DNA of 64,000 nt from Lachnospiraceae bacterium (GTDB lineage: Bacteria > Bacillota > Clostridia > Lachnospirales > Lachnospiraceae), in the NCBI GenBank assembly GCA_029053015.1, contig JAIDHX010000035.1, positions 62,001-126,000 on the forward strand. The letters are read 5' to 3'. Position 1 is the first letter of the stretch, and each line of letters begins with the position of its first letter. The notes beneath the pieces were generated by a model, which saw only the letters and a list, made by a program, of their open reading frames with translations, searched no databases and was not told the origin of the DNA. Below are positions 1 through 64,000 of this stretch, piece by piece. The translations under genes and the position numbers were made by a program.

Positions 1-503
1 GAAGAAATCATCATGATTTTCCAGTTTCCACGGTGAACGCCAACGGAGACCGGAAATCTTTTCCATACACACAGAATAATCTCCGACAACAGAAACTGTC
101 CTATCCTTGAAAGAATACCGGAAAAAATCCATGCCAAATCATTCGATTTTCCCATTTGAACAGGTAAATACAGGCACATGCTCAACACATAGTTGGTTGT
201 AATAACGATAACGCCGATAAACAAATAGTTGACCAAGGCCCAAGACACCGCAGACCACCACTTTGCCTCACAGATAATCATGGCATATAGTGTAAAAATC
301 AATACCGCCGGCAAAAAGTCGGGAATCCATGTGAATACATATGCACGAACAGTTAAGAGTGCAGTTCCGAAAACAGAAAATAAGATAAGCGCAAGTATCG
401 TTTTCTTTCCCTTTATGCTTTTACGAAAAATCCCCGTAGCAAAAAAACAGGATATCAACATTTCCAAAAAACTGAAAATTCCTTCAAATATCATCCATCT
501 CAT
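1..503 (-). CDS. Partial multi-pass membrane protein, possibly the sensor half of a histidine kinase
   Basis: This gene is open from an ATG at 503 to the window edge, so only about 167 N-terminal residues are visible. A GGGAG ribosome site lies about 7 nt upstream of the ATG. The visible part is strongly hydrophobic, with four to five predicted membrane segments separated by short charged turns (it starts MRWMIFEGIFSFLEML and contains TLYAMIICEAKWWSAVSWAL). Such N-terminal regions are typical of GHKL-type (AgrC-like) sensor kinases of Clostridia, but no catalytic domain is visible, so this is inference. It could equally be another integral membrane protein. Confidence 0.55.
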   Translation of the reverse strand, partial: MRWMIFEGIFSFLEMLISCFFATGIFRKSIKGKKTILALILFSVFGTALLTVRAYVFTWIPDFLPAVLIFTLYAMIICEAKWWSAVSWALVNYLFIGVIVITTNYVLSMCLYLPVQMGKSNDLAWIFSGILSRIGQFLLSEIILCVWKRFPVSVGVHRGNWKIMMIS

Positions 504-630
504 AGATTACTCCCGCGTTAAACAGCGCTGTTTTGTTTTTCCATTTGTGTGATACGGCTGTATTATATCATGAAGAAGAAGTGACCGCAAATATAGTCAA
601 AAAGTTCGGGAGGAATTGGGAACAAAATTC

Positions 631-659
631 TTGACATCTGCCACTATTTATTGTATGAT
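631..659 (+). promoter_or_regulatory. Promoter of tRNA-Pro
   Basis: A perfect TTGACA at 631-636 and TATGAT at 654-659 are separated by 17 bp, 21 bp before the first tRNA base. This is a strong sigma-A type promoter. Confidence 0.85.
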
Positions 660-679
660 TTTCATGTTCGGCATAGGAG

Positions 680-753
<74 letters not shown>

Positions 754-762
754 TTATAAGAA

Positions 763-798
763 GAGGCTGTCATACGAATTAATTCGTGTGACAGCCTC
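763..798. terminator. Inverted repeat between tRNA-Pro and the XRE-receiver gene
   Basis: GAGGCTGTCA (763-772) and TGACAGCCTC (789-798) form a 10-bp perfect stem, extended by an imperfect inner stem around GAATTAATTC. On the minus strand it is followed by a T-rich tract, so it best fits a terminator for the gene ending at 815. It can also end the tRNA transcript from the other side. Confidence 0.65.
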
Positions 799-814
799 AA
801 ATTCGTTCATATGG

Positions 815-1465
815 CTACCCAATCCTATCGATAAGGCACTGTCCCTGAAAAGGTTTCACAACAAAGGCATCCGCCCCGAACTGCAATGCCTGTTTCACAT
901 TGCTTTCCTGAGACAATGCTGAAAGCATGACTACTCTTAATTCAGGCTGCCCTTCTTTTATCTTTCTCAAAACTTCTATCCCGTCCATACCCGGCATACA
1001 GATATCGAGCACACATACATCCACAGCCTCTGCCTGCAATACATCCAGACACTCCTGCCCATCCTTGGCCTGCAAAACGGTATGCCCTTGATGCGTTAGC
1101 ATATCCTCCAGCATCATCCTCATAAAATCCGCATCATCGACAACAAGAACTTTTTTGCTTTTTCCTGTTACAGGTTCAGGAATGTAGTCAAAGATACTGT
1201 CCACCTGATCCTGATTTAAGATGGTGCCATCACCACTATCGTCCGCAGGTTTCTGATGCTCATTTGATGGCTTGATGCCAAGCAGTTCATCGGCAGTCAC
1301 CCACAAAACCTCTGAAATTTTAGGTACCATGGCAATATCGGGATAGGAAATACCCATCTCCCATCTCGACACGGCCTGAGGCGTAACTTTTAGTAATGCC
1401 GCCAGTTCTGTCTGTGACATATTCCTTTTTTGACGCTTGCTCTTTATTACCTCTCCGATATTCAT
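815..1465 (-). CDS. XRE helix-turn-helix / response-regulator receiver fusion with a FliM-like linker
   Basis: This is a putative transcription factor whose activity may be set by phosphorylation. Residues about 4-60 form an XRE helix-turn-helix (MSQTELAALLKVTPQAVSRW). Residues about 103-216 form a CheY-like receiver with acidic pair D110/D111, phosphoacceptor D154 (CVLDICMPGMDG), switch S182 and K204 (VVKPF). The order is unusual, since response regulators normally carry the receiver first. The linker holds LNQDQVDSIFDYI (about 83-95), which resembles the CheY-binding N-terminus of flagellar FliM/FliY (LSQxEIDALL). The start at 1465 is chosen over an upstream ATG at 1486 because AGAGAGAAG sits just before it. 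No kinase gene is adjacent. A 42-bp palindrome upstream suggests autoregulation. Confidence 0.85.
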   Translation of the reverse strand: MNIGEVIKSKRQKRNMSQTELAALLKVTPQAVSRWEMGISYPDIAMVPKISEVLWVTADELLGIKPSNEHQKPADDSGDGTILNQDQVDSIFDYIPEPVTGKSKKVLVVDDADFMRMMLEDMLTHQGHTVLQAKDGQECLDVLQAEAVDVCVLDICMPGMDGIEVLRKIKEGQPELRVVMLSALSQESNVKQALQFGADAFVVKPFQGQCLIDRIG

Positions 1466-1502
1466 ATTTCTTCTCTCTTTCCGCACTTCCGCGCTGTTTG
1501 TA

Positions 1503-1544
1503 TGATAAATTTAACTTATCACCGGTGATAAGTTAAATCTATCA
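1503..1544. promoter_or_regulatory. Long palindrome, probable operator of the XRE-receiver gene
   Basis: The half-site ATTTAACTTATCACC (1509-1523) is followed directly by its exact reverse complement (1524-1538), giving a perfect 30-bp palindrome. TGATA and TATCA extend it to 42 bp with one mismatched pair. It lies 38-79 bp upstream of the start at 1465, where an autoregulatory XRE dimer or tetramer would be expected to bind. There is no T-run, so it is not a terminator. Confidence 0.7.
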
Positions 1545-1597
1545 TGTAGAGAATAGCAGCGTCAAACAATTGGTAATTGTATTTCTGAACCACACAA

Positions 1598-2779
1598 CTA
1601 CTCTATAATCCCCAAACAATAAAGAAGTATCTCTGCCGCAATATGATCGCCCAGGATACGATACCCTGCATCATTCGGATGAATCTCGTCCGCCAGAAAA
1701 TTCTCTGCCGTATTCGCATCATGTGTATCCATAAACCCTGTGCTATAAAGGTCTATCACCGGATACCCATTCTGCTGCGCCATAATTCTTATCGGATTCA
1801 TATAGTCATTCAGTGTTGGGATTCCGTCAAAATTTGTATAATTTGTTGTCGTACTTTTCCATGGCGTCTGGTACGCTGTCACAAAAAAGAACAGTGTATT
1901 GGGATACTTTGTTCTTAATGAATTCGCTATCTTCTGAAGCTGCCCGCAATAACCGCCTGTCGTGCCATCATCAAGGACACCGTAATTCTTTACTTCTGCC
2001 TCTGCCAAAAAATCATTTAACCCTACATAAAGGACCGTAATTTCAGAATCTTTCACAAAAAGCTCGTCCTCATGCGCCCCGATTGCCAAGTCATAATTAT
2101 TATTATAACCTGTTATTGTGGCGCCGACACGTCCGTGGTTACACACCTCTCCAAACTGCAATGCCGCCTGCACATAGTTGACATAGCTAATCTTTCTGCC
2201 GTCTGCATCTTGATTGCCTCCAACCCCTTCCGTAATACTGTCCCCGATAAAATTAATTTTAACACCCGGAAATGCGCAGCCTGCCGTCTCCAGTATCTTC
2301 TTGTCTAATTCGTTTATCTTTAACGTTTTTTCATAAGAGTTTTCCCATATATAGACCAGATTGCGCTCCTGCACATATGCCCGCAGAAGCTCCACCGTCT
2401 CCGGCGCAATGGTATCTGCCTGCCAGAGAACGTTTCCACTCACATCGCACAAGGCCTGCGAGCCCGCCAGTACCTCATAGCGCTGCGGCTCGCTTCCACC
2501 GGAAGGCGTTGCCGTCGGCTGCGGCTGCGGCGTCGGACTCTCCTCCGGCTGCGGCGTACTCTCTGTTGAAGCAACAATATCACCGGTTTGCGGTTCCTTT
2601 TCCGGATTCGGGGTGCTTTGCTGTGCCAGCATATATCTTTTATATTCCTGAAAACTTTCGTAATCTCTCAAATATTCCCTAAAATCCTTTGTCAGAAAAA
2701 GAGCGGCAGCGACCACCAGAACGACAATTAAAGTCAATGTCAGCCATGCCTTTCTTTCCTCTCTTTTTCTTCTATCCAT
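1598..2779 (-). CDS. Membrane-anchored SGNH/GDSL-family esterase
   Basis: The protein has a short basic N-terminus, one membrane segment (about 10-32, LTLIVVLVVAAALFL), a Pro/Thr/Glu-rich spacer (about 60-100) and a C-terminal SGNH hydrolase domain facing outward. Block I is FIGDSITEG with the nucleophilic Ser, an Asn-containing block is LYVGLNDF, and the catalytic pair is DEIHPNDAGY. Members of this family deacylate or deacetylate lipids and cell-surface glycans; the substrate cannot be read here. The start at 2779 has GGAGG 6 nt upstream, which beats an in-frame ATG at 2800. No partner genes are evident. Confidence 0.85.
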   Translation of the reverse strand: MDRRKREERKAWLTLTLIVVLVVAAALFLTKDFREYLRDYESFQEYKRYMLAQQSTPNPEKEPQTGDIVASTESTPQPEESPTPQPQPTATPSGGSEPQRYEVLAGSQALCDVSGNVLWQADTIAPETVELLRAYVQERNLVYIWENSYEKTLKINELDKKILETAGCAFPGVKINFIGDSITEGVGGNQDADGRKISYVNYVQAALQFGEVCNHGRVGATITGYNNNYDLAIGAHEDELFVKDSEITVLYVGLNDFLAEAEVKNYGVLDDGTTGGYCGQLQKIANSLRTKYPNTLFFFVTAYQTPWKSTTTNYTNFDGIPTLNDYMNPIRIMAQQNGYPVIDLYSTGFMDTHDANTAENFLADEIHPNDAGYRILGDHIAAEILLYCLGIIE

Positions 2780-2900
2780 ATCATACCTCCGGTTTCCCAT
2801 TCACAAAACCAACATACAGGGGCGCTATGTCGATATATTCTTTTCACCCACAACATTTTAGCATCTTCCGGCCAATATGACTATACTTAATTTTTTCTAT

Positions 2901-3359
2901 TCATTTTTCTTCATAATCTTTTTCCAGTTCACGCAGCCTGTCGTTGATTTTTTTCGCCTCGCCCCGATTAAAGAGATAGAAGCAGAGCCAGATTGCCACG
3001 AAGATACCGCAGGAAATTAAAATCTGGGAAATGGTATGCAGAATGTTGTCCGGATAAAAAGGAATCCAGCCTAAATAAAGGGCTGTGGGATAAAAAACAC
3101 CCATACCGACTCCGAAATGTATCAGTCTTTTTGCGGCTTCAGAAAGCTTCTCAAATTCATAGACAATAGAAACCGAACCGCAGCCAATCCCGACAAGCAT
3201 GGCGCCAATCGCCTGTCTCGTAAAATCCTTCATTACCATCAATAAAAAATCTTCTCCGCCAAACATAGAGCCGATAAGGCAGGAAAACACAAGAACCGTA
3301 CAGCCCCAGGCAATTCCGTAACAAAAATATTTGATTACCATCTTTACCATATGTTTCAT
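2901..3359 (-). CDS. DUF3021 membrane protein, partner of the LytTR regulator
   Basis: A protein of 152 residues with four predicted membrane segments and a charged C-terminal tail (RGEAKKINDRLRELEKDYEEK). It matches the DUF3021 type that is routinely encoded just after a LytTR regulator. Its start overlaps the end of the LytTR gene by 4 nt, so the two are translationally coupled. In described LytTR regulatory systems the membrane protein restrains the LytTR protein; that role is inferred here from gene order. The divergent ABC exporter at 4009-5542 is the likely target or co-regulated unit. Confidence 0.8.
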   Translation of the reverse strand: MKHMVKMVIKYFCYGIAWGCTVLVFSCLIGSMFGGEDFLLMVMKDFTRQAIGAMLVGIGCGSVSIVYEFEKLSEAAKRLIHFGVGMGVFYPTALYLGWIPFYPDNILHTISQILISCGIFVAIWLCFYLFNRGEAKKINDRLRELEKDYEEK

Positions 3360-3805
3360 TCCAATCCCAGCCTTTCTTTAAATACTTTTCGAAAACTTCT
3401 GGAAATATAGCTTTCCATGCCGTTTTTCATAACCAGTTCCATCGTTCCGTTAAAGCCCGCCGCCACATGGCTGATTCGCCGGATGTTGATGATGGTGGAT
3501 TTGGAAATCCGGACAAACCGGCTGCCAAGAATCTGTTCCAACTCATACAAGGGCTTGCTCAGCACATACCGGTTTTTCACCCCGTCGTAGCATACAACCT
3601 CCCTCCCCTCCGTACACACCAGATCCAGCTTTTCCGGCTCCATAAAGTAGGTCTTTCCCTCCCTTACCGCAATCAGCGTCAAAGAATCTGTTTCCGCTCT
3701 TTCCAGCAAAAAAATCGCCTCCGCAATTGCCGGCGTCATCTTCTCTATATGAAGAACCGCATAAGGTTCTTTGTAATCCGTACTGATTTTACATTCTACC
3801 TTCAT
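3356..3805 (-). CDS. LytTR-family DNA-binding regulator
   Basis: About 149 residues. The C-terminal part (about 45-148) is a LytTR domain with the typical YFMEPEKLDLVCTEGREVV, LYELEQILGSRFVRISKSTIINI and F-R-K-V-F-K signatures. There is no receiver domain, so it belongs to the membrane-inhibited LytTR class and not the AgrA/LytR two-component class. The start at 3805 follows AGAGG; an upstream in-frame ATG at 3862 lacks a ribosome site. It overlaps the DUF3021 gene by 4 nt. Confidence 0.88.
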   Translation of the reverse strand: MKVECKISTDYKEPYAVLHIEKMTPAIAEAIFLLERAETDSLTLIAVREGKTYFMEPEKLDLVCTEGREVVCYDGVKNRYVLSKPLYELEQILGSRFVRISKSTIINIRRISHVAAGFNGTMELVMKNGMESYISRSFRKVFKERLGLE

Positions 3806-3850
3806 AATGTACCTCTGTATATTTGAGCACTTGACTCTGCCCTTATGGAG

Positions 3851-3856
3851 ATTATA
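3851..3856 (-). promoter_or_regulatory. -10 box upstream of the LytTR gene without a clear -35
   Basis: TATAAT reads on the minus strand about 45 nt before the LytTR start. No -35 hexamer is recognisable 16-18 bp upstream. This would suit activator-dependent autoregulation by the LytTR protein, but I could not find a convincing direct-repeat LytTR site. Confidence 0.4.
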
Positions 3857-4008
3857 CCACACTCTGTGTTTCTGATTCTTGTATTTGGCACATGAATTTC
3901 TACCTCTTGCGCAGTGGGTGCTGCCGCTTCTGCAAACCGTATTGTTTGTTTACAGAGTCCGCTATAAGATAAAGCAAAGCAAAAATGACAGAAGAAATGG
4001 AGGATGAC

Positions 4009-4788
4009 ATGGCACAGGAAATTGTAAAGGTAGAAAACTTGAATTTGACGTATAAGACTCTGCGGGCAGTTCAAAATGTCTCATTTTCGCTGAAGGAAGG
4101 AGAGCTTCTGGCGATTATCGGACAGAACGGCTCCGGAAAAACTTCGACCGTAGAATGTATCGAAGGTTTACGAAAACCGGACAATCCTGCTGTTTCGGTC
4201 TTTGGAAAAGACCCCTGGCTGCATCGCAGGGAGATTTATCAGAAAATGGGAGTTCAGCTACAGGAAGCAACATACCCTTCTCAAATCAGAGTAGGGGAGC
4301 AGTGCAGGCTGTTTGCAAGCTTTTATGAAAAACCTGCGGACTGGAGTTTACTGCTGTCGCAGTTAAATCTTGACAGCAAAAGAAAATGCCGAATTAGTAA
4401 GCTCTCCGGCGGAGAAAAACAGCGCCTGTCCATTCTGCTCTCCCTCATAGGGCGTCCAAAGCTCTTGATATTGGATGAACTGACGACCGGTCTTGACCCG
4501 GAAGTCCGGCAGAGTATGTGGAGCAGTTTTAAAGACCTAAAAGAAAACGGTATCTCCATCATCATGGTTTCCCACTATCTGGATGAGGTGGAAGCGCTCG
4601 CCGACAAAATTCTCTATCTGGAAAAGGGAAAACTGCAGTTTTTCGGCTCACAGCAGGAATTCCGCGCATACGCAAAAAGCCGTATTCCAACACAGGAATG
4701 GCATGACAATGTTTCTTTAGAAAAACTATATTTAATGATTGCCCCCAAAACAAAAGGGCTTACGGTGGGAGGAATATATGAAGCATAA
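4009..4788 (+). CDS. ABC transporter ATP-binding protein (ABC-2 exporter type)
   Basis: The cytoplasmic ATPase of a two-gene exporter, about 259 residues. Walker A is GQNGSGKT, the signature is LSGGEKQR, Walker B is LLILDELTTG with the catalytic Glu, and the switch His lies in MVSHYLDE. The start at 4009 has GGAGG 5 nt upstream; an ATG at 3985 does not. The permease gene begins inside its last codons (4778), so the subunits are coupled. It is divergent from the LytTR/DUF3021 pair, an arrangement typical of self-regulated exporters of peptides or drugs; the substrate is unknown. Confidence 0.9.
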   Translation: MAQEIVKVENLNLTYKTLRAVQNVSFSLKEGELLAIIGQNGSGKTSTVECIEGLRKPDNPAVSVFGKDPWLHRREIYQKMGVQLQEATYPSQIRVGEQCRLFASFYEKPADWSLLLSQLNLDSKRKCRISKLSGGEKQRLSILLSLIGRPKLLILDELTTGLDPEVRQSMWSSFKDLKENGISIIMVSHYLDEVEALADKILYLEKGKLQFFGSQQEFRAYAKSRIPTQEWHDNVSLEKLYLMIAPKTKGLTVGGIYEA

Positions 4789-5542
4789 TACAAGACAGTT
4801 TGTCGTAATTTGTAAAATAGAATTTCTTTTATTCCTGCGGGATTTTTTCAGCTTTTTCTTTACCATTGCATTTCCTGTCTTAATGCTTGTCCTGTTCGGC
4901 AGTATATACGGAAATACACCCCTATATCCGGGGTCTTCCCTGAAAAGCATGGATGTTTCTGTTCCGGCGTACGCCGTCATGGTTATCAGCGTTACCGGTC
5001 TGATGGCATTTCCGCTGACCTTAGCCGGATATAAGGAGAAAAAAATTTACAAGCGCTTTGACGCCACACCGGCCGGCAAAAAAACAATCATTCTGGCGCA
5101 AATCATCATAAACCTTGTTATGACTTTTATCGGTATCGGGATTCTTCTGGCTGCCGGCAAAATCCTTTACCATATACAGATTCTGGGAACCGCCGCAGCT
5201 ATCGGCTTAGGTCTGCTATTTTCCGTTGCCTGTATGTTTTCCATGGGATTTTTCTTTACTGCCATCGCAAGAGATGCCAAAATCACCAATCTGCTGTGTT
5301 ACCTTTCGTACTTTGTTATGCTGTTTTTATCCGGTGCAACCATACCCGATATGCTGTTTCCCGCTAATGTAAAGAAGGCTGCAGCTTTTCTGCCGATGAC
5401 ACATGCCGTCGATTTGATGCAGGGCGTTTTTGCCGGAGACAGCCTTGGCAGCCATGCAAAAGAGCTTCTTATCCTAGGTGCGCTGTCGGTGGTTCTTACG
5501 TCTGCAGGCGCCTTTTTCTATAGGAAAAAGGATTGGGCATAA
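4778..5542 (+). CDS. ABC-2 type permease
   Basis: The membrane subunit for the preceding ATPase, 254 residues with six predicted membrane segments and the ABC-2 pattern: a long first loop after helix 1, then grouped helices, with SGATIPDMLFP before the last pair. The start at 4778 has GGAGG upstream and overlaps the ATPase gene by 11 nt. It presumably forms a homodimeric channel. Confidence 0.85.
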   Translation: MKHNTRQFVVICKIEFLLFLRDFFSFFFTIAFPVLMLVLFGSIYGNTPLYPGSSLKSMDVSVPAYAVMVISVTGLMAFPLTLAGYKEKKIYKRFDATPAGKKTIILAQIIINLVMTFIGIGILLAAGKILYHIQILGTAAAIGLGLLFSVACMFSMGFFFTAIARDAKITNLLCYLSYFVMLFLSGATIPDMLFPANVKKAAAFLPMTHAVDLMQGVFAGDSLGSHAKELLILGALSVVLTSAGAFFYRKKDWA

Positions 5543-5550
5543 TATTGATT

Positions 5551-5581
5551 TATAATGGGTATCGTGGTATTTTATAAAATA
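5551..5581. promoter_or_regulatory. Possible promoter and operator of the NiaR-like gene
   Basis: TATAAT at 5551-5556 is followed by the 14-bp perfect palindrome TATTTTATAAAATA at 5568-5581, near the expected transcription start and 27 bp before the start codon. No good -35 is seen. The palindrome may be an autoregulatory site, but it does not match an operator I know. Confidence 0.35.
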
Positions 5582-5607
5582 GAAAACGATCCACAGAAAG
5601 GATACCT

Positions 5608-6132
5608 ATGCTTACCGAAGGTTCACAAAGACGCATTAAAATTATCGATATTCTCAGCAATAGAAGCACACCCATTTCCGGCGCAGAACTGGCAAAGCAG
5701 TTTGGCGTCAGCCGTCAGGTCATTGTACAGGACGTGGCGCTGCTGCGCGCGGAAAACAGGGATATTTTATCCACCAACAAGGGCTATCTTTTATTTAAAC
5801 CCCGCTCCGACGATTATTCCTGCAAGGAAGTTATTCTGGTCAAGCACACGGAAGAACAGATTTTGGACGAAATGTCTTCCATCGTGGATTTGGGCGGCAG
5901 GATGCTGGACGTTTCCATTGACCATGACTTATACGGGCAGATTCGTTCGGATTTGGTTATCAACAACGCGGAGGACGCCGGCGACTTTTATCAGAAAATG
6001 CGGGAAAGCACTTCAAAGCCTCTGTGCGCCCTGACCGACGATTATCATTATCACACCATTTCAGCACCTTCTGCAAAAGCGATGGAGCTGATTAAAGCCG
6101 ATTTACGGGAAAAGGGGTATCTTATTGAATGA
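5608..6132 (+). CDS. niaR: NiaR-like transcription repressor (HTH plus 3H domain)
   Basis: 174 residues, close to the length of niacin-responsive repressors. The N-terminus (about 8-62) is a biotin-repressor type winged helix (ISGAELAKQFGVSRQVIVQDVALLR). The C-terminus (about 75-174) is a 3H domain carrying the conserved histidines in LVKHTEEQ, DHDLYG and YHYHTI, which bind a metal and a small ligand. Characterised homologues repress NAD biosynthesis and niacin uptake genes when nicotinic acid is present. No nad or niacin transporter gene is adjacent, so its targets lie elsewhere. AAGGA precedes the start. Confidence 0.82.
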   Translation: MLTEGSQRRIKIIDILSNRSTPISGAELAKQFGVSRQVIVQDVALLRAENRDILSTNKGYLLFKPRSDDYSCKEVILVKHTEEQILDEMSSIVDLGGRMLDVSIDHDLYGQIRSDLVINNAEDAGDFYQKMRESTSKPLCALTDDYHYHTISAPSAKAMELIKADLREKGYLIE

Positions 6133-6136
6133 CGTC

Positions 6137-6889
6137 TTAAAACCGATGTCCTCCACCTCCGCCGCTGCTGTGGCCCCCGCCTCCGCCACCTCCGCCGCCT
6201 CCGCCTCCACTGCTTGAACTCACCGGATGGTAAGTACGTGTCTGGTGGGTGAAAACAGCAAGCGGTTTCGTATAAGAAAACTGAATCGGTACATTCTCCA
6301 TCATTTTCTTTTTCCCGGGCTTTTTGGCTCCGGCAAATATACAAACCACTCCATAATTTAATAGCAGAGCCAGCAGGATTGCCAGCAGACCATTGCTGAT
6401 ATATTTCATTGGCTGTGCAATTTTCTGCCCTTTTAACAAGGAAAGTATCTGTTCAAAGGCTTTTTGCGCACATACAAAATACTCTTTATCAGAGGCATAA
6501 CGGTACACATTGTCGGTAATGGTGTTGGCGTACGCTGTCGTAATTACTTTATAAACCGCTCCGTCACTGTGAATCCAAATAATCCGATTGTCCATATCAA
6601 TCAAAAACAATGTACCGGACGCCGTACCAAACATATCTTTATAATAACTTCTGGCATAGTTCTCCGTACTCATGTAATTGTCATCAATGGTTTTAAAAGC
6701 CACATTTCCATATGCTGTGATTTCTTCCAGCAGTTCTTGCAGCGCTGCCTCCTCCTCTTCCGAGAGCAGATTTGCATCATCCTCTATCACAGTCTGATAT
6801 CCGGTATCCGGATTGACATAAGCCGGTTTGGCATAGCAGACCATGGAAAAAGAAAAAAGCAGGACAATTCCCAAAAAAATCCTTCTCAC
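6137..6889 (-). CDS. TPM-domain exported protein with a Gly-rich tail
   Basis: 250 residues: a signal peptide (1-20), a TPM domain (about 35-150; VIEDDANLLSEEEEAALQ, LFLIDMDNRIIWIHSDG), a membrane helix near 165-185 and a low-complexity C-terminus of Gly with His and Ser ending GGGGGHRF. TPM proteins of the YgcG type are envelope proteins of uncertain activity; some relatives are acid phosphatases or photosystem repair factors. The start is GTG at 6889 with GGAGGAG upstream, overlapping the preceding gene by 4 nt. The Gly tract makes repeat-length variation plausible. Confidence 0.82.
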   Translation of the reverse strand: MRRIFLGIVLLFSFSMVCYAKPAYVNPDTGYQTVIEDDANLLSEEEEAALQELLEEITAYGNVAFKTIDDNYMSTENYARSYYKDMFGTASGTLFLIDMDNRIIWIHSDGAVYKVITTAYANTITDNVYRYASDKEYFVCAQKAFEQILSLLKGQKIAQPMKYISNGLLAILLALLLNYGVVCIFAGAKKPGKKKMMENVPIQFSYTKPLAVFTHQTRTYHPVSSSSGGGGGGGGGGGGHSSGGGGGHRF

Positions 6890-8439
6890 ACTTCTCCTCC
6901 CCGTCGGTTAAACTGCGGAAGCTTTCTCATCGTAAGCAGGTTATAACGTCTGATGATATCTATCAGCGTCCATATTACCATACAGAGAGAAACCACTGCC
7001 CCGCCATAATAATACAAATCAGAAATCGGATTTAACGCCAAAATCACCCCTGCAAGCACCACTGCACCGAGAGGCTTTACCAATACAGGAAAAGCCGTCT
7101 TCAGCGGTATCCTCCGCTTTCTAAGACTGCCGCCCAGCACTATCCCTGCTGCTGCCAGCGCAAACAAAATACCCGTCACAAGACCGCTGCCGCCGCTGAA
7201 AATTTCCGCCAGCAGGATATAGGGGGCAAAAAAACCCAACACGGTGATAAGTATACTCGTCGAAATAATTATTGTTTTCTTTTTGACCTCGCTGCTTTTT
7301 CCCTGCACAAACTGATATCCTTTATCCTCTTCTCCTGACTCCTTTACCATCAGGCGGGACAACTGGGAAACCGACACATAGGCACAGACACAAGCCAGCA
7401 GCGCCGCTAAAATAAGAAGCCACATCGGTATGATGGTGAAAAACAAATTGAGCAGTAAAAACAAAGGCAATGCCAAAAACAGGGAACCGGCCACATACTT
7501 TTTCACATCGACCGGCAAATCCGCCGCCGCTTTCCCCGTCTGCCCATTGACAACCGCATACGCTACCTTGTCGCCTTTCCGATAAGAAAGAAACCAGACC
7601 GGCAGCATCGCCAGCTCTTTCACAGTCTGTGAAGGCTGCAATGCATTTTTTAAAGAGTTTTTGTTTTTTCCTTCTCCTACATGGAAGCGGGAACAGACCG
7701 CGTTTTTGGATATCCGCTTAGACCCGTCCTCCATCACCATATCCTGTGCTTCTCCTTCATACACATAGCTGTCCACATCGTTGGTATCCGCGTAAAATCC
7801 GCTTAAAAAAGATGGTGTAAACGGTTTTTCTTCTTCCAGATGAAAAGGCGCTATGGCGCCGCTCAGATTATCAGAAAAAGCAGCCGATGCATCGTAAGCA
7901 ATCCCACTGTAAGTGGCATCTACATTACTTTGCATGGTATAATGCCTTGTAATCAGATAATCCCCTTTCTGGCGGCTTTTGCTTCCGTTAAAAAAAATGG
8001 TTTCTTTCTTTTCAAAAGAATAAATCCAATAGGGCATATAAATACCCCGAAATTTCTCAATATGCGCCTCATCCCGCAATTCCTTCGGAGCAAAAATAGC
8101 ATGCCTCACCATTTTTGCATATGCCTTTTTACAATCATCCTTTGTCTTTGTAAAGGGAATGATGTGATGAGGACGGCGCTCTTTGCTGACACGGCTGCTT
8201 AAAATGGTCGCCGCTCCGCAGAAATTGCAGAAAGTTGCTGCCGTCGTATCTTCGCTCAGTATTTCTCCGCCGCACTGCGGACAGGTAAACACAATTACCT
8301 CATACTGCGTAGACTCTTCCGCATCTCTTTCTTTGTAAACGTCGTAAGGATCCTCCATCGTACCGCAAAACTCGCAGAACAGCTTCTGGCTTGCGATATC
8401 AAACTTCAGATTTCCTGCACAATTTCGACATTCATACAT
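6886..8439 (-). CDS. Membrane protein with two N-terminal zinc ribbons
   Basis: About 517 residues. Two CxxC...CxxC ribbons lie at residues 4-25 and 53-74. A soluble middle region (about 90-310) follows, and then six or so membrane helices (about 315-500). The start at 8439 follows GAGG; an ATG at 8457 has no ribosome site. It is coupled to the TPM gene by a 4-nt overlap, a pairing seen repeatedly in Firmicutes, so the two probably form an envelope complex. The function is not established. A small hairpin sits just upstream of the ribosome site. Confidence 0.75.
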   Translation of the reverse strand: MYECRNCAGNLKFDIASQKLFCEFCGTMEDPYDVYKERDAEESTQYEVIVFTCPQCGGEILSEDTTAATFCNFCGAATILSSRVSKERRPHHIIPFTKTKDDCKKAYAKMVRHAIFAPKELRDEAHIEKFRGIYMPYWIYSFEKKETIFFNGSKSRQKGDYLITRHYTMQSNVDATYSGIAYDASAAFSDNLSGAIAPFHLEEEKPFTPSFLSGFYADTNDVDSYVYEGEAQDMVMEDGSKRISKNAVCSRFHVGEGKNKNSLKNALQPSQTVKELAMLPVWFLSYRKGDKVAYAVVNGQTGKAAADLPVDVKKYVAGSLFLALPLFLLLNLFFTIIPMWLLILAALLACVCAYVSVSQLSRLMVKESGEEDKGYQFVQGKSSEVKKKTIIISTSILITVLGFFAPYILLAEIFSGGSGLVTGILFALAAAGIVLGGSLRKRRIPLKTAFPVLVKPLGAVVLAGVILALNPISDLYYYGGAVVSLCMVIWTLIDIIRRYNLLTMRKLPQFNRRGGEV

Positions 8440-8499
8440 ACTTATATCCTCATGCATACCGCAGGTCGCCTGCGATATTTTATTTTCAAGTTTTCTCTT

Positions 8500-9408
8500 T
8501 TAGAATGCCGCAGACATACTCACTGCCAATATAAAGATATAATACATCAGCCTCATAAAGCACCATACAATTGCTACGTTACACAATACTTTCCCTATTC
8601 TTGCCTTGTCTGCCATATCAGAGTCCATGCCTTCCCTACAGTAGCTCAATCCCATAATACCAAATATCAGACCTATGATAGATACAATAAAGGAGGTAAT
8701 CAATGCCGCCATTCCAAACGCAAGACCTTTTGTCGCCTTTTGATTCTTTTCCGCCCGATGGTCCGGCTCCCAAGGCGCAGACGTATTGGGCTGCGTTGAA
8801 CCGGCAGGATTCCATGTAGTCCTCTGCGCACTCTGCTTTCCACCCATCCAGCTCTCCGTGTAAACAGTTGTCGAAGAATTGCCGGACTGCTGCGAAGAGT
8901 CCTGTCCTGCCGTTCTTTGCGGCTGCGTAGCATAGGGCGGTGCAGACGGCTGCTCTTTTTGCTGCGCATAGGGCGGTACGGAAGACTGCGCAGGCGGCGT
9001 ATACGGCTGTGCGGCAGAAGACTGCGCAGGCGGCGTATACGACTGTGCAGGTTTCGGCTGCTGATAGATATTTTCCGAGCGGGTATATTCATCCTTAATA
9101 GGATGGCGCAGTGTTTCTATCAACTTGTCAATGCTTTCTTTATATGCCCGCTTTTTGCTTGCGGTTCCGGTCAATCCCACCTCATTGCCAAAGCTGCCTT
9201 TCAGCCATGCTTCTATATGTAAAATACCGCTCATATAACTCCATATTAAATACCGGTTTCCTTTTGCATCACCGTCAGCGCTCATATAGACCAGCTCATC
9301 CTTCCACTCGGTACGGATATACCGGTTCCTGTACAAATACTGCTCCATCGCTTCGCTGACTACGTCAAGCGGCTGATTAATCCCTGCATCCTGTATGTAT
9401 CTTGCCAT
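8500..9408 (-). CDS. Membrane protein with Pro/Gln-rich linker and two C-terminal helices
   Basis: 302 residues. The N-terminus (about 1-108) is a globular domain with the look of a bacterial PH-like or lipid-associated domain (YIRTEWKDELVYMSADG). Residues about 110-215 are low complexity with repeated YTPPAQSS and PPYA units. The C-terminus has two membrane helices in a DUF4190-like arrangement (LIFGIMGLSYCREGM). AGGAGG precedes the start. It precedes the zinc-ribbon and TPM genes in the same direction with a 60-nt gap, and probably belongs to the same envelope cluster. No function is known to me. Confidence 0.6.
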   Translation of the reverse strand: MARYIQDAGINQPLDVVSEAMEQYLYRNRYIRTEWKDELVYMSADGDAKGNRYLIWSYMSGILHIEAWLKGSFGNEVGLTGTASKKRAYKESIDKLIETLRHPIKDEYTRSENIYQQPKPAQSYTPPAQSSAAQPYTPPAQSSVPPYAQQKEQPSAPPYATQPQRTAGQDSSQQSGNSSTTVYTESWMGGKQSAQRTTWNPAGSTQPNTSAPWEPDHRAEKNQKATKGLAFGMAALITSFIVSIIGLIFGIMGLSYCREGMDSDMADKARIGKVLCNVAIVWCFMRLMYYIFILAVSMSAAF

Positions 9409-9530
9409 AGCGTCCTCCTCCTTTAGCCGTCAGTCACTTTGCTGAAGCTATACTACTATTCTACCGTAAATCAGAAGACATTTCCACTTTTATTTGACAC
9501 TGGGCTCTTGACACCCAAATTATAATAAGA

Positions 9531-9550
9531 GAGAAGCCCGAAAGCTTCTC
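9531..9550 (-). terminator. Terminator of the multi-pass protein gene
   Basis: GAGAAGC and GCTTCTC form a 7-bp stem with a 6-nt loop. On the minus strand a T-rich run follows, 16 nt beyond the stop codon at 9566. Confidence 0.75.
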
Positions 9551-9565
9551 CCTTTCCTGCAAAAC

Positions 9566-10489
9566 TTACATCTGTGCATTTCCATACTGCTGCTGTTCCT
9601 GCTGTCCCCTGTTGAAAAGGTTCCTGAATTTAGCGGAAAGCTTGCTGAGCTTGTCATACAAATCAAAAGTAATCTCTGTGGAAGGTGCAACCTGCATATA
9701 AGACACCATCATCTTTACCATCATATAGCTGTCCACAAAGGAGCTTTTGATAATCGCCGCTATTATCACTGCAAGAATGAACGCGAATATCCAGTGTATG
9801 TGTAACAGTGAGAAAAGACTTGCAAAAATCAGGAACGGCAGAAGCCATGCCAGAAGAGATATACCCATCACTATCAACGTCGTCACTGCAGCATTTTTTA
9901 AAAGAGTTTTCCAGTTCTGGAAGTAAATTACAACACCGTCAGCTGCGCTCTTGAACGCCGACTGCTCCCTATGTAAAAAGGTATAGCCGAGGCAGCACTC
10001 GTCAATGTAGTTCAATGCAATGTGTACAAATAACTGCGCAAAGGATACGATAACTGCCACACCCGGGATTTTGCCGAGCAAGTCTTCCACCTTCTGAAGC
10101 CCTCTCTGGAGCTGGCTTACCGCACCGCTCACCAACCGGTCAACCACGAAGTAAACGTTTGCTGTCACAAAACGTTCTTTTACCATGCCCTTTGCTGCCT
10201 CAAGCTGATTTTCCGGCAAAGTACCTGTCGTCACCGCCGTCGTCACCATTGCCACATGTCCCGCTTTCAGCATATAACCTATGTAACGCTCCGAAAAAGT
10301 GAAGACGCCCCCGATTAAGATTGCCCAAAGACAAAGTGCGATTGCCACAGTGCCTCCGCTTCCGAAAAGGCTTCCAATCCATAAAAACAGAAACATCGTT
10401 ATTGCTGAAATCAGAAAAATGACACCTCCCAGCGCCAGCTTCAGCCAGACAAATTTCATGGTTTTCAAATACACGTCTGTTGCTTTCAA
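9566..10489 (-). CDS. Multi-pass membrane protein of unknown function
   Basis: About 307 residues with six predicted membrane helices in two groups, a long loop (about 100-150) and a C-terminal amphipathic tail rich in Gln (GQQEQQQYGNAQM). The best start is a TTG at 10489, preceded by GGAGGG and seven A residues; the longer reading starts with a TTG that lies within the ribosome site itself. It resembles the choline-transporter-like or EI24-like membrane layouts only loosely. Its position just upstream of the envelope cluster is the only functional clue. Confidence 0.6.
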   Translation of the reverse strand: MKATDVYLKTMKFVWLKLALGGVIFLISAITMFLFLWIGSLFGSGGTVAIALCLWAILIGGVFTFSERYIGYMLKAGHVAMVTTAVTTGTLPENQLEAAKGMVKERFVTANVYFVVDRLVSGAVSQLQRGLQKVEDLLGKIPGVAVIVSFAQLFVHIALNYIDECCLGYTFLHREQSAFKSAADGVVIYFQNWKTLLKNAAVTTLIVMGISLLAWLLPFLIFASLFSLLHIHWIFAFILAVIIAAIIKSSFVDSYMMVKMMVSYMQVAPSTEITFDLYDKLSKLSAKFRNLFNRGQQEQQQYGNAQM

Positions 10490-10641
10490 TTTTTTTCCCT
10501 CCAATCATAATTTGTACGTATTTGCCATTTACCTGATTTTAAAATTGCAAATGCGTCACTTACAGTATACCGAACAGAGGGCTTTCTCTCTACGTGAAAT
10601 TCCGCACGATTATGGTAAAAATAGCGGAAATTTTGCACGAT

Positions 10642-10692
10642 AATACCCTTCTTTGACAAAACCTGCGTTTTTGTCAAAGAAGGGTATTTTTT
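10642..10692. terminator. Long perfect hairpin with T-run downstream of ptsI
   Basis: A 20-bp perfect stem (10642-10661 with 10669-10688) encloses a 7-nt loop and is followed on the plus strand by a T-run. It sits 8 bp after the ptsI stop codon, which lies on the minus strand, where the hairpin is followed only by ATCG. It probably ends the fructose operon, but the strongest terminator polarity is on the plus strand. Confidence 0.65.
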
Positions 10693-10699
10693 CCATTCC

Positions 10700-12331
10700 T
10701 TAAAGAGTATTTACATCTGTTTCCAAAATAATTTTCCGGATAGGAAGGATACGCCCCGGTGATACGGAAAGCTCATCTACTCCCATCTTTAAAAACTCCT
10801 GTGTCAGAGAGGTATCCGCCCCCAATTCGCCGCAGATACCTGCCCAGATTCCTGCTTTGTGGGCATTGTCCACCACCGTTTGTATCATGCGAAGAATTGC
10901 CGGATGGTGGGAGTCGTAAAATGCATCCAATTCAGGATTCTGCCTGTCGATTGCCAAAGTGTACTGTGTCAAGTCGTTGGTTCCGATACTGAAGAAATCA
11001 ACCTCTTTTGCAAGCTCGTCACTCATCACCACGGCTGCCGGTGTTTCAATCATAATGCCCTGCTCCACCTCGCCGTACTCGATGTGCTGCTCTTCCAGCT
11101 CTTTTTTCACCTCGGCAACAATTTCCTTAATTTTCCGTACCTCATCTACAGAAATAATCATGGGGTACATAACTGCTATGTTCCCGTATGCACTGGCGCG
11201 GAAAAGTGCGCGGAGCTGTGTTTTAAAGACCTCCGGTCTTGTCAGGCAGATACGAATGGCGCGAAGTCCCATGGCAGGATTTTCTTCATGCGCAAGCTTA
11301 AAATAGTCCGCCTGCTTATCTGCTCCTATGTCCAGTGTGCGGATAATCACCTTCTTGCCCGCCATGGTTTCCGCAACGGTTTTATATACCGTAAACTGTT
11401 CTTCCTCTGTAGGATAGTCCTCTTTCTCCAGATACAGGAATTCACTTCTGAAAAGACCGATTCCGCCGGCATCGTTCTGGAGTACCATCGCCAAATCCTT
11501 GCTGTTTCCGATGTTGGCGTACAGCTTGATTTTCCTGCCGTCCAGAGTAATGTTTTCTTTTCCCCGAAGCGTAAGTAAAAGCTCCTTCTGTTCCTCTTCC
11601 GCCTTTTTGCGCTCCTGCATCTGCGCAAGGATTTCCTCCTCCGGCTCCACATAGAGTATACCTTTCGCACCGTCTATAATTGCCGGCTTTCCGTCCACAG
11701 TATCGTCAAGCGGAATGGGCGTGCCGATAAGTGCAGGAATATTCATTGTTTTAGCTAAAATGGCAGTATGGGAATTGAGTGAGCCATGTACTGTCACAAA
11801 TGCCAGCACCTTATCCTTGTCAAGCTGCACGGTTTCACTGGGCGCAAGGTCATCCGCCGCAATAATTACAGGCTCCGAAAGCTTCTCCATCCCCGCGCTT
11901 TTGCCGTTTAAAACTGTCAGCAGCCTCTCGGAAATATCTTTTACATCCGCAGCGCGCTCCCGCATATAATCGTCTTCCATATCAGAAAACATTTTATAGA
12001 AATTGTCGGAAGTGGCGGCAACGGCATACTCGGCATTGACCGACTGGGTCTCTATAATATTTTCAATCGCTTCCACAAAACCGTCATCCTGCAGCATCAT
12101 CTGATGGATTTCAAAAATTGCCGCACTCGCTTCCCCGATGGACTTCACAGAGCTTTCATATAAATCCTGAAGCTGCTTTATCGCTTCCTGCTGTGCGTTC
12201 CTGAAACGCGCAAGTTCTGACTCTGTATCTTCTATTTTCGTGCGCTTTACCTGCTGCTCGCCCTTTTTATAGATAAATATCTTTCCGATGGCAACTCCGT
12301 TTATTACACTCTTTCCCTGAAATGTCAGCAT
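10700..12331 (-). CDS. ptsI: Phosphoenolpyruvate-protein phosphotransferase (enzyme I)
   Basis: This enzyme takes phosphate from PEP and passes it to HPr, the first step of the sugar PTS. About 543 residues. The N-terminal domain carries the phosphorylated His in GSLNSHTAILAKTM. The C-terminal barrel carries the PEP-binding GLFRSEFLYL and GIGTNDLTQY-type signatures and the catalytic Cys in GICGELGAD. The start at 12331 follows GGGAG and gives the usual distance to NGVAIG; an upstream ATG at 12358 lacks a proper site. It is the last gene of the fructose operon, 45 nt after ptsH. Confidence 0.95.
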   Translation of the reverse strand: MLTFQGKSVINGVAIGKIFIYKKGEQQVKRTKIEDTESELARFRNAQQEAIKQLQDLYESSVKSIGEASAAIFEIHQMMLQDDGFVEAIENIIETQSVNAEYAVAATSDNFYKMFSDMEDDYMRERAADVKDISERLLTVLNGKSAGMEKLSEPVIIAADDLAPSETVQLDKDKVLAFVTVHGSLNSHTAILAKTMNIPALIGTPIPLDDTVDGKPAIIDGAKGILYVEPEEEILAQMQERKKAEEEQKELLLTLRGKENITLDGRKIKLYANIGNSKDLAMVLQNDAGGIGLFRSEFLYLEKEDYPTEEEQFTVYKTVAETMAGKKVIIRTLDIGADKQADYFKLAHEENPAMGLRAIRICLTRPEVFKTQLRALFRASAYGNIAVMYPMIISVDEVRKIKEIVAEVKKELEEQHIEYGEVEQGIMIETPAAVVMSDELAKEVDFFSIGTNDLTQYTLAIDRQNPELDAFYDSHHPAILRMIQTVVDNAHKAGIWAGICGELGADTSLTQEFLKMGVDELSVSPGRILPIRKIILETDVNTL

Positions 12332-12376
12332 GTCATCCGCTCCCTTCTCCTTTTCCATACCCCATTTTTGCGGTTT

Positions 12377-12634
12377 TTACAGATTTTCTTTTAAAAAGGC
12401 TTCTATTTTCTGAATCGCAATCTCTTCGTCAGCACCTTCCGCCGTCATGGTAATTTCCTGTCCCTGCTTTACTGCCAGACCCATTACGCCGAAAATTCTT
12501 TTCGCATCCGCACTCTTTCCATCCTTGGCTATGGTAATTGCCGACTCAAATTCCTTAAGCATCTTAATCAATTCTCCCGCCGGTCTCGCATGAATTCCCT
12601 CAGGGTCTGTAATCGTATACTTCAATTCTTTCAT
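12377..12634 (-). CDS. ptsH: HPr-family phosphocarrier with Arg at position 46
   Basis: This 85-residue protein carries phosphate from enzyme I to the EIIA domain. His15 lies in GIHARPAG and is intact. The region that in Firmicutes HPr contains Ser46 (K-S-I-M-G-V-M) reads K-R-I-F-G-V-M here, so residue 46 is Arg. HPr kinase/phosphorylase could not modify it, and it should not act as the P-Ser-HPr corepressor of CcpA. It lies between fruA and ptsI, which suggests a carrier dedicated to fructose uptake, with another HPr elsewhere for catabolite control. Confidence 0.92.
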   Translation of the reverse strand: MKELKYTITDPEGIHARPAGELIKMLKEFESAITIAKDGKSADAKRIFGVMGLAVKQGQEITMTAEGADEEIAIQKIEAFLKENL

Positions 12635-12689
12635 AATCTTTTTTCCTTTCTTTTATTTAAAATTTTTAAATTCGCGATCACCTTTTCCA

Positions 12690-14654
12690 CTATGCAACTT
12701 TCTTTTTCAGCAGCCCCAACAGCAACGCACTAACCGCCGTACCAACTACCAGAGCCACAAGGTACATAAGCGCGTGTTCTACTACCGGAAATACGAAGAT
12801 TCCGCCATGAGGCGCCATCAGTGTACAGCCAAATGCCATGGACAGCGCGCCCGCTACTGCAGAGCCTATGATACAGGAAGGAATTACACGCAGCGGATCG
12901 GACGCTGCAAAGGGTATCGCACCTTCGGTAATAAAAGCAAGACCCATAATAAAGTTGGTCGGGCCGGACTCTCTCTCCTGCTTGGTAAATTTATTCTTAA
13001 ATAACAGGGTTGCCAGCGCAATCGCACAGGGAGGCACCATACCGCCAATCATAACTGCTGCCATAACCGCATAGTTTCCTTCGATAATGGACGCTGTACC
13101 AAACACATACGCCGCTTTGTTGAAGGGACCACCCATATCAATCGCCATCATGCCTGCAAGCAATGCACCCAGAACCAGTTTGCTGGTGCTTCCCATACCC
13201 TCAAGCGCTGCATTCAGTGCTGTATTAAGCGCTCCAATGGGAGGCTCTACCAAAAAGGTCATAATCAGACCCATAAACAGGATACCAAAGAACGGGAACA
13301 GAAGTACCGGTGACAATTTTTCAATTGCTTTCGGAAGCTTTTCAAAGAGCTTCTTTAAAAGCAGCACCAGATAACCCGCAATAAAGCCTGCTGCCAGCGC
13401 GCCTAAGAATCCTGACTTTCCGTTTGCTGCAATGGCTCCTCCGATAAAGCCTACTGCAAGACCGGGACGATCCGCAATACTCATGGCAATGTATCCGGCA
13501 AGAATCGGAAGCATAAATCCAAATGCCACACCACCTATATTTTTAAAGACTGCCGCTGCCGGTGTAATAGTACCAAAATTTTCTCTCTCCGCCGCGGAAA
13601 GGCTTGCCATATCCACACCTATAGAGTCTAAGAGAAATGCAATGGCAATCAGGATACCGCCGCCCACAACAAAGGGAAGCATATGGGACACGCCGTTCAT
13701 CAGATGCATGTATATCTGATGTCCGATACCGCCCTTGTCGCCGGAAGCCGCGCCTTCTGATGCTGCCGCCTGTCCTGCCTTATATATGGGAGCATCTCCG
13801 TTTATGGCTCTCTCTACCAGCTTATCCGCTTTTCCGATACCGTCGGATACCTGACATACAATTACCTTTTTTCCTGCGAAACGATCCATGGGAACTTTGG
13901 TGTCCGCTGCCACAATGATACAGTCCGCTTCTGCAATCTCTTTCGCCGTCACAACGTTCTTTGCGCCCGCAGAACCTCTGGTTTCCACTTTGACAAAGCA
14001 GTTCTTTGCCTTTGCTGCTTTTTCCAGACTTTCTGCTGCCATATAAGTATGTGCAATGCCCGTGGGACATGCGGTTACTGCAAGGATTCTGCATACGGGT
14101 GCTGCCCCGCCCTCTGCGGAAGCTGCCGTGTTCTCCGTATCTGCCGCCGCGCTGTCCGCTTTGCTCTGCGCCTCTTTTTCTGCTTCTTCCTCTATGCGCT
14201 TTGCTTCTACATTATCTATGATTTCCAAAAATTCTTCTGCCGTCTTTGCCTGTTTTAAATTATCAGAAAACTTCTCGTCCATCAAGAGCACGGAAAGCCT
14301 GCTCAGCACATCCAAATGTACATTGTCCTTCGTGTTTGGCGCCGCAATCAGAAACAGCAGATTGACCGGCTCTCCGTCCAGGGAATCAAAATCCACCCCG
14401 TTTGGAATCACCATGGCAGAAAGCCCGGGAGCCGTAACTGCGTCGCACTTTCCATGCGGTATTGCGATGCCCTCGCCGATACCCGTCGTTCCTTCCTCTT
14501 CTCTTGCAAATACTTGCTTTTCGTAGCTCTCCCTGTCCTTGATATTTCCGCTCTTTTCCATCAGGGAGACTGCCAGCTTAAGCGCTTCGCTCTTTCCTGC
14601 CGGCGCTGCATTTAATTCGATACTTTCTTTTTTCAATAAGTCTGTAATCTTCAT
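12690..14654 (-). CDS. fruA: PTS fructose transporter subunit IIABC
   Basis: This permease imports fructose as fructose 1-phosphate. About 654 residues. EIIA (about 1-145) has the active His in AIPHGK. EIIB (about 190-290) has the active Cys in VTACPTGIAHTYMAAE. EIIC (about 310-650) has eight to ten membrane helices. A short Ala/Glu-rich linker separates IIA and IIB. The start at 14654 follows GGGAG; an upstream ATG lacks one. It follows fruK by 41 nt. The gap holds a 6-bp hairpin 5 nt ahead of the ribosome site. Confidence 0.95.
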   Translation of the reverse strand: MKITDLLKKESIELNAAPAGKSEALKLAVSLMEKSGNIKDRESYEKQVFAREEEGTTGIGEGIAIPHGKCDAVTAPGLSAMVIPNGVDFDSLDGEPVNLLFLIAAPNTKDNVHLDVLSRLSVLLMDEKFSDNLKQAKTAEEFLEIIDNVEAKRIEEEAEKEAQSKADSAAADTENTAASAEGGAAPVCRILAVTACPTGIAHTYMAAESLEKAAKAKNCFVKVETRGSAGAKNVVTAKEIAEADCIIVAADTKVPMDRFAGKKVIVCQVSDGIGKADKLVERAINGDAPIYKAGQAAASEGAASGDKGGIGHQIYMHLMNGVSHMLPFVVGGGILIAIAFLLDSIGVDMASLSAAERENFGTITPAAAVFKNIGGVAFGFMLPILAGYIAMSIADRPGLAVGFIGGAIAANGKSGFLGALAAGFIAGYLVLLLKKLFEKLPKAIEKLSPVLLFPFFGILFMGLIMTFLVEPPIGALNTALNAALEGMGSTSKLVLGALLAGMMAIDMGGPFNKAAYVFGTASIIEGNYAVMAAVMIGGMVPPCAIALATLLFKNKFTKQERESGPTNFIMGLAFITEGAIPFAASDPLRVIPSCIIGSAVAGALSMAFGCTLMAPHGGIFVFPVVEHALMYLVALVVGTAVSALLLGLLKKKVA

Positions 14655-14667
14655 ATTTGCTCCCATC

Positions 14668-14685
14668 TGTGTGCTTTGGCACACA
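14668..14685 (-). promoter_or_regulatory. Small hairpin just upstream of the fruA ribosome site
   Basis: Read on the minus strand, TGTGTGC, loop CAAA, GCACACA is followed directly by GATGGGAG and the start codon. The same layout, with the same CAAA loop and the same GATGGGAG but a different stem, precedes the oligoendopeptidase gene. It may modulate translation or protect an mRNA end. Confidence 0.5.
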
Positions 14686-14695
14686 CACCTTTTTG

Positions 14696-15598
14696 CTACA
14701 TCTGCATAAGCAGCTCTTCTACCTCTTCCTTTGTCGCCAGCAGCTCTGAAAATGCGCTTGCACTGCCTGTCGCGACTCCCATCTTAAATGCCTCTTCATA
14801 GCTTCCCGTCTTCAGCCATCCGGCAAGAAAACCTGCTACCATAGAATCTCCTGCACCTACGGCATTTACCAGCCTGCCCTTCGGCGCTTCTCTTTGGTAG
14901 ACCTTTCCGTCAGCCGCCGCCAGTACTGCGCCCTCGCCTGCCATGGATACCAGCACGTTTGCCGCTCCCATCGCACGCAGCTTCTCCGCATAGGGAATGA
15001 CCTCTTCTGCCGTCCTTAAGGTTACACCGAAAATTTCTCCCAGTTCATGATTATTGGGCTTTATGAGAAAAGGCGCAAATGGCAGGACATTCATGAGCAG
15101 TTCTCTCGTCGCGTCCACCACTATAATGATTCCCTTTCCGGAAAGTCTTTCACAAATTTCCTGATAGATGGAATCCGGCAGGGAAGACGGTATGCTGCCC
15201 GCCAAAACCAAAATATCTCCTTCCTTCAGGGTGTCCAGCCTGTCAAGAAGCTTCTGCAGACTTTCCTTGTCAATATCAGGACCCTTGCCATTGATTTCCG
15301 TACCGTCCACATTTTTCAACTTTAGATTAATACGGGAAAATCCTTTCTCTATCTCTATGAACTCCGTGCGGCACCCGATTTCCTCCAGCCTTCTGCTGAT
15401 TTCCTTTCCGGTAAAGCCCGCCATAAATCCCAGCGCCGTATTTTCCACGCCCAGATTTTTCAGCACGATGGAAACATTGATGCCTTTTCCTCCCGGCAGA
15501 AGCGTCTCTTCGTCCGTGCGGTTTGTAAGTCCCATCTGAAAGTGGTTCACCGATACAATATAGTCAAGCGCCGGATTAAAAGTAATGGTGTATATCAT
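14696..15598 (-). CDS. fruK: 1-phosphofructokinase
   Basis: This PfkB-family kinase phosphorylates fructose 1-phosphate to fructose 1,6-bisphosphate. 300 residues. Signatures include TFNPALDY at the N-terminus, GGKGINVS, the GPDID substrate loop and the C-terminal VNAVGAGDSMVAGFLAG with the catalytic Asp. The start at 15598 has GGAGG 8 nt upstream; the longer reading begins with a GTG within that ribosome site. It is the first gene of fruK-fruA-ptsH-ptsI and is expressed from the promoter at 15662-15690. Confidence 0.95.
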   Translation of the reverse strand: MIYTITFNPALDYIVSVNHFQMGLTNRTDEETLLPGGKGINVSIVLKNLGVENTALGFMAGFTGKEISRRLEEIGCRTEFIEIEKGFSRINLKLKNVDGTEINGKGPDIDKESLQKLLDRLDTLKEGDILVLAGSIPSSLPDSIYQEICERLSGKGIIIVVDATRELLMNVLPFAPFLIKPNNHELGEIFGVTLRTAEEVIPYAEKLRAMGAANVLVSMAGEGAVLAAADGKVYQREAPKGRLVNAVGAGDSMVAGFLAGWLKTGSYEEAFKMGVATGSASAFSELLATKEEVEELLMQM

Positions 15599-15610
15599 TT
15601 GTTTCACCTC

Positions 15611-15650
15611 CTTCTTTGATTGGATTTGATTGTTTGTGACCGTTTTTGAT
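15611..15650. promoter_or_regulatory. Phased TTTGAT repeats, probable FruR operator
   Basis: TTTGAT occurs at 15615-15620, 15625-15630 and 15645-15650, that is with 10-bp and 20-bp spacing on one face of the helix. The repeats lie between the fruK -10 box and its ribosome site. DeoR-family repressors usually bind phased direct repeats, and fruR lies next door. Confidence 0.6.
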
Positions 15651-15661
15651 TTTGTAATGTT

Positions 15662-15690
15662 ATTATATAATCAAATTTATTCCTTTGCAA
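15662..15690 (-). promoter_or_regulatory. Promoter of the fruK-fruA-ptsH-ptsI operon
   Basis: On the minus strand TTGCAA (15685-15690) and TATAAT (15662-15667) are 17 bp apart, about 64 bp upstream of fruK. Direct repeats flank it on both sides. Confidence 0.8.
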
Positions 15691-15739
15691 TCCGCCTAAT
15701 GCACATTCTTTGGGTGGTAAATTTGTGCAAATTCAACAA

Positions 15740-15759
15740 AAATCGGTCAAATTCGGTCA
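15740..15759. promoter_or_regulatory. CGGTCA tandem repeat upstream of the fru promoter
   Basis: CGGTCA occurs at 15744-15749 and 15754-15759, exactly 10 bp apart, about 55 bp upstream of the -35 box. A single inverted copy (TGACCG, 15637-15642) lies downstream of the -10. This is a plausible second binding region for FruR or another activator. Confidence 0.4.
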
Positions 15760-15787
15760 TGTACAAGGTTGCTACTTGGCGAGTCAC

Positions 15788-15853
15788 GCCGGGAGTGGAG
15801 GGATATGTCCGGGCAGACGCGCTCTCGCTCGGACATATCCCTCCACTCCCGGC
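15788..15853 (-). repeat. Structured intergenic repeat, copy C (short form)
   Basis: A perfect 24-bp inverted repeat (15788-15811 with 15830-15853) encloses an 18-nt loop. On the minus strand the loop holds GAGCGAGAGCGCGTCTG, identical to the same part of copy B. Inside it GC-GAGA-GC (15821-15828) is a mini-hairpin with a GNRA tetraloop. This copy lacks the second helix and the apical motif of the other copies. Its 5' flank on this strand, GTTTCAGCC, is the same as that of copy B. It is not a normal terminator, since it has no T-run. Confidence 0.8.
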
Positions 15854-16077
15854 TGAAACGCGCGAAAGGTGCTCCCCACACCAGACCGATTCTCACTTAA
15901 AAAATGCAGCGTAGCAAGTATGCGAAAATGACCGCTATGCTGACTGCCGACATTGTGCGCAACTACCAAACCGCCACTATAACTTGTCCATACACGCGCC
16001 ATTGCGGTTTTACTACAACTCCCTTTTTTGCGGCAAGGAACGCTGCCGTGGTTTGCAGCGGGTAACAGCCGGATTGT
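15854..16077. other. Non-coding interval between repeat copies C and D
   Basis: 224 bp between two inverted structured repeats. I see no gene with a ribosome site. A 98-codon frame on the minus strand runs through copy C and is judged spurious. The segment has several short imperfect inverted repeats, for example around 15908-15948. It may be the inner part of a mobile or RNA-coding unit bounded by C and D. Confidence 0.4.
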
Positions 16078-16192
16078 CAAGCTATTCCTATGGCGCCCGT
16101 TAAGAAGCGTCGGCGCTTAGCGAGGTTTTTTCGAGCTTAGCGTCCGCTACGCTTCTTTTCGAACGAGAGTGGGGCGCCGTAGGAATAGCTTG
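16078..16192 (+). repeat. Structured intergenic repeat, copy D
   Basis: The outer helix pairs 16078-16098 with 16172-16192, 21 bp with one T-G wobble. The inner helix pairs 16102-16110 with 16149-16157 (9 bp, perfect), then GGCGCT (16112-16117) with AGCGTC, a T-T mismatch, AGC with GCT, and the apical motif GAGGTTTTTTCGA (16122-16134). On the 3' side AC-GAGA-GT (16163-16170) is the GNRA mini-hairpin. Stems differ from copies A and B while loops are the same, so paired positions have changed together. Confidence 0.85.
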
Positions 16193-16235
16193 CCAAATCG
16201 GCGTCCCTCTCTGCAAACTCATCACCTTCCGCGCG

Positions 16236-16275
16236 TAAAAAAACAGACACACTCTCTTCAAAGTATGCCTGTTTC
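16236..16275 (-). terminator. Terminator of fruR
   Basis: On the minus strand AAACAGGCATAC and GTGTGTCTGTTT form a 12-position stem with two imperfect pairs, followed by a T-run. It lies 32 bp after the fruR stop codon. Confidence 0.75.
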
Positions 16276-16306
16276 TATCTTTTTTATTGCTTCTCACCGC
16301 TATTTT

Positions 16307-17056
16307 TTATTCTTTCACCACCATTATATTTCCGGCCGTTTTAAACTCCGCTCCTTCCACTTTATCCGTTATGATGACCGCGTCCCCAAAGGTGGCGAAG
16401 GTCACTGTGCTCACTTGATTGAATTTGTCATGGTCGCAGAGTACGTAACGGGTGTCGGTGTGTTCCATGGAAATCTGCTTTACCATGGCTTCGTCGTTGT
16501 CCGGCGTTGTGAAGCCGCTTTTCTGATTGACGCCGTTTGTACCCCAGAAGCCTACGGTAAAGTGGTATTTGTGCAGCATTGCCACTGCGGTGCTGCCTAT
16601 CACGGCTTCGGTGGATGCCTTCAGCTCGCCCCCTATCAGAATCACCTTAAAGCCCCTCGCAGCAAGCTTTTTCGCATGGCTGACGCCGTTTGTCACATAG
16701 ACTGCCTGCTTTTGCTCTATATAGTCAATCATGTAACCCGTTGTAGTACCTGCATCCAGATACACAAAATCCTCACCTTTAATCAGAGAAGCCGCATAGC
16801 GGGCAATGCGGATTTTTTCCTCGCGGTTGACATTCTCGCGGGTTGCCACCTGTATATCCTTTGTGTTCATTCGGGAATTGATTGCAACTGCGCCGCCAAA
16901 TACCTTCGTCAGTTTTCCGTTGTCATGCAGCACTGTCAAATCCCTGCGGATGGTGGACTCTGATGCATGAAGCTTTTCTTTTAATTCCTGTACGGTAATG
17001 GTTCCCTTTTCCTCAAGCAGCTTTAAAATTTCCTCAAACCGTTGTTCTGTCAGCAT
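16307..17056 (-). CDS. fruR: DeoR-family transcription regulator of the fructose operon
   Basis: 249 residues. The N-terminal winged helix (about 1-58; ITVQELKEKLHASESTIRRDL) is the DeoR signature. The C-terminal domain (about 75-235) is the sugar-phosphate sensor related to ribose 5-phosphate isomerase (VYLDAGTTTGYMIDYI, VTNGVSHAKKLA, LIGGELK). By family and position it should repress fruK-fruA-ptsH-ptsI and be released by fructose 1-phosphate. Unusually, it is not directly joined to fruK: 708 bp containing two structured repeats and its own terminator lie between. Confidence 0.88.
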   Translation of the reverse strand: MLTEQRFEEILKLLEEKGTITVQELKEKLHASESTIRRDLTVLHDNGKLTKVFGGAVAINSRMNTKDIQVATRENVNREEKIRIARYAASLIKGEDFVYLDAGTTTGYMIDYIEQKQAVYVTNGVSHAKKLAARGFKVILIGGELKASTEAVIGSTAVAMLHKYHFTVGFWGTNGVNQKSGFTTPDNDEAMVKQISMEHTDTRYVLCDHDKFNQVSTVTFATFGDAVIITDKVEGAEFKTAGNIMVVKE

Positions 17057-17080
17057 GATAAACCTAACTCCTTGCTTTTC

Positions 17081-17108
17081 CGGCGTCCGCAGCCAAAGAC
17101 GGACGCCG
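17081..17108. promoter_or_regulatory. GC-rich hairpin in the fruR leader
   Basis: CGGCGTCCG and CGGACGCCG form a perfect 9-bp stem with a 10-nt loop. It lies at the start of the predicted fruR transcript, 9 nt before AAGGAG. A T-run follows only on the plus strand, where no gene ends, so I read it as a leader hairpin. Confidence 0.45.
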
Positions 17109-17129
17109 TTTTTATATGCTCATGCTACT

Positions 17130-17158
17130 ATATTACTATTTCCGCACTAAAAAAGCAA
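17130..17158 (-). promoter_or_regulatory. Promoter of fruR
   Basis: On the minus strand TTGCTT (17153-17158) and TAATAT (17130-17135) are 17 bp apart, about 75 bp upstream of the fruR start. Confidence 0.5.
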
Positions 17159-17175
17159 AATATTTCCTTACTACA

Positions 17176-20034
17176 TCAATCCACATAAAGCAAACCATCA
17201 AAAACGGAATCTACATTGACGCCTGCCTCCGGCACCATGCCATACTTTTTTTCTACATAAAACCAGCCGCCGACGCCGTTTTCTCCCTCCGCATAGAACC
17301 AGTGCTCCATATCTGTGTGAAGAAGCTTTACTTTTTGCGGCGTAAGGGTTACTGATTCCGATTCCAGCGACATCTCGCTGTGCACGGGAAGCTCCACCAG
17401 CAAGGTTAAATCTACATCACCGGAATAATCATAATATGGCTGCTTCTTCATTTCAAAACCTTCTCCCGTATACACCCATGTAACCTCCGCCCATTCTGTC
17501 TGTATGGCATCAAATCGGTAAGAACCTTTCATCTCTCCGTTATCGCTTATCCATACATCACAAGGTATAAAACCGATTATTTTGATTGTACCTCCGCGGT
17601 AGCGGTAAAAAGTTGTCATAGGGTCGCTGCTGGGTCCGTCATCATAGAGAAGCAATAGCAGTTCCTCTCCGTCAGGCCCAATCATCTGTAACTTATAGAA
17701 GAAATAGAATAAATTGGCCGGATGAATTTCCACGGAAGCATCATTTATCATCAGCAGATCACTCCCGGGGCTTATGGTTGTCAGCTTAATTTCATCCGCC
17801 TTGCCATCCAAATCCAAGTCAAAGGAAGCACTGCAGCCATACTCGTCCTGCGACTTTAAAGGAATACGGTCTATACTTATTAAACTGATTTCAGCACTAA
17901 CAGAAGCAAGCTCCTCCATTTCTGCTTCCACTGCTTTCAAATAGGCGAGATTTGTTTCATATTCCATCACCGCCTGAAGCTGCAGTGTATCCATTCCGCT
18001 TTCCGCTGATGAAGCAGCTGCCCGTAAACAGTTTTCATCCACATAAGCAAGACGCCATTCTTCCGTTTCCAAATTCACTTCTACCACGGCATTGTTTGCG
18101 TAATCAAGGGAATATGGCGTATGCAGCAAGTCGATTTCAAAATAAGCAAATTCATTAAAGAAAGCAGGTCCCCACGATGGGATTCTGACATACCCGGGAT
18201 ACAGGCATTTTAAAGTGCCATCCGCCAAAACCTTATAAAAACCGGTCAGATAAAAACAATAGCTCTCGCCTGCATATTCCATGGAAGCAGTTCTCTGCTG
18301 TTTTGCAAAATCCTCGCTGGCTTCCACATCTCCCACCGTCCAGATCGGGTAGGAAAATTCTTCCATGTGAAGCGGTATATCTATTTGCGAGCCGTCTTTA
18401 TCAAAAGTATAACGGTAAACCGCAATCGTCTCTTCTTCGTTCACAAAACGGATTTCTCCCTGTCCTGCTCCCAAATGAAGCGCACGCTCCGCTGCTTTTT
18501 GCGGCGTTTTAAAATCATCAACACTCTTGTCCCCCAGCGCCATTCTCTCCGCGATAATTTCCGAGAAGGTGCTCACAAAGAGATATTGGTTCTGCTCACT
18601 TAAGGGACAGTACGCCTCTTCAAATTCCTCCTTTGATGTGATGGAATCGCACAGTTTGAAGCCTTCATGCTCCAACTGATAACCCTCCTCTGTTTCCGTA
18701 TAGGAGAGAACCTCTATCAAAATGGTAATTTCAGGTGCATCCGTCCACTTTTCATAATAGATTAACACTTGATTGGATGGCTCCGCCAGGTAAAACTGAT
18801 ACGGCTCATAGAGTATATCTGCTTCCCCTACAACATAATTTCCTGCCCATTCGTTCACAGCAGTAAACAAATCGCCCTCCACTTTTGCCGTAGGCACAGG
18901 AAACGCGGTATTTTCCTCCCCTGAAGGCTGCTCCGGCGTCTTTCCGAATCCTTCCGGCTCCCCGTCTTCGGTTCCGTCAGATTCTCCCGTCCCATTCGGC
19001 TCTGTCGTCTGTGAATCGGGCTCCTTGTTTTGTCTGGTGGTTAAAAGCACCGCGCCTGCTGCCACACAGAGTAAAACGGCTGCTGCCGAAATCCAGACTT
19101 TAGCCTTTTTAAAGCGAAGCACATTGCGGATTCTTGATTTTACCCCGTTTTCCCCGAACGCCAGCGGAACCGCTATATACTTGCGCCCCGACGCAAACTG
19201 CAGCAGGGATTCAGAGTAATCTGCCTTAATATCCTCCCCAAGCCTGCCTAAAACATGCTCATCACAGGACATTTCCATATCCTTTCCCATAAGGAAAAAC
19301 GCTGCCCAGACAAGGGGATTAAACCAATAGATACAGGTTAAAAACAGGCATGCCGGCTTAATCACATAATCCTTTCTCCATAAATGGGTTCTTTCATGCT
19401 CTAAAATATAGGACAGTTCCTTTCCCTGTATGCCCTCCGGCAGATAAATCTTGGGAGAGAAAAAGCCGAGTACAAACGGCGTCTCAATCGCTGTGCTGAT
19501 AAAATAGCCGTCTTCCTGTTTCACTGCGGACAGCAGACGCTTTTTTAAACGTTTCAGCGTTATGACATTATAGAGCATAAGCGCGGCTGCCACGCCCAGC
19601 CAGGCGATGCCTGCCACTGTGAAAAATACCGTTTCGGCATCCCATTTTTTCTGAATGGGCTGTTCCGGTTCAGGCAAATTTGTAATATGCTCCGAGAGCA
19701 CCTGCCAGTCCGATACAGCCGGCATCTGCTGCGGTTTTTCGCCTCCTGCCAAAGCCTGCGGATTCTCAGGAACCTGCTGATTGTCTGCAAGCAGCGGGAA
19801 ATCCGGCATTGTCTCCGCTCCTGCTTCCATAATCTGCTCCCTCGCGGGTATGATGCTGACAGGGCTTTCCAGCGTTATCGGACAGAGAAGGCGCACAAAA
19901 ACAATCAGCCATAACAGATAGGAATATATTCTCGGCGCTTTTTTCAAGATGATACGAAGCGCCAGAATTACCATAACCATAATACTGACTTGCAGCTGCA
20001 GCACAAGCAGCCACTGCAAAAGCTCTTTCATCAT
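17176..20034 (-). CDS. BlaR1/MecR1-type M56 metallopeptidase sensor with a large C-terminal domain
   Basis: 952 residues. The N-terminal half has about four membrane helices (near 8-28, 36-52, 135-158, 313-332) with the M56 zinc site HERTH at 213-217 and the downstream Glu in CDEHVL (about 259). The extracellular part beyond residue 335 is about 600 residues, acidic and without a penicillin-binding signature that I can see. In BlaR1 the outer domain senses beta-lactam and the peptidase then inactivates BlaI. Here the signal must differ. It overlaps blaI by 4 nt. Confidence 0.85.
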   Translation of the reverse strand: MMKELLQWLLVLQLQVSIMVMVILALRIILKKAPRIYSYLLWLIVFVRLLCPITLESPVSIIPAREQIMEAGAETMPDFPLLADNQQVPENPQALAGGEKPQQMPAVSDWQVLSEHITNLPEPEQPIQKKWDAETVFFTVAGIAWLGVAAALMLYNVITLKRLKKRLLSAVKQEDGYFISTAIETPFVLGFFSPKIYLPEGIQGKELSYILEHERTHLWRKDYVIKPACLFLTCIYWFNPLVWAAFFLMGKDMEMSCDEHVLGRLGEDIKADYSESLLQFASGRKYIAVPLAFGENGVKSRIRNVLRFKKAKVWISAAAVLLCVAAGAVLLTTRQNKEPDSQTTEPNGTGESDGTEDGEPEGFGKTPEQPSGEENTAFPVPTAKVEGDLFTAVNEWAGNYVVGEADILYEPYQFYLAEPSNQVLIYYEKWTDAPEITILIEVLSYTETEEGYQLEHEGFKLCDSITSKEEFEEAYCPLSEQNQYLFVSTFSEIIAERMALGDKSVDDFKTPQKAAERALHLGAGQGEIRFVNEEETIAVYRYTFDKDGSQIDIPLHMEEFSYPIWTVGDVEASEDFAKQQRTASMEYAGESYCFYLTGFYKVLADGTLKCLYPGYVRIPSWGPAFFNEFAYFEIDLLHTPYSLDYANNAVVEVNLETEEWRLAYVDENCLRAAASSAESGMDTLQLQAVMEYETNLAYLKAVEAEMEELASVSAEISLISIDRIPLKSQDEYGCSASFDLDLDGKADEIKLTTISPGSDLLMINDASVEIHPANLFYFFYKLQMIGPDGEELLLLLYDDGPSSDPMTTFYRYRGGTIKIIGFIPCDVWISDNGEMKGSYRFDAIQTEWAEVTWVYTGEGFEMKKQPYYDYSGDVDLTLLVELPVHSEMSLESESVTLTPQKVKLLHTDMEHWFYAEGENGVGGWFYVEKKYGMVPEAGVNVDSVFDGLLYVD

Positions 20035-20405
20035 GACTTTTTCTCCCCCTTCCTGTATGCTTCTATCATTTCTTCAATCTCCGAAACCTGTTTTTCACTC
20101 AGCTTGCGGCGGCTCATAAAAGCAGATAAAAAGCCGGGCAGAGAGCCTTGGAACGTATCCTCCACAAACTGTTCGCTTTGAATCGCAAAATATTCATCCT
20201 TTTTAATCAGCGAAGTAACCACCGAATCCTCATTTTGCAGAACCTTCCGCTGGCAGAGCTTGCGCAATACGGTATATGTCGTAGATTTTTTCCAGTTCAG
20301 CTCTTTTTCGCACAGCTTCACCAGTTCGCCGGAAGGAATCGGCTCCGCCTCCCAAATCAACTCCGCAAACTGTAATTCCACTTCTGCTAACTTAATTTCC
20401 TTCAT
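20031..20405 (-). CDS. BlaI/MecI/CopY-family repressor
   Basis: About 124 residues. A winged helix-turn-helix (about 1-75; LAEVELQFAELIWEAEPI, KSTTYTVLRKLCQRKVL) is followed by the dimerisation helix (LSEKQVSEIEEMIEAYRKG). Members repress their own operon until cleaved by the partner M56 protein, which follows with a 4-nt overlap. The start at 20405 has GAGG 6 nt upstream; an ATG at 20429 lacks one. Confidence 0.9.
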   Translation of the reverse strand: MKEIKLAEVELQFAELIWEAEPIPSGELVKLCEKELNWKKSTTYTVLRKLCQRKVLQNEDSVVTSLIKKDEYFAIQSEQFVEDTFQGSLPGFLSAFMSRRKLSEKQVSEIEEMIEAYRKGEKKS

Positions 20406-20507
20406 ATTGTTCCTCATTTCTACGCACATTTTCTCTCAACACTGCTGCGATTTCTCATAATGAATTTGTGCCGAGTGCGTGCAGACACAACATCGTTGGT
20501 TTATTTG

Positions 20508-20521
20508 CAATAGACCTATTG
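20508..20521. promoter_or_regulatory. Dyad upstream of blaI, possible operator
   Basis: CAATAG-AC-CTATTG is a 14-bp dyad in the divergent region between blaI and degV. It could be the BlaI-type site, but it does not match the classic TACA-N2-TGTA operator. Confidence 0.35.
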
Positions 20522-20563
20522 TGTTTTTAGTTTATCATGAGTAAACCAGACTGTCAATACAAA

Positions 20564-20592
20564 TTGCAAATTTATATTTTCTTTGGTATAAT
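20564..20592 (+). promoter_or_regulatory. Promoter of degV
   Basis: TTGCAA (20564-20569) and TATAAT (20587-20592) are 17 bp apart, 33 bp before the degV start. Confidence 0.8.
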
Positions 20593-20624
20593 GTCGGTAA
20601 ATCGCTTCGGAATGGAGGAGTATT

Positions 20625-21500
20625 ATGAGAAAGTATTGTATTACGACCGATTCTAATTCAGACCTCCCACAGGAATACATTGACAAACTGAATACCACCA
20701 TTATTCCTCAATACTATTCCTTTGGAGATACTGTTTACGGCGACGAGCTTAACATGCCGCCGGCAGAGTTTTATGAACGTATGAAAAAAGGCGAGCTGCC
20801 CGGTTCTCAGGCAAACAATCCTGCCGTAATTGAAGAAAAGTTCCGTGCTCTTTTGGACAAGGATCTTGATATCATCCATATCGGGTTTTCTTCTGCCCTG
20901 AGTGGAAGCTATAACAACGTGTGTATGGTGGCAAAAGAGCTTTTGGAAGAATATACAGATGCCAAAATTACCGTAATAGATTCCCTGAACGTTTCCCTCG
21001 GCGAGTCCATTATGGTACTTCACGCCAATGCATTAAAGGATAAAGGCGCTTCCTATGAGGAAGTCGTGAGCGCCATTGAAGAATTCAAACACCACATCAA
21101 CGTACAGTTTACCGTAGATGATTTGTTTCATCTGCAGAGAGGCGGCAGAGTGAGCAAGACCACCGCTGTAGTCGGCAGCGCCTTAAACTTAAAGCCTTTC
21201 CTCTATGTCAGCGATGCCGGAACCTTGGTTTCCGCCGGTACGGTGCGGGGCAGAAAAAAATCCCTTCACACTCTGGTTGATCGAATGAAAGCGACTCTGG
21301 AAGAAAATACCGATTATTCCCTGCCGGTAGGCATTGTGCACGGCAACTGCTTAGAAGATGCGCAGGCGGTAGCAGAATTGGTAAAGGAACAGACCGACTT
21401 TACCAACATCATCATCAATGATATCAGCCCCAGCATTGGCACGCACGCCGGTCCCGGCGCACTTGGCATCCTTTATTACGGACAGCCGAAAAAATCTTAA
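20625..21500 (+). CDS. DegV-family fatty-acid-binding protein
   Basis: 291 residues, the usual length of DegV proteins. The start CITTDSNSDLPQEYI and the inner HIGFSSALSGSYNN are family signatures, and the C-terminus ends in HAGPGALGILYYG. DegV/FakB-type proteins bind a fatty acid and present it to the kinase FakA for activation; no fakA is adjacent. GGAGGAG precedes the ATG. It has its own promoter and a terminator at 21518-21562, so it is a single-gene unit. Confidence 0.9.
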   Translation: MRKYCITTDSNSDLPQEYIDKLNTTIIPQYYSFGDTVYGDELNMPPAEFYERMKKGELPGSQANNPAVIEEKFRALLDKDLDIIHIGFSSALSGSYNNVCMVAKELLEEYTDAKITVIDSLNVSLGESIMVLHANALKDKGASYEEVVSAIEEFKHHINVQFTVDDLFHLQRGGRVSKTTAVVGSALNLKPFLYVSDAGTLVSAGTVRGRKKSLHTLVDRMKATLEENTDYSLPVGIVHGNCLEDAQAVAELVKEQTDFTNIIINDISPSIGTHAGPGALGILYYGQPKKS

Positions 21501-21517
21501 GAACGACAATGAAATGA

Positions 21518-21562
21518 AAAAGCTGCCGTGGCCGGTATGTTACCTGTGCCACAGCAGCTTTT
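21518..21562. terminator. Bidirectional terminator between degV and the peptidase gene
   Basis: AAAAGCTGC and GCAGCTTTT form the base of the stem, with GTGGC/GCCAC above it, in the convergent gap. A-rich and T-rich sides allow termination in both directions. Confidence 0.85.
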
Positions 21563-21577
21563 ATATTGCCTGTTTTC

Positions 21578-23251
21578 TTACTTTATCTTCTCTTCCAGCT
21601 TTTTCACGATTTCCTTGATGCAGCCCTCTTTAAAAGGATTTTCCAAACCAACCATATCCACCAGATTGGTAAAGAAATCACTTGCGGAAAGGGTACAAAG
21701 CTTTAAGTAGCTCTCCCACGCTTTCTTCATATCTTCGTCCATCATTACCTTGTATTCCATAGCGCAGGTCTGTGCAATACAATAATCAATATAATAAAGC
21801 GGGTAATCGAAAATATGAAGCTGTCTCTGCCAATAACCGCCCTCTGCAAAGAACTTACAGTCGCCGTAATCCAAATGAGGCTTGTATTCTTTCTCTAATT
21901 TCACCCAAGCTGCTTTCCGCTCTGCGGGAGTCATCTCGGGATTTTCATACACAATATGCTGGAACTCATCCACCATACAGCCATAAGGAATAAACGCCGC
22001 CGCATCCTCTAAATGCATAGCGCGGTAATCGTCCGCACGATCACCAAAGAACATCTCCATCCAGTTCTCCGTGAAAAATTCCATGGACATGGAGTGAATC
22101 TCCGCTGTCTCCATGGTGATATCGCTATGCTCCCGAATCGGGTCTTTTCCGGAAATATAGCCCTGGAAAGCATGCCCGCATTCATGGGTGATTACGTCGA
22201 TATCGCCCTCCGTGCCGTTAAAGTTTGCAAAAATGAACGGAGAGTTATAAACCGGCAGATAGGTCATATAGCCGCCCGCCTTCTTTGTCTTGCGTCCCAG
22301 AACATCAAAAAGCTCGTTCTCCATCATAAAGTCAAAGAACTCCTTTGTCTCAGGAGACAGCTCTTCGTACATCTTCTGTCCGTTCTGCATAATTTCTTCC
22401 GGCGTGCCGATGGGCTTCGGATTGCCATTCGGGAAATAAACGCTCTCGTCAAAGAAGAAAAGCTTGTCAACACCCAGCCTCTGCCTTCTGCGCTCATGCA
22501 GCTTTTCTGCAAAAGGAACAAAGTCCTCCTTAATCTGCTTTCTGAAGCTCTCCACATCTGCCTGTCCATAGCAGTTGCGCTGCATACGGTAATAGCCCAG
22601 TTCCAGATAATTCTGATAACCCAGTTTCTTTGCCTGTGCGTCCCTGTTCTTTACCAGTTTGTCATAAATTTCATCCAGCTTTTCCGCATTTTCTTCAAAG
22701 AAAGCTGCTACTTTATTCCATGCTTTTTTACGCACGTCTCTGTCCACATTAATTAAATGCGGGCGCATCAGGGAAAGATTTAAGGTCTCACCTTCCCAGT
22801 CTATCTTTGCACTTGCAATCAGCTTGTCATACTCTGTCGTCAGAGCGTTCTCCTCCTGCTGCAGGGGAATCAGCTTTTCATCAAAGGATTTCAGGCTCAG
22901 CTCCATGTTTTTAAAGGCAACCGGTCCGATTTTCTCCTCTAAGTATGCGCGGTAAGGCGATTCGTACATTTTTTTCTGATATGCCACCACCAGATTTGTG
23001 AACACCGGTCCCTGCTCATCATAATATGACTGCTCCGCATCATAAAAGCTGTCCGTTGTGTCTACATCATGCCGGATGTTGGCAATGGTCATCATGGTAT
23101 AAACGCGGTCTGTCAGTTCGTAATACTTCTTGTGTACTTCAAACTGCTCCTCACCGCTTTTTGCAGCGCCAAACTCTGCTATAAGCTGCTTCATTTCTTC
23201 GCCGACTTTGTCAAAATCGACTCTTTCATAAGGCATGTCTTTAAATTTCAT
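21578..23251 (-). CDS. M3-family oligoendopeptidase (PepF/M3 clade)
   Basis: A cytoplasmic zinc peptidase that trims short peptides, about 557 residues. The zinc site HECGH (356-360, in DVITHECGHAFQGY) and a downstream Glu region (SDITMETAEIHSMSMEFF) are in place. The rest is helical, as in this family. The start at 23251 follows GGGAG; an ATG at 23263 does not. A 6-bp hairpin ends 6 nt before the ribosome site. Confidence 0.9.
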   Translation of the reverse strand: MKFKDMPYERVDFDKVGEEMKQLIAEFGAAKSGEEQFEVHKKYYELTDRVYTMMTIANIRHDVDTTDSFYDAEQSYYDEQGPVFTNLVVAYQKKMYESPYRAYLEEKIGPVAFKNMELSLKSFDEKLIPLQQEENALTTEYDKLIASAKIDWEGETLNLSLMRPHLINVDRDVRKKAWNKVAAFFEENAEKLDEIYDKLVKNRDAQAKKLGYQNYLELGYYRMQRNCYGQADVESFRKQIKEDFVPFAEKLHERRRQRLGVDKLFFFDESVYFPNGNPKPIGTPEEIMQNGQKMYEELSPETKEFFDFMMENELFDVLGRKTKKAGGYMTYLPVYNSPFIFANFNGTEGDIDVITHECGHAFQGYISGKDPIREHSDITMETAEIHSMSMEFFTENWMEMFFGDRADDYRAMHLEDAAAFIPYGCMVDEFQHIVYENPEMTPAERKAAWVKLEKEYKPHLDYGDCKFFAEGGYWQRQLHIFDYPLYYIDYCIAQTCAMEYKVMMDEDMKKAWESYLKLCTLSASDFFTNLVDMVGLENPFKEGCIKEIVKKLEEKIK

Positions 23252-23265
23252 TTCTACTCCCATCC

Positions 23266-23281
23266 GCCTGCTTTGGCAGGC
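23266..23281 (-). promoter_or_regulatory. Small hairpin just upstream of the peptidase ribosome site
   Basis: On the minus strand GCCTGC, loop CAAA, GCAGGC is followed by GGATGGGAG and the start codon. It is matched by the fruA leader hairpin at 14668-14685 in loop and downstream sequence. Confidence 0.5.
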
Positions 23282-23383
23282 ACTTTTTATATACCTTGCA
23301 ACAATAATTCTTCTCTTATCTTATTACGAAATCAATGAACTTTCAATCCTTATATTTGAAAAAACAGCAGCAGACACACAAGA

Positions 23384-23421
23384 AGAAGCGCCCCTAAGCA
23401 TGCGGCTTTCAGGGCGCTTCT
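23384..23421. terminator. Terminator of hsp20
   Basis: AGAAGCGCCC and GGGCGCTTCT form a perfect 10-bp stem with an 18-nt loop, 30 bp after the hsp20 stop codon. The flanks are T-rich on both strands. Confidence 0.8.
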
Positions 23422-23451
23422 TTGCAAGACTATTTACGCTGTAATGACTTG

Positions 23452-23901
23452 TTATCCTTCAATGGCAATATACTTCTGCGCTTCTATTTTTTCTGCGTCT
23501 TTTTTCGGAACGGTCAGGCTTAAGATTCCATCTTTATACTTTGCGTGGATGTCCTCCTGTGTAATATCCTCGCCAACGTAGAAGCTTCTGGAACAATTGC
23601 CTGTATAACGCTCTCTGCGGATATACCTGCCGTCCTCGTCCTTCTCCTCCTTACTGGTATTTTGGGAAGCGGTTACGGTCAGATAGCCGTTTTCAAGCTG
23701 TGCGCTGATATCCTCTTTCTGAAAACCGGGCAGGTCGATGGACAGCTCATATCCATTTTCCCCTTCCTTGATATCCGTCTTCATAACGCTCTTCGCCTGA
23801 TTGCCATACAACAGACTGTGGTTTCCGAAAAAGTCATCCTCAAAGGACAGGTTCATCATTTCATTTAATAAATCTTTACCAAAGATACTAGGCAGCATCA
23901 T
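23452..23901 (-). CDS. hsp20: Hsp20/alpha-crystallin family small heat-shock protein
   Basis: 149 residues. The alpha-crystallin domain (about 38-140) has the typical YELSIDLPGFQKEDISAQLENGYLTV opening and the A-x-x-x-n-G-I-L motif KDGILSLTVPK. The protein holds unfolding proteins in a refoldable state. The start follows GGAGG. A CIRCE element overlaps its promoter, so HrcA should repress it at normal temperature. Confidence 0.93.
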   Translation of the reverse strand: MMLPSIFGKDLLNEMMNLSFEDDFFGNHSLLYGNQAKSVMKTDIKEGENGYELSIDLPGFQKEDISAQLENGYLTVTASQNTSKEEKDEDGRYIRRERYTGNCSRSFYVGEDITQEDIHAKYKDGILSLTVPKKDAEKIEAQKYIAIEG

Positions 23902-23927
23902 AATTTATTCCTCCATTCACTTTATCC

Positions 23928-23941
23928 GCCGCTTATGCGGC
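23928..23941 (-). promoter_or_regulatory. Hairpin in the hsp20 leader
   Basis: GCCGC-ATAA-GCGGC on the minus strand, followed by GGATAAAGTGAATGGAGG and the start. It is a 5-bp GC stem placed 13 nt ahead of the ribosome site. Confidence 0.45.
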
Positions 23942-23962
23942 TTTGTTATTTGTTATATCTGT

Positions 23963-23991
23963 ACTATAACACGCATTGTTAGCACTGTCAA
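23963..23991 (-). promoter_or_regulatory. Promoter of hsp20
   Basis: On the minus strand a perfect TTGACA (23986-23991) and TATAGT (23963-23968) are 17 bp apart. The -35 box lies inside the CIRCE element. Confidence 0.9.
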
Positions 23992-24005
23992 CAGGTGAGT
24001 GCTAA
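23979..24005. promoter_or_regulatory. CIRCE element (HrcA operator)
   Basis: TTAGCACTG, 9 bp, GAGTGCTAA. This matches the consensus TTAGCACTC-N9-GAGTGCTAA at 17 of 18 positions and overlaps the hsp20 -35 box. Confidence 0.93.
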
Positions 24006-24062
24006 CAAATCTATAAAAGAAAAATAAAGGAATTATAAACTCTGCCTCCGGCAGCATATGTA

Positions 24063-24599
24063 TCAGCGTTTCCACTTCTCCTGTTTATGCCCTGCCTGCT
24101 CCAGACGGCTGCGCACACCCTCCAGAAAATCAAGGAAACCCTCTCTCTCCTGTTCTTGCACAATATTTGTGATGCCGATGCCGGATGCTGTTTTGCTGCC
24201 GGTGTCATAGATATTTAAAATCTCACCGTAGGAGCCGTAACCCTTTTTATAAATCAGACATGCCTGCTTCAGCTTGGGATAGTAGTTCACTCCCACCACA
24301 GCGTCCATATCTACAAAAAACGCGTCACTGTGCTGTTTCAGTTCGCGGTCTATCTGCACCATTACCACCTTGCCATCGCTCTTGCGGTAACCAAGGATAT
24401 AATAGTAGTAGGTCGTAGTATTGGTGTCAAACACAAATCCATGCTCAAATTTGGAGCTTGTTTCCGTGGCACGGAGTATCTCGTAGCTGTCTCCCTCCTC
24501 AACTGCCTCATTAAACATCTCCCGCATACGGGCTTTTTTGCTCTGACATTCCGCTGCATCATAAACCAACTCTTTCGGTTTTCTTGAAAATAATCCCAT
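24063..24599 (-). CDS. Conserved hypothetical cytoplasmic protein
   Basis: 178 residues with no signal peptide or membrane helix. It starts MGLFSRKPKELVYDAAECQS, has a beta-rich middle (TTTYYYYILGYRKSDGKVVMVQ) and a charged C-terminus. I do not recognise the family. AGGAGG precedes the start. It is preceded by the diguanylate cyclase gene in the same direction with a 25-bp gap, so the two may be co-transcribed. A short hairpin (CTGCC/GGCAG near 24041-24053) may end the transcript. Confidence 0.6.
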   Translation of the reverse strand: MGLFSRKPKELVYDAAECQSKKARMREMFNEAVEEGDSYEILRATETSSKFEHGFVFDTNTTTYYYYILGYRKSDGKVVMVQIDRELKQHSDAFFVDMDAVVGVNYYPKLKQACLIYKKGYGSYGEILNIYDTGSKTASGIGITNIVQEQEREGFLDFLEGVRSRLEQAGHKQEKWKR

Positions 24600-24624
24600 T
24601 CCCTTTGCCTCCTGATTCCCTTAT

Positions 24625-25656
24625 CTACACAACTACCTGATTTCTGCCCCGCCGTTTTCCGAGATAGAGCTTTTCATCTGCGTTGTGAATTACCTTTTCA
24701 TAATTGCTGTCCGGCATACCGATTGCAATGCCGCTTGTAATTGTAACATGAATTTCTTTTCCCGCTACCTCTACCACCATATCTTCTATCTGCTTTCTTA
24801 AATCCTCTATTTGCGGATATATCTGTTCCGATGTGGTATTGGAAAAATATATAATAAATTCCTCGCCGCCCCAGCGGACAGCCAGATTTTCTTTGCCTGC
24901 AGTTTCTTTCAGACGGGCGGACACCTGTATGAGCACTTCGTCCCCCGCTTCATGGCCATAGGTATCATTTACTTTTTTGAAAAAATCGATATCCAGCATG
25001 GTGATTACAAACGGACTTTTTTCCCGCTCCCGAATCTGCCCAATCTGCTGCTCAAAAAAACGCCGGTTATAAAGCCCCGTCAGCACGTCATGATTCATAT
25101 TATAACGCAGGGTTTCCCCTATCGCTTCCAGTCGCTTAGCATAGAAAAATGCCGCCGCCATTACAATTGTCGCCGTTAATCCTATATTTATCAGATAAAA
25201 AACAGGTTGATAAGGCGCTAACGGCTCCTGCACGCTGGGAAACGATATTCCGCTCAGCATAACGACTGCCTCCAGCACAATCGCCAGCACAATACCTATA
25301 ATCTGATAGAGAAAACGCTTATTTTTATAGGAAGGAACCAAATAAAATATAGTTGCAGACATGCCGACAATATACAGGAAAAAACCGTAATCCCGTCCCA
25401 GCGCCAATTCGCTCAAAGTAGAAAATATCAGAATCTCAAAATAACTCGAAAGCATGGCAGCTTCAGAGGAATCTCTTTTGATAAAAAGAAAATAAAAGTA
25501 AAAACAACTGCTGAAGAAATTAAGGTACGACAATAGTTGAACACCCAGCATACGGAATACTACCATATAGGTTAAATGTATCGCCATGCACACTGCCAGA
25601 AATATTGTATTTTTATACTTATTCATCCAATTAAGTATTCTACTCATCTTCCCCAT
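24625..25656 (-). CDS. Diguanylate cyclase with six-helix membrane sensor
   Basis: This enzyme should make c-di-GMP. 343 residues: six membrane helices (about 18-172), a linker, then a GGDEF domain (about 185-343) with DVLTGLYNRRFFEQ, the metal-binding LDIDFFKKVNDTYGHEAGD and the intact active site GGEEF at 263-267. The RxxD inhibitory site that normally lies just before it is absent (KENL), so product inhibition may be weak. The membrane region resembles MASE-type sensors of unknown signal. Two ATG codons compete for the start (25656 and 25647). An HD-GYP gene for the reverse reaction lies at 56332. Confidence 0.88.
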   Translation of the reverse strand: MGKMSRILNWMNKYKNTIFLAVCMAIHLTYMVVFRMLGVQLLSYLNFFSSCFYFYFLFIKRDSSEAAMLSSYFEILIFSTLSELALGRDYGFFLYIVGMSATIFYLVPSYKNKRFLYQIIGIVLAIVLEAVVMLSGISFPSVQEPLAPYQPVFYLINIGLTATIVMAAAFFYAKRLEAIGETLRYNMNHDVLTGLYNRRFFEQQIGQIREREKSPFVITMLDIDFFKKVNDTYGHEAGDEVLIQVSARLKETAGKENLAVRWGGEEFIIYFSNTTSEQIYPQIEDLRKQIEDMVVEVAGKEIHVTITSGIAIGMPDSNYEKVIHNADEKLYLGKRRGRNQVVV

Positions 25657-25764
25657 TTATCATTTTCCAATCTATACCTTTCGGTACGAACAAATTCCCC
25701 GACTAAAAATTGATAAGTCATATTCACCATAATACCACGCATTCCTGCTGAATTCAACAGTTTC

Positions 25765-27102
25765 TCAGAATAGTTTTTTCCTGCGGTTTAAATAGAAAAA
25801 GCCGATTGCTCCTGTCAAATCTGCCAAAAACCAGCCGATAGGGATTGCCACCCAGATGCCCTTCACATTAATCTCCGGAATTGCAGACAAGAAATACGCC
25901 AGCATCACACGGGTTCCGAGAGAAATCACCGTAAGCACAACGGAAAAGCCGGGCCGGTGAACGGCACGGTACAATCCATAGAACAAGAACAAAAAGCCGA
26001 TACCAATATAGCAGGACGCCACCATGCGCAGATAACCTGCCCCCGCGGCAATAATGTCCGCATCCGCAGCATCAATAAAAATTTTCATCAATGGATTTGC
26101 CAAAATACAGACTATGGCGCCCACCAACACACAAAAAACAATTACCACAAGACTTGCGCTTCGAATTCCTTTCTTTATACGCTCCCCTTTTCCGGCTCCA
26201 TAATTCTGCGCAATGAAAGTCGAAAAAGCATTTCCGAAATCCTGCACCGGCATATAGGCAAAGGAATCTATTTTTACGGCAGCGGCATAACCCGCCATCA
26301 CCACACTGCCAAAGCTGTTAATCAATCCCTGCACCATCAAGATGCCAAGATTCATAACCGACTGCTGGATACAGGTGAGAAATGACAGGCTTATCATTTC
26401 GCCAAAAATCTTTTTATTCCAGTGCATATGACGCTTCTGTGGACGAATATCACGAAACTTAACAAGTGTATATACCAGAATCCCTGCCGCCGAGACAAAT
26501 TGTGACATTACTGTCGCTATTGCCGCACCGCCGACTTTCCATTCAAATACCAGCACAAACACCAAATCCAGCGCAACATTCAACACGACAGAAACGCCCA
26601 GAAAAAAAAGCGGCGCCAATGAATTGCCGACTGCGCGGAGCAGACAGGCAAAATAATTGTACAGAAAAGAGGCCGCTATCCCCATAAATATAATGAAAAG
26701 ATAGGTTTTCATAAAGGGTGCCGTATCATCCGGCACACGCAAAAGCCGGATAATCCCATCAAGCCCGGGAAACAGCAAAACGTTTAAAACGAACGTGACT
26801 GCTCCAATAAAAGAAAAAGAAAGAAAAATTGCAGATTTCAGGCGTTCAAAATCTTTTTTTCCAAAATAAATGGAAAAAGCCACACCGCTTCCCATACACA
26901 AACCCGAAAAAACAGATGTCAGAAAAACCATGAGCGTGTAAGAGGAACCTACTGCCGCCAGTGCCTTTGGGCCTAAAAACCTTCCCACCACCCAGGTATC
27001 GGCAATATTATAAAACTGCTGCAAGAGATTTCCTGCCATCAGAGGAAGGGCAAATTCAAGCAGCCTCCTGTTAATATTTCCTTCTGTCAAATCCCTGTTC
27101 AT
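25765..27102 (-). CDS. MATE-family efflux transporter
   Basis: 445 residues with twelve predicted membrane helices in two related halves. The N-terminal signature FALPLMAGNLLQQFYNIADTW-type region and the second-half QNYGAGKGERIKKG are typical of the DinF/NorM branch. Members export cationic drugs or metabolites using a Na+ or H+ gradient. The start overlaps the preceding small membrane protein gene by 4 nt. Confidence 0.9.
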   Translation of the reverse strand: MNRDLTEGNINRRLLEFALPLMAGNLLQQFYNIADTWVVGRFLGPKALAAVGSSYTLMVFLTSVFSGLCMGSGVAFSIYFGKKDFERLKSAIFLSFSFIGAVTFVLNVLLFPGLDGIIRLLRVPDDTAPFMKTYLFIIFMGIAASFLYNYFACLLRAVGNSLAPLFFLGVSVVLNVALDLVFVLVFEWKVGGAAIATVMSQFVSAAGILVYTLVKFRDIRPQKRHMHWNKKIFGEMISLSFLTCIQQSVMNLGILMVQGLINSFGSVVMAGYAAAVKIDSFAYMPVQDFGNAFSTFIAQNYGAGKGERIKKGIRSASLVVIVFCVLVGAIVCILANPLMKIFIDAADADIIAAGAGYLRMVASCYIGIGFLFLFYGLYRAVHRPGFSVVLTVISLGTRVMLAYFLSAIPEINVKGIWVAIPIGWFLADLTGAIGFFYLNRRKKLF

Positions 27103-27482
27103 TTGACGTCCCCTCTAAAACAGTAAAAACAACCCTGTAACTCATTTAATTTGTCATACTGTCCATACATTTTCTGCACTTCATTTTCCAAAATGTAGTA
27201 GTGGCGGATATAAGGTATCAGCAGTATCAGTATCACTACTGTCAGCAGCATCGGATAAATTTCTGCGGAAAGCACAACCAGCATGAGGGACAGCATTTCC
27301 AACAAGGCAAAGACAATTGTTACAATCAGATGTACCAGTCTCTCATGACAGAAAAAGGAAATTTGCGTCAAATGCTCTTTTTTCAATGCTTCTATATCTA
27401 TATCCTGCAGCTTCCCATCCTGCTGCAGTTTTTCTATCAGATTGTCCATATATCTTCTGTAGCTTTTTATCCGTTTTTCCAT
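27099..27482 (-). CDS. Small two-helix membrane protein
   Basis: 127 residues: a charged helical N-terminus (about 1-45), two membrane helices (about 48-95) and a cytoplasmic tail. I do not recognise the family. It is translationally coupled to the MATE gene (4-nt overlap) and may assist or regulate it. GGGG lies before the ATG. Confidence 0.6.
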   Translation of the reverse strand: MEKRIKSYRRYMDNLIEKLQQDGKLQDIDIEALKKEHLTQISFFCHERLVHLIVTIVFALLEMLSLMLVVLSAEIYPMLLTVVILILLIPYIRHYYILENEVQKMYGQYDKLNELQGCFYCFRGDVK

Positions 27483-27571
27483 ATCAGTACCCCTTGTACG
27501 CTTTGACAGTTTAAGATTCTTTTCCTAATTATAACAGCCCTCTATATTTTTGAAAACCCGATTTTTCCCCC

Positions 27572-27600
27572 TTGAAAAATCAGCATAATAATTGTATTAT
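27572..27600 (+). promoter_or_regulatory. Promoter of the ROK-family gene
   Basis: TTGAAA (27572-27577) and TATTAT (27595-27600) are 17 bp apart, 61 bp before the GTG start. Confidence 0.6.
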
Positions 27601-27661
27601 AAAAATTAGATAATATCAGTTTTACGACAGACGACCACTGTCCGACACAGAAGGAGCGCTT

Positions 27662-28687
27662 GTGCAGCAAAGAAACGATCTAACCGGAAAACCCTCTCTT
27701 ATGAAAGAACTAAATATCGGTCTGATTAAAGAAGCCTTAACCAAATACCAAAGCGCCACAAGGGTAGAGCTTTCCTCTATCACAGGTATCAGCCAGCCGA
27801 CTGTCAATCTTTTAATCAAACAGCTATTGAAAGAACGAACCGTCATCAGCGTCGGTACCATACAGGCGGCACGCGGCAGGAAAGCAGAAGTATTTGCACT
27901 GAACAACAAGCGTTACCTGATCGCTTCCCTTATTGTAACAGAGAACGAATTCCAATATGCCATATCCGACATGAATCTTAACTGCGAGTCCTCTGCCACA
28001 TTTCCCCGCAATCCCGACAGCACATTTTCGGAGCAGCTCTGTTCCATTGTCCGGCTTATGCTGGAGCAGAACAAGTATGTCCGCGCTATTTCAGTTGGCG
28101 TCCCGGGGGCAGTCTCTGAAGCCGGTCAGGTTTTTGCAATTCCCCACATTCCGGAATGGGAAAGGGTCAATCTGAAAAGTCTTTTAGAGCGGGAATTCGG
28201 CCTTCCCGTCCTGCTTGTGAACGATATCAACGCCATTGCTGTCGGCTATGCAGGCAGCGTACAGACCGGCGTACAGGATTTGGTATATCTGCATGTGGAA
28301 AACAACGGCATCGGCGCCGGCATCATTATAAACGGCAGACTCTATCCCGGTTTTACAAGCTTTGCCGGTGAAGTTGGCTATATGCAGGTTGAAGCCGGCA
28401 AAAAAACGGAGGATATGCTGGCGGATTCCAATCCCTCGCAGCGTACGGCCCTCCTCGAAGCCATCGCTACCAATATTATATGCGTTTTAAACCCTGAGAA
28501 AATTGTAATCGGCGGAAAAGACATTCCTGACAGTCTGTACGAACATGTACAAAAAGGAAGCTTTATGCAGTTACCTGAAGAAATCATGCCGCAGATAGTT
28601 GTCATTGATTCCAATCTCGACTTCTATTTTCATGGGCTTGGAGAAATGGGAAGAAAACTTCTCGACAAAGACATCCGTTTAGCTTAA
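27662..28687 (+). CDS. ROK-family transcription regulator
   Basis: 341 residues. An N-terminal winged helix (about 18-75; LSSITGISQPTVNLLIKQLL) is joined to a ROK sugar-binding domain (about 85-335; SVGVPGAVSEAGQVF, NDINAIAVGYAG, GAGIIINGRLYPG, FAGEVGYM). It thus belongs to the NagC/XylR type of sugar-responsive repressors. The zinc-binding Cys cluster usual after the GEVG motif is not present. No sugar gene is adjacent, so the target is unknown. The start is GTG with AGGAG 5 nt upstream. Confidence 0.85.
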   Translation: MQQRNDLTGKPSLMKELNIGLIKEALTKYQSATRVELSSITGISQPTVNLLIKQLLKERTVISVGTIQAARGRKAEVFALNNKRYLIASLIVTENEFQYAISDMNLNCESSATFPRNPDSTFSEQLCSIVRLMLEQNKYVRAISVGVPGAVSEAGQVFAIPHIPEWERVNLKSLLEREFGLPVLLVNDINAIAVGYAGSVQTGVQDLVYLHVENNGIGAGIIINGRLYPGFTSFAGEVGYMQVEAGKKTEDMLADSNPSQRTALLEAIATNIICVLNPEKIVIGGKDIPDSLYEHVQKGSFMQLPEEIMPQIVVIDSNLDFYFHGLGEMGRKLLDKDIRLA

Positions 28688-28698
28688 AATTACAATGC

Positions 28699-28740
28699 AG
28701 AACCGCCCGTTTTCCCCAAAACGGACGGTTCTTTTTATTT
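28699..28740. terminator. Terminator between the ROK gene and the lipoprotein gene
   Basis: AGAACCG-C-CCGTTTT and AAAACGG-A-CGGTTCT form a 14-bp stem with one mismatch and a CCCC loop, followed by a T-rich run. It sits in a convergent gap. Confidence 0.9.
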
Positions 28741-28783
28741 TATATGATTGATACCTTCTCTTTCAATACGTCTGTAAAATCTC

Positions 28784-30664
28784 TTAATCCGCAGTAACCG
28801 TCTCTGCCCACTCAAGGTAGCCGAGCCTTTCCGCATCCAGCATACCCTGCTCTTCTGCAGTCATACTGTCCACGATCTCCCTCACCTTTTGCACATAAAT
28901 GAAATCTCTGGGAGCGGCAGGATCAGAGCTGTTTCCTGCAAGACGCATACCAACCTGTCCTCCATCCGGATTCAAATATCTGAGCAGCTTGTTTACCACA
29001 TTCACCTTCTCTTCCGATGTCATGGTCCACGGGAATGTCTTCGGGTTCTTAATGCTAAAGTCTACCCATATAATACCGCAGTTCTGTCCCGTAACCTCTG
29101 CCAGTCTCTGTCCAAGTGACAGTACAACGGGATCTTCCATCGTATAATACCATGTTGCGTCGGATTCATATCCAATCTGATAAAGTACATCATTATCAGG
29201 AAAAGCATCTGCAAAGCGCTTGAACTCAGGCACAAATCCAAGAACATCGTCAAGTTCTTCATCATATATACCCAAAACATCTCCGATGGAGCTTCCAAAT
29301 CCCTGGCTGTCATTGACAAACAGGATATCGCTTCTATAAGTAGGAGGAAGATACCGGATGTTATAGTGCTTCAGGAAAAGTCTGTACTCCGGATTAATTT
29401 CCTTAATGTGCTTATCCCACTGCTCTGCCAAAACATCGGAGATGGGAAGACCGGAATCCTCTGTAACACCGTGATACCACTCCACATCTACACCGACTCC
29501 CACTACACAGGGATGGCTGCCATACTGTGCCAGAACCAAATCAATCAATGTTTCCACATCTGCAAACCCGGGTTCCACCTGCAAATAAACCTCAATCCCA
29601 TTTTCATCAAAATAGTTAAAATACTCTTCATGGGATAAATGGTTTTCACGGGTCGGCTCAGAAAAATAAATATACTGCTCTTCTAATGCTGCCGTATCCA
29701 CATCATCCCCCGGTAAAAACTCGAGATTACATCCCATTCCGCTCAAACTGCCCACAATCCATATCATCGTCGGCTTTGCGGAAGGATACCACTCCTGCAT
29801 CTGGTCGGTAACACTCTTCCATTCTTCCGGCAGAAGCCATCTGTTGCCAAGTCCATAAACGGAAGAACGGGTTCCTGTATAAGCGACACGTGCAAGTGCA
29901 TCATCCTGTAAATTTCCGGCTTCCCTAAGAATGTAATAATGCTCTACGTATGCCTGCTGCATATCTGTCAGCGCATCGTACATTTCCGCAACCTGCGCAA
30001 CCTCGGCCGCATTGTTCACATCCATATTCAGAATAGCCTCGTCCACAGCGCGTCCTGCTTCCAGATTGTTCCGTTTTTCCTCCTGGAATCCCGGTATCAA
30101 GTCATTATATGCCAAAAACTTGCTTTCATAGAGCGGTACCAGTTCTTTGACGGTATCCTCTCCGAGTACCTCTTCCAGTTCGTAATACTTTTCTTCCATC
30201 AGCCATGTTATGCCGCCGTCTTCCACTGCATCTAACGGTGTATCACGAATCCATAAATTCAAAGTCCGCGCCTCAGCCATAAGCAGCTGCTCAAGTGTAC
30301 CATCCTCTTCCAATACCGCCTGTTCCTCTTCTTCCAGAGAATCAAACAGTGCTCTTACCAGCGTAACCGGCTCTCTATATTCCGATATCTCTGCGGTCTG
30401 CGCATCAAATCCGGCTCCGTTAATTGCCAGGCCGGCAATCATTTCTTTGACATATGCTGCCTCTTCTGAGAGATTTTCAGATGTATCATCTACCTTATTA
30501 TCCGTGCTTTCTTCATTATTCACGTCTGTTTCCTGTCCCTGATTTGTAGTGTTCTGCGGCGCTGTGCTCTCGGAATCCCCCTCTTCCTTGCCCTTTCCGC
30601 ATCCGGCAAACACTGCCGTAAGCATGCAAAACGCCAACGCAAGTGATAAAACCTTCTTTTTCAT
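28784..30664 (-). CDS. Large lipoprotein with a putative TIM-barrel domain
   Basis: About 626 residues. The signal peptide ends in a lipobox (AVFAGC), giving a membrane-anchored lipoprotein. An acidic Ser/Thr/Asn linker (about 22-60) and a helical region (about 60-265) follow. The C-terminal half (about 270-620) has the alternating beta/alpha pattern and conserved acids of a glycoside-hydrolase-like barrel (GVGVDVEWYHG, YLQVEPGFAD, GIIWVDFSIK). I cannot assign the enzyme. The start at 30664 has AGGAGGG upstream; a longer frame to 30748 has no ribosome site. Confidence 0.7.
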   Translation of the reverse strand: MKKKVLSLALAFCMLTAVFAGCGKGKEEGDSESTAPQNTTNQGQETDVNNEESTDNKVDDTSENLSEEAAYVKEMIAGLAINGAGFDAQTAEISEYREPVTLVRALFDSLEEEEQAVLEEDGTLEQLLMAEARTLNLWIRDTPLDAVEDGGITWLMEEKYYELEEVLGEDTVKELVPLYESKFLAYNDLIPGFQEEKRNNLEAGRAVDEAILNMDVNNAAEVAQVAEMYDALTDMQQAYVEHYYILREAGNLQDDALARVAYTGTRSSVYGLGNRWLLPEEWKSVTDQMQEWYPSAKPTMIWIVGSLSGMGCNLEFLPGDDVDTAALEEQYIYFSEPTRENHLSHEEYFNYFDENGIEVYLQVEPGFADVETLIDLVLAQYGSHPCVVGVGVDVEWYHGVTEDSGLPISDVLAEQWDKHIKEINPEYRLFLKHYNIRYLPPTYRSDILFVNDSQGFGSSIGDVLGIYDEELDDVLGFVPEFKRFADAFPDNDVLYQIGYESDATWYYTMEDPVVLSLGQRLAEVTGQNCGIIWVDFSIKNPKTFPWTMTSEEKVNVVNKLLRYLNPDGGQVGMRLAGNSSDPAAPRDFIYVQKVREIVDSMTAEEQGMLDAERLGYLEWAETVTAD

Positions 30665-30877
30665 TGTATACCCTCCTGTTCTTACTGTAAACATAACTTT
30701 CCTATACAGCACGCCGGTCAAAACCATTCCTCCTGTACCTCCTTTCACGGCACCGACGAATATAAAATTAAAAGCATTAAAAATTTGTCCGCAATACTTT
30801 TTTGAATACTGTAAAATATTGTAAATACTGCGATTATTTTGTTACTGTACTTATTTAAGATTCTTAAATATATATGT

Positions 30878-30906
30878 ATATTATCATACTTTTCTCTTCC
30901 TTGCAA
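30878..30906 (-). promoter_or_regulatory. Promoter of the lipoprotein gene
   Basis: On the minus strand TTGCAA (30901-30906) and TAATAT (30878-30883) are 17 bp apart. The resulting leader would be about 210 nt. Confidence 0.5.
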
Positions 30907-30947
30907 GACAAAAAGACAGAAAGGAAAATTTTGTGGTTCAAACTTTA

Positions 30948-30975
30948 TTGCTACGGCATAAAATCGTGGTATAAT
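30948..30975 (+). promoter_or_regulatory. Promoter of the secreted protein gene
   Basis: TTGCTA (30948-30953) and TATAAT (30970-30975) are 16 bp apart, 42 bp before the GTG at 31018. Confidence 0.6.
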
Positions 30976-31017
30976 TTTAGAGAAAAGAAATCTATGTGAG
31001 AGAGGCGTTGGTGTGCT

Positions 31018-32685
31018 GTGAAAAAATATTTCCTAAAGGGAATTACATTACTGACATGCATCATCGGAATGATAATTTGGAGTGGGGCAAAGTCTGCTTC
31101 CGAAACAAATTCAGGCTTTGGCAAATATATTTCCGGACAGTTTTCCAAGGCAGCACACTTCTTATTAACCGATATAACACTTTGTGCAGAATATCTTGAC
31201 CTGCCCTATATCGCGCATTCTACAGCTTACGATATTACGGGGGACGGAAAAGAAGAATTGTTTCTTTATATAGAAACCACTCTGGGGCACTATGATAATG
31301 AAGGCTCCTTTTACATTTTTTCTCCAAAGGAAGATGGCAGCTATTTTCTATTGTCTCAAAATCACAACTTCCGCGCCGGCTTTACCGAGATTCTGGCATC
31401 CGACGGCACAGTGCTGCTGCCAGCCTTAAATTATCAGAGTGCTTCTTCATGGAAGGGCGGCATCCGATATCACCTGGGATATCGGGACGAACAAATTGTG
31501 GTGGATTCTGTAGAACGCTATCAGTTCCAATGGGACGCACCTATGATAAATAAGGTAAACGATTATCAAAACGGCTTGTTTTTGGTTTATGTGGCCCGCC
31601 CCGAAGAAACAGATAGTTCTATTGGCAGGGACATCGATGCAAACCGTCTGAAAATCTATGAAGAAGTCTTTTCTCCCAAACTGATTTTCTTCTCCGATTT
31701 GGAAGATTACGATACGGCAGGATATCATTATGACCCCACGTTTTACCCGAATTACCATCCCTTTGATGAGAGCTGGTGGAAACAGGGCGGAGAATATCCC
31801 TCCTACGAAGGAGAAAACCGTCTGGGCGTTGCTGACTGGCTGGAGACAACTGCGGCAGTGGATTCGCCAAACGAAGTGCTTCGGGAAGCCGTAGAACAAT
31901 CCGGCTATGAAATGGAATGCCTCCCTTTTCCATGGACGGAAGAGACAAAACGCAATACGGAGGAACTGCTTCGTTGTCAGGTAGCAGACTATTATTATGT
32001 TTCTGAAGATTATATCGCTTTTTACATGCGCGGGACGGTTTATTTTTACAAATCTGCCCTTATGGACGAGCAAATAGATTTTATACAAGATAATCCTTAT
32101 TTTTATAAGGATGAACAGGTGGCGCTGACAGCAAGGGCACAGTACTATGATGTGGACACATTAGCAGAAACGAACCTTCCCTTATGCATCTGTCATGTTA
32201 AAGAATATGAAGAAGGAAACCTTTACAAGCTTACGATTGCACCGGTAAGCTATCTGACGGAAGAACGGTTTCATATTTATCTTTATGTCACAAGCAACAA
32301 GATATACCGTCTATACTCCTATACCTTTTGTGATGGAAAACTGATTACTTTTTATAACGATGATAATCTGTTGGTAAGCACTTTGGATACGGACGAAAAA
32401 TTAATGGCAAACGGCGACATTGTCTGTCAGATGGAGGATATGTCTATCTATCCGGAAGAAGGAGAAAGCGGAACTCGCATTTCCATTTACAAAACGGACG
32501 ACATCATCACCTATAACCGCCGCGACATACAGGAAAACGGAGGGCCCGGTTTTTACGAATCCTTTGTCTGGAAAGAAGGCGTTGGTCTGATTGAATATAA
32601 GAGCGGTTATAAAATTGAGGCAGACATTTTGTACCTGTATGATATTTCTGTAGATATAGAAAACAAAGAATTATTTGGTTTTTAA
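31018..32685 (+). CDS. Secreted or anchored protein of unknown function
   Basis: 555 residues with an N-terminal signal or anchor helix (about 5-25, FLKGITLLTCIIGMIIW). The rest is hydrophilic, rich in Tyr, Asp and Glu, without a motif that I recognise. It opens with repeats reminiscent of calcium-binding or VCBS-like segments (AYDITGDGKEELFLYIE). The GTG start has only a weak ribosome site. It is divergent from the lipoprotein gene. A similar phrase (DLDLDGKADEIKL) occurs in the long outer domain of the M56 sensor at 17176. Confidence 0.6.
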   Translation: MKKYFLKGITLLTCIIGMIIWSGAKSASETNSGFGKYISGQFSKAAHFLLTDITLCAEYLDLPYIAHSTAYDITGDGKEELFLYIETTLGHYDNEGSFYIFSPKEDGSYFLLSQNHNFRAGFTEILASDGTVLLPALNYQSASSWKGGIRYHLGYRDEQIVVDSVERYQFQWDAPMINKVNDYQNGLFLVYVARPEETDSSIGRDIDANRLKIYEEVFSPKLIFFSDLEDYDTAGYHYDPTFYPNYHPFDESWWKQGGEYPSYEGENRLGVADWLETTAAVDSPNEVLREAVEQSGYEMECLPFPWTEETKRNTEELLRCQVADYYYVSEDYIAFYMRGTVYFYKSALMDEQIDFIQDNPYFYKDEQVALTARAQYYDVDTLAETNLPLCICHVKEYEEGNLYKLTIAPVSYLTEERFHIYLYVTSNKIYRLYSYTFCDGKLITFYNDDNLLVSTLDTDEKLMANGDIVCQMEDMSIYPEEGESGTRISIYKTDDIITYNRRDIQENGGPGFYESFVWKEGVGLIEYKSGYKIEADILYLYDISVDIENKELFGF

Positions 32686-32695
32686 CTATCTGAAA

Positions 32696-32724
32696 TTGTA
32701 AATTTCTTCGAAATGAAGTATAAT
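32696..32724 (+). promoter_or_regulatory. Promoter of the PocR-chemoreceptor gene
   Basis: TTGTAA (32696-32701) and TATAAT (32719-32724) are 17 bp apart. A CCGG-loop-CCGG hairpin (32751-32764) follows in the leader before GGAGG. Confidence 0.75.
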
Positions 32725-32786
32725 GCTATATAAAAGAGGAAAGAGTCAATCCGGCGCTATCCGGCTGATTCGGAATGGAGGAATTC

Positions 32787-33572
32787 ATGGAATTAAAAGA
32801 CTTTATGGACCTATCAAAGCTGCAGGAGATTCAGGATAATTTTTCTGATGCCACCGGTCTTGCCGCCATAGCAGTCGGAATACACGGAGAATATCTGACA
32901 GAGGGCAGTAATTTTACAGATTTTTGTATGAAATATACCCGCGGCTCTTCGGAGGGAAACCGTCGCTGTGTAAAATGTGACAATGAATGCACCGGTACTT
33001 ATTTCTGCCATGCCGGATTGATGGATTTTTCGGTGGATATCGTTGTAGACGGCCAAAAAGTAGGCGCCATCATCGGCGGACAGGTGCTTCCCAATCCTCC
33101 CGATGAAGATGCCTTTCGGAAAACGGCGGAAGAACTTGGTATAGACCCTGAACAGTACATAAAGGCACTCCGCGAGGTACCCATCAGCACAGAAGCAAGA
33201 ATTCGCGCTGCTGCCAATCTTTTGGGCATCATTGTAAATCAGCTTGTAAATCTGGAATATTTTAAATACAACAATACCGATCATTTGGATATTCTGAAAA
33301 AGGAAATCCAACATTCAACCCAGATTATCCAGACCATTAATGGCAATACCAGCCATTTAAAGGCAATCGCAACCAAGCAGAAGATGCTCTCCTTAAACGC
33401 AAGCATTGAAGCGGCGAGAAGTGGTGAAGCCGGCGTCGGCTTTGCTGTAGTGGCAAAGAGCATGCAGGATTTGTCTTCACAGTCTGCTGTTATTTACAAT
33501 GATATCGAGAAATCTGTGGCAGAAATTACAAGCTCGACCTCTGTTTTGGCTTCTCTTTTTGAGCAGAACTAA
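32787..33572 (+). CDS. Soluble mini-chemoreceptor: PocR sensory domain plus truncated MCP signalling tip
   Basis: About 261 residues without membrane segments. Residues about 5-160 form a PocR domain, which binds small hydrocarbon or diol derivatives in characterised members, with a Cys-rich insertion (RRCVKCDNECTG, YFCHAG). Residues about 175-261 hold the methyl-accepting signalling core (MLSLNASIEAARSGEAGVGF). Only the tip of the MCP hairpin is present, much shorter than in normal receptors. The start at 32787 has GGAGG. A lysozyme gene follows after 2 bp. Confidence 0.82.
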   Translation: MELKDFMDLSKLQEIQDNFSDATGLAAIAVGIHGEYLTEGSNFTDFCMKYTRGSSEGNRRCVKCDNECTGTYFCHAGLMDFSVDIVVDGQKVGAIIGGQVLPNPPDEDAFRKTAEELGIDPEQYIKALREVPISTEARIRAAANLLGIIVNQLVNLEYFKYNNTDHLDILKKEIQHSTQIIQTINGNTSHLKAIATKQKMLSLNASIEAARSGEAGVGFAVVAKSMQDLSSQSAVIYNDIEKSVAEITSSTSVLASLFEQN

Positions 33573-33574
33573 CC

Positions 33575-34333
33575 ATGAACCATCCTTCAAAACAGTTTGA
33601 CAAAAAAATTATATTTATTGTGCTGACAACTCTGTTATGTTTAATGGTGTTGTCAGCCATTCTTGTTTTGTCGAAAAAAATACATCCCAACAACCTTTTT
33701 ATAACATCTTACCCTGTCAGAGGCGTGGACGTCTCCCATTATCAGGGTACTATAGATTGGGCTTCTATAGAGGAACAGAATATTTCTTTTGCTTTTATCA
33801 AAGCTACCGAAGGAAGCAGCTATGTGGATGGCTGTTTTTCCCAGAACTGGAAAAATATTTCCAATACCTCCATCCTTGCAGGTGCTTATCATTTTTTCAG
33901 CTTTGACAGTGCTCCTTCCACACAGGCTTCCCTTTATATTGAAACCGTCGGTTCACTTCCTGGAAAGCTGCCGCCGGTAATTGATGTAGAATATTATGGC
34001 GATAAAGAGGATTCTCCGCCGGATAAAGATACCGTTACTGCCAATTTGCAGGAACTGTTGAACCTGTTAGAAGAGTATTACCATGTAAAACCCATTATTT
34101 ATACTACCTATTCCGTGTACGACAGATACATCAAGGGAATATTTGATGATTATCCCCTGTGGATTCGGAATGTGTATTATACGCCTAATCTGGATATTGG
34201 AAACCGTTGGACATTCTGGCAATATTCTGATACGGAAAAGCTCAACGGTTACACGGGAGAAGAGCCGTTTATTGACTTGAATGTATTCCATGGAACACCG
34301 GAAGAACTGCAAAAATATATCGTATCACAATAA
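33575..34333 (+). CDS. Membrane-anchored GH25 lysozyme
   Basis: A muramidase of 252 residues with an N-terminal anchor helix (about 11-33) and one GH25 barrel (about 48-250). The catalytic acids lie in VDVSHYQGTIDW (D52) and VIDVEYYGD (D137, E139). It should cut peptidoglycan outside the membrane. The ribosome site is poor, and the start lies 2 bp after the preceding stop codon, so it is probably translated by coupling. Confidence 0.88.
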   Translation: MNHPSKQFDKKIIFIVLTTLLCLMVLSAILVLSKKIHPNNLFITSYPVRGVDVSHYQGTIDWASIEEQNISFAFIKATEGSSYVDGCFSQNWKNISNTSILAGAYHFFSFDSAPSTQASLYIETVGSLPGKLPPVIDVEYYGDKEDSPPDKDTVTANLQELLNLLEEYYHVKPIIYTTYSVYDRYIKGIFDDYPLWIRNVYYTPNLDIGNRWTFWQYSDTEKLNGYTGEEPFIDLNVFHGTPEELQKYIVSQ

Positions 34334-34367
34334 ACGCAGGAATCTGTTGCTGAACAGGCGGAAACTC

Positions 34368-34396
34368 TTGAAATTTTTATCAATTAGGAGTAGAAT
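34368..34396 (+). promoter_or_regulatory. Promoter of the OxlT-like gene
   Basis: TTGAAA (34368-34373) and TAGAAT (34391-34396) are 17 bp apart, 40 bp before the start codon at 34437. Confidence 0.6.
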
Positions 34397-34436
34397 GACA
34401 AGGATTAATTCGATACGAATGAAAGGAAGTAGAAAA

Positions 34437-35744
34437 ATGAACAAAAATCAAAACAAATGGATATGTGCTGCTATTCCGGCGCTTTTGCTCCATTGCAGCA
34501 TAGGTACTGTATACTGCTGGTCCATTTTCAGTCAGGAAATTGCTGATTATATAGGCTTCTCAAAGGGGGCGACAGAATGGGCATTCAGCTTTGCCATCTT
34601 TTTCCTTGGCATGTCAGCGGCATTTTTGGGTAATGTAGTGGAAAAGGACATTCACAAATCGTCGCTTATCGCTGCCATCAGTTTTGCACTGGGTATGGCC
34701 GGCACCGGATTTTTCATATACTACGGCGGCCAGCATAAGGGAAGTCCTATTGCATTAATCGGTATCTATGTGTGCTACGGCTTTATCATGGGTATTGGTC
34801 TCGGCACGGGTTATCTTTCTCCTGTTAAAACGCTTATGCTCTGGTTTGAAGATAAAAAGGGTCTCGCCACAGGTCTTGCCGTTGCAGGTTTCGGTGCGGC
34901 AAAGGCAATCGCAAGCCCTATCATGCAGGCATTGCTTGACAATTTAGGTGAAGGCGGCATTTACAAAATGTTTTTCATCTTAGCATGTGTTTACTTCGTG
35001 ATGATGTTTGTCGGACATTTGCTGTTAAAGAAACCTGCCGGTTGGCATGAGCCTCAGAAAAAAGAAAAAGGACAGAGCATTATGTCCGTCATCAAAAGCC
35101 GTCCGATTACAAATTATGTTGGTATCTGGCTGATGTTCTACATCAACATTACCTGTGGTCTTGCTCTGATTTCTCAGGAAAAAATGATTGTAAAATGTAT
35201 CGGTCTTGCCGGAATGGTTGGTGTCATTTCCACCGTATCCGCAGTCTTTAACGCAGGCGGACGTCTTGGTTTCTCCGCATGGGCAGATAAGATGAAAGAT
35301 AGAAATACCATTTACAAGCTGATTTTCATCCTTTCCATTGCCTTCACAGGACTGGTAATTTTGACAAGCGGCATCAAAGACGGACAGGGAAATATTGCTC
35401 TGACAATCCTTGTGCTGGGATTAATCTTTGTGGTAAACGCTGGCTATGGCGGCGGCTTCTCCAATGTGCCCACCCTTCTTTCTGACCATTACGGTATGGG
35501 CAGCATCAGTGCGATTCACGGAATTACCTTATCCGCATGGGCATTTGCAGGTCTGACCGGCAATCAGGTTGCCAATTTGATTGTAAACAGTACCGGCTCA
35601 TTTAGTGTGGATTCCCACGGAAACAGTATCAATCCGGTGGGCTATCAGAATGTATTGTACTTAACAGTTGTTCTCTATATTATAGCGCTGCTTATCAGTA
35701 TCTTTTTGGTACACCCTTCTAAGACAGATAAAAAGGCAAACTAA
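34437..35744 (+). CDS. OxlT-like major facilitator transporter
   Basis: About 435 residues with twelve membrane helices. The N-terminal HCSIGTVYCWSIFSQEI and GLGTGYLSPVKTLMLWF, and GYGGGFSNVPTLLSDHYG in the second half, are typical of the oxalate/formate antiporter branch. Substrates in this branch are small carboxylates such as formate, oxalate or lactate; the real one is not evident. The start at 34437 follows AGGAAG; the longer open frame from 34281 overlaps the lysozyme gene and lacks a ribosome site. Confidence 0.85.
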   Translation: MNKNQNKWICAAIPALLLHCSIGTVYCWSIFSQEIADYIGFSKGATEWAFSFAIFFLGMSAAFLGNVVEKDIHKSSLIAAISFALGMAGTGFFIYYGGQHKGSPIALIGIYVCYGFIMGIGLGTGYLSPVKTLMLWFEDKKGLATGLAVAGFGAAKAIASPIMQALLDNLGEGGIYKMFFILACVYFVMMFVGHLLLKKPAGWHEPQKKEKGQSIMSVIKSRPITNYVGIWLMFYINITCGLALISQEKMIVKCIGLAGMVGVISTVSAVFNAGGRLGFSAWADKMKDRNTIYKLIFILSIAFTGLVILTSGIKDGQGNIALTILVLGLIFVVNAGYGGGFSNVPTLLSDHYGMGSISAIHGITLSAWAFAGLTGNQVANLIVNSTGSFSVDSHGNSINPVGYQNVLYLTVVLYIIALLISIFLVHPSKTDKKAN

Positions 35745-35775
35745 AAGAATCATTACTGCAGAAGAATAAAATCAC

Positions 35776-35826
35776 AAAGGCGTTGCTCCTCACGAAGATA
35801 TACTTCATAAGGAGAACGCCTTTTTT
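35776..35826 (+). terminator. Terminator of the OxlT-like gene
   Basis: AAAGGCGT-TG-CTCCT and AGGAG-A-ACGCCTTT form the stem, followed by a T-run. It also faces the convergent helicase gene. Confidence 0.88.
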
Positions 35827-35839
35827 ATGATACAGAATC

Positions 35840-38800
35840 CTATTTGTATAAAACATAATCCTGCATTTCTTTTAAGAATCCTGCCTTTGTCAACGCTTCC
35901 CTTGCCATGTCCGGATATTCCTTCACCACAATCCGTTTTTGCGCGGGAAAAATTTTTCCGCCCTTGTATTCCTCCACAAAGAGCTTCAGACATGCATCTT
36001 GATGTTCCTCCTCCAGTACGCGCAGTGTTTTTCCCTGCCTTTCCATGACCATAACCGGAAGACCGCCGAAACATGCGACAGCGCTGCCCGGCACATTTAA
36101 GAAATTTCTTTCTTCCTTATGCGGCAGCACTTTCCCCCAATATTGTGCCGGATCCGCTGCATTTACCCAGATTATTCTTTTCTCCGGATTTTGCAGCAGG
36201 CGCGTCACGGCCGGATAATCCTTCCCCCTGATAAACTGCGCACCGGACAATCCTTCTACAAAATATCCTCTTCTTGCCTGCCCTGTGTACTCCCATATAC
36301 GCAGCACTGATAAAGCTTCCTGCCACGAAAGATTACATTCCGCCGCTGTCTCACGGCATAAAATCAGGCATCTGTCAAAGCAGCTCTCCAGTTTTTCTTC
36401 TATGGACTGCTCCCTGACAGGCCTTACCACATCCCATCTTCCTGCCCGCAGCGCTTTGACATGCACATTTACCCGCTGCCTAACCGCTGCCTTTTTTGTT
36501 TTTTCCCTGTCGAGCCACTGGCGCACCGGAACATAGCTGTCCGCGCACACCAGACCCTTTTCCAACAATGACAAAAGCGTATCGTAAGGAGACTCACCGG
36601 AAAGAAGCCCGTTCAATGACTGTAGGAAGCTTGCACCACGCTTTAAAAGCGCCTCATAAATAATCCGCTCTTTTTCCGTAAGGTGTTTTGCACAGCCTTC
36701 CATATCTGCATCCCAGTCCACATCTGCCAGATAATCAAAACGCAGATTTTTCTTCTCCTCCATATGCCAGAACAACTCCCCTTCCGCGAGAAAAGAATCC
36801 AACAGCGTCTCCCGATAGTTTTTGACCCTTTTCGGAAGCAGAATACTTTCCCAATAGGATGCCGGAAATACGGCTCCCGCATACTGTTTCAGCGTATTTT
36901 GCAGACATTCCGCAGCCGGTGCACTGGAATCCGTCCGAGAAAGCAGAAGCGCCGCATAATTTTCAGGCGGACAGGTCTGTATCTCTTCACGGCGGTTTTT
37001 CAGCGTCCGCCTTCTGGCACGGCGGTACAACACGGCATGATAATACCGCTCCTCCTGTTTTATGACTTCTTCTCTTTTGCACAATTCCTCCAAAAGCGTC
37101 TCTGCAAAAGATGGCTCCCAGCCATAGCGGGCCGCCGTCTGTACTGCGTCAGCGCCTCCTCTGTAACGGAGCATACGCCTTACAATATGGAGCTGCGCCT
37201 CCCTTTTCTCCGTCGCTTCGGGCTGCTCCATCCCTTCCTTTTCTCCTAAAGCAAGCACATATTCCTCCTCATGCTCAGCGGCAATCCATAGTCCCTGCTC
37301 TAAATAGCTTACTCGCTCTGCTTTGGCAAGATTGTCCAGCCATTCTGCCGGAATTTCCAGTTCCCCGGCCGCCAAATCGCCTTCCGTCATTAAAAGAGAA
37401 TGAAGCTGCCTTTCATTTTCGGGAAGCTTTTCCCGCTCCGCCATTTGCGCAAGCTCTTTGCTATCCGGCAGAATCAATTCTTTTTCCTGCTTCAGCGCTT
37501 CCTCTATCGCCCCATGGATACCGCGGGGCGTGGGGAAATAGTCATACATGACTGCTGCCTCCTGTCCCCACTGAAGAGGAAGCGACATGGGGGAAGGAAT
37601 TTCCGTGTAAACCTCCCGCACCTCCACGATTCCCGCCTGCATATCGCACAATAATTCTTTTACACCTTCCGCATCCCACAGCTCATGCATACATTCCCTT
37701 CGGGTTTCCCGAATCAGGGGGTGCTCCTTTTCCCTTACCACCTGCTCCAAAAGCTCCGCGCTTCTAAGGCGCTGCATCCACAAAGGCTGCCTGCCATTGC
37801 CCTTTACTCCCATCATCAGCGCGCGCCCGCTGTTATAGCGAAATGCCATATTGAAAACAGGAGTTGCGGGCAGCATAATTTCCAACTGCCGGATACAGGT
37901 ATCAGGATCCACCATCTGTAACACGCCTTCCGGCAATACATGACTTCCATAGGAATAGAGCAGAATACCGTCCTCTTCCTCCACACTTCCGATTTCTATC
38001 CCCATTTTGTCTCTTACCGCCTGCGCTGCAAGGAGTGCAAGCGGCGCGTTAATCCTTCTTCCAAAGAGGGAATGAATCATCAACTGGCTGTTTCCCGAGG
38101 AATCCTTGAAATGCTCCACCAAAATGGTTTTGCTATCCGGCAGGCTCCCCGTCGCTTTTATCTGCCTTTCCAGATAGCCGGAAGCAAGACTGACTGCGGT
38201 TTCGTCCAGTCCTAATTTCTTTAAAGTCTCTGCAAGCTGTCCTTTTTCATATGCTTCCTGAAAAGAACGAAACATGCGCCCGAAAGCTTCTCCCGTCCGC
38301 CTGTCTCTTCCCTTCAGCTCTCCATGCCAAAAAGGAAGCCTTGCGCCTTCCATTTGTGCTTGTGTTACCGTTACAGTATCTTTGCTGATATTCACAACCC
38401 GCCATGCGAAGGAACCAAGAATAAATCTGTCGCCTTTCTGGGATTCATAGACAAACTCCTCGTCCACCTCCCCCAGTTTTACTCCGTCTTCCGTCCTGAC
38501 ATCGTAAAGACCCTTATCGGGAATGGTGCCGCCCGCCGATACAGCCAGCATCCTGCTGTAGCCATCCCCTTCTACCCGTTCATGAATTCTGTCATACAAA
38601 ATACGCGGGCGCGCAGGAATATCCCGCTCATGCTCATAGTCTCCCGCCAGCATGCCAAGAACCGATTTTACCTCTTCTTTTGTAATATTGCGAAAAGACC
38701 ATGCCCGCGGCAGAATCTCCATCACCTCATCCAGCTCATAACTTCTGAACGCCGCCATGGAAACCAAATGCTGCGCCAGCACATCCAGACATTCCCTCGG

Positions 38801-39979
38801 CGGATTTAAGTGCTCCACGCCTCCCTGTCTGGCAAGCTCCGCTGTCATGCCGCAGGACACACATTCCGCCGCTGTTCGGGGAAACAGGTACATCACACTG
38901 ACTCTGCCGGGGTTATGTCCCGCCCGTCCTAACCGCTGCATGGTTCCGGAAATAGTACGGGGACAGCCGACCTGCAGCACCTGGTCGATTTCTCCGACGT
39001 CAATGCCCAGTTCCATAGACGAGGTAGCGCACAAAAGCCGGAGCCTTCCGTCGCGCAGCGCCATCTCCGTCTCCATTCTCTGTTCTTTTGATAAGCTGCC
39101 ATGATGGACGCGGGCAAAGCCCTCCCCGCCTAAAAGATTGACATAGTACGCCAGCTTTTCCGCATACCTTCTTCCCTCTACGAATGCAATCACACTGCGG
39201 CTCTGTTGGCAGTACTGATAGACAAGCGCACCCAGCTCCTCCCAGACAGGGTCTTTTCTCCTGCCCTTGGAAACGTCAGCATAGGGACTTAAGACTTCAA
39301 GACTGACATTCTTTTTCATGAAAGGAGCTGCAATTTTTACCTCCTCGGGCGCAAGGTACGCCGCTGCCATGGAAAGCGGCTCAATGGTTGCAGACAAACC
39401 AATCCTCTGCAGTGGCTTTTTACATAGAAAATCAAGGCGCGCCAGTGACAGCATCAGGTGCGCGCCTCTCTTCGTATCGATAACGGCGTGAAGTTCATCA
39501 AGAATAACCGCTTTCGCCGTTGCCAAAATATTCTGTCCTGTCTTGCTTGTCAGCATCAGGTATAGGGATTCCGGTGTGGTAATCAGAATATGCGGCGGGT
39601 TTTTTATCATCTTCTGCCTGTCTCGCTGTGAGGTATCTCCCGTCCGGATGCCGATTTGGATTTCCTCTTCCGCTCCTATTCCCTCCAAAGGGCGTCTTAA
39701 ATTTTCCCTTATATCCGCCGCCAGCGATTTCAAGGGAGAAATGTAGACAAGCTGCAATTCCCGCTTTAATGTGTCTTCCTCCGCCTGCCGTTTCATTTGG
39801 TCCAGAAATACAAGAAATGCGGAGAGCGTCTTTCCGGTTCCTGTCGGCGCCGACACAAGCACATGCTCGCCCTGTGCAATCATCTGCCACGCCTCCTTCT
39901 GTACCAGAGTCGGCTCCCCAAGCGTATTTTCAAACCATTCTGCAGTTTCCTTCCTAAAAAGGGTTAATACATTTTCCAT
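35840..39979 (-). CDS. Lhr-family DEAD/DEAH-box helicase
   Basis: 1379 residues, the usual size of the large Lhr helicases. Motifs: Q-motif region LVQKEAWQMI, Walker A APTGTGKTLSAF, motif II ILDELHAV, motif III GLSATIEPL, motif VI MQRLGRAGHNPG. A winged helix and the long Lhr C-terminal region follow. Lhr translocates 3' to 5' on single-stranded DNA and is linked to DNA repair. It lies 17 bp after the ankyrin gene, in the same direction, and is probably co-transcribed. Confidence 0.9.
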   Translation of the reverse strand: MENVLTLFRKETAEWFENTLGEPTLVQKEAWQMIAQGEHVLVSAPTGTGKTLSAFLVFLDQMKRQAEEDTLKRELQLVYISPLKSLAADIRENLRRPLEGIGAEEEIQIGIRTGDTSQRDRQKMIKNPPHILITTPESLYLMLTSKTGQNILATAKAVILDELHAVIDTKRGAHLMLSLARLDFLCKKPLQRIGLSATIEPLSMAAAYLAPEEVKIAAPFMKKNVSLEVLSPYADVSKGRRKDPVWEELGALVYQYCQQSRSVIAFVEGRRYAEKLAYYVNLLGGEGFARVHHGSLSKEQRMETEMALRDGRLRLLCATSSMELGIDVGEIDQVLQVGCPRTISGTMQRLGRAGHNPGRVSVMYLFPRTAAECVSCGMTAELARQGGVEHLNPPRECLDVLAQHLVSMAAFRSYELDEVMEILPRAWSFRNITKEEVKSVLGMLAGDYEHERDIPARPRILYDRIHERVEGDGYSRMLAVSAGGTIPDKGLYDVRTEDGVKLGEVDEEFVYESQKGDRFILGSFAWRVVNISKDTVTVTQAQMEGARLPFWHGELKGRDRRTGEAFGRMFRSFQEAYEKGQLAETLKKLGLDETAVSLASGYLERQIKATGSLPDSKTILVEHFKDSSGNSQLMIHSLFGRRINAPLALLAAQAVRDKMGIEIGSVEEEDGILLYSYGSHVLPEGVLQMVDPDTCIRQLEIMLPATPVFNMAFRYNSGRALMMGVKGNGRQPLWMQRLRSAELLEQVVREKEHPLIRETRRECMHELWDAEGVKELLCDMQAGIVEVREVYTEIPSPMSLPLQWGQEAAVMYDYFPTPRGIHGAIEEALKQEKELILPDSKELAQMAEREKLPENERQLHSLLMTEGDLAAGELEIPAEWLDNLAKAERVSYLEQGLWIAAEHEEEYVLALGEKEGMEQPEATEKREAQLHIVRRMLRYRGGADAVQTAARYGWEPSFAETLLEELCKREEVIKQEERYYHAVLYRRARRRTLKNRREEIQTCPPENYAALLLSRTDSSAPAAECLQNTLKQYAGAVFPASYWESILLPKRVKNYRETLLDSFLAEGELFWHMEEKKNLRFDYLADVDWDADMEGCAKHLTEKERIIYEALLKRGASFLQSLNGLLSGESPYDTLLSLLEKGLVCADSYVPVRQWLDREKTKKAAVRQRVNVHVKALRAGRWDVVRPVREQSIEEKLESCFDRCLILCRETAAECNLSWQEALSVLRIWEYTGQARRGYFVEGLSGAQFIRGKDYPAVTRLLQNPEKRIIWVNAADPAQYWGKVLPHKEERNFLNVPGSAVACFGGLPVMVMERQGKTLRVLEEEHQDACLKLFVEEYKGGKIFPAQKRIVVKEYPDMAREALTKAGFLKEMQDYVLYK

Positions 39980-39996
39980 GCGATTCTTTTCCCTGG

Positions 39997-42030
39997 CTAC
40001 TGAATATCCGTCATAAGCTCCAGCACCGTATCGTAGCCTTTTTCCACTGCCAATTGTACCGGAGTCTCGCCCTTGTTGTTTGTGTGATTATAATCGGCGC
40101 CTTTTTTAATCAAATACCGTGCCGCTTCTATGCTGCCACGTCTTAAAGCGTAGTATAATGCTGTATTGCCATCATTATCTACCATATTGATATCGGCTCC
40201 CTCACGAATCAGTTCCTTAATCATATCCTTGTCCGTATAGAGCATCATAAGAGTCTTGCCTTCATTATCCACATGGTTGATGTCTACACCTTTGTCTATA
40301 AATATGGGAAGAACCTCGTCGATTGCCCTGACTTCCGGCATCAACATAATAGGTGTCTTTCCGTCTTCTCTTGCTATATCTATATTTTTCAGCTCTTTCA
40401 GGACTTCAGCTCTCTCTTCCGGTCTTAATTTTCCGCCACACTTCTTTTCCATAAGCGCAAAATGAGCCGGTGTTTCGCCCTTCAAGTTCTTCATGGTGTC
40501 ATCCGCACCTGCTGCAATCAACAGTTTTACAATATCCGCAAAGCCCTGGGTGCAAGCCTCATGAAGAGCTGTTATTCCTGACTCTGCAGGTTCATCCTCC
40601 GTAAGATTGACATCTACACCTTTCTCTATCATGACTCGCAGCATACCCGCATGGCCTTCTTCTGCAGCATAATGAATTGCCGCTTTGCCACTATTGTCTA
40701 CCTGTTCCATGGATTCTTTAGAGAAAAGCTCTGCTGCCTCTTCAAAGAATAATTCTTCCGCCTCTTCTCTCCTTTTATCCATAGATGCGATAATATTGGC
40801 AGGAGTTTTTCCGTCTATCACTGCTTCGTCCATGTCCACACCCAGTTCCATCATCTTTTTCATAGCGCCTATACCATCTTCCAGGCACTCATCCCGCAGA
40901 CAGGTTATATCGCCATGGTGGTGAATTGGTGCAATAAAATCAAACCCCTCATTCTTGCAGAAATCCAATACCTCATATGCATTAAATCTTAATGCCCTAT
41001 GAATGACATCTTTAATACAATAAATTTCATCATCGTCATCCACATCTATCTGCTTCACCAGTTTTTCTGTTACATACAGAGCAAGACCTATACCGTCTTT
41101 ATTATCTTCTTCTATTCTGAAATATGCACGCTCTGTAATTTCGCTTAATGTATTCGTGTCCATACGCTTTTTGCCAACAAGTTCTGCGCCATGGTCCGCC
41201 AAAGCGATACAGAGAGCCTGATTGTTATAATCCGCAGCCTGTTTAATAGGCGTTACTCCATCATTGTTTGCCACATTTACCATGTCCCTGCACTTATCCA
41301 TCAGTTTAAGCGCAGCCGTCATGTGGCCATTTCTGATTGCCATCATCAAAAGGGTATTGCCTTTTTCATCTACATAATCAGTTTCTGCACCCTTTTCCAA
41401 AAATACCTCCGGCAGCGGCCATGTATAATAAGAGTTGTTTGAAATGGATAAAATACGTGCAAGCGGCGTAAATCCGTCCGCATCTCTCTGATTGACGTCA
41501 ATGTCAAGCATACGTGCAATTTCCGCTCTTTGTTCCACACTATTCTCCATAGTAGTCGTGCTTTTTACAAATCCTTCAAAGTTTGGATACGCTAGAAGAT
41601 GATATGCATTCATACCTCTCTTGTCGCAGACAGACGTGTCGGCGCCGTGTTCGATTAGAAGCTTGGCCATTGCCAGATTCCCGCGGAAACATGCCAGCAG
41701 GAAAGGCGTAAAACCATACCCATTCTGGTCAGGCAAATTAACTTCTTCCGTCATTCTTCCGTCACACAGCATTTTTTCGACTGCATCATAAAAATTGTGC
41801 CAGACTAAAAAGTGAAACAGGGTAAGTCCATAGTAGCCGCCCGTCGTCAGCAATGTTTCTTTTTCACATTCCGCCACACAAGCCTCTATCTCCTGCACAA
41901 CCTCTTTCTTGAAAACACTGTACCTGTATATGGCATCTTCATGATTTCCTTCCCACCACGGTATGTACTGCGCCTCACTGGCTCTTTGACTGGAATTTGC
42001 GAACAAGTTTATTAACTCTTTTACTTCCAT
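39997..42030 (-). CDS. Ankyrin-repeat protein
   Basis: About 677 residues made of some 13-15 ankyrin repeats, for example GYGFTPFLLACFRGNLAMAK, NGHMTAALKLM and GNTALYYALRRGSIEAARYL, with a short unique N-terminus. There is no signal peptide or membrane segment, so it is cytoplasmic. Such proteins bind other proteins; the partner is unknown. The start at 42030 has GGAGG; a longer frame to 42087 does not. Lhr follows directly, which suggests a link to DNA or RNA processing, but this is only context. Confidence 0.85.
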   Translation of the reverse strand: MEVKELINLFANSSQRASEAQYIPWWEGNHEDAIYRYSVFKKEVVQEIEACVAECEKETLLTTGGYYGLTLFHFLVWHNFYDAVEKMLCDGRMTEEVNLPDQNGYGFTPFLLACFRGNLAMAKLLIEHGADTSVCDKRGMNAYHLLAYPNFEGFVKSTTTMENSVEQRAEIARMLDIDVNQRDADGFTPLARILSISNNSYYTWPLPEVFLEKGAETDYVDEKGNTLLMMAIRNGHMTAALKLMDKCRDMVNVANNDGVTPIKQAADYNNQALCIALADHGAELVGKKRMDTNTLSEITERAYFRIEEDNKDGIGLALYVTEKLVKQIDVDDDDEIYCIKDVIHRALRFNAYEVLDFCKNEGFDFIAPIHHHGDITCLRDECLEDGIGAMKKMMELGVDMDEAVIDGKTPANIIASMDKRREEAEELFFEEAAELFSKESMEQVDNSGKAAIHYAAEEGHAGMLRVMIEKGVDVNLTEDEPAESGITALHEACTQGFADIVKLLIAAGADDTMKNLKGETPAHFALMEKKCGGKLRPEERAEVLKELKNIDIAREDGKTPIMLMPEVRAIDEVLPIFIDKGVDINHVDNEGKTLMMLYTDKDMIKELIREGADINMVDNDGNTALYYALRRGSIEAARYLIKKGADYNHTNNKGETPVQLAVEKGYDTVLELMTDIQ

Positions 42031-42103
42031 AAATACCTCCTTGACTGCTTGAAAATGGCAGTTTTTTGCATGAATCCATTGTACCACAGAAGGACTTGTT
42101 ATA

Positions 42104-43453
42104 CTATTTCAGACTTATTAATTTTCTCTTTAGAAAAGCAAAACAAATTATAAAAAACAGAATTCCATATACCGTGGTAATCGGCGTCGCAAGACCCACC
42201 AGTATTAAAGAGGCATTCGGAAGCTTCGATACAAAGACAGAGACCGGAATACGAATACAAAATGCCGAGGTCATTCCCTGCACCATGACAGGAATACTTT
42301 TTCCGCATCCGTTAAAATAGCCGATACTGGAAAACAAAATACAGGTAAGAATACAATCTGCAGAAAAACCTTTCAGATAGTCCGCGCTTTGCGCAATCAC
42401 TTCCGCATCATTTGCAAACAATGACGATATCTGCGCTCCTCCAAAAAATCCAACGAGAAAGATAACAATCCCGACACTGCATCCCGTAATCATGGCAACA
42501 TAAAATCCCCGTTTTGCCCTGATTTTTTCTCCGGCTCCGATATTTTGCGCTACAAACGCAGAAACACTCTGCATAACCGATGACGGTACAAGCATGATGA
42601 AGGAAACGATTTTCTGCGCCACGCCGTACCCTGCCGACGGCATCAGCCCCATATCATTTACAATGGAATTGATTACCAGAAAGGATATCTGTACCATGGC
42701 TTCCTGCAGGGCAATCGGAATCCCGACATTCAATATCATCTTAAGTTCTTTTTTATATATTTTGCATTGTTTTAGAGAGAACAAAATAGGAAGGCGCTGT
42801 CTGTGCAGCACGAAAAGCGAAATCACAACAGACACTAACTGCGCTGCTACCGTGGCAATTGCCGCGCCGGCCACATCCATGCGGAACAAGCCGACCAAAA
42901 GTAAATCCCCGATAATATTGACCACACAGGCAATCCCCACAAAAAGCAGAGGCAGATTTGCATTTCCCACCCCTCTTAAAATACCGCTGATTACATTATA
43001 GGCAATGATAACCAGAATACCGCCGGAACAAATCCGAATATAAGAAATCGTCTTTGCAACAGACTCTTCCGGTACCTGCAGAATCACCGCAACATTACCT
43101 GCAAACAATTCCAATAAGACCGTCATCACAACGCCGATAACCACAAATAGAAAGAGGGTCGTTCCAACTGCCTCTCCCGCATCCTCCGGTTTTCGTTCTC
43201 CAATGTGCTGTCCGATGGTAACGGTGGCTCCCATGGCAAGACTGACAATTACAAAAGTTACCATCTGCATAAATGCACTGCCCGTTCCCACTGCCGAAAT
43301 ACTGGATGCATCTCCAAACTGCCCAACTATCAGTAAATCCACCGCTCCATAGGCCGCCTGCAGTATCAACGCTCCCAGCACCGGCACAGCAAACCGGAGC
43401 AGGGAACCAAATACCGGTCCCTCCACAAGCGAACTTTGTTTTCCCTTTTCCAT
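42104..43453 (-). CDS. MATE-family efflux transporter
   Basis: 449 residues with twelve membrane helices. Signatures are FAVPVLGALILQAAYGAVDLL-type N-terminus, QNIGAGEKIRAKRGFY in the second half and a conserved N-terminal Asp region. It is distinct in sequence from the MATE protein at 25765. GAGG precedes the start. It follows the macrodomain gene by 37 bp in the same direction. Confidence 0.9.
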   Translation of the reverse strand: MEKGKQSSLVEGPVFGSLLRFAVPVLGALILQAAYGAVDLLIVGQFGDASSISAVGTGSAFMQMVTFVIVSLAMGATVTIGQHIGERKPEDAGEAVGTTLFLFVVIGVVMTVLLELFAGNVAVILQVPEESVAKTISYIRICSGGILVIIAYNVISGILRGVGNANLPLLFVGIACVVNIIGDLLLVGLFRMDVAGAAIATVAAQLVSVVISLFVLHRQRLPILFSLKQCKIYKKELKMILNVGIPIALQEAMVQISFLVINSIVNDMGLMPSAGYGVAQKIVSFIMLVPSSVMQSVSAFVAQNIGAGEKIRAKRGFYVAMITGCSVGIVIFLVGFFGGAQISSLFANDAEVIAQSADYLKGFSADCILTCILFSSIGYFNGCGKSIPVMVQGMTSAFCIRIPVSVFVSKLPNASLILVGLATPITTVYGILFFIICFAFLKRKLISLK

Positions 43454-43490
43454 TCTGTATCCTCTTTTTTAACGATTGATTCTGCCTGTT

Positions 43491-44327
43491 CTATTTTAGC
43501 AATTCTTCATAATATTGTTTATCCAAATCTTTGAAAACATTAAAAACAATTCTGTCAAATTTGCTCTCAAAATCATGCAGCACGGATGTAACCGTTTCTA
43601 CCGCAATCTTTGCCGCTTCCTCATTGGGAAAATGAAATTCTCCTGTGGAAATACAGCAAAATGCTACGGAACGAATCCCGTTATCCAAACAGCATTTTAA
43701 TACACTTTCATAACAATGCCTTAAATCCTGTCTGAGCTGTTCCGTAAGATGATATCCGACAATCGGCCCCACTGTGTGGATTACATATTTTGCCGGAAGA
43801 TTATAACCCTTCGTCAGCATTGCCTGTCCCGTCGGTTCCTCATATCGGGAGCCATATTGGATTCGCTTCTGATTCATCTTATGATTACACTCTGCCCGAA
43901 GTTCAATCCCCGCCGCACTGTGAATGGCATTGTCAATACACCTGTGGCATGGTACAAAACAGCCCAGCATCTGCGAGTTTGCTGCATTTACAATCGCATC
44001 AACAGCAAGCCTTGTAATATCTCCCTGCCAGACAGAAAGCTTATCTCCGTAGGGATGTCTGCTGCCATACTGCTCTTTGATTGTCCTGATATCGGATATT
44101 GCCACAATTCCTTTTTCTTCTGCTTCCAGCGCCAGAAACGCATCCTGCACCTTCACAACATCCTCTGCCATCTCCTTTGGCATACGAATATTCATCAAAG
44201 AACGCAATGCCATCCGTTTGCTCTCATAGTCATCTTCCACTTCCAAGTCTTTATATTGTTTTGAATCGTTTTTAAATTCCTGCAGCAGATAATCCAGTCT
44301 GTCCTGCTGTGTTGCAAAGTTTTTCAC
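43491..44327 (-). CDS. Zinc-dependent macrodomain, probable protein-ADP-ribose hydrolase
   Basis: 278 residues. An N-terminal helical region (about 1-75) precedes a macrodomain (about 85-275) with AIVNAANSQMLGCFVP and CHRCIDNAIHSAAG. The Cys/His/Cys set in GCFVPCHRCIDNAIH is the zinc-binding loop of the Zn-Macro class, which removes ADP-ribose from proteins in Firmicutes. The lipoyl-ligase and SirTM sirtuin partners seen in streptococci and staphylococci are absent here. The start is GTG with a weak ribosome site. Confidence 0.88.
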   Translation of the reverse strand: MKNFATQQDRLDYLLQEFKNDSKQYKDLEVEDDYESKRMALRSLMNIRMPKEMAEDVVKVQDAFLALEAEEKGIVAISDIRTIKEQYGSRHPYGDKLSVWQGDITRLAVDAIVNAANSQMLGCFVPCHRCIDNAIHSAAGIELRAECNHKMNQKRIQYGSRYEEPTGQAMLTKGYNLPAKYVIHTVGPIVGYHLTEQLRQDLRHCYESVLKCCLDNGIRSVAFCCISTGEFHFPNEEAAKIAVETVTSVLHDFESKFDRIVFNVFKDLDKQYYEELLK

Positions 44328-44373
44328 CTGTGCCGTTTCCTTTCCATTTCTTTTTTATGACGCCAATGGTAAA

Positions 44374-46479
44374 TCATGCTGCCAGCAGCAGATAGATTAC
44401 CGTAAGCAAAAGACCTGCGCAGAATAACAGCAGTCCGAACGAAAGGCTTCTGCCAATGATGAGGCTTTCTTCCTCCCACTCCTGATAAATCAGCGCAAAT
44501 TTGTGCTCATAATCCACATTTCGCGGATTTTTTTGCCAGATACTGCGGTTTCCCAGCCGTTGTAATCCATTCGCCGCACGACCTGCCATATGGGTAAAAC
44601 GGTTACCCTCCAGAAGTTCTTCCGGAAGCTTGCTGTCCCGATAAACGGTCTTACGCAAGAGCACTACCACGCCATCTGCCAGACTGTCAAGCACACGACA
44701 GAACACGCCGCACACAAATGGCAATGCGTGCAGGAGTATCGGACGGTACACCAGATTCTCCAAATCCAGCCAGCGGTTCCACCTGCCCGCGTAGACTCTG
44801 CAGCCGTTCTCCCGCTTCATAAGCAGTGTGCGCACCACAAACAGATACACCAGTATTCCGATACCGATGGAAATGCCTGCCCCCTTTAAACTGCTCAGAC
44901 TAAACCAGTCTACTATAACCTGTCCGCCCTTTGCCGGAACATACTGCAAACCTGCTGCCGTTCCATTTACAAAAAAACTCTGTCCCATATCTGCCAGTTT
45001 TCCCATTATGAAATCCGGCATAAAGCCGAGAACCGGGAGCAATGTCGCGCCTGCAGCAAGCACAATGCCGCTGATTTTATTCATATAACGACCCTTCAGG
45101 GCATCAAACTGACGCTGTGTTTCCTCATTTTGATTTTTTTCGATAAAGAGCGCCACATAGAGCTTGGTCATATATGCCACTGTCAACCCGCCGCTGATTA
45201 AAAACGCCCACTCCACTCCCTGCAGCACACCCGCCGACAGATAACTGTCCGCCTGTCCCTCTGCTGCCATACGGGTAAATTCTACAATGCTCTCATGCAG
45301 CAGCGTCTTGCTCACATAACCGTTCCAAAGCGGTATTCCGCCGATGCCAAACGCTCCCATAAGAAAGCAATAATGAAGCAGCGGTTTTTTTCTCCCAAAT
45401 CCCCTGATTTCGTTGAGATTCAGCTTGTGAAGGTTCATAAATACCACGCCTGCTGCCAAAAACAATACCAGTTTAATCAATGAGTGATTGACCATATGCA
45501 GAACCGCGCCGCGCACTGCCAACGCATTTTCCTTCCCCAAAAGTCCTGCCAGTCCCACACCCACCAGCACAAATCCAATCTGTGACACAGAAGAGCAGGC
45601 AAGCGTCCGCTTCAAGTCCACGGAAAACAGCGCCAGCAAAGCGCCCAGCACCATAGTCAGCACGCCCATGGCCAAAATCAAAGTCCCCCAAGCCATGTCT
45701 TTGTAAAACACGGTAGCTGTCAATAACAAAATACCAAACACGCCTGTCTTGGTCAGCACACCTGACAAGAGCGCCGAGGCAGGCGCAGGCGCAACAGGAT
45801 GCCCCTTAGGCAGCCAGATATGAAGCGGAAATGCACCGGCCTTTGCCCCAAATCCAAAGAGCAGGCATAATCCCGCCGCAGGCAGCAGGCTGCTGTCCGC
45901 GCCGTAGAGAAGAAAGAGGCCCATAAGCATCACCAGTCCGCCGATGACTGACACACCCAGATAGGTATTTGCCGCCCGCATGGACTCCGCCTTTTCGTCA
46001 TGGGCTACCCACGCAAAGGATGCCAGCGACATTATCTCGAAAAAGATAAAGATGGTGAAAAAATCCTGCGCCAGAAACACGCCTTCCGTTGCTCCCAAAG
46101 TCAAAAGCAGAAAGAAATAATACCGGTTCCGGTTGCGATAATGTGCGAAATACTCTTTGGAAAAAATTGTCGTCATAAACCACAGAAAAGCCGCCACGGT
46201 TCCATAGAGCACCCGAAAGCCGTCCATCTGAAAATGGAGTCCCATGCCGCAGACTTCGGGAATATACGCCACGCCGCAGTTTACACCTCCTAAAGTCAGC
46301 ACGAACAAAAACAGGAATATGGCAAGCTCCAGACTACAACACATAAACACAAAGTAGTCACGCTCACTCTTATGATGCCGTCCAATCAGCCAGCCCGCTA
46401 AAGCAGCTGCCATGGGGAAAAATACTGCCACATAGGCAAGCAGATACAGATGATTCAAAATCCACTCCATTATTTTCAA
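44374..46479 (-). CDS. Mrp/Mbh-type antiporter subunit (NuoL/M-like, long form)
   Basis: 701 residues with about 14-15 core helices plus a C-terminal extension ending in another helix. It carries the proton-path Glu of helix 5 (FFEIMSLASF) and the Lys of helix 7 (GAKAGAFPLHIWLPKGHP). The extension after about residue 530 is absent from its three paralogues. It is the last gene of the operon and contributes one of four antiporter-like channels. Confidence 0.88.
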   Translation of the reverse strand: MKIMEWILNHLYLLAYVAVFFPMAAALAGWLIGRHHKSERDYFVFMCCSLELAIFLFLFVLTLGGVNCGVAYIPEVCGMGLHFQMDGFRVLYGTVAAFLWFMTTIFSKEYFAHYRNRNRYYFFLLLTLGATEGVFLAQDFFTIFIFFEIMSLASFAWVAHDEKAESMRAANTYLGVSVIGGLVMLMGLFLLYGADSSLLPAAGLCLLFGFGAKAGAFPLHIWLPKGHPVAPAPASALLSGVLTKTGVFGILLLTATVFYKDMAWGTLILAMGVLTMVLGALLALFSVDLKRTLACSSVSQIGFVLVGVGLAGLLGKENALAVRGAVLHMVNHSLIKLVLFLAAGVVFMNLHKLNLNEIRGFGRKKPLLHYCFLMGAFGIGGIPLWNGYVSKTLLHESIVEFTRMAAEGQADSYLSAGVLQGVEWAFLISGGLTVAYMTKLYVALFIEKNQNEETQRQFDALKGRYMNKISGIVLAAGATLLPVLGFMPDFIMGKLADMGQSFFVNGTAAGLQYVPAKGGQVIVDWFSLSSLKGAGISIGIGILVYLFVVRTLLMKRENGCRVYAGRWNRWLDLENLVYRPILLHALPFVCGVFCRVLDSLADGVVVLLRKTVYRDSKLPEELLEGNRFTHMAGRAANGLQRLGNRSIWQKNPRNVDYEHKFALIYQEWEEESLIIGRSLSFGLLLFCAGLLLTVIYLLLAA

Positions 46480-46506
46480 ACCCTCCTGTCTGATTACGCT
46501 CCCATT

Positions 46507-47988
46507 CTAATACACACCTTCTGAAACTTGCATCAAAAAGGTTGTTACCGGCGCGGAATGTAGGCCAAAATACACAATCATTATCACAAATATGCCTAAG
46601 GGCAGCAGCATCTTCCAGTCCGGATCATGTATGTCTTCCCATCGTGGAATATTCTTCGGAATATCTTGTGCAGATGATTTATCCGGAAAGAAAGCTCTTA
46701 CCACGATATTCAGCATATAGACTGCCGTAAGCAGCGCACTCACCAGCAGACAGCCGATACCTGCATAGGCAAAAATACCGCCGCTCTCCACCGCTGCAGC
46801 CGCCAGATTCCACTTGCTGATAAATCCCGCAAGACCCGGCATTCCCATCAGCGCCAAGGCAGATACAGTAAAAAATCCAAATACTACCGGCATTCGATAC
46901 CCCAGACCATTGAGTTCATGGACATACTGCCTGTCCGTCTGATACATAACGGCTCCCGCACAGAAAAAAGAACAAATCTTCATGACTGCATGAAATACCA
47001 TATGTGTCAGTGCGCCCGTCATGCCAAGAGGCGTCAGTATCAACACGCCAAACAGGATATAGGAAAGATTGCTGATGGTGGAATACGCCAGCCTTCTCTT
47101 AATATGTGTCTCTTTTACAGCACGACTGCACCCGTACACGATGGTGAACAGCACAATCGCCATAAGCACCTTCTGCGCCCAAGTATTCCGCACAAAATCC
47201 GCTCCAAAACTATAATAGGTCAGCCGGATAATGGAAAAGGCTCCGGCTTTCACCACCGCTACCGCATGCAATAAAGCAGTCACAGGCGTGGGAGCCACGC
47301 TCGCCTGCGGAAGCCATGCGTTAAACGGACAAATTGCCGCCTTTACGCCAAATCCCATAAAAGCCATAACATAAACCAGCAAAAGTACATTCGTCCGTCC
47401 GCCGATTTTGCCCAAATCCAATACGCCGCCTAAAATAAAATCCGCAGTGTTTCCATAGACAATCACAAAAATCAGTCCCAGAAAGGCAAAGGCTGCGCCG
47501 CCCAGTGAATAACATAAATATTTGCGGCTGGCAACGATGGCCTCCCGTGTCAGAGTATGCATCACCAAAGGCACTGTCACCAGCGTAAGCAGCTCGTAAA
47601 AGCAGTACAAGGTCATCAAATCCGCGGCAAAAGCAATCCCAAGAACGACTCCATAAGTCACCGTATAGAAGAGAAAAAATATTTTCTCGTTCTCCTCCTT
47701 CGTCATATAGGTAAAAGCGTAGAGCGTCGCCAGAGGCCACAGCACACTGACCAGACCGGCAAACACCATGCTCATGCCGTCCACGTGGAAACTGATGGTG
47801 AGATTTCCCGTAACATGCGCCAGCGTAAAGATACTGTCCTGATGATGCAGCAGCAGATACCACACCAGCACACTATTCAAAATGACCAGACTCTCCAAAA
47901 AAATCTCCATATATGACCTCTTCCGGAAAGGAAGCAGGGAAGCCAGAATACCGGCTATCACGGGAATTAAAATTACAACTAATATCAT
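46507..47988 (-). CDS. Mrp/Mbh-type antiporter subunit (NuoM/N-like)
   Basis: 493 residues, 14 predicted helices. The key Glu is in FYELLTLVTVPLV and the Lys in GVKAAICPFNAWLPQAS. The basic residue pattern of helix 12 is also kept. It belongs to the proton-conducting transporter family shared by Mrp antiporters, complex I and membrane hydrogenases. Fifteen bp separate it from the upstream paralogue. Confidence 0.88.
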   Translation of the reverse strand: MILVVILIPVIAGILASLLPFRKRSYMEIFLESLVILNSVLVWYLLLHHQDSIFTLAHVTGNLTISFHVDGMSMVFAGLVSVLWPLATLYAFTYMTKEENEKIFFLFYTVTYGVVLGIAFAADLMTLYCFYELLTLVTVPLVMHTLTREAIVASRKYLCYSLGGAAFAFLGLIFVIVYGNTADFILGGVLDLGKIGGRTNVLLLVYVMAFMGFGVKAAICPFNAWLPQASVAPTPVTALLHAVAVVKAGAFSIIRLTYYSFGADFVRNTWAQKVLMAIVLFTIVYGCSRAVKETHIKRRLAYSTISNLSYILFGVLILTPLGMTGALTHMVFHAVMKICSFFCAGAVMYQTDRQYVHELNGLGYRMPVVFGFFTVSALALMGMPGLAGFISKWNLAAAAVESGGIFAYAGIGCLLVSALLTAVYMLNIVVRAFFPDKSSAQDIPKNIPRWEDIHDPDWKMLLPLGIFVIMIVYFGLHSAPVTTFLMQVSEGVY

Positions 47989-48003
47989 ATCACAGCCTCC
48001 TTC

Positions 48004-49479
48004 CTAAAATGTCACCAGTCGGGTAATCCATTCTGCCATCCGATTCGTAAGCATATTCGGCAGGATTCCCATCAGCACAGAGAGCACAGTGAGAACCAGT
48101 ATAGGTACATTCATGAGCATCGGCGGTTCGTGCTTCTCCAATGCCTTATCATCATAGTCAGCTCCGGGGAAAAAACCTGCAATCGCGGGAGGCAGCAGAT
48201 AACCCGCGGTCAGCAGCGCACTGACAAGAAGCACCGCCGGGCCAAGCAGGAAAAAGACCTTATCTCCACAAGAAAGCCCGCCCATGGCCAGATACCATTT
48301 ACTCATAAAGCCTCCGGTGGGCGGCAGACCGATTAACCCCATGGAAGCAATCGTATAACACCACATCAGTATCGGCATCTCTTTTCCGATACCGTGAAGC
48401 TCTGACACTCTGGTTTTCCCTGTCTGCACTATGATAGCGCCCGTACACAAAAAGAGTGCAGCTTTTACAAAACCATGGCTGAGCACCTGCAGCAGGCTGC
48501 CGGTCACGCCTTCTACATTCATGACTGCCAGTCCGAATAAACAATAGGATACCTGACTCACCGTCGAATATGCCAGACGTTTTTTCAGGACATCCTCCCT
48601 GTATGCCAGCATGGAGCCCATATACACCGTGAGCAGGGACAAGGAAAGCCACACCTGCTGCACCCAGCTTCCCCGCAGAAACGCCGTACCGAAAATATAA
48701 TAAACCACTCGCAGCAGCCCCAGTACACCTGCCTTCACAATCACTGCTGACAATACCGCGGATGCCGGAGCCGGAGCCACCGGATGCGCTGTCGGAAGCC
48801 ATGCGTGCAAAGGAAACATGCCCGCCTTTACCCCAAATCCAAATATCATTAAAAGTGCGGCAAACAACAAGACTCCTGTGTGATCTGCCGCTTTCGCACC
48901 CAGCACGCCTCCCTCCGTAAAGCGCAGTGTCTCACCATACCGGTTGACCACATACAGACCAAACAGCACCATGTATGCACCACAGAGAGAATAAAACAAA
49001 TATTTTAGTCCCGCCATCACCGACTCATGCTTTTGATTGTGCAGCACCAATGGCACGGAGAACATCGTCAAAATCTCAAAGAACAGATAAAAGGTAATCA
49101 GATTGCCCGCAAAACAAAGCGCGTACAGCACTCCCTGCACTATCAGATAAAATCCATAATAACGTTTTTCATGCTCCTCATGTTCCATGTACGCAAAGGA
49201 GAAAAATCCGGCGCACAGAAAAACAATGGCAGCCATACCCGCAAACAACATACTCACGCCATCGATGCGAAGCTCCAGTGTGAGCATCTTTGTCAACTGC
49301 AATAACCGGCAGGATACGCCTTTGCCCTGCCACAGTGCCAGAACAGCAAACCCTGACGCTGCCGTAAAACAGACGCCCGCCGTACACAACAACCCTTTTC
49401 TATGAGAAAATCCCCGTCTCACCAGCAAGTACAAACCACTGACAATGGGAAACGCTATGGACAGCAAAATGAAAGCCAT
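48004..49479 (-). CDS. Mrp/Mbh-type antiporter subunit (NuoM/N-like)
   Basis: 491 residues, 14 predicted helices, with Glu in FFEILTMFSVPLV and Lys in GVKAGMFPLHAWLPTAHP. It is similar to the neighbouring paralogues, so the set probably arose by tandem duplication. It follows the next upstream subunit gene after 12 bp. Confidence 0.88.
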   Translation of the reverse strand: MAFILLSIAFPIVSGLYLLVRRGFSHRKGLLCTAGVCFTAASGFAVLALWQGKGVSCRLLQLTKMLTLELRIDGVSMLFAGMAAIVFLCAGFFSFAYMEHEEHEKRYYGFYLIVQGVLYALCFAGNLITFYLFFEILTMFSVPLVLHNQKHESVMAGLKYLFYSLCGAYMVLFGLYVVNRYGETLRFTEGGVLGAKAADHTGVLLFAALLMIFGFGVKAGMFPLHAWLPTAHPVAPAPASAVLSAVIVKAGVLGLLRVVYYIFGTAFLRGSWVQQVWLSLSLLTVYMGSMLAYREDVLKKRLAYSTVSQVSYCLFGLAVMNVEGVTGSLLQVLSHGFVKAALFLCTGAIIVQTGKTRVSELHGIGKEMPILMWCYTIASMGLIGLPPTGGFMSKWYLAMGGLSCGDKVFFLLGPAVLLVSALLTAGYLLPPAIAGFFPGADYDDKALEKHEPPMLMNVPILVLTVLSVLMGILPNMLTNRMAEWITRLVTF

Positions 49480-49491
49480 AACACAACCTCC

Positions 49492-50985
49492 TTATGCAAA
49501 CATGCCGAGTCCCTGCCATATCATATCCACGATAGGCTGAGAATTTACTCCCAACACAACATTCAAAATAATAAAACCAATCAAAGTCACCACATAAAGC
49601 TTTCGATTCACAAAGGTCTTTCCGTCCTCTCCGGCCGCACCCACCGGTGTATAAAGACGAATGACTGTCTTCATAAAATAAATGGCATTCAAGATTGTGC
49701 TGATGCCCAATACAATCAGCGCGGGCAGCATCTTGCCGCTGTTCTGCACCGCAGCCTGGGAAAATAAAAGTTTTGAGATAAAACCGGAAAACAGAGGCAC
49801 GCCAACCATGGATAAAGCGCCTGCGGTAAAGGCTATGCCCGCACAGGGATTTTTGAAACCGGCCCCCGTCAAATCTTCAAATTTCCGGCTGCCTCCCGAT
49901 ACTTCTGTAAGCCCCGTCGCCGCGATAAACAACAGCGATTTGGTAGCTGCATGGGACAGAATATGAAACACGCCAGCCACCATGGCAGCCTGTGTTCCCA
50001 TACCGATACCCATAAAAATGTAACCTATCTGCGCCACCGAAGAGAAGGCTACCATACGCTTGATATCATTCTCCCGAATGGCGCTGATTGAGCCGAAAAT
50101 CATGCCCATCAAACCAAATACAAAGAGAACATTGATAATGTGGCTGTCATGAAAGACTTCAAATCCAAAAACTCTGTAAATCAGCTTTATCAACAGAAAA
50201 ATATAACCCTTTGACACCAGACTGGACAACATTGCCGCAGAGGATGCAGTGGAATAGCCATAGGCGTCCGGCAGCCATGCATGAAAGGGAAACAGGGCGC
50301 TCTTGATGGCAAGTCCCAATGAAATAAGCCCAATCGTCACCAGCAGAGGCATAGCATACCGATTACCTGCTACAAGGTAAGCTACCTGCTCCCGCATATT
50401 GCTCATCAGAAGATGGCCTGTCAAATCATAGAGAACACACAGACCTAAAAGCAGTAAACCCGACCCTAAAAGGCTCATAATCATATAACGCACTGCCGCC
50501 TCGATGGTTCTGCCCGTTTCGCGTATCATAATCAGACCACAGGCCGTAATCGTGTTTATCTCCACAAATACATATGCCGTGAAAATATCATTGGTGTATA
50601 CCAATGCCAGCAGTGAACTCAAAAGAAGATTCACCAGAATATAGTACAAATTTTGCTTTTCTTCTGCCACTTCCTCCAGAAGCTTGTGGGCGCCACCCAG
50701 CATGGACAACAACATGATGATACAGAAAAACAACGCCATACCTGCCTCAAGCACTCCCGCCCGAATTTCATTGCCCCAGGGCGCGGGAAAATGCCCCATC
50801 ATATAAACGTAACTTTCCCCCGTACCCGAAAGATACCCGAGCAGTATCAGAGACAGCACGCCCACCACTGTGATGACCGCCCGGTTTACCCACTTGGCAG
50901 CCCGTGGTGACAGTACAGAAGACACAATGCCCGCAAACATGGATAACATAATGGAGAAAAAGGGGAAATTTCTGATAAAATCCAT
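49492..50985 (-). CDS. mrpD: MrpD-like antiporter subunit
   Basis: 497 residues, 14 predicted helices. The Glu of helix 5 is in AYVFVEINTITACG and the Lys of helix 7 in AIKSALFPFHAWLPDAYG, which is the closest of the four to classical MrpD. It lies directly after mrpC (1-bp overlap), as in known mrp operons. Confidence 0.9.
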   Translation of the reverse strand: MDFIRNFPFFSIMLSMFAGIVSSVLSPRAAKWVNRAVITVVGVLSLILLGYLSGTGESYVYMMGHFPAPWGNEIRAGVLEAGMALFFCIIMLLSMLGGAHKLLEEVAEEKQNLYYILVNLLLSSLLALVYTNDIFTAYVFVEINTITACGLIMIRETGRTIEAAVRYMIMSLLGSGLLLLGLCVLYDLTGHLLMSNMREQVAYLVAGNRYAMPLLVTIGLISLGLAIKSALFPFHAWLPDAYGYSTASSAAMLSSLVSKGYIFLLIKLIYRVFGFEVFHDSHIINVLFVFGLMGMIFGSISAIRENDIKRMVAFSSVAQIGYIFMGIGMGTQAAMVAGVFHILSHAATKSLLFIAATGLTEVSGGSRKFEDLTGAGFKNPCAGIAFTAGALSMVGVPLFSGFISKLLFSQAAVQNSGKMLPALIVLGISTILNAIYFMKTVIRLYTPVGAAGEDGKTFVNRKLYVVTLIGFIILNVVLGVNSQPIVDMIWQGLGMFA

Positions 50986-51356
50986 TATACCCCCTCCTTT
51001 TTCAGCAGCGTGGAAATTTCATCTAAATCCAGTGTGTGATATCTACGGTAAAGACGAATGGTCAAAGACAGCATCAACGCGGACACCGACACGGACACCA
51101 CGATGCCTGTCAGCACCAGACCGCTGGGAATGGGATTGATATAGGCTTCCACTGACTGCACACCATCCACCACAATGGGCACGCCGCGTCCGGCAATATA
51201 TCCCTTCTCCGCCAAAAATAGATAAATGGCAGAATCCATAATATTCAGACCGATAATCTTTTTAATTAGATTTTTATGCAGTAACAGATTGGCAAAGCCG
51301 ATGATAAAGAGAATCATCGCTATAGCCTCTCCATAATTGCGAAACAAATTTTCCAT
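50985..51356 (-). CDS. mrpC: MrpC/NuoK-like subunit
   Basis: 123 residues with three membrane helices. The conserved GLNIMDSAIYLFL and DGVQSVEAYINPIPSGLVLTG-type segments mark the MrpC/MnhC family, which is homologous to NuoK. It links the small subunits to the antiporter-like subunits. Its stop overlaps the start of mrpD. Confidence 0.9.
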   Translation of the reverse strand: MENLFRNYGEAIAMILFIIGFANLLLHKNLIKKIIGLNIMDSAIYLFLAEKGYIAGRGVPIVVDGVQSVEAYINPIPSGLVLTGIVVSVSVSALMLSLTIRLYRRYHTLDLDEISTLLKKEGV

Positions 51357-51368
51357 TGGGAATGCCTC

Positions 51369-52340
51369 CTAAAAATCTCCCTTGCGAAACATTACATAAA
51401 AAGTGTACATCGTGCAGGCTACTACCATGCCCACACAAATATTCAACAGCAAAATCAACCCACTGCTCAGAATGGCGCCCGGGGTTCCGAGAGGAATATG
51501 GCTCTCCAAATGATTGGCGCCGGTAAAAAAAGAATAGCTTTTAGCGAGGCAATAAGTGGTTAGCGCGGCAAAGCTTACCCCTTTATAAAGCTTTTCCGTA
51601 AACAATTTTTTCGCTTTCTCAAAGCCGAAAGCGCTCAAGTATAAAATCAGTCCGGCGCCGATGATGGCTCCTCCTGAAAAGCCTCCGCCGGGAGACAGAT
51701 GACCATTTAAAATTACATAGATTCCAAAAAGAATGATAATAGGTACTAAGACGGTAGCCGATGCCTGCAAAATGGCATCCTGCTTTGGTTCCAACAGCCT
51801 GTCACTCTCAATTTCTTCCACTTTGCCTTCTTTATTTTTCTTTTTCTTCATATGCAGCAAAATCAGCACGGTGGTAGTAGCGGCAAAAAGTACATTAGAC
51901 TCGCCAAAGGTATCAAAAGCTCTGTAATCCAGTATCATTCCTGTGACAATGTTTACCGCGCCGGTCTCCTGCAGGCCATTCTCAATATAGCGTGCGGACA
52001 CTTCATTGTTTACCGGACGATTCGCCTCTCCCGTGGGAGGCAGGGATGCAACCATGGCAAGCAAAATGACTGCCAAACCTGCACAATACACAATCGCCGC
52101 CAGTACATAAATCCTGCGGAATAAATTCAGTTTCTTATTGTTCTCAATATCATAAACCTTGTCCCGTACTGCCTGACTGTCCCGAAGCCGTTCCCGAATC
52201 GTCAGTTCCGGCAGCTCTACCGGCGTCTGTGGCTGCATTTCTACTTGTCCGACATAAGGGTCCCTGCTGCCGCCAAGCCATCTTTGAAACCGGAAGCTTC
52301 TTGTTTTTTCATATTCCTTTTGCGGTTTTAGCTTACTCAC
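51369..52340 (-). CDS. Fused MbhE-like and MnhB-like subunit
   Basis: 323 residues. After a charged cytoplasmic N-terminus, helix 1 and the segment NIVTGMILDYRAFDTFGES (about 130-150) match the MbhE-like end of MrpA. Residues about 185-320 match MrpB (NGHLSPGGGFSGGAIIGAG). The MrpA C-terminus and MrpB are thus one polypeptide here, where Mbh-type operons usually have two genes. It overlaps the next upstream gene by 8 nt. Confidence 0.8.
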   Translation of the reverse strand: MSKLKPQKEYEKTRSFRFQRWLGGSRDPYVGQVEMQPQTPVELPELTIRERLRDSQAVRDKVYDIENNKKLNLFRRIYVLAAIVYCAGLAVILLAMVASLPPTGEANRPVNNEVSARYIENGLQETGAVNIVTGMILDYRAFDTFGESNVLFAATTTVLILLHMKKKKNKEGKVEEIESDRLLEPKQDAILQASATVLVPIIILFGIYVILNGHLSPGGGFSGGAIIGAGLILYLSAFGFEKAKKLFTEKLYKGVSFAALTTYCLAKSYSFFTGANHLESHIPLGTPGAILSSGLILLLNICVGMVVACTMYTFYVMFRKGDF

Positions 52341-52650
52341 GGCGACTTACCTCCTCCCCTATATTCTTCTCATTCAATCCCGGAAAAACTTCCTTTTCCT
52401 CCTGCTCTCTTCTGGTATCGATGGCACGTATCTTTTTTAATGTGGCAAAGAACAAAAGGCTGGTAATACCCGCCCCTACGGCCGCCTCCGTGATAGCAAG
52501 GTCCGGAGACTGCAGTGTTACCCACACAATGGACATAATCAAAGAAAAAGACATATAAATCAACACGGAGTTCAGAAGATTTTTAGAAAAACTTACCGAC
52601 ACCGCACATACAATTAAAAATCCAAATAGTACACACTGAAATACTGTCAT
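52333..52650 (-). CDS. DUF4040/MbhD-like subunit
   Basis: 105 residues with three helices. The segment SPDLAITEAAVGAGITSLLFF is the hallmark of the MbhD/DUF4040 domain, which in classical Mrp is part of MrpA. It is separate here, as in Mbh-type complexes. It overlaps mrpG by 4 nt. Confidence 0.85.
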   Translation of the reverse strand: MTVFQCVLFGFLIVCAVSVSFSKNLLNSVLIYMSFSLIMSIVWVTLQSPDLAITEAAVGAGITSLLFFATLKKIRAIDTRREQEEKEVFPGLNEKNIGEEVSRRE

Positions 52651-53057
52651 TCCTTTTCCTCCTCGTCCGGCGTTTCACTCTGCATGGAAGCCTCCCTTTG
52701 TTCCTGCAGTTCCGCTTCCAGAACTTTCAATTCCTCATAAATCTCACAGTGATCCCCCAGCTCCTCATTGGTTCCGGCCTCCAGCCTTGCCAGCAAATGG
52801 GAAGACACCGGAGAAGTAAGCCACAAAAACAAAACCACCATGGCCATCTTCAGTGTTGAAAAGTGAAATCCTGAAAGCAGCATCAATCCTGCCATGGAAC
52901 ATGTAATTCCCAAAGTATCGCCCAAAGCCGCCGCATGCATCCTGTTCAACACATACTTAAGCCGAAACACACCATACATCTCTATCAGAAAAATCAACAG
53001 ACCGCATAAAAGCAAAGCGCCGCCCAAGAGCAGACGTATCCATTCCCACACACTCAT
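52647..53057 (-). CDS. mrpG: MrpG/MnhG-like subunit
   Basis: 136 residues with three helices and an acidic tail. VLNRMHAAALGDTLG is the MnhG family motif, and WLTSPVSSHLLARLE follows. It overlaps its neighbours by 4 nt on both sides. Confidence 0.9.
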   Translation of the reverse strand: MSVWEWIRLLLGGALLLCGLLIFLIEMYGVFRLKYVLNRMHAAALGDTLGITCSMAGLMLLSGFHFSTLKMAMVVLFLWLTSPVSSHLLARLEAGTNEELGDHCEIYEELKVLEAELQEQREASMQSETPDEEEKE

Positions 53058-53410
53058 ACGCTTTTGTCCTCCTTCCTGCTGTCCGTCTTTGTCCGCTTTT
53101 CTTCCTCCGAATGCTGCTCCTCATAGATACCGATATATACTTTGGAGAGCACAATCACTGCCAAAAAGCTTGCCATTGCGTAAATCAGGCAGATATCCAG
53201 CAGATATTCCTCCTGCCAGTACAGAGATAATATTGCAATCATCACCATTACCATAGTGCCGATCATATTGACAGCCACCAGCCTGTCCGCCACCCTGGGA
53301 CCTTTCACTGCCCGCACCAGTGCGGCAAAAAATAATAATCCCAGCACTATCAGTATTACTAAAAACAGACCTCTCTGTGCCTGCAAAAAAAGGCTTACCT
53401 CTTTTTCCAT
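53054..53410 (-). CDS. mrpF: MrpF/MnhF-like subunit
   Basis: 118 residues with three helices. RAVKGPRVADRLVAVNMIGT is the family signature. It overlaps mrpE by 16 nt, so the translation is tightly coupled. The C-terminal tail is highly charged. Confidence 0.9.
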   Translation of the reverse strand: MEKEVSLFLQAQRGLFLVILIVLGLLFFAALVRAVKGPRVADRLVAVNMIGTMVMVMIAILSLYWQEEYLLDICLIYAMASFLAVIVLSKVYIGIYEEQHSEEEKRTKTDSRKEDKSV

Positions 53411-53880
53411 TCCTTTTTATCCACCCTTTCCAGCTTCTCCAAAAGCTCCACAAATACGCAGCGTTCCAGACCCTCCGCCAGACTTTTATCCAGACAATGC
53501 ACAATATACTCTCCGTTCACCATGGAAATTGTGATGGTACCCGGCGTCAATGTAATAGAATTCGCCAGCACCACTCTGGCAAATTTTGATTGCAGATTGG
53601 TGCGAAACCGTACCACAGCCGGCTCAAGCTCGTATCGGGAAGAGAAAATCATGCCGATAACCGTCACATTTGCCTTTACAATCTCTTTTACCAGAACAAA
53701 AAGATAGTGCAAGAACCCAAACAGCTTCCTGCACACTAAAATATCCATGGACGGCCTATAGTTCATGAATTTACAGATAAACCCATACATCACACCCGCC
53801 AGTACTACTCCAAAGGCCGCAATTTCCCAGGTAAATCTTCCATTAAAAATGATCCATATCAAGAAAAATAACAGATACAT
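53395..53880 (-). CDS. mrpE: MrpE/MnhE-like subunit
   Basis: 161 residues with two N-terminal helices and a cytoplasmic domain. VLANSITLTPGTITI is the MnhE signature. It is the first gene of the ten-gene operon. The tRNA-Arg gene lies 70 bp upstream in the same direction, and no separate promoter is obvious between them, so read-through from the tRNA promoter is possible. Confidence 0.9.
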   Translation of the reverse strand: MYLLFFLIWIIFNGRFTWEIAAFGVVLAGVMYGFICKFMNYRPSMDILVCRKLFGFLHYLFVLVKEIVKANVTVIGMIFSSRYELEPAVVRFRTNLQSKFARVVLANSITLTPGTITISMVNGEYIVHCLDKSLAEGLERCVFVELLEKLERVDKKEWKKR

Positions 53881-53949
53881 GGTTCTTCACCTCTTTTTTG
53901 CTTTCAAACTAAAAGCACTGAAAACTTTAACATTTCCAATGCTTTCAAA

Positions 53950-54022
53950 CGTTGGTGAGGTGACTCGAACACCCGATCTTCCGCTTAGGAGGCGGCTGCA
54001 CTATCCACTGTGCTACACCAAC
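53950..54022 (-). tRNA. tRNA-Arg (anticodon CCT)
   Basis: A 73-nt cloverleaf on the minus strand. The acceptor stem GTTGGTG pairs with CACCAAC, the D-arm is GCAC/GTGC, the anticodon loop is CTCCTAA and the T-loop is TTCGAGT. The anticodon CCT reads AGG. The lowest anticodon-stem pair is a G-A mismatch. The CCA end is not encoded. Confidence 0.93.
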
Positions 54023-54053
54023 TTATATGACGATATTCCTTCGACAATTACTA

Positions 54054-54083
54054 ATTATAGCATACGGAGAGGGAATACGTCAA
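54054..54083 (-). promoter_or_regulatory. Promoter of tRNA-Arg
   Basis: On the minus strand TTGACG (54078-54083) and TATAAT (54054-54059) are 18 bp apart, about 30 bp before the tRNA. Confidence 0.8.
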
Positions 54084-54087
54084 ATTT

Positions 54088-54975
54088 TTATTCAGGGAAA
54101 TTGATAAATCCCTGCAGCCATATAATACCCTTAAATCTTCTGCCAACCTGAGGCTCGCCGTAGATATCTTCTACATTGATGCAGAGGTCAAATGTCAATT
54201 CGTTGCAGTAAACAGACATTTGATACACTTCCTCCCCGGTCATGCTGTTCGTTACGGTACGGCACTCTACAATTTCGCCAAGTATGGAATACTGGTCACA
54301 TTCTACGCCATACGGCATACAATAGGTGTCTACCAGACTGAAAACATCTTCTTTTTGTATCTTTCGGGATATGGTGGTATACATATCCATATCTTCCAGG
54401 GTAAGGGTTTCTATCGCTTCCTCGTCACCCCGCCTTGCCGCCGCTATCAGGTTGTTGCGGTTTTTCGATTCTTTCTGAATCCTTTTCTTTTGGTGCTCAT
54501 CTTTTTGAATCGGCATCATAATAGTGCCCTTGATGGACAGAGCTGAGAGCGTCAGCGTTGTTCCTCTTATGGGAAGCTGTCCCAATGCCTGTGCTTTTAC
54601 ATAGGGAATCATATTCTGCAGATAAAAAATCAGTGACACACCAACTTTAACATCATCACATACACCTGCATAGGAATCCTTTGCCGCATGTCTCTCTACA
54701 GAAACGTCTTCTGTTGTCGTGATTCCGCTTCCGCGCAGGTAGGGATAATAATAATCATAAACAAACTTATCATCGTTTTCCTCATCAAATTCGCCACAAA
54801 CCGCGATTCCCATGTTTTCGGCAAAATCCTTGCAGAATTCTCCCAGCATGATTTCATCCTGATTGATGGTATATGCCCTTGATGTAGAATTTACAATAAC
54901 ATTTGTCAGCAGCTCTTTTAGTTCTTTTCTGCTGCCGAATTTACTAAAGCCGATTGCCCGCAAATACTTATGCAA
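54088..54975 (-). CDS. DUF3881-family protein
   Basis: About 295 residues, cytoplasmic, of the DUF3881 type found next to serS in Lachnospiraceae. The likely start is a TTG at 54975 preceded by AAGGTGAG, giving the usual N-terminus HKYLRAIGFSKFGSRKEL after Met. An ATG at 55011 lies further out and lacks a ribosome site. The middle has a charged helical segment (about 165-195). The function is unknown. It follows serS by 54 bp. Confidence 0.78.
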   Translation of the reverse strand: MHKYLRAIGFSKFGSRKELKELLTNVIVNSTSRAYTINQDEIMLGEFCKDFAENMGIAVCGEFDEENDDKFVYDYYYPYLRGSGITTTEDVSVERHAAKDSYAGVCDDVKVGVSLIFYLQNMIPYVKAQALGQLPIRGTTLTLSALSIKGTIMMPIQKDEHQKKRIQKESKNRNNLIAAARRGDEEAIETLTLEDMDMYTTISRKIQKEDVFSLVDTYCMPYGVECDQYSILGEIVECRTVTNSMTGEEVYQMSVYCNELTFDLCINVEDIYGEPQVGRRFKGIIWLQGFINFPE

Positions 54976-55029
54976 GAATCTCACCTTCTTTCTTTTTTCA
55001 TTGATAAACAAAACAGAAAGTCGCTACTC

Positions 55030-56313
55030 CTACTTACTTTCTATTTTTGCTATGCCGCCCATGTAAGGACGAAGCGCTTCGGGAATATTGATGCTGCCGT
55101 CTTCATTTACATTATTCTCCAAGAAGGCAATCAGTCCTCTCGGTGTAGCCAGCACGGTATTATTTAATGTATGCAGATAGTAAGTACCATTTTCACCTTT
55201 GGTACGGATGCCGAGGCGCCTTGCCTGTGCATCGCCCAAGGTTGAGCAGGAACCTACCTCAAAATATTTTTTCTGTCTGGGGCTCCATGCTTCCACATCA
55301 CAGGATTTTACCTTGAGGTCAGCCAAATCGCCGCTGCAACACTCCAATGTACGAACCGGAATATCGAGGCTTCTGAAAAATTCCACGGTATAGGACCACA
55401 TTTTATCGTACCAGTCCATGGATTCTTCCGGTTTACAGAGTACTACCATCTCCTGCTTTTCAAACTGATGTACACGGTATACGCCTCTTTCTTCTATTCC
55501 ATGGGAGCCTACTTCTTTTCTGAAGCAGGGGGAATAAGAAGTCAGTGTAACAGGAAGTGCCGCTTCGTTTACAATCTGTCCTTTGAACTTGCCAATCATG
55601 GAATGTTCGGAAGTACCGATCAGATAAAGGTCTTCCCCTTCAATCTTATACATCATGGCTTCCATTTCTGCAAAGCTCATAACGCCGTTTACCACACTGC
55701 TCCGAATCATAAAAGGCGGTATACAGTAGGTAAAGCCTTTGTTAATCATAAAGTCTCTCGCATAGCTTATCATGGCAGAGTGAATTCTCGCCGCATCGCC
55801 CATCAGATAGTAAAATCCGTTGCCGCTGGTTCTTCCGGCGCTGTCCTTGTCAAGACCGCTGATTTTGTCCAAAATATCCGCATGATATGGTACTTCAAAA
55901 TCAGGAACCTTCGGCTCGCCGTATTTTTTGATTTCCACATTTTCGCTGTCATCTTTTCCAATCGGAACGGAAGCATCGATGATCTGGGGAATCTTCATCA
56001 TAATGCTTGTAATTTTTTCCTGATATTCCGGTTCCTTTGCCTCCAGCTCAGCCAGACGCTTTGCCTGCGCTGCAACCTCTGCTTTTTTTGCTTCTGCTTC
56101 TTCTTTCTTTCCCTGTGCCATCAATGTGCCGATTTCTTTTGAAATTTTATTTTTGTTGGCGCGAAGCTCGTCCGCTTCCTGCTTTGTCTTTCTGCTCTCT
56201 ACATCCAGTGCAATCACTTCGTCCACCAATGGAAGCTTATCATCCTGAAATTTCTTTTTTATATTTTCCTTTACAACGTCGGGATTCTCCCTTAAAAATT
56301 TAATGTCTATCAT
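55030..56313 (-). CDS. serS: Seryl-tRNA synthetase
   Basis: This enzyme charges tRNA-Ser and tRNA-Sec. 427 residues. The N-terminal coiled-coil arm (about 28-105) is followed by the class II core with motif 2 (TLTSYSPCFRKEVGSHG) and motif 3 (ATPRGLIAFLENN). GGAGG precedes the start. The HD-GYP gene ends only 18 bp upstream, so there is no room for a T-box leader. Confidence 0.97.
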   Translation of the reverse strand: MIDIKFLRENPDVVKENIKKKFQDDKLPLVDEVIALDVESRKTKQEADELRANKNKISKEIGTLMAQGKKEEAEAKKAEVAAQAKRLAELEAKEPEYQEKITSIMMKIPQIIDASVPIGKDDSENVEIKKYGEPKVPDFEVPYHADILDKISGLDKDSAGRTSGNGFYYLMGDAARIHSAMISYARDFMINKGFTYCIPPFMIRSSVVNGVMSFAEMEAMMYKIEGEDLYLIGTSEHSMIGKFKGQIVNEAALPVTLTSYSPCFRKEVGSHGIEERGVYRVHQFEKQEMVVLCKPEESMDWYDKMWSYTVEFFRSLDIPVRTLECCSGDLADLKVKSCDVEAWSPRQKKYFEVGSCSTLGDAQARRLGIRTKGENGTYYLHTLNNTVLATPRGLIAFLENNVNEDGSINIPEALRPYMGGIAKIESK

Positions 56314-56331
56314 GTGTAGGCTCCTCCTTCA

Positions 56332-57381
56332 TTAATCCAGTACTTTTTCTATAAATACATGTTGTACTTCTATCAAATCTTTTGTAATGTCCGTCGGCAT
56401 TTTACTTCCATACCGGTCTGTCAGAATACGTATCACCGGTCTGTCTGGAAATTCTTTATTCTGGCGGATTACCAATCCTGTTTCACCCTCGTTTGTCAAA
56501 ACAATTGTGCCGACCGGATACACTGCGGTAAATTCCAAAAACATATCTACCACTGTGTCGCTGAATTTTATATTTTTATAATTTCTCAGATATTCTACCG
56601 CTTCATATACTTTTACCTTATCACATCCGATTCCGCAAATCATTTCATCAAAAGTATCACAGACTGTTACGATTTGTACCGGCAGGGACAAGGATGTAGC
56701 ATGCAGGGGATATCCTGAACCATCCATTCTCTCATGGTGATACAATATGATATTTTTACTGGTCTCCGATATCCAACTCTCTTCCTTCAATGCAGAATAG
56801 CCATAGACTGAATGTTTTTTAAATTCTGCCATATCTGCTTCTGAAAGGTTAGAAAGATTTTGATTTTCATAGTCTATCGTTAAATACCTGAGCCCAATAT
56901 CATGCAAAAGGCATCCCACACCAATATCATGAACCACATCCTGCGGAAGCTTTAACTTTAGGGCAGTTAAAACAGAAAGCGTACAGATACTCAGGGAATG
57001 TTCATAAATATTTGCACTTCTTTCCTTTATATCAAACACTTGTTCTGCTACTTCGCTTTCCTCCGCAATGCTGACAATAATATTATCTGCCGTTTCACAC
57101 AATTCCATTAATTCTTCATTGTGATGATAGGTATGCCTTTCCAGAATATCCTTTACTTTCTCTTTTACAAGGTTCTCCATTTCCTTTTTTAAAATGGCTG
57201 CATCTTCCGCAGGAAAATCCTCCTTGACAGATACTTTCGCAATATTTAACTCCCTTAGCTTTTCAATATATCCCCGCTTCAATATAGCGCCTTCCGGCAG
57301 TATAATCTGGAAGTCTTCTGTCAATATAGGTCTTGCAAGAATTTCATTTTCCTTAAGTTCATCCAGTGTTTTCCATCGCAT
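56332..57381 (-). CDS. HD-GYP domain protein, probable c-di-GMP phosphodiesterase
   Basis: 349 residues. The N-terminus (about 1-110) has no clear domain. The HD-GYP domain (about 115-300) has the metal-binding LLHDIGLRYL and the HHERMDGSGYP loop with the GYP triplet. It would hydrolyse c-di-GMP and so oppose the cyclase encoded at 24625. It lies between serS and DUF4446 in a tightly packed run of genes. Confidence 0.88.
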   Translation of the reverse strand: MRWKTLDELKENEILARPILTEDFQIILPEGAILKRGYIEKLRELNIAKVSVKEDFPAEDAAILKKEMENLVKEKVKDILERHTYHHNEELMELCETADNIIVSIAEESEVAEQVFDIKERSANIYEHSLSICTLSVLTALKLKLPQDVVHDIGVGCLLHDIGLRYLTIDYENQNLSNLSEADMAEFKKHSVYGYSALKEESWISETSKNIILYHHERMDGSGYPLHATSLSLPVQIVTVCDTFDEMICGIGCDKVKVYEAVEYLRNYKNIKFSDTVVDMFLEFTAVYPVGTIVLTNEGETGLVIRQNKEFPDRPVIRILTDRYGSKMPTDITKDLIEVQHVFIEKVLD

Positions 57382-57404
57382 AACATCATCCTTATAAGTT
57401 AATC

Positions 57405-57941
57405 TTACTCTTTACCTATTGCCATAGAAAGTGCTTTCTTTTCTTCGTCTCCCAACGATATTGCACATTCGCCGTTTTTAATTTCCTTGGTATAGGTATA
57501 ACAACCTTCTGTACTATGAACTGAATTTAATACAAATCCATTATTGTTCTCATCTAACAGGGCAAGTGAAAAACTGAGCTGTCCTCCCATCTGCTGAAAC
57601 GCATCGTATTTTACAATACCTACTTTTTGGAAAGCTGATTCCATATTTTTGTACAGCGTACGGATATCCTTTTTATTTTTATCCATATTTATCTTAATAA
57701 ATTTATTGTCTTCATACAGGGCAATAATATCTTTTTCAAGACTTTTTGCATCCTTTCCCAGCATAAATTTATCCAGCCTTTTTTCTAACTGGGAAGTTTT
57801 ACGGAAACTGACAATAAGTAGAATCAAAAGCAGTAAAATACATGCTGCCATTCCTATAAAAAGATAACCTATATCCATTCCGTCTAAACCCATACTATGA
57901 AAAATCTCGCTGATTATCATTGTATTATCCGTTGTAAGCAT
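57405..57941 (-). CDS. DUF4446-family membrane protein
   Basis: 178 residues: one N-terminal membrane helix (about 22-45), a coiled-coil region (about 48-105) and a C-terminal globular part (VGIVKYDAFQQMGGQLSFSLALLD). The family is regularly found next to parB in Clostridia, and its role is unknown. AAGGAG precedes the ATG. It follows parB by 22 bp. Confidence 0.82.
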   Translation of the reverse strand: MLTTDNTMIISEIFHSMGLDGMDIGYLFIGMAACILLLLILLIVSFRKTSQLEKRLDKFMLGKDAKSLEKDIIALYEDNKFIKINMDKNKKDIRTLYKNMESAFQKVGIVKYDAFQQMGGQLSFSLALLDENNNGFVLNSVHSTEGCYTYTKEIKNGECAISLGDEEKKALSMAIGKE

Positions 57942-57963
57942 AGTGTCTCCTTTTGCGCCGGTT

Positions 57964-58851
57964 TTACTTTGTTATAATTTCCATAAGCCTTTCCAGATCT
58001 TCATGGTTGTAAAATTCAACTTCTATTTTGCCGGCCCCCTCTTCTTTTGCAACTACCGATACCTTTGTGCTCAAAGCCTGCTTCAGTTTTTCTTCGATAT
58101 CCTGATAGATAAGGGATAAGGCTTTATTATCCGGCTTTTTTGTCTTTGCGGGCTTATGTATATTTTTTACCAGCTTCTCTACGTCGCGTACACTGAGCTT
58201 TTCATCAAATACTTTTTGTGCCAGTGTATACTGTTCTTCCGGATTTTCAACTGCAAGCAAAGCTCTGGCATGTCCCGTACTCAGCATATCGTTGATTACC
58301 ATCTGCTGCACTTCTTCACTTAACTTTAACAGACGCATGGAATTAGTGACAGCAGTCCTGCTCTTGGAAACTCTTTCCGCAACCTCATCCTGCTTTAAAT
58401 TAAATTCTGTCAATAAACGTTTATAAGCCTGCGCTTCTTCTATAGGGTTTAAATCTTCTCTCTGAATATTTTCAATCAGGGAAATCTCTACAATTTCCTG
58501 TTCTGTATAATTTTTGATAATAACAGGTACTTCTTTAATCCCTGCCATTTTTGCAGCGCGCCAGCGGCGCTCCCCTGCAATAATTTCATAGTGATCCTTT
58601 CTATCCTGTACCACAATAGGCTGAATCACGCCGAACTGTTTGATGGAATCTGATAATTCCAGCAATGCATCCTCGTCAAAATTTTTACGGGGCTGCTTTC
58701 TATTCGGTTCTACCATAGTAATTTTAACCATGGTATCCGGAGTTGTTCTTTCTTCTGCTTTTTCTTTTGCTACTTCCTTCTTTGCTTTTGCTTCTCCAAC
58801 CGCATTAGGAATCAAAGAATCAAGTCCCTTTCCCAAACCTCTTGCTGCCAT
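57964..58851 (-). CDS. parB: Chromosome-partitioning protein ParB
   Basis: 295 residues. The N-terminal CTPase domain has the arginine motif GERRWRAAKMAGI. A helix-turn-helix (about 140-165, LKQDEVAERVSKSRTAVTNS) binds parS. The C-terminus is the dimerisation domain. It loads condensin at the origin and, with ParA, separates sister origins. Two perfect parS sites lie at 60758 and 60807, about 2 kb away. A small hairpin at 58867-58882 precedes it. Confidence 0.95.
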   Translation of the reverse strand: MAARGLGKGLDSLIPNAVGEAKAKKEVAKEKAEERTTPDTMVKITMVEPNRKQPRKNFDEDALLELSDSIKQFGVIQPIVVQDRKDHYEIIAGERRWRAAKMAGIKEVPVIIKNYTEQEIVEISLIENIQREDLNPIEEAQAYKRLLTEFNLKQDEVAERVSKSRTAVTNSMRLLKLSEEVQQMVINDMLSTGHARALLAVENPEEQYTLAQKVFDEKLSVRDVEKLVKNIHKPAKTKKPDNKALSLIYQDIEEKLKQALSTKVSVVAKEEGAGKIEVEFYNHEDLERLMEIITK

Positions 58852-58921
58852 AAGTTTTACCTATCCGTGCGCTGCGACACACTTTTATCAATAGTTGAAT
58901 ACGCATTTTTTATTCAACGTT

Positions 58922-59683
58922 TTAATTACGACTGATTACTTCATCCGCCAGATTCATATATGCCTCTGCTCCTGCTGATTTTGGGTCATACATATGTATC
59001 GGCATACCATAACTTGGCGCTTCCGCAAGCCTGATATTTCTTGGTATCATTGTCTTATAGATATTTTGATTTAAGTGGCTTTTTACATTCTCCACTACCT
59101 GCATGGAAAGATTGGTCCTGGAATCGTACATCGTAAAGACAACTCCTTCCATCTCCAAATCAGGATTGAGACGTTCCTTTACTAAATTGACAGTGTGTAT
59201 CAACTGACTTAAACCTTCCAAAGCATAATACTCACATTGGATGGGAACCAATACACTGTCCGCTGTTGTCAATGCGTTAATCGTCAATGCATTCAGGGAA
59301 GGAGGACAATCTATAATAATGAAATCATACTGATCTTTTACATAGTCAACTTCATTTTTTAAAATATATTCTTTCCTGTCTATTCCGATTAATTCTATCT
59401 CTGCCGCAGCAAGATTTACATTGGAAGGCAGCAAAGACACATTTTTAATTACATCTTTTAAAATGCATTCATGAATCGAACATTCACCTAGTATCAGCTC
59501 ATATATAGTATCTTCCAAATCATTCTTATCAACACCAAATCCACTTGTCGTATTTCCTTGGGGGTCCGTATCAATAACTAAAACTTTTTTTCCCTTATCT
59601 GCAAGAGAAGCTGATAAATTAATAGAAGTTGTGGTTTTTCCCACGCCTCCCTTTTGGTTTGCAACTGCAATTACTTTACCCAT
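58922..59683 (-). CDS. parA: Chromosome-partitioning ATPase ParA (Soj)
   Basis: 253 residues with the deviant Walker A KGGVGKTT (residues 11-18), Walker A' VLVIDTDPQGNTTSG and Walker B FIIIDCPPSLN. The start at 59683 is preceded by AAAGGA and gives the normal N-terminus; a longer frame to 59737 is unlikely. The promoter is probably the weak TATAAT at 59749-59754. Confidence 0.95.
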   Translation of the reverse strand: MGKVIAVANQKGGVGKTTTSINLSASLADKGKKVLVIDTDPQGNTTSGFGVDKNDLEDTIYELILGECSIHECILKDVIKNVSLLPSNVNLAAAEIELIGIDRKEYILKNEVDYVKDQYDFIIIDCPPSLNALTINALTTADSVLVPIQCEYYALEGLSQLIHTVNLVKERLNPDLEMEGVVFTMYDSRTNLSMQVVENVKSHLNQNIYKTMIPRNIRLAEAPSYGMPIHMYDPKSAGAEAYMNLADEVISRN

Positions 59684-59827
59684 TTTACAATTTTCCTTTC
59701 GTCCATAAAAGCACCGGACAACTTTCTTTTTCCTCATGTCTGTTTGTTATTATAACATTAATGCTGTGTAGAATCCATAAGAATTTTGGATTATTTATTG
59801 GAATGTTTTGATAAGGATGCGAGAGAC

Positions 59828-59962
59828 GCGGGAAGAGGAGAGATATGTCTGTTCAGACGCGCTTTCGCTCTATAAAAACGTAACAGTACTAGGCTCGAAA
59901 AAACCTCGCCAAGTACTGACGTTTTTAAAAGGTCTGAACAGACATATCTCTCCTCTTCCCGC
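59828..59962 (-). repeat. Structured intergenic repeat, copy A
   Basis: A perfect 31-bp outer helix pairs 59828-59858 with 59932-59962. On the minus strand the inner helix is AAAAACGT/ACGTTTTT, a TT bulge, CAGTACT/AGTACTG, a T-T mismatch, GGC/GCC and the apical motif GAGGTTTTTTCGA (59895-59907). The GNRA mini-hairpin is GC-GAAA-GC (59861-59868). The core is nearly identical to copy B, yet the outer 20 bp are unrelated to it. This copy points in the opposite direction to copy B. Confidence 0.88.
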
Positions 59963-60081
59963 TGAATCTTGCCAGCTAACAAATACATAATATTTATTGC
60001 TCTTACTTGTTTTAGGTAAATCGGTATGTTATCTTTATAAAGAAAGTAATAGATGTTTGCAAAACATTTCTTTGCAACACA

Positions 60082-60157
60082 AGAAATGTTTAATATAGAC
60101 AAAATAAGGGAGACTTGCCACTGCTTCGAAAGCGTTTTGTCTATATTGAACATTTCT
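60082..60157 (+). repeat. Inverted repeat in the leader of the DUF3781 gene
   Basis: 23-bp arms, 60082-60104 and 60135-60157, pair with one T-G wobble in the plus-strand transcript. TGCAA/TTGCA further out extends the stem. The 30-nt loop ends in CGAAAGCG, the same 8 bases that precede the 3' arm in copy A. It may be a divergent fifth member of the repeat family. It ends 43 nt before the DUF3781 start. Confidence 0.65.
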
Positions 60158-60200
60158 GTTACTTGCATCTTTCGCAATTAAGAAATAACGGAGGTATTGA

Positions 60201-60437
60201 ATGAACGACTTACTTGAAAATATTGATAAACTACATACAACAGAAATGGGTGTGGAACGTATAAAAAAGAATCTGCAAATTGAAGTAGATGACGTTGTTC
60301 AATGGTGTAAAACTCAAATTTTAGATAAAGACGCAGTCATTGAAAAGACAGGGAAAAACTGGTACGCAACTATAGATAACTGCAAAATAACAGTAAACGC
60401 AAATAGCTATACAATCATTACAGCTCATAAATTATAA
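60201..60437 (+). CDS. DUF3781-family small protein
   Basis: 78 residues, cytoplasmic, with the DUF3781 pattern LHTTEMGVERIKKNL, DVVQWCK and ITVNANSYTIITAHK. The function is unknown. GGAGG precedes the ATG. It is the only plus-strand gene in a long minus-strand run around parAB and is flanked by structured repeats A and B in inverted orientation, which suggests that it was inserted here together with them. Confidence 0.8.
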   Translation: MNDLLENIDKLHTTEMGVERIKKNLQIEVDDVVQWCKTQILDKDAVIEKTGKNWYATIDNCKITVNANSYTIITAHKL

Positions 60438-60537
60438 AACATTTTTGAAACAGAATTGTTGAATAGATATGAGTTGATACTAGGTGAATGTCCAAGTCAA
60501 AACTATAATTGCCGAAATGTACTTTTTGCAAGTTTCA

Positions 60538-60670
60538 GCCGATATCGAAACACTTTCCTGTTCAGACCTTTTAAAAACGTCAGCACTTGGCGAGGTTTTT
60601 TCGAGCCTAGTACTGTTACGTTTTTATAGAGCGAGAGCGCGTCTGAATAGGAAAGTGTTTTGATATCGGC
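60538..60670 (+). repeat. Structured intergenic repeat, copy B
   Basis: A 30-bp outer helix pairs 60538-60567 with 60641-60670; the only two imperfect pairs are G-T wobbles on this strand. The inner helix and apical motif GAGGTTTTTTCGA (60592-60604) match copy A, with one changed base that gives a C-A mismatch here. The mini-hairpin is GC-GAGA-GC (60631-60638). The outer arm sequence beyond TTCAGAC is unrelated to that of copy A. Confidence 0.88.
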
Positions 60671-60689
60671 GTAACTTTCTTAAATAATA

Positions 60690-60736
60690 TGTTTCACGAA
60701 AAAGACAAACCTTTTAAAAATGTTTCACGATTCCTA
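60690..60736. promoter_or_regulatory. Two degenerate parS-like sites
   Basis: TGTTTCACGAAAAAGA (60690-60705) matches parS at 13 of 16 positions. TGTTTCACGATTCCTA (60721-60736) keeps only the first half. They may be weak ParB sites or decayed copies. Confidence 0.45.
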
Positions 60737-60757
60737 TTACAATATCTAGCGCAAAAA

Positions 60758-60773
60758 TGTTTCACGTGAAACA
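60758..60773. promoter_or_regulatory. parS: parS site 1
   Basis: TGTTTCACGTGAAACA, a perfect match to the bacterial parS consensus and a perfect 16-bp palindrome. ParB encoded 2 kb away should bind it. Confidence 0.96.
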
Positions 60774-60806
60774 TTATCTTGTGGTCATCTCTCAATAAAC
60801 ACAAAA

Positions 60807-60822
60807 TGTTTCACGTGAAACA
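60807..60822. promoter_or_regulatory. parS: parS site 2
   Basis: A second perfect TGTTTCACGTGAAACA, 49 bp from the first and directly next to the stop codon of the response regulator gene at 60824. Confidence 0.96.
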
Positions 60823-60823
60823 T

Positions 60824-61474
60824 CTAAAATAGCTTTATAATATCATTTTTAATAGCAAACACTGCCGCCTGTGTTCTATCAGACACATCTATTTTCTTAA
60901 ATATATTAGAAAGATGGTTCTTTACAGTACGCTCGCTAATATTCAAGGCATTTGCTATTTCTTTATTAAACATTCCATTTGCAACTTGTATTAAAACTTC
61001 AAGTTCTCTTTTCGTCAAAGAATCAATTTTTTCTTTATCTATATCTCTGGCAATTAATCTTGAATTTAATGCAGGAATTAAACTGGATTGGATATAACTT
61101 TCTCCTTCTGAAACCGTAACAATTGCACGTTTTAATTCTGCTGATTCAGAATCTTTCAAAATATATCCGTCCACACCAATATCAACAGCTTTCAATAAAT
61201 ATTCAATTTCATTATGCACCGTTAAAATTAGTACTTTAACTTTTAAATTCTGCTTACGTATACTTTCTAAAACTTCTATTCCGTTTTTCTTTGGCATATT
61301 AATATCAAGCAAAAGTACTTCAGGCTTTATTGTTTTTAATTTTTCTAAACATTCCTCTCCATTATTTGCTTCGGCGATTACTTCTATTGTTCCATCAAAC
61401 TCTAAAAGCTGCCTGATTCCTTCCCTCATCAATATATGATCATCTGCTATCATTACTTTTATACTTTTTTCCAT
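60824..61474 (-). CDS. NarL/DegU-type response regulator
   Basis: About 216 residues. The receiver (about 1-120) has the acidic pair in MIADDHILMREG, phosphoacceptor in LLLDINMPKKNG, Thr in LILTVHNE and Lys in YILKDSE. A LuxR-type helix-turn-helix follows (LTKRELEVLIQVANGMFNKEIA, ISERTVKNHL). The sensor kinase gene lies 65 bp upstream in the same direction. The start choice between 61474 and 61498 is uncertain because neither has a good ribosome site. Confidence 0.88.
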   Translation of the reverse strand: MEKSIKVMIADDHILMREGIRQLLEFDGTIEVIAEANNGEECLEKLKTIKPEVLLLDINMPKKNGIEVLESIRKQNLKVKVLILTVHNEIEYLLKAVDIGVDGYILKDSESAELKRAIVTVSEGESYIQSSLIPALNSRLIARDIDKEKIDSLTKRELEVLIQVANGMFNKEIANALNISERTVKNHLSNIFKKIDVSDRTQAAVFAIKNDIIKLF

Positions 61475-61539
61475 AATTCTGTCATTCCATTTCTGCACAC
61501 ATTTTAGTTAAGTATATTACAAGTCAATTTGATTCTGTT

Positions 61540-62508
61540 CTATGAATTTAAAGGAATAATCATTTTAATTTCAGTTCCTTTTCCATCCACAGAGTGAAAT
61601 GAAATTTTGCCGCCCAATAAATGAACTCTTTCTGTCATCACGGCAATTCCAAAATGCTTGTCTCTATTTTCTGTTTCTTCTTTCCATGAAAATCCTTTAC
61701 CGTTATCTTTCACCAATATATAGCAGATTTCATTTTTCTGCTCTATTCTGATGACAATTTTACTTCCCTGAGAATGTTTAATTGCATTTGAACATGCTTC
61801 TTGTACAACACGGAAGATAGTCATCAGAACCAAATCGTTATCACATGTAATCGGCTGGATTTCTGCATCAATATCACACAAGGTACTGTTTTCTTTTAAC
61901 TTAGAAAACAATATTTCAAAAGACTCTTTCAACCCCAAATCATCAAACGTCATAGGGCGCAAGTCAAAAATAGTATTTCTTATTTCTTCAATAACAGCCT
62001 TTAACCCTTTACTTACTGTTGCCAGTTCCAGCTTAGCCTGCAAAACATCTTTTTCAATATACATAGAAGCCAATTCAACTTTATGCAAAAGATGAGACAA
62101 ATTTTGCAATGAAGTATCATGTAAATCTCTCGCTATTCTATGCCTTTCCTTCTCCTGAATATCCAAAACTTCAAAATTTCTTGTAACAGAATTTTTTGAA
62201 ATAAAATCTTCGATGGTAGACAAATACGCATTTACTTTATTGAGACGACTGTAAAGAGAACGATTATTCATTTCCAATTTACTTTTCTCTGTTTTATGAA
62301 CAGATATATCGTCCCTATAAATATGCTCTACATTTCGCGGAGAAAAAACTTTAAAATTTTCTTCTTCCCGACCATAAATAGAATCCAGATATTTATCTAT
62401 TTCTGCAATACGGGATAAATTTTCATTTATGTTTTTTTTCAATCCTTCTGCTTCTGCCAAAAGGCTATGCTGCATCTCTCTAAAAGAAAAATTATTTTCT
62501 TCAGTCAT
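61540..62508 (-). CDS. DegS-like soluble histidine kinase
   Basis: 322 residues without membrane segments. The N-terminal half is coiled coil (about 10-110). The HisKA_3 box ERHRIARDLHDTSLQN has the phosphorylated His at 130. The HATPase region includes FRVVQEACSNAIKHSQG and VKDNGKGFSW. Its layout is that of cytoplasmic DegS. It presumably phosphorylates the regulator encoded just downstream; the signal is unknown. It follows rsmG by 16 bp. Confidence 0.88.
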   Translation of the reverse strand: MTEENNFSFREMQHSLLAEAEGLKKNINENLSRIAEIDKYLDSIYGREEENFKVFSPRNVEHIYRDDISVHKTEKSKLEMNNRSLYSRLNKVNAYLSTIEDFISKNSVTRNFEVLDIQEKERHRIARDLHDTSLQNLSHLLHKVELASMYIEKDVLQAKLELATVSKGLKAVIEEIRNTIFDLRPMTFDDLGLKESFEILFSKLKENSTLCDIDAEIQPITCDNDLVLMTIFRVVQEACSNAIKHSQGSKIVIRIEQKNEICYILVKDNGKGFSWKEETENRDKHFGIAVMTERVHLLGGKISFHSVDGKGTEIKMIIPLNS

Positions 62509-62524
62509 AATTCTATCACATCTT

Positions 62525-63250
62525 TCATTTATTTTTCAATGGCTCCTTTGCCGGAAGTCCCGCTTTTCGCGGATACTTTTTTGGAGAATCTTTTATTTTC
62601 TTAATCACAAAAAGATTGCGGCAAATATCAGAACCTGGTAACGTAAATTGAACTTGCTTTTCTACACTTCCGCCTAAAATAGATATTGCCTCTTCTGCCT
62701 CCTGCTTTTCTTCCAAAAGCTTTTCCGATTTATAGGAAACAAAAACTCCTCCCCGTTTTACAAAAGGAATACAATATTCTGACAGAGTTGTCAGATTTGC
62801 AACAGCACGGGAAACACAGATATCATACTGTTCACGCAGAGAACCTGGCCTGGCAAAATCTTCTGCTCTTCCATGTATCGTATCAATATTCGTAAGAGCC
62901 AGCTTTTCTATCACAGTATTTAAAAACTGGACACGCTTATGCAAAGAATCCAAAAGCGTAATCTTTAAATTCGGAAAAGCTATCTTTAAAGGAATTCCCG
63001 GAAAACCGGCGCCTGTTCCAATATCAATCAAAGACATCTCTTTTGTGAGGTCACATACCTTCACCAAAGAAAGACTGTCAACAAAGTGTTTTTTTAATAC
63101 TTCCTTGTATTCTGTAATTGCAGTTAAATTCATAAATCCATTCCATTCTACAAGCAGCTCATAGTATGTCATAAACTGCTGTACCTGAATGTCAGATAAA
63201 GTAATATTAAATTCTGACAAATCCTCCTTAAACTGCTTTACATCATACAT
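62525..63250 (-). CDS. rsmG: 16S rRNA (guanine-N7) methyltransferase RsmG
   Basis: 241 residues, the usual size. It methylates G527 of 16S rRNA. The SAM-binding motif LIDIGTGAGFPGIPLKI and VSRAVANLTTLSEYC are typical. It follows mnmG by 40 bp in the classical origin-region order. Confidence 0.96.
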   Translation of the reverse strand: MYDVKQFKEDLSEFNITLSDIQVQQFMTYYELLVEWNGFMNLTAITEYKEVLKKHFVDSLSLVKVCDLTKEMSLIDIGTGAGFPGIPLKIAFPNLKITLLDSLHKRVQFLNTVIEKLALTNIDTIHGRAEDFARPGSLREQYDICVSRAVANLTTLSEYCIPFVKRGGVFVSYKSEKLLEEKQEAEEAISILGGSVEKQVQFTLPGSDICRNLFVIKKIKDSPKKYPRKAGLPAKEPLKNK

Positions 63251-63290
63251 AAGATTTCCATGCCTTTCTGACTAGAAAAGTTATTATAAA

Positions 63291-64000
63291 TCATTCATGT
63301 GCATACTGTTCTAAATATACCAACAGTACTGAAATATCTGCCGGCGATACGCCGGAAATACGAGAAGCCTGTCCAATTGAAATCGGTCGAAAAGCTTTTA
63401 GCTTTTGTCTTGCTTCTATACGAAGACTTGGTACATCATCATAATTCAGGTCTTCCGGAAGCAGCTTCTTTTCCATCTTCTTAAACTGCTTTACCTGACG
63501 CATTTGACGCTCAATATATCCTTCATATTTTATTTCAATTTCAACCTGTTGAATCACATCTGCAGGAAGCGCTTTTCTGTTTACATCAATTTCTTCCAAA
63601 ATTTCATAGGAAAGCTCTTGTCTGCACATAAGCTCTGCCAAAGAAGCTGCTGTTTTTAAACTGTTACTTCCATGTGCTTCTAAAAACTGCTGAATAGAAG
63701 CTGATCCTCCTACCTTTGTTTCTTTCAGCCTTTTTACTTCTTCTGCAATCATTTGCTCTTTTTCAAGCAGACTTTTATAATCCGCCTCAGATACAAGTCC
63801 AACATCATATCCTGTTTTACGCAATCTTAAATCGGCATTATCCTGTCTCAAAAGAAGACGATACTCTGCGCGCGAAGTCATCATGCGATAAGGCTCCCTG
63901 TTGTTCTTTGTAACCAGGTCATCAATTAATACACCAATATATGCCTGAGATCTGTCAAGAACAATTTGTTTTTTTCCGGACAGGGAAAGCGCACAATTGA
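63291..64000 (-). CDS. mnmG: tRNA uridine-5-carboxymethylaminomethyl modification enzyme MnmG (C-terminal part)
   Basis: About 236 C-terminal residues; the N-terminus lies beyond the window. The open frame continues past the internal ATG at 63884 to the window edge, with AYIGVLIDDLVTK and EPYRMMTSRAEYRLLLRQDN, which are family hallmarks. With MnmE it modifies U34 of certain tRNAs. The C-terminus carries the helical domain that contacts MnmE. Confidence 0.96.
   Translation of the reverse strand, partial: NCALSLSGKKQIVLDRSQAYIGVLIDDLVTKNNREPYRMMTSRAEYRLLLRQDNADLRLRKTGYDVGLVSEADYKSLLEKEQMIAEEVKRLKETKVGGSASIQQFLEAHGSNSLKTAASLAELMCRQELSYEILEEIDVNRKALPADVIQQVEIEIKYEGYIERQMRQVKQFKKMEKKLLPEDLNYDDVPSLRIEARQKLKAFRPISIGQASRISGVSPADISVLLVYLEQYAHE

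Follow-up and report, generated by a model that had tools for sequence, protein, structure and literature searches.

A dispersed family of facing hairpins with a conserved fold and drifting stems in Lachnospiraceae

Introduction

Mobile insertion cassettes (MICs) of Bacillus cereus and MITEs are non-autonomous elements with inverted ends, short terminal repeats and optional passenger genes. The attC sites of integrons are long imperfect hairpins with a variable stem, extrahelical bases, AAC/GTT-like bases and an R-box, and they stand in an array in direct order. BIMEs often have different subtypes at their two ends, as does the hairpin family described here. One account of REPINs presents them as extragenic inverted doublets of REP palindromes (PMC3116915), and a length of 20–40 bp is given for REP palindromes in a paper whose title also names the GTAG/CGTC tags (PMC3733652). 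The clostridial TwoAYGGAY RNA (RF01731), with no function assigned, is described as a structured motif enclosed by an external stem that is long and little conserved (PMC4333381).

In this work, we analysed a 64-kb stretch of DNA from a Lachnospiraceae bacterium (hereafter, the window) and the hairpin family to which two of its hairpins, A and B, belong. Like REPINs and BIMEs, the family consists of extragenic palindromes in inverted doublets, in dozens of copies, with singlets and tandems and with no transposase inside. Unlike them, its hairpins are about 135 nt long with a three-way junction and a drifting stem, they show no link to PF01797, and some intervals hold genes. The outer foot reads GCRGC-AAGTS-ACGCC and not GTAG/CGTC as in REPs. 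REPINs are the closest kind in organisation; we do not file the family there because their defining transposase does not track the hairpins, and because size and foot differ.

With MICs and MITEs, the family shares the non-autonomous character, the inverted ends, the optional passenger genes and, at one site, a 9-bp flanking repeat. It differs from them in that the ends are long folded hairpins, and no parent transposon with the same ends was found among the 40 largest ORF clusters within 2.5 kb of the hairpins. By analogy, the unit may work like a REPIN or a mobile insertion cassette with large folded ends. The likeness to attC lies in long imperfect hairpins with a variable stem, extrahelical bases, conserved AAC/GTT-like bases and accessory genes of the cassette type. 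However, the sites face each other and are scattered over many contigs, with no array seen and no R-box consensus by eye; membership of attC was rejected on these inverted, scattered pairs in place of a directly repeated array.

Results and Discussion

Hairpins A and B

Hairpins A and B (Table 1) are oppositely oriented with 575 nt between them and appear to form both ends of a single unit located between parA and a response-regulator gene (both named by eye). The DUF3781 ORF enclosed by them is likewise present between their orthologues in the sister species G017.

A recount of the pairing agreed with the stems given in the original prediction (31 bp, perfect, in A; 30 bp with two G-T pairs in B). 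The arms of A (59828–59858/59932–59962) were paired at 31/31 positions, and those of B (60538–60567/60641–60670) formed 28/30 Watson–Crick pairs, the other two being G-T on the + strand. The inner parts, earlier called near-identical, indeed differed at only 2 positions over 73 nt when read in the same sense, while the outer 20 nt of A and B were identical at 6/20 positions in the 5′ arm and 7/20 in the 3′ arm. None of 200 shuffles folded as well as either hairpin (z scores for both strands: A, −14.1 and −15.9; B, −11.4 and −11.9). A was the sole site in the window with perfect 20-nt inverted arms spaced 30–120 nt, in a scan that could not count B (wobbles) or the hairpin at 15785 (shorter loop).

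Among 21 pairs measured, with a mean core identity of 75%, none had cores as alike as those of A and B (97.6%); their similarity is older than the split from the sister species. Conversion between the two ends is a likely cause.

Table 1. Coordinates of the hairpins and associated features in the window.
Feature	Position	Strand	E-value	Remarks
Hairpin A, left end of unit	59828..59962	+		basal stem P2 of 31 bp without mismatch, 73-nt core; subtype 1 in core orientation
Hairpin B, right end, inverted	60538..60670	-		30-bp stem P2, two G-T pairs on + strand
Covariance-model match to A	59825-59960		4.7e-38	A itself part of model
Covariance-model match to B	60540-60673		6.6e-34	B itself part of model
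Mini-hairpin of A	59859..59868	+		loop GAAA (GNRA) on opposite strand
Mini-hairpin of B	60631..60640	+		loop GAGA (GNRA) on + strand
P3 of A	59873..59927	+		inner helix, conserved AACG-YA-RYGG / CGTT motif, apex variable
Outer flank of A	59816..59827	+		position of family outer consensus GCRGC-AAGTS-ACGCC; diverged in A
Outer flank of B	60671..60682	-		outer consensus inverted, diverged; + strand GTAACTTTCTTA
Inner flank of A	59963..59972	+		family consensus GGCTGAAAGCNGC (52 copies), diverged in A
Inner flank of B	60523..60537	-		inner consensus inverted; + strand GCAAGTTTCA preceding stem
78-aa ORF between A and B	60201..60437	+	6.4e-33	DUF3781 (PF12636)
Separate inverted repeat inside unit	60082..60157			23-nt arms, upstream of DUF3781 ORF; not matched by hairpin model
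Second unit in window, left hairpin	15785..15851	+	1.5e-5	P3 lost, basal stem perfect
Second unit in window, right hairpin	16070..16205	-	3.5e-35	subtype 2 by eye

Copies in the genome

A blastn search of the own genome returned 46 match rows with A and 48 with B, a few of which were self-complement matches. The profile search of fetched stretches gave 68 hairpins, to which three were added later and two by the covariance model in the window; this count takes in contig-end and half copies. Thus, the genome holds about 70 copies, mostly in inverted pairs: 56 of 71 form 28 such pairs and 15 are unpaired, some of them at contig ends. The spacing was 64–770 nt in 25 pairs and more than 2 kb in the other three, with a core-to-core distance usually of 60–300 nt (22/28). 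By subtype, which was assigned by motif so that the split is approximate, 19 pairs were 1/2, six were 1/1, three involved subtype 3 and none was 2/2.

Over all loci, orthologues and overlapping loci included, 80 of the 90 neighbours separated by less than 900 nt face each other, and inverted pairs occur in other genera too (L237, L248). The outer consensus, a profile of 59 own copies, stands 5′ of the core in all 59. The arrangement in inverted pairs, which the original prediction overlooked, points to a dispersed DNA element.

At two loci (L064:2912-3088 and L081:311-487), the outer half of a hairpin is duplicated in tandem, the two parts joining at its apex, and outside other copies there are tandem remnants that are shorter.

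Distribution

Within the genus, blastn found the hairpin in 44 of 101 genomes, the own genome included. The original prediction had proposed a covariance-model search of Lachnospiraceae; run in this way, it found the hairpin in 83 of 200 genomes (own included) and in 82 of the 199 genera sampled. A class-wide draw at a stricter limit gave 10 of 392 genomes, and all ten, the own genome among them, were Lachnospiraceae. Named carriers among the matches listed were uncultured Lachnospiraceae and Acetatifactor and Eisenbergiella MAGs, with some entries labelled 'uncultured bacterium'; the assignment of the host family to Lachnospiraceae is based in part on these names. Viral contigs gave no match to an exact pattern, nor did phages and plasmids in blastn with the core of A.

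The original prediction knew no named element of this design. In agreement, neither the window hairpins nor the 20 loci from other genera matched Rfam at the gathering score, TwoAYGGAY, whose core differs, included. The best match below that score, MIR529 (E 4.3e-5; 31.6 bits, where the gathering score is 75), was rejected as a chance match of a long perfect hairpin. The family is not described among the matches listed in the open-licence PubMed Central literature and is apparently undescribed.

Locus L235 carries two TwoAYGGAY RNAs (1674-1839 and 3532-3698), by eye inside longer flanking inverted repeats, one of the RNAs being about 190 nt from a hairpin of the Lachnospiraceae family that itself has no Rfam match. 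It is possible that TwoAYGGAY, too, is a dispersed palindromic element with a comparable design.

Conserved fold and drifting arms

In the hairpin, a variable, near-perfectly paired basal stem leads to a three-way junction, whose other two arms are a GNRA mini-hairpin and an inner helix carrying conserved bulges. Across genera, the core (CGCTYTCGCT, AACG-YA, CTAA) is conserved and the stem sequence is not. Alignments were made of 60 of the 68 own copies (A1, with contig-end, half and elongated copies left out) and of 55 of 59 references (A2). For the 60 own copies, RNAalifold gave 46 pairs, 39 of them with double changes. Another 20 genera, with one genome each, yielded 23 matches, of which one was weak (L252 6307, 28.5 bits); here double changes were found in 37 of 40 pairs. 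The cross-genus cells with double changes numbered 279 against 78 after shuffling, and 93% of cells were paired against 35–40% with the partners slid; the fold is favoured both by the choice of the 20 loci from the best-scoring matches and by an alignment that follows the structure of the model.

The GNRA tetraloop proposed for the side mini-hairpin was recovered almost throughout the family. Read on one strand in 211 distinct sequences, the loop was GAGA in 144, GAAA in 49, GGGA in 14 and GCAA in one, i.e. GNRA in 208; since the outer G and A are set by the parse, this tests the third base alone. The remaining three were parses at the wrong hairpin place, and 3 of 339 rows were unparsed; one of these copies, L141, reads AGGA in the loop (by eye).

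As for the arms, the outer 20 nt of A agree with those of two further own copies at 17/20 positions, and the outer 20 nt of B with those of one copy at 14/20. The best match of shuffled arms had a 95th percentile of 12 and a maximum of 14 (n = 300), and the arm match of B is at the edge of chance. The outer arms that had been called unrelated are so for A against B only, as A matches other copies. The dissimilar arms of the two hairpins appear to be end points of a compensated drift; this is clear for A and less certain for B. The original prediction had asked for selection on the fold or a mechanism building new arms; of this, a conserved fold maintained through compensatory changes is supported, while newly built arms are not needed because the arms of A, at least, join a continuous arm family.

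Insertion sites and enclosed genes

Mobility of the units is supported by few sites. In G000 and G017, one unit, which in G000 holds a 207-aa ORF, lies between two copies of AAAAAAGGG, and G027 lacks the unit and has a single AAAAAAGGG. This 9-mer is the flanking repeat of that unit, at one site in two species. G027 also lacks the L075 pair, with no clear repeat at that site, where G017 has a remnant. Several other presence/absence sites were deletions or gene replacements and not clean insertions. Between relatives, hairpins were deleted (L124/L263, L073/L119) or lay in messy indels (L108/L127, L067/L129, L123/L262). In L125/L132, a lipoprotein-like gene (no Pfam family) between hairpins corresponds to a GNAT gene beside an apparent hairpin remnant, and in L103/L259, a hairpin pair and a Nudix-like gene (named by eye) occupy one spot.

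Direct repeats were not in excess at 42 distinct pairs (12 with at least 4 nt against about 8.3 expected from shuffled flanks), in a weak test whose fixed boundary misses the AAAAAAGGG repeat too. Many sites are common to sister species, which indicates that movement is rare or old. No recurrent transposase or recombinase was found beside the copies in the 40 largest clusters, named by eye, of ORFs that lie at most 2.5 kb from hairpins at 169 loci.

The genes enclosed by hairpin pairs encode Nudix, Rce1-like (CPBP) protease, GNAT, DeoR, AAA kinase, DUF3781, D12 methyltransferase and Cass2-like (27.4 bits, cut-off 27) proteins. At L252:3470-5827, a D12-class adenine methyltransferase gene, an unassigned 236-aa ORF and a gene for a Cass2-like, integron-associated effector-binding protein lie between facing hairpins, one of which is weakly matched. 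The long interval of L173 holds FtsH- and UvrC-like housekeeping genes (by eye), and since such genes occur in some long intervals, some intervals are not cassettes.

Possible nature of the unit

We propose, as a reading with an even chance of being right, that the A/B unit is a REPIN-like, composite and non-autonomous dispersed element whose ends are folded and which an enzyme supplied in trans would move. Such elements have been seen so far in Lachnospiraceae only. Most of their stem sequence changes without loss of the folded shape, and some of them apparently contain accessory genes. The ends would act as folded DNA, either as a single-stranded hairpin or as a cruciform, and the enzyme would recognise them mainly at the conserved core. 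With recognition centred on the core, the stem need only pair and its sequence would be free to drift. Selection for the fold would keep the stem paired, and template switching in replication, copying changes from arm to arm, probably helps. A unit that encloses an accessory gene, such as the DUF3781 gene between A and B, may act as a gene cassette.

The hairpins are widespread in a dominant gut family and provide a natural test of how the perfect pairing of long hairpins is maintained, by selection or by template switching. If the enzyme is found, this may be a DNA mobility system that reads shape and carries accessory genes among gut bacteria.

DNA or RNA

It is unlikely, but deserves real weight, that the hairpin is a structured RNA, small or cis-acting, made from the GNRA strand, with copies that spread passively. 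The GNRA loop in nearly all distinct sequences (given a parse that fixes the outer G and A), the three-way junction, the conserved bulges and the strong cross-genus covariation are all in favour of this. However, GAAA and GAGA mini-hairpins are very stable as DNA as well, which we count against an RNA. The AGGA loop of L141, the absence of an Rfam match and the roughly 70 copies, mostly in inverted pairs and superfluous for a single RNA, also argue against it.

Wobble pairs bear on this question directly, since selection on one RNA strand should make G-U far commoner than A-C on that strand. In 65 own copies (three of the 68 were dropped for want of an anchor), the top strand held 74 G-T and 76 A-C pairs, and single changes in 23 hairpins between sister species were WC>GT in 41 cases and WC>AC in 47. 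These two counts are symmetric. Split by subtype and origin, the top strand gave GT/AC of 12/30, 22/22, 38/37, 18/33 and 15/32; three of the five groups reached p < 0.05, each with G-T in excess on the GNRA strand, and the sum was GT 105 against AC 154 (p 0.003, with related copies not independent). The cross-genus count (GT 24, AC 14, p 0.14) had its excess towards the non-GNRA strand. On the RNA reading in the original prediction, the wobble counts are divided: one is modestly biased to the GNRA strand, two are symmetric and one leans slightly to the opposite strand. A bias this modest counts against strong selection on one RNA strand and, being small and inconsistent, favours maintenance at the DNA level. 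The GNRA loop together with the G-T excess on its strand still leaves room for an RNA.

Other explanations

A more specific version of the mobile-element reading, which we consider doubtful, treats the facing, sequence-variable DNA hairpins with their conserved three-way-junction core as the substrate in a gene-cassette system of Lachnospiraceae, whose recombinase would read shape and not stem sequence and would move small accessory genes (for acetyltransferases, Nudix proteins, a DNA methyltransferase and DUF proteins) between intergenic sites.

It is improbable that the hairpins are passive palindromes, functionless now, whose arms are kept complementary by template switching and whose ends are duplicated by slippage. 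Template switching in replication has been described for the stems of RNA genes (PMC8794818), and the 42 double Watson–Crick to Watson–Crick changes in 30 orthologous hairpins fit selection or template switching alike. The tandem half-hairpin duplications joined at the apex and the copy at 15785-15851, which lost P3 while its stem stayed perfect, also agree with passive palindromes. On the other hand, conservation of the core across genera without conservation of the stem calls for selection or for a recent spread. None of the 59 own copies with the outer consensus showed an inverted core, which would be a mark of template switching. In addition, double changes were richer in transitions than unpaired changes (32:10 against 160:101), which also speaks against a purely passive origin.

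REPINs proper, in which a RAYT (Y1 HUH) transposase moves REP doublets of inverted orientation, are very unlikely, even though the organisation is alike, with extragenic inverted doublets, singlets and tandems as described in PMC3116915. The own genome has one weak PF01797 match (E 5.8e-4), this family is absent from 14 of the 23 genomes with at least 14 hairpin matches, and the hairpins are far longer than the REP length given in PMC3733652. RAYT/Y1 was rejected as the mobiliser because PF01797 did not track the hairpins in the co-occurrence test.

A role as transcription terminators or insulators between genes is just as remote: many own-genome copies have A/T tracts at the base of P3, and a terminator-like hairpin and T-run stand just outside 12 of 59 copies, compared with 57 of 1180 positions drawn at random, in coding sequence too, but the T-tracts are lost in many other-genus copies and in subtype 3, and of the 37 classifiable units (43 in all) only two lie between convergent genes, with 25 between tandem and 10 between divergent genes, on which grounds this role was rejected.

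Palindromes near parA/parB

Two ATGTTTCACGTGAAACAT palindromes and a partial copy lie near parA/parB in the window (60754-60823 and 60686-60706). They resemble ParB-binding parS sites, which would put the window near the replication origin.
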